From an uncultured Lactobacillus sp. (GTDB lineage: Bacteria > Bacillota > Bacilli > Lactobacillales > Lactobacillaceae): a stretch of 12,453 nucleotides of DNA. Below the pieces are notes generated by a model. The model did no database searches, was not told where the DNA came from, and was given only the letters and a program-made list of their open reading frames with translations. This document shows positions 1-12,453 of the stretch, in pieces; position 1 is the stretch's first letter; each line of letters begins with the position of its first letter. A program made the translations under genes and the position numbers. The stretch is from positions 1-12,453 of the forward strand of contig CAMJXI010000018.1 in the NCBI GenBank assembly GCA_946409675.1, in the 5' to 3' direction.

Positions 1-46
1 ACCACCGAGATCTACACTCTTTCCCTACACGACGCTCTTCCGATCT
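1..46 (+). other. Illumina universal (P5-side) adapter, artefact
   Basis: These bases match the last 46 bases of the Illumina TruSeq universal adapter, ending in the hallmark GACGCTCTTCCGATCT. This orientation is expected where a second-mate read ran through a short insert into the adapter and was assembled. It is not genomic DNA; genome sequence begins at about 47. Confidence 0.98.
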
Positions 47-257
47 CTTAGCCAAATTTGTAGTGACTTTTGGCACAGCGGACGAGAATATCGTGCACAG
101 TGGCAACGTTGCACAACTAGGTTTGCTACAAGAAGCAACTGATGTTAATAATTTTGTGCCGACTTATCTGCGCAAAACACAGGCAGAAATTGAGTGGGCT
201 AAGAAGACTGGCAACACGCTGAACTCAAAGGATGTAAACTATGTTGAAGAAGTTTAA
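47..257 (+). CDS. tsaB: TsaB (YeaZ/YdiC), C-terminal fragment
   Basis: This is the 3' end of a gene whose 5' part lies beyond the contig edge. About 69 codons are visible, reading from LAKFV to a TAA stop at 255-257. TsaB is the inactive ASKHA-fold partner that dimerises with TsaD. With TsaE and TsaC it makes N6-threonylcarbamoyladenosine (t6A) at position 37 of ANN-decoding tRNAs. The end VPTYLRKTQAEIEW resembles the conserved TsaB C-terminal signature (V-P-x-Y-L-R-x-x-x-A-E-x-x-W), and the gene sits directly before rimI and tsaD as in Bacillus and lactobacilli. The GTG at 63 is an internal valine codon, not a start. The last 17 bases overlap the start of rimI, suggesting translational coupling. 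The call rests on this short C-terminus plus context. Confidence 0.85.
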
Positions 258-801
258 AAACTTTTTTGAGCCACCGGCGGTTTTTGATTTATCGTTTGAA
301 CCCTTTGTCAAAAACATTGGTGGCCTCAATTTGCAAATCATGAAGGCGCAGGATAGTCATCTTGATGACTTACTAGACCTCGAACGTCACGTTTATCACG
401 GCCAAACACCGTGGAACCGGTTCTCATTTAAAAGTGAGTTGAAGAAGCACCACAACTCACTTTATTTGGTTGCTTACGACGGTTCGGCCTTGGTTGCTTT
501 TGTGGGTGCAAGGTTTACGCCAGAAGACGGACACATCACTAACGTGGCAGTGCGACCTGAGTACCAGCACCGTGGTATCGGTACGTTTTTGGTGGCAATG
601 ATGATCGACTATGCTAAGCAAAACGATTGTGGTCAGATGAGTTTAGAAGTAAGAATCGACAACAAGGGTGCCCAGAAGGTTTACGAAAAGTTAGGCTTTA
701 CGGTGCACAAGGTCCGCGAGAACTACTACGTGACCGAGCACGTCGATGGCTTGAACATGACATTGCAGCTCAAAAAGGGCGCAAAGCCAGTTGAAGATTA
801 G
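241..801 (+). CDS. rimI: Ribosomal protein alanine N-acetyltransferase RimI (GNAT family)
   Basis: This encodes a 186-residue GNAT acetyltransferase of the RimI type, which uses acetyl-CoA to acetylate protein N-termini (ribosomal protein bS18 in Escherichia coli). The acetyl-CoA loop is clear as R105-PEYQHRGIG (R/Q-x-x-G-x-G/A, to residue 114). The SLEVR strand at 134-138 is followed by N141, Y148 and LGF at 151-153. E136 and Y148 have the same 12-residue spacing as the catalytic Glu103/Tyr115 pair of enteric RimI. The ATG at 241 is chosen because AAGGA at 228-232 lies 8 bases upstream; the internal Met34 has no such site. The protein is about 35 residues longer than E. coli RimI (148 aa). 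The excess is an N-terminal basic/aromatic stretch (LKKFKNFFEPPAVFDL) outside the GNAT core. The gene overlaps tsaB by 17 bases and precedes tsaD by 27. True in vivo substrates in Gram-positives are less certain than the family call. Confidence 0.9.
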   Translation: MLKKFKNFFEPPAVFDLSFEPFVKNIGGLNLQIMKAQDSHLDDLLDLERHVYHGQTPWNRFSFKSELKKHHNSLYLVAYDGSALVAFVGARFTPEDGHITNVAVRPEYQHRGIGTFLVAMMIDYAKQNDCGQMSLEVRIDNKGAQKVYEKLGFTVHKVRENYYVTEHVDGLNMTLQLKKGAKPVED

Positions 802-816
802 AACAGTTAGAGTAAT

Positions 817-822
817 AAGGAG
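817..822 (+). promoter_or_regulatory. Ribosome binding site setting the TTG start of tsaD
   Basis: AAGGAG lies 6 bases before the TTG at 829-831. No in-frame ATG lies near it, and the conserved N-terminus ([13 protein letters not shown]) begins within a few codons, so the TTG is the start. Confidence 0.8.
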
Positions 823-828
823 TTTGTT

Positions 829-1866
829 TTGACGAAAGACAATTTAATTTTGGCCTTCGAGACTAGTTGTGATGAAACTAGTGTCGCTGTGGTCAAAAAT
901 GGGCGTGAAATAAAATCAAATATTATCGCGACCCAAATTAAGAGTCACCAACGTTTCGGTGGGGTCGTACCAGAAGTGGCTAGTCGCCACCATATCGAAG
1001 TGATCACCCAAGTTTTAAACGAGGCGTTGGCAGAAGCTGACGTGACGTATGATGACATCGACGCGGTTGCAGTTACTAAGGGACCGGGACTTGTCGGAGC
1101 ACTCTTAATCGGCGTAGCGGCTGCCAAGAGTGTGGCTCTTGCTGAAAACAAGCCACTAATTGGGGTAAATCATATTGCAGGACACATCAACGCCGCTAAT
1201 TTGATTGATCCAATCGAATATCCCGCCCTTGCACTAGTTGTTTCCGGTGGTCATACCGAGTTGGTTAACTTAATCAGTCCAACCGACTTTGAAATCATCG
1301 GGGATACACGCGATGACGCGGCTGGTGAAGCTTATGACAAGATTGGCCGTGTCTTAGGAGTGCAATATCCTGCCGGCAAAAAAGTCGACGAGATGGCTCA
1401 CCTTGGTCAAGACACGTTCCACTTCCCAAGAGCAATGATGGAAGACAACGACTATGACTTCTCATTTAGTGGTTTGAAGAGTTCCTTTATCAATACAGTT
1501 CATCATGCCGACCAAATCGGTGAAGAATTGGATAAAAACGATTTAGCAGCTAGTTTTCAAGCGAGCGTGATTGACGTGTTAACGCACAAAACCTTACGCG
1601 CAATTCGCGAGTTACAACCAAAGACTTTTGTTTTGGCCGGCGGAGTAGCTGCAAACCAAGGCTTGCGTGAACGCTTGACCGCAGAACTTGGCAAGCTCGC
1701 TCATTCGCCTAAAGTGGTTATTCCACCAGTTCGTCTGTGTGGCGACAATGCGGCGATGATTGGGGCAGCTGCCTATAATCAATTTATGGTTGAAGATTTC
1801 ACCGACTTAACACTTAATGCAGATCCATCACTTGAATTACCATATGCTAGCGAAATGCTAGTCTAG
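829..1866 (+). CDS. tsaD: tRNA N6-adenosine threonylcarbamoyltransferase TsaD (Gcp/YgjD)
   Basis: This is the catalytic subunit of the bacterial t6A synthase. It transfers the threonylcarbamoyl group from threonylcarbamoyl-AMP to A37 of tRNA in complex with TsaB and TsaE, in the cytosol. At 345 residues it has normal family length. Visible ASKHA-fold motifs in order: ETSCDETS at 11-18; the metal-ligand pair H115/H119 in NHIAGH (His111/His115 of E. coli); SGGHTEL at 139-145; the D-AAGEAYDK region near 163-171; FSFSGLK at 211-217; GGVAANQ at 271-277; and CGDNAAM at 304-310 with the third metal ligand D306. All key residues are present. The start is TTG with a strong ribosome site. It is the last gene of the tsaB-rimI-tsaD cluster, 27 bases after rimI, and is followed at once by a strong stem-loop. 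TsaD is generally essential in bacteria, so an intact gene is expected. Confidence 0.97.
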
Positions 1867-1869
1867 CAA

Positions 1870-1920
1870 AAAAGCTGACAAACGAGATTTTCTCGTTTGT
1901 CAGCTTTTATTTTATTTTTT
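1870..1920. terminator. Bidirectional intrinsic terminator between tsaD and the ABC-F gene
   Basis: A perfect 14-bp stem (GCTGACAAACGAGA at 1874-1887 with its complement at 1891-1904) has a TTT loop. It is extended by AAAA at 1870-1873 pairing with TTTT at 1905-1908, giving 18 bp. T-rich sequence follows on the plus strand (1905-1920). The A-run at 1868-1873 gives a U-run on the minus transcript, so the structure can stop both convergent transcripts. Confidence 0.95.
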
Positions 1921-1961
1921 CTACTTTTCTTTTTTAACCAAATTCAGTTTAACAATGTTTG

Positions 1962-3878
1962 TTAATCAAAGTCTTCCAGTTCAAGCAAGGCTTCTTCCCA
2001 CTGGCTCGAAACTTCATCAGACTCAGCGGATAACTTTTGAATTTCGCGTTGGATTGGGTCCAACTTACCAAAGTCTGTTGCGATTTCCGGTTTTGACATC
2101 TCGAGCGTCAACTCGTCAATCTTGGTTCCCAATTCATCAATTTTTTGTTCTAGTTGTTCAACCGTGCGTTCAAGCTTGCGCTTGTCTGATTGGAGCTGCT
2201 TTTGCGCCTGGTAGTCGAGTTTTCCAACATCATCGGCATTATTACTGCTATTCGCGTTATTTGCTTCTAAGAAGGCCTCACGCTCGTTTTTCTTCTCGAG
2301 ATAAAACGAGTAGTTACCGTCATAAGCAGTCGCGTGCTTGTCCCGCACCGAGATGATTTTTTGGGCTAACTCATTGATGAAATAGCGGTCATGGGAAACG
2401 AAAAGAATCGTGCCCGGGAACTTATTGAGTGCCGTTTCTAGCACTTCTTTAGCCTCGATATCCAAATGGTTGGTTGGTTCATCAAAAATCAAGAAGTTGT
2501 TGTTTTCTAGCGACAGAACAGTCAGAGCTAAACGCGCTCTTTGACCACCAGATAGTTGCCCAACCGTTTTTTCGATATCCTTATCCGTGAACAAGAAACT
2601 CGCCAAAATATTGCGGATTTCCCTTTCCGGCATCAACTTATGTCTATCCCAGACGGTATCAATCACGTTTTTCTTCAAGTCCAAGTGGTTGATTTCTTGA
2701 TCGTAGTAGCCAATCTGCAAGTTGGCGCCATATTTAATCGTGCCCTTGATGATCGGTAATTCCTTGACGATTGTTTTCAACAGCGTCGACTTACCAATCC
2801 CGTTTGGTCCAATGACGGCCACCCGGTCCTTTTGCCGGACCTGAAAGTTCAAATCTTCAATCATCGTTTTCTCGGGGTAGCCCACGGTCAGGTCGTCCAT
2901 GATTAAGACTTCCTTGCCGGTCTGTTTCTCGATTTCAAAATTAATCCGCACCTTTTGGTCGTGTTTCGGTGGATCAATCAATTCGATTTTATCGAGTTGC
3001 TTCTGGCGGGATTGTGCCCGTTTCGTGGTCGATGCCCGCACAATATTCTTCTGGATGAAGTCTTCTTGACGTTTAATTTCAGCTTGTTGTTTCTCGTAAG
3101 CTTCTTGGCGTTGGTCGTCTAACTGGTGGCGCACCGAAACGTAGTGGGAGTAGTTTCCCTTAAACTTGTTCAGTTGGCCATGACGTAATTCGAAAATTTC
3201 CGTCGCCATCGCATCCAAGAAGTATTGGTCATGGCTGACTGCCAAAATCGCGCCGTTATAGTTCTTCAAAAAGCCTTCCAACCAATCCAACGTATCAAGG
3301 TCCAAATGGTTGGTCGGTTCGTCTAGAATCAACAAATCCGGTTTCTTGAGCAGCAGTTTAACGAACGACAAACGCGTTTTTTCACCACCAGATAAAACAG
3401 AAATCTTCTTATCATAGGTAGTTTCGTCGAAATTAAATCCGTTTAAGATACTCTTGATTTCGGCCTGGTAGGTGAACCCACCTTGTTGTTCGAAATCAAA
3501 TTGTAATTGATCGTACTTATCTAAAATGGCTTGGTCCGAATAACTACTTGCGGCCAGTTGGTTTTGGAGCGCAGTTAACTGGGCCTCCTTTTGTAAGAGG
3601 TCGCTAAAAACAGTCTCCATTTCACTGTAGACCGTCTGCGTGCTATCTAAATTATTCTCTTGGGCAATGTAGCCAAAAGTTATGTTTTTGTTTTTGATTA
3701 TTTCGCCACTATTGGGTTCTTCTTGGCCGGTCAAAATTTTTATTAATGTTGATTTACCAACACCATTTGGACCAACTAAGCCAATGCGCCCGTTGTCTTG
3801 AATTTCAAAACTAATATTTTTAAAAAGAGTAGAAGCACCAAAGCTCCGCTCGATATTGTTTGCTTGCGTTATTATCAT
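1962..3878 (-). CDS. ABC-F family ATPase, YdiF/Uup-like
   Basis: This is a 638-residue soluble protein with two ABC ATPase domains and no membrane segment, as in ABC-F translation factors that act at the ribosomal E site. Domain 1 has Walker A GPNGVGKST at 36-44, signature LSGGE at 162-166, and Walker B with D-loop (LLILDEPTNHLD) at 182-193. The charged linker at about 245-310 (K/R/Q-rich, with TTKRAQSRQKQLDKIE) corresponds to the P-site tRNA interaction motif. Domain 2 has GPNGIGKST at 357-365, LSGGQ at 442-446 and FDEPTNHLD at 465-473. A Glu/Lys-rich C-terminal coiled coil spans about 555-638. Both Walker B glutamates are present. Length and position between tsaD and rex match Bacillus subtilis YdiF (about 640 aa). 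The ATG at 3876-3878 has AGGTG 5 bases upstream on the minus strand. The gene diverges from rex and converges on tsaD. Its precise role is not deducible; an antibiotic-resistance ABC-F is less likely given this housekeeping context. Confidence 0.93.
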   Translation of the reverse strand: MIITQANNIERSFGASTLFKNISFEIQDNGRIGLVGPNGVGKSTLIKILTGQEEPNSGEIIKNKNITFGYIAQENNLDSTQTVYSEMETVFSDLLQKEAQLTALQNQLAASSYSDQAILDKYDQLQFDFEQQGGFTYQAEIKSILNGFNFDETTYDKKISVLSGGEKTRLSFVKLLLKKPDLLILDEPTNHLDLDTLDWLEGFLKNYNGAILAVSHDQYFLDAMATEIFELRHGQLNKFKGNYSHYVSVRHQLDDQRQEAYEKQQAEIKRQEDFIQKNIVRASTTKRAQSRQKQLDKIELIDPPKHDQKVRINFEIEKQTGKEVLIMDDLTVGYPEKTMIEDLNFQVRQKDRVAVIGPNGIGKSTLLKTIVKELPIIKGTIKYGANLQIGYYDQEINHLDLKKNVIDTVWDRHKLMPEREIRNILASFLFTDKDIEKTVGQLSGGQRARLALTVLSLENNNFLIFDEPTNHLDIEAKEVLETALNKFPGTILFVSHDRYFINELAQKIISVRDKHATAYDGNYSFYLEKKNEREAFLEANNANSSNNADDVGKLDYQAQKQLQSDKRKLERTVEQLEQKIDELGTKIDELTLEMSKPEIATDFGKLDPIQREIQKLSAESDEVSSQWEEALLELEDFD

Positions 3879-3896
3879 TTAATCACCTAAGATATT

Positions 3897-3905
3897 ATTT
3901 TAGCA
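3897..3905 (-). promoter_or_regulatory. Extended -10 promoter for the ABC-F gene
   Basis: On the minus strand the sequence reads TGCTAAAAT, a TGn-extended -10 (TAAAAT at 3897-3902) about 19 bases upstream of the ATG. I see no good -35 at 16-18 bases spacing, which is usual for extended -10 promoters. The Rex-like half site at 3925-3931 falls just upstream. Confidence 0.55.
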
Positions 3906-3940
3906 TAGAATAGAAATATATAATTTGTGAAAAATAGTCT

Positions 3941-3969
3941 TTTACTTTTACTGTTAAATTAGGTATTAT
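3941..3969 (+). promoter_or_regulatory. Promoter of rex
   Basis: TTTACT (3941-3946; four of six matches to TTGACA) and TATTAT (3964-3969; five of six matches to TATAAT) are separated by exactly 17 bases. The predicted transcript would start near 3976, just upstream of or at the edge of the candidate Rex operator and about 40 bases before the rex ATG. Confidence 0.65.
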
Positions 3970-3977
3970 AGTCTTGA

Positions 3978-3995
3978 TAATGAAAACATTCACAA
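3978..3995. promoter_or_regulatory. Candidate Rex operator (autoregulation)
   Basis: TAATGAA-AACA-TTCACAA matches the known Rex operator consensus TTGTGAAnnnnTTCACAA at 12 of 14 defined positions; the right half is perfect. It lies immediately downstream of the predicted rex promoter, where bound Rex would block transcription. Rex proteins bind such sites when NADH/NAD+ is low and leave when NADH rises, so this suggests redox-sensitive autoregulation. Binding is inferred, not shown. Confidence 0.6.
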
Positions 3996-3999
3996 ATTT

Positions 4000-4005
4000 G
4001 AGGAG
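4000..4005 (+). promoter_or_regulatory. Ribosome binding site that sets the rex start
   Basis: GAGGAG lies 10 bases before the ATG at 4016. The upstream in-frame TTG (3974) and ATG (3980) lie at or beside the predicted transcription start and inside the operator, and neither has a ribosome site. The start at 4016 is therefore preferred. Confidence 0.8.
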
Positions 4006-4015
4006 CGAAAACCTA

Positions 4016-4648
4016 ATGACCGATATTAAAATCCCTAAAGCAACTGCTAAACGTTTACCACTGTATTATCGCTATCTTGTCTTTTTGCATGATGAAGGCA
4101 AAGAAAAAGTTTCTTCAACCGAATTATCCGAGGCAGTCCAAGTTGACAGTGCTTCAATTCGCCGTGATTTCTCCTATTTCGGAGCACTCGGCAAACGGGG
4201 CTATGGTTATGATGTGGTTAACCTCTTAGAATTCTTCAAAAAAATCTTGAACCAAGATACCTTGACGAACGTGGCTTTGGTGGGAGTAGGTAACATGGGT
4301 CACGCTCTCTTGAATTACAACTTTAAGAGAACCAACAACATTCGGATTTCTGCCGCTTTTGACATCAACCCTGAATATACTGACACAATCATGAACGGTG
4401 TTCCCGTTTATCAAAATTCCGACATGAAGTATCAAATCGGTCAACAACAAATCGAGATTGCTATTTTGGCAGTGCCAAAGGATCAAGCCCAAGAAATTAC
4501 CAACCAATTAGTTGACGCTGGCATCAAAGGCATCATGAATTTCACCCCACTTCGGGTTTCTGCGCCAAGTGACGTCCGTGTGCAAAACGTTGATTTGGCA
4601 ACGGAATTACAGACTTTAATCTACTTTTTGGAACAAGACAAACACTAA
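4016..4648 (+). CDS. rex: Redox-sensing transcriptional repressor Rex
   Basis: From the ATG at 4016 this is a 210-residue protein, the usual Rex length. Rex is a dimeric repressor that senses the NADH/NAD+ ratio and controls fermentation and respiration genes. Residues 1-80 form the winged-helix DNA-binding domain, with the family N-terminus [16 protein letters not shown] and the recognition helix [21 protein letters not shown]. Residues about 84-190 form the Rossmann NADH-binding domain with GVGNMG at 90-95 (G-x-G-x-x-G) and D116 at the end of the second strand (AAFDINP). The C-terminal helix (about 192-206) is the domain-swapped dimer helix. An upstream extension to 3974 is rejected because it has no ribosome site and overlaps the operator. 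It is monocistronic: its own promoter lies upstream and a terminator follows 6 bases after the stop. The position between the ABC-F gene and groES is conserved in many Firmicutes. Confidence 0.96.
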
Positions 4649-4654
4649 ACATTA

Positions 4655-4681
4655 AACAACGCTTAAGGCGTTGTTTTTTTT
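4655..4681 (+). terminator. Intrinsic terminator after rex
   Basis: AACAACGC (4655-4662) pairs with GCGTTGTT (4668-4675) across a 5-base loop and runs into a T-stretch to 4681. It separates rex from the groESL promoter. Confidence 0.92.
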
Positions 4682-4691
4682 ATCCAAAAAC

Positions 4692-4720
4692 TTGCATTCA
4701 TTTAGAAATAAAGTTAAGAT
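4692..4720 (+). promoter_or_regulatory. SigA-type promoter of groES-groEL
   Basis: TTGCAT (4692-4697) and TAAGAT (4715-4720) are spaced by 17 bases. Predicted initiation near 4727 places the CIRCE element at the very start of the transcript, the standard arrangement for HrcA control. Confidence 0.8.
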
Positions 4721-4731
4721 ATTAATTGTGA

Positions 4732-4758
4732 TTAGCACTTAAAGACATTGAGTGCTAA
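4732..4758. promoter_or_regulatory. CIRCE element (HrcA operator)
   Basis: TTAGCACTT-N9-GAGTGCTAA matches the CIRCE consensus TTAGCACTC-N9-GAGTGCTAA at 17 of 18 arm positions, with the exact 9-base spacer. The only change is the last base of the left arm (C to T). HrcA, itself folded by GroE, represses from this site until heat stress titrates the chaperonin. The hrcA gene is not in this window. Confidence 0.95.
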
Positions 4759-4767
4759 AAAATATTT

Positions 4768-4774
4768 AGGAGGT
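4768..4774 (+). promoter_or_regulatory. Perfect ribosome binding site for the GTG start of groES
   Basis: AGGAGGT is a full Shine-Dalgarno complement 7 bases before GTG at 4782. It fixes the non-ATG start and suits very strong translation. Confidence 0.9.
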
Positions 4775-4781
4775 ACAAAAA

Positions 4782-5066
4782 GTGTTAAAACCTATCGCAG
4801 ATCGTGTGATCATCAAAGTTGAAGAAGAAAAAGAAGAAACCATTGGCGGAATCGTCTTAGCCTCAAATGCTAAAGAAAAACCACAAACTGGTAGCGTAAT
4901 TGCTATCGGTGATGGTGCGGTTACCGAAAGTGGTACTAAATTACCAATGACTGTCAAAGTAGGCGACGAAGTTTACTACGACAAATATTCAGGCACAAAA
5001 GTGAAGTTTGATGGCGAAGACTACTTAGTACTTCGTGAAAAAGACATAATCGCAATCGTGGAATAA
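4782..5066 (+). CDS. groES: Co-chaperonin GroES (Hsp10)
   Basis: This 94-residue protein is the heptameric lid of the GroEL chamber, of standard length for the family. It begins with the typical (M)[15 protein letters not shown]. The mobile loop lies at about residues 18-34 ([17 protein letters not shown]), with the I24-V25-L26 tripeptide that docks on the GroEL apical domain. The roof and dimer strands ([35 protein letters not shown]) complete the fold. Translation starts at GTG behind a perfect ribosome site. It is the first gene of the heat-shock operon, under CIRCE. The 53-base gap to groEL contains no evident terminator, so the two are co-transcribed. Confidence 0.98.
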
Positions 5067-5105
5067 CCGAATTGCATATCTAGTAACAAAAATTTAAATG
5101 AAAAT

Positions 5106-6739
<1,634 letters not shown>

Positions 6740-6747
6740 AAAAATTG

Positions 6748-6775
6748 AAACACTCGTGAGAGTGTTTTTTTTTTT
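6748..6775 (+). terminator. Intrinsic terminator after groEL
   Basis: AAACACTC (6748-6755) pairs with GAGTGTTT (6760-6767) across a GTGA loop. A run of eleven T (6765-6775) follows. It begins 9 bases after the groEL stop and isolates the chaperonin operon from mutS. Confidence 0.95.
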
Positions 6776-6789
6776 GACCAAAACTAGGC

Positions 6790-6795
6790 TATAAT
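6790..6795 (+). promoter_or_regulatory. Candidate -10 box for the mutS-mutL-ruvAB operon
   Basis: A consensus TATAAT lies 38 bases before the mutS ATG, just after the groEL terminator. No proper -35 is seen: TTGACC at 6774-6779 is only 10 bases upstream, and the 17-base position falls in the terminator T-run. A promoter is likely here but its exact form is uncertain. Confidence 0.55.
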
Positions 6796-6833
6796 ATGAA
6801 TAGTCTAATTTTTTAAGAAAAGGGGAATATTTC

Positions 6834-9389
6834 ATGGCCAAATCTGATACCCCCATGATGCAACAATATTACAAAATCAAAGCAGAATATCCGGATGCTT
6901 TTCTATTTTACCGGGTCGGCGACTTCTACGAATTATTCGAAGAGGACGCTGTTCGTGGTGCCCAAATTTTGGAGCTGACCTTAACCCACCGCAACAAAAA
7001 CGTGGAGAACCCAGTCCCAATGGCTGGAGTGCCTCATCACGCAGTGCAGAGCTATATCGATACGTTAGTCGAAAAAGGCTACAAGGTGGCGATTAGCGAA
7101 CAACTAGAGGACCCAAAACTCGCCGAAGGCATGGTTAAACGTGACGTCGTGCAATTAATCACCCCCGGCACGATTATGGACCAAAGAGGTGCGCAGGCTA
7201 AAGCTAACAACTACCTGACGTCAGTGATTACCACCAAACACGGTTTTGGCTTGAGTTATGCCGATCTCGCAACGGGTGAAGTTTATGCGACCGACTTGCC
7301 TGATTATGAAGCAGTCACCAACGAATTGCTCTCTTTGCAAACCAAGGAAGTAGTGTGGTCTGGTTCATTGACCGAAAAGGAAATGGCGCATCTAAAACAA
7401 GCAAATATCGTCGTCTCAAAGCCAATTGAAACAGACGAGCAACAAAGTGAAGTTTCTTTCGTCAGCCAATCGTTGAAGCAAGAGGCACAAATTAAGGCGA
7501 CTAACCAACTCATCGAGTATCTTTTGGCGACGCAAAAACGCAGTTTGGCCCACTTACAGATTGCTAAGAGCTACCAGACGAGTAACTACTTGCAAATGAG
7601 TCACACGGTTAAACAAAACTTAGAGCTGATTCGTTCCAATAAAACGCAGAAAAAATCCGGTTCGCTCTTTTGGCTACTTGATCAAACGAAGACCGCCATG
7701 GGTGGCCGTTTGTTGAAACAATGGATCGATCGTCCCTTGATTTCGCAAAAAGAAATCGAAACTAGACAACAACTAGTTTGTGCCTTAAAAAACGATTATT
7801 TCACGAGTGCCAACATTAGTGATGCCTTGAGTGGGGTCTATGACTTAGAACGACTCACCGGACGCGTGGCTTTTGGTAGTGTAAATGGCCGTGAGTTATT
7901 GCAACTGGCTCGTTCGATTCAACAAGTTCCAGAAATTCTCGCTGCCTTGAAAAAAGCAAATGATCCAGTCTTGCAAGACTTCGGTGCCAAAATTGACCCA
8001 CAAACCCAGATTGCAGAGATGATTTCGACGGCTTTGGTCGATGATCCACCGGTTTCCATTAAAGACGGTGGCGTGATTCGTCGTGGTTATTACGAGCAAT
8101 TGGACCGCTACTATTCTGCGATGACCAACGGTAAACAATGGTTGCTCGAACTCACGACTAAGGAGCGCGAAGCGACCGGGATTAGCACGCTCAAAATCGG
8201 ATTTAACAAGGTTTTTGGCTACTACATTGAAGTGACTAATTCGAACAAAGACTTGGTCCCAACAGACCGTTACGAGCGTAAACAGACGCTGACGAACTCG
8301 GAGCGCTACATCACCCCAGAATTAAAGGAACAAGAATCCTTAATTTTGGAGGCGGAAGCCAAATCAACCGAACTCGAATATCAACTTTTCGTGGAATTAC
8401 GTGAAAAAATCAAGAAGTTTATTCCACAGCTGCAAGAATTAGCCCAGCAAATTTCGACACTCGATGTCCTAGTTTCTTTTGCTAATTTGGCCGAGAAAAA
8501 TAACTACGTCCAACCGGAATTTGTCCCCGAACAAAATGCGATTGAAGTGATTAACGGTCGTCATCCAGTCGTCGAAAAAGTCTTGTTTGATGCTGACTAT
8601 ATTCCAAACGACGTCGTGATGAACGAAGAAACCGAGATTTTCCTGATTACCGGACCGAACATGTCTGGTAAGAGTACCTACATGCGCCAACTTGCTTTGA
8701 TTGTAGTTATGGCACAGATCGGGTCGTTTGTTCCTGCCGATTCAGCCAAGTTACCGATTTTCGACCAGATTTTCACCCGAATTGGGGCGGCCGATGACTT
8801 AATCTCCGGCCAAAGTACCTTCATGGTCGAGATGGATGAAGCTAACCAAGCCTTGATGCACGCAACCAAAAATTCTTTGATTTTGTTCGATGAAATTGGC
8901 CGTGGGACCGCGACTTACGACGGGATGGCATTAGCCGGTGCAATCATCAAATACCTGCACGACCACGTCCATGCGAAGACGCTTTTTGCGACCCACTACC
9001 ACGAATTAACTGATTTAGAAGAAACACTTCCAGGTCTGAAAAACGTTCACGTCGGAGCCACCAAAAAAGACGGTAAACTCATCTTCTTACACAAGGTCTT
9101 GCCGGGACCTGCCGACCAGTCTTACGGGATTCATGTGGCTAAACTTGCAGGCTTACCCGCACGTGTAATCAAGGATGCCAGCGTGATGTTGAAACAACTT
9201 GAAAAAGAAAATATCACCCAGATTAACCCAAAAGCGGCACAACTTGACTTGTTCGTGGAAGACCCAATTGATGAGAGTGTCAAAGATGTGGCCGACCAAA
9301 TCAAGACGCTTTACTTGGCCGACAAATCACCACTTGAAATCATGAACTTAGTTAACCAATGGCAACAGGAATTAACAGACGAGGGTTAA
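6834..9389 (+). CDS. mutS: DNA mismatch repair protein MutS
   Basis: This 851-residue MutS is of normal length. It binds base mismatches and small loops in duplex DNA as a clamp-like dimer and, on ATP binding, recruits MutL. The mismatch-reading Phe-x-Glu is present as F31-Y32-E33 in VGDFYELF. The connector, lever/clamp and core domains cover roughly residues 120-560. The ATPase has Walker [10 protein letters not shown] at 607-615, Walker [11 protein letters not shown] with D686/E687, and the [14 protein letters not shown] signature between them. [11 protein letters not shown] follows. QLDLF at 803-807 near the C-terminus matches the beta-clamp binding pentapeptide, consistent with replisome tethering. 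The ATG at 6834 has AAGGGG 8 bases upstream. The gene stops 3 bases before mutL. All recognisable functional residues are intact. Confidence 0.98.
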
Positions 9390-9392
9390 AAT

Positions 9393-11312
9393 ATGGCAGA
9401 AATTAGAGAACTATCTTCGACAATTAGCGACCAAATAGCTGCTGGTGAAGTAATCGAACGCCCAAGTTCTGTCGTGAAGGAACTTTTGGAAAACGCGATT
9501 GATGCCGGGAGTACCCAAATTAAAATTAAGTTTTTACAAGCCGGCTTAAAAGAAATTGTGATTGAGGACAACGGGAGCGGGATTGCCGCTGACCAAATCG
9601 AACTAGCCTTTAGACGACACGCCACGAGCAAAATTGCGACGACTGCTGATCTGTTCAAAATCCAAACCCTTGGGTTTAGAGGAGAGGCCTTAGCTAGTAT
9701 CAGTGCGGTTGCCCAAGTAGAAATTATTACGAACACGGGTGACATTGATGGCATCGTTGCACGCTTTGCCGACGGAGAACTGCAGGACAAGGAGCCGATT
9801 GCTGCTAAAAGAGGAACGAAAATTATCGTCCAAAACTTGTTCTACAACACCCCAGCCCGTTTGAAGTATTTGAAGTCTGAAAAGACTGAGATCACGAAGA
9901 TTATCGATATCGTCAACCGAATTGCGTTGAGCTATCCCGACCTTGCTATCTCACTTTTTAACGGATCAAAAGAACTCTTAGCGACTTTTGGCAACGGGAA
10001 TTTACAACAAGACTTGGCCCAAATTTATGGCCGCAGCATTGCCCAAAATATGCTGCCATTCAAGAATGAAGATGCTGATTTTCAAATCGAAGGATACATC
10101 ACCGCGCCTGATGTGACGCGGGCCAACCGTAACTACATCTCGATTTTATTGAACGGCCGTTACATCAAGAACTACCAGCTTTCTCGGGCAATTCTAGAAG
10201 GTTATGGCTCATTGTTACAACCGGGCCGCTTTCCCATCGCGGTGATTGCCATCAAAATGGACCCACTGCTGGTCGATGTGAATGTTCATCCAACTAAACA
10301 AGAGGTGCGTCTTTCTAAAGAGGTCACGCTGAGTCGCTTGATTAACCAAACGATTTATCAGACCTTAAGCGACAATCAGACCGCTACTTCTGGGAGTGCT
10401 AAGCTTGCTAATCCAACCGATGAAACGGATTTTGATAATCTGGTCTTTAACCTGACCAAACAAAATCCTGCGGAGATTGGTGAAGATGTTCAGTCTGAGA
10501 TTGTGACAACAAGTTCAACAATAGAACAAGAAATCTCAATCGATGATCAAGACCCTGACCACTCCTTAATTAGTTCGACCTGGCAGAAAAACGTCGGAGT
10601 GCAAAAATTACTGAGTGCTTTTGGCACCAAGACGGGTCGCAGGTTTATTGGTGAAAACAGTAATGATGCGACTCCAGATTTGCAGACGAAGAGTGAGCAA
10701 ATCTCAGAAGCGGGCTTCCCAGAACTAACTTTTAAGGCACAACTAGCTAGCGGCTACCTGGTTTACGACTCCGAGGAGAGCTTTTATCTGCTCGACCCAG
10801 TCGCTGCAGTTGCCCGAATTTCTTATGAGGCACTCTTCCAAAACTTTCAAGAACTCGGTCAAGACCAACAAGCGTTATTAACACCATTGATTTTTGACTT
10901 GAATCAAGTAGAATTTATTAAGTTGAGTGACCACTTAGCAGATTTTGCCAAAATCGGCTTGAACTTCAGCGACTTTGGTCAGACTAGTCTCGTACTAGAC
11001 ACGCATCCTACCTGGTTGCCCGAAGGACAAGAAGAGAAGACGATTCAAAAAATCTTTGATTTGTATCTGGCGAGCACTCACCTAGAATTTAGTGATTTTA
11101 AGAATAAAGTTTTGTTATTGTTAAGCAAAAACCAAGGCCAAAAACAGCACCAAACCTACAATGTTCAGACAGGTCAAGACCTTGTCGAACAACTGGCACA
11201 GTGTCAAAACCCCTACCAGAGTCCCAAAGGCCAACCCGTTATCGTTCGGTTCTCACAACGAGATTTAGATAAGATGTTTAAGAAAATTCAGCGTGGCGAC
11301 TTCACTGTTTAG
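9393..11312 (+). CDS. mutL: MutL mismatch repair ATPase with degenerate endonuclease site
   Basis: This 639-residue MutL couples MutS mismatch recognition to downstream repair. The GHKL ATPase is intact: IAAGEVIERP at 15-24, E30 and N34 in KELLENAIDAG, DNGSGI at 59-64, GFRGEAL at 94-100, and K302 in HPTKQEVR. A variable linker (about 325-445) leads to the C-terminal dimerisation domain. That domain aligns well overall with Gram-positive MutL (SGYLVYDSEESFYLLD, THPTWLPEGQEE, FSQRDLDKMFKKIQ), but its metal-dependent endonuclease motifs are degenerate. DQHAAxER is DPVAAVAR (468-475), the SCKxSIKAN motif is SKNQGQKQH (578-586), and CPHGRP is SPKGQP (610-615). A clamp-binding motif (QALLTP, 493-498) is kept. 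The reading frame is open, so this is not a pseudogene by disruption. The start is 3 bases after mutS, with GAGGG at 9381-9385. The MutL call is secure; loss of nicking activity is inferred from missing ligands. Confidence 0.95.
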   Translation: MAEIRELSSTISDQIAAGEVIERPSSVVKELLENAIDAGSTQIKIKFLQAGLKEIVIEDNGSGIAADQIELAFRRHATSKIATTADLFKIQTLGFRGEALASISAVAQVEIITNTGDIDGIVARFADGELQDKEPIAAKRGTKIIVQNLFYNTPARLKYLKSEKTEITKIIDIVNRIALSYPDLAISLFNGSKELLATFGNGNLQQDLAQIYGRSIAQNMLPFKNEDADFQIEGYITAPDVTRANRNYISILLNGRYIKNYQLSRAILEGYGSLLQPGRFPIAVIAIKMDPLLVDVNVHPTKQEVRLSKEVTLSRLINQTIYQTLSDNQTATSGSAKLANPTDETDFDNLVFNLTKQNPAEIGEDVQSEIVTTSSTIEQEISIDDQDPDHSLISSTWQKNVGVQKLLSAFGTKTGRRFIGENSNDATPDLQTKSEQISEAGFPELTFKAQLASGYLVYDSEESFYLLDPVAAVARISYEALFQNFQELGQDQQALLTPLIFDLNQVEFIKLSDHLADFAKIGLNFSDFGQTSLVLDTHPTWLPEGQEEKTIQKIFDLYLASTHLEFSDFKNKVLLLLSKNQGQKQHQTYNVQTGQDLVEQLAQCQNPYQSPKGQPVIVRFSQRDLDKMFKKIQRGDFTV

Positions 11313-11350
11313 TGGACGTCTCCTAGTTGAACTAAAAATTAGAGGTAATT

Positions 11351-11938
11351 ATGTTTGAATATTTAAAGGGCACTATTACAGGAGTTCAACCAGGCTATGC
11401 CGTCCTTGACGTCGCAGGCGTTGGTTACAAACTCTTTTGTCCCCAACCCTACGCATACGAGTTAGATCAAGAAGTGAAAATTTTCGTCGAGCAAGTTATT
11501 CGAGAAAACGAACAGACACTATATGGCTTCTTGAGCTTGTCCGACAAACAACTCTTCCTGAAACTAACTAGCGTTTCTGGTATCGGTCCAAAGAGTGCGC
11601 TCGCCATCATGGCCGCTGAAAACTCTGCGGGACTTGCTAATGCCATCGAAAACGGCGAAGTGAAGTACCTCACACAATTTCCTGGCGTGGGTAAAAAGAC
11701 TGCCTCACAGATTATCTTGGACTTAAAAGGTAAGCTAGAAGGATATGTCACCGCCCAACAACTCGAGTTGAGTGAACCTGAGAACCATGCGCTAAACGAT
11801 GCAATTTTGGCATTAGTGGCATTAGGCTACACCCAAAAAGAAGTTGATAAGATTACACCGAAATTGCGGGATGCAGATTTGGCAAAAGCCGAAGAATACA
11901 TTAAGCTAGGTTTAAACCTCTTATTGAAAAAAGGATAA
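11351..11938 (+). CDS. ruvA: Holliday junction branch migration protein RuvA
   Basis: RuvA is a tetrameric protein that binds and flattens four-way junctions and loads the RuvB motor. This 195-residue copy has normal length. The N-terminal OB fold ([28 protein letters not shown]) is followed by the acidic-pin segment [10 protein letters not shown] at 51-60, with E52 and E54 near the positions of the acidic residues in E. coli RuvA. Two helix-hairpin-helix motifs follow, at 74-84 ([11 protein letters not shown]) and 111-121 ([11 protein letters not shown]). The C-terminal domain III (about 145-195), with [15 protein letters not shown], contacts RuvB. The ATG at 11351 has AGAGG 5 bases upstream. 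It lies 38 bases after mutL with no visible terminator, and 4 bases before ruvB. Confidence 0.97.
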
Positions 11939-11942
11939 GTAA

Positions 11943-12407
11943 ATGACCGAAGATCGAATTTTGTCGCAAGATAATTTTGACGACGATGAAGAAAAAATTG
12001 AATTATCGCTTCGTCCTAAATTCCTCAACGAATATATTGGCCAAGACAAAGTCAAAGAAGAGATGTCCGTTTACATCGAAGCAGCTAAGAAACGTGATGA
12101 AGCAATGGATCACGTTCTTTTGTATGGCCCGCCCGGCCTTGGTAAAACAACCCTGGCGATTGTCATTGCTAACGAAATGCAGGCGAGCATCAAGAGTACG
12201 AGTGGACCAGCTATCGAAAAAGCCGGCGACTTACTTGCGCTATTGACCGAGCTTGAACCAGGTGACGTCTTGTTTATCGATGAAATTCACCGCTTACCAA
12301 AGGCTGTTGAAGAAGTACTGTATTCTGCAATGGAAGACTTCTACATCGATATCGTGGTTGGCCAAGGTGAGGGGACTCACCCCGTGCATGTTCCATTACC
12401 ACCGTTT
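11943..12407 (+). CDS. ruvB: Holliday junction ATPase RuvB, N-terminal part
   Basis: The first 155 codons of RuvB, the hexameric AAA+ motor that drives branch migration with RuvA, are present; the full protein is about 335 residues. The ATG at 11943 follows AGGA at 11932-11935, within the end of ruvA, by 7 bases. Visible motifs are [17 protein letters not shown] near 23-39, Walker [10 protein letters not shown] at 62-70, [13 protein letters not shown] at 85-97, Walker [10 protein letters not shown] at 110-118 with D113/E114, and [14 protein letters not shown] at 130-143. The genomic reading ends at PLPPF. The next family residues would be close to T-L-V-G-A-T-T-R, but Illumina adapter begins at 12408 and stays open in the same frame to the window end. 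Anything past residue 155 is artificial. Confidence 0.96.
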
Positions 12408-12453
12408 AGATCGGAAGAGCACACGTCTGAACTCCAGTCACCAATGGAAATCT
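12408..12453 (+). other. Illumina index (P7-side) adapter with 8-base index, artefact
   Basis: The block begins AGATCGGAAGAGCACACGTC and runs to CCAGTCAC (34 bases of the TruSeq index adapter). It is followed by what reads as the 8-base index CAATGGAA and then ATCT, the first bases of the next adapter segment. It is not genomic. It interrupts ruvB at codon 155. Confidence 0.98.

Follow-up and report, generated by a model that had tools for sequence, protein, structure and literature searches.

The C-terminal endonuclease domain of the MutL encoded in an uncultured Lactobacillus sp. genome has, as judged by alignment, lost its metal site, and the same loss was found in every member of a clade of 26 genomes that spans two genera of the Lactobacillaceae. 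On balance we lean towards the view that the protein is a genuine MutL, that its endonuclease was lost in a single event preceding the separation of the genus of this genome from Lactobacillus sensu stricto, and that it was kept as a non-cutting repair protein, the DNA strand being entered at nicks that already exist. Bacteria without MutH are generally held to need the nicking activity of MutL (PMC8744996, PMC8034640).

The window, that is, the whole stretch of 12,453 nucleotides analysed, is one entire contig of genome G000, a fragmented assembly of 1.18 Mb that is 66% complete. Its genes follow the order rimI, tsaD, an ABC-F ATPase gene, rex, groES, groEL, mutS, mutL, ruvA and the start of ruvB, and the features relevant to this work are collected in Table 1. 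The window MutL scored 550.5 bits against the MutL family model TIGR00585 (cut-off 180) and 84.8 bits against PF08676, the C-terminal dimerisation domain MutL_C (cut-off 25), whereas its score with the Gram-positive equivalog model NF000950 was 700.7, under the cut-off of 756. In the closed genome of the same genus (G001), a long ORF encoding a putative APC-type permease lies between groEL and mutS (L032:13404-15281, minus strand); it is not in the window.

Table 1. Features of the mutS-mutL-ruvA region, in window coordinates
Feature	Coordinates	Strand	Evidence or remark
mutL, 639 aa: N-terminal ATPase intact, C-terminal domain without endonuclease metal site	9393..11312	+	ORF, profile matches, alignment
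GHKL ATPase motif KELLENAIDAG, residues 29-39	9477..9509	+	K29, E30, E33 and N34 identical in 26/26 clade members and 50/50 intact relatives
ATP-lid motif GFRGEAL, residues 94-100	9672..9692	+	R96, G97 and A99 identical in 26/26 clade members
Former DQHAxxERxxYE motif, now DPVAAVARISYE	10794..10829	+	D468 retained; H to V470, E to A474
Beta-clamp-binding motif QALLTP (Q493 to P498, QxLLxP)	10869..10886	+	Retained in 26/26 clade members
Former SCKxxIKAN motif, now SKNQGQKQH	11124..11150	+	Alignment with 3gab and relatives
Former CPHGRP motif, now SPKGQP	11220..11237	+	C to S610, H to K612
C-terminal KMFK, residues 627-630	11271..11282	+	Retained in 25, 25, 26 and 26 of 26 clade members
mutS, 851 aa, directly upstream of mutL	6834..9389	+	GDFYELF mismatch motif, Walker A and QLDLF clamp motif intact
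ruvA, directly downstream of mutL	11351..11938	+	Order mutS-mutL-ruvA-ruvB common to relatives

The C-domain of the window MutL aligned along its full length (E 4e-24) with the solved MutL C-domain of PDB 3gab, which we take to be B. subtilis MutL. In this alignment DQHAAQERIKYE corresponds to DPVAAVARISYE in the window, SCKGSIKAN to SKNQGQKQH and CPHGRP to SPKGQP. The metal motif DQHA(x)2E thereby reads DPVAAVAR, and only one of the five B. subtilis-type metal residues (D, H, E, C, H) is left, D468, the other four positions being occupied by V470, A474, S610 and K612. The original prediction, made from the letters of the window, had given these motif changes with exactly these coordinates and residues, and had rightly described the frame as open across mutL.

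The clade is composed of G000 and G001 in the window's genus and of 24 genomes in a second genus, g54. In G001, the only other genome of the window's genus examined, the equivalent columns read DAKEAMAR, SVQHGQQQN and SPTGKL, and the site was lost in all 24 g54 genomes, where every MutL was read. The H and E of the first motif and the C and H of CPHGRP were missing in 26/26 clade members, whereas 50 of the 51 other MutL proteins read retained the site and the remaining one has a truncated frame. Among 58 relatives with a MutL_C match, the window excluded, 50 were read; 48 of them carried all three motifs, G001 lacked the site and G008 had a truncated frame. The G008 MutL (L042) contains DQHAAQER and its frame stops before motifs two and three, which might represent a separate truncation in another genus of the family or a sequencing fault.

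A DNA pattern for DQHAxxER was used to scan 397 genomes of the family, and it was missing in 35 of them: G000, G001, the 24 g54 genomes, seven g29 genomes and two single genomes, whose MutL proteins read DQHGAQER and DQHAAQEK with the remaining motifs intact. The site was lost in 26 of the 390 family genomes having MutL_C, belonging to two genera; the 362 pattern-positive genomes were checked for the DQHAxxER pattern alone, except those whose MutL was read. The same pattern was applied to 398 genomes of the class (requested completeness 90 or more), 14 of which were negative, namely G000, two g54 genomes and 11 others. A loss scattered over Bacilli was ruled out, as ten of these 11 have DQHAAHEK and CPHGRP (the two motifs checked) and one is without MutL_C. 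Across family and class, the 12 other pattern-negative MutL proteins that were read all retain the site. A MutL_C match was found in none of the seven g29 genomes sampled (G029, G087, G117, G143, G167, G190 and G211), two of which are 65-68% complete; from the missing MutL_C we tentatively take g29 to be Oenococcus.

When 77 MutL N-domains were placed in a maximum-likelihood tree, G000 and G001 grouped with all 24 g54 genomes in one clade (100/100), adjoined by the intact genera g4, g35 and g9. This tree calls for a single loss of the site, before the window's genus split from g54. The original prediction had spoken of one lineage; the loss it described is real, and what had to be widened was its frame, to a single old loss common to two genera. 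With respect to their names, g54 appears to be Lactobacillus sensu stricto, because the phosphofructokinase of one of its genomes (G398) is 94% identical (18 differences in 319) to PDB 1zxx, presumably the L. delbrueckii enzyme. The window's genus is probably Amylolactobacillus, judging from its position in the tree, its GC content and the small size of the genus. The assignment of g54 or g1 to Leuconostoc was also considered and ruled out, the g54 glucose-6-phosphate dehydrogenase being far from PDB 1dpg, which we assume to be that of L. mesenteroides.

Besides the ATPase residues checked, D468, Q493, L495, L496, P498, F629 and K630 were unchanged in 26/26 clade members, in agreement with the earlier argument that an intact ATPase and clamp motif speak for a retained function. 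Among the altered positions, 470 has V, L, I or K in place of His; 474 has R (23 members), A (2) or K (1) in place of the catalytic Glu, with R in 23 and K in 1 of the 24 g54 genomes; and 610 has D in place of Cys in 24/24 g54 genomes and S in G000 and G001. Of the charged, His and Cys residues that are near-invariant in the g54 C-domain, only R/K474 and D610 are absent from intact homologues, which speaks for a fixed replacement in g54 and against random decay. As Glu and Cys are, we assume, neighbours in the metal site of solved MutL structures, the metal may plausibly have given way to an Arg-Asp ion pair in g54.

The lengths of C- and N-domain trees were compared with the topology fixed and one truncated row left out. 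The C-domain/N-domain ratio came to 2.15 for the clade, against 0.71 for 50 intact relatives, so that, measured against the N-domain, the clade's C-domain changes roughly three times faster; for terminal branches longer than 0.05 the median ratios were 2.36 (17 branches) and 0.69 (50 branches), respectively (Mann-Whitney p 2e-9). The comparison of dN/dS between the ATPase and C-terminal domains, which the original prediction had proposed, gave 0.027-0.123 for the C-domain in nine of ten g54 pairs, dS exceeding 1 (saturated, hence uncertain) in seven of these nine and being 0 in the tenth, while the N-domain gave 0.02-0.05 where defined and above zero; the pair of the window's genus was saturated. 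These estimates indicate that the clade MutL is under constraint, its C-domain less so than formerly. The linker (window residues 340-440) showed dN/dS values of 0.03-0.67 in ten close g54 pairs and of 0.36-0.77 in those intact pairs for which one was obtained, which hints at a more constrained linker in the clade, the pairs compared differing in divergence.

Whether mismatch repair still works in such bacteria can be approached from published mutation-accumulation rates. L. crispatus ATCC 33820, in which mutS is intact, acquires 9.01e-10 substitutions per site per generation with a Ts/Tv of 1.50, as compared with 1.97e-8 and 30.02 in L. acidophilus ATCC 4356, in which mutS is frameshifted and whose insertions and deletions average 1.0 and 1.5 nucleotides; the substitution rate of Lc. 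lactis is 8.36e-10, and total indel rates are 4.57e-10, 6.82e-9 and 1.48e-10 in L. crispatus, L. acidophilus and Lc. lactis, respectively (PMC12691593). Dividing these rates, L. acidophilus exceeds L. crispatus 22-fold in substitutions and 15-fold in indels, and the indel rate of L. crispatus is about 3.1 times that of Lc. lactis, in a contrast between species and not between isogenic strains. The word mutL is absent from the main text of that report. If both lactobacilli carry the clade MutL, as descent from a common loss implies, MutS-dependent repair would therefore be efficient without the MutL metal site; on the rates published for these two species, taken as clade members, we regard it as very likely that this repair is active in the clade.

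Transitions at fourfold sites were also evaluated, as the HKY kappa of genome pairs, pairs within one genus not being independent. Four close g54 pairs had kappa values of 4.3-5.2. Among intact genera, the composition-matched g24 gave 3.3-5.0 (six pairs) and g16 and g21 together gave 4.5-6.4 (five close pairs); g14 and g3, also intact, had no pair inside the filters. At a divergence of ~0.39, six g54 pairs gave 2.65-3.08 and one g29 pair, devoid of MutL_C, gave 6.49 (5.08-7.42). The power of this test is limited, because the close g29 pair (4.06, 2.55-10.52) overlaps all other groups and g29 is separated at one pair only. In the g29 control, the first 40 kb yielded 47 transitions to 10 transversions and 140 kb yielded 178 to 87, or 152 to 49 after removing one gene with more than 25% divergence; the larger set is the one reported. 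The fourfold-site spectrum of g54 is like that of MutL-intact genera and disfavours a long-term mutator.

As for the partner proteins, the mismatch motif, Walker A and clamp motif of MutS were intact in 40/40 loci read, 22 of them from the clade. MutH (PF02976) was detected in 0/26 clade genomes, with a positive control in E. coli, and a second MutL in none, each of the 26, G000 and G001 included, having one MutL_C match. Absences in G000 are weak because this genome is only about 66% complete, whereas G001 is 99% complete. No candidate cutter was recognised beside mutS-mutL on reading 22 clade loci, the neighbours being mostly housekeeping genes or genes with no assigned identity.

Two differences in gene content at this locus are worthy of mention. 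In 14 of 18 MutL-intact loci (L137-L154), mutS is immediately preceded by an ORF of about 270-290 aa, which is missing at that place in 22/22 site-lost clade loci, including the groEL-mutS junction of the window (6740-6833); in the four sequences inspected it resembles, to our eye, a YmdB-type metallophosphoesterase. Moreover, the queuosine genes queA and tgt, which G001 (L032) carries between ruvB and yajC, do not occur at that place in any of 20 g54 loci (L117-L136), nor in 4 of 18 intact loci.

Taken as a whole, we think it fairly probable that Lactobacillus sensu stricto and its sister genus represent a natural third way of mismatch repair, efficient and MutS-dependent, with a non-cutting MutL, no MutH, a fixed Arg-Asp pair at the former metal site, and entry via replication nicks or an undiscovered nuclease. 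In the scheme outlined at the beginning, MutS would find the mismatch, and ATP-bound MutL, tethered to the replisome through the beta clamp, would bring in helicase and exonuclease; the strand would be entered at discontinuities already in the new DNA, such as Okazaki ends or RNase HII nicks, with no need for a cut by MutL or MutH. Entry at existing nicks, which we only infer, would be the most economical mechanism and the most likely one. Natural nicks have been proposed as entry points for MutH-less bacteria (PMC8744996), and in E. coli UvrD is captured close to a break by the sliding clamps that MutL forms (PMC6876574). Some observations go against this explanation. In Caulobacter, which likewise lacks MutH, cells with MutL D472N or with a mutated clamp motif mutate as readily as those deleted for mutL (PMC8034640), which suggests that the cut is needed elsewhere; since D472N acts like a deletion there, the clade would have changed something else or would use another nuclease. 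A further one is the weaker constraint on the C-domain, which partial decay would also give.

It is possible, though doubtful, that repair is active and that a separate, unrecognised nuclease, an analogue of MutH, cuts together with MutS and MutL. A dedicated cutter would be useful, as leading-strand errors are far from natural nicks, and repair is apparently active (PMC12691593) with the known nickers missing. Against such an enzyme stands the lack of a recognised candidate in the 22 clade neighbourhoods read, MutH being the one alternative nuclease family covered by our searches.

We consider it unlikely that repair has decayed and the clade is a long-term mutator lineage in which MutL was kept for another task, for example blocking the recombination of diverged DNA. 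The raised C-domain rate of the clade would fit this reading, as would the related genus g29, without MutL_C in 7/7 genomes; in addition, selection for repair can be weak, because L. acidophilus has repeatedly lost mutS (PMC12691593). Nevertheless, the substitution rate of mutS-intact L. crispatus lies 22-fold under that of mutS-broken L. acidophilus, with a balanced spectrum (PMC12691593), and the fourfold-site spectra of g54 resemble those of intact genera; where divergence is equal, the g54 kappa (six pairs, not independent) is lower than that of the single g29 pair. Of the two outcomes that the original prediction had left side by side, repair retained with incision supplied otherwise is thus favoured, while a mutator lineage is disfavoured by dN/dS values well below 1, by the fourfold-site spectrum and by the published rates (PMC12691593).

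A slightly less credible reading still is that MutL continues to cut, with D468 and new acidic residues, such as D610 in g54, binding metal in a different manner. Consistent with it, D468 is invariant in the clade and D610 in g54, and some P. aeruginosa motif residues are needed in vivo and not for in vitro nicking, according to a title cited in PMC8744996. However, G000 and G001 both have S at position 610, H, C or E occur at none of the four other metal positions in 26/26 members, and metal binding is disfavoured because Arg or Lys replaces the catalytic Glu throughout g54. Lastly, that an assembly or sequencing artefact of the fragmented, incomplete G000 produced the changes has a negligible probability and was ruled out, since closed G001 and 24 g54 genomes share the loss; the original prediction had likewise argued against sequencing errors.

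In the open-licence literature we found no prior report of MutL metal-site loss in Lactobacillus or Lactobacillaceae, although one may be in print elsewhere. If true, culturable species with measured mutation rates would harbour an exception that is natural, ancient and spread through a whole genus, and in them it would become directly testable whether replication nicks alone license and direct repair. The difference published for L. crispatus and L. acidophilus (PMC12691593) could then also be read anew. Lactobacillus sensu stricto is a genus of human and food bacteria.

Among known systems, the clade MutL is like the MutH-independent endonuclease of the B. subtilis type (PDB 3gab, 3kdg and 3kdk) in fold, full C-domain alignment, clamp motif, ATPase and mutS-mutL setting, but the window protein is without all three metal-site motifs and holds one of five metal residues. 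E. coli MutL likewise has no endonuclease and links MutS to downstream factors, its sliding clamps capturing UvrD (PMC6876574); in contrast, MutH was detected in 0/26 clade genomes, and the clade protein descends from a cutting Gram-positive MutL by a loss of its own, with the clamp motif kept. Eukaryotic Mlh1 and yeast Mlh1-Mlh2, an accessory factor (PMC4014439), are also members of the MutL family without an endonuclease motif of their own, but a cutting partner is present there, whereas a second MutL was not found in the clade. Within the same family, standard mismatch repair is likewise reduced in Oenococcus, which lost both mutS and mutL and is described as hypermutable (PMC6498615), while the clade keeps MutS and the rest of MutL. 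Finally, the engineered D472N protein of Caulobacter is likewise a non-cutting MutL in a MutH-less bacterium, and it abolishes repair (PMC8034640); in contrast, the natural version of the clade has persisted while two genera diversified, and repair appears to be active there.
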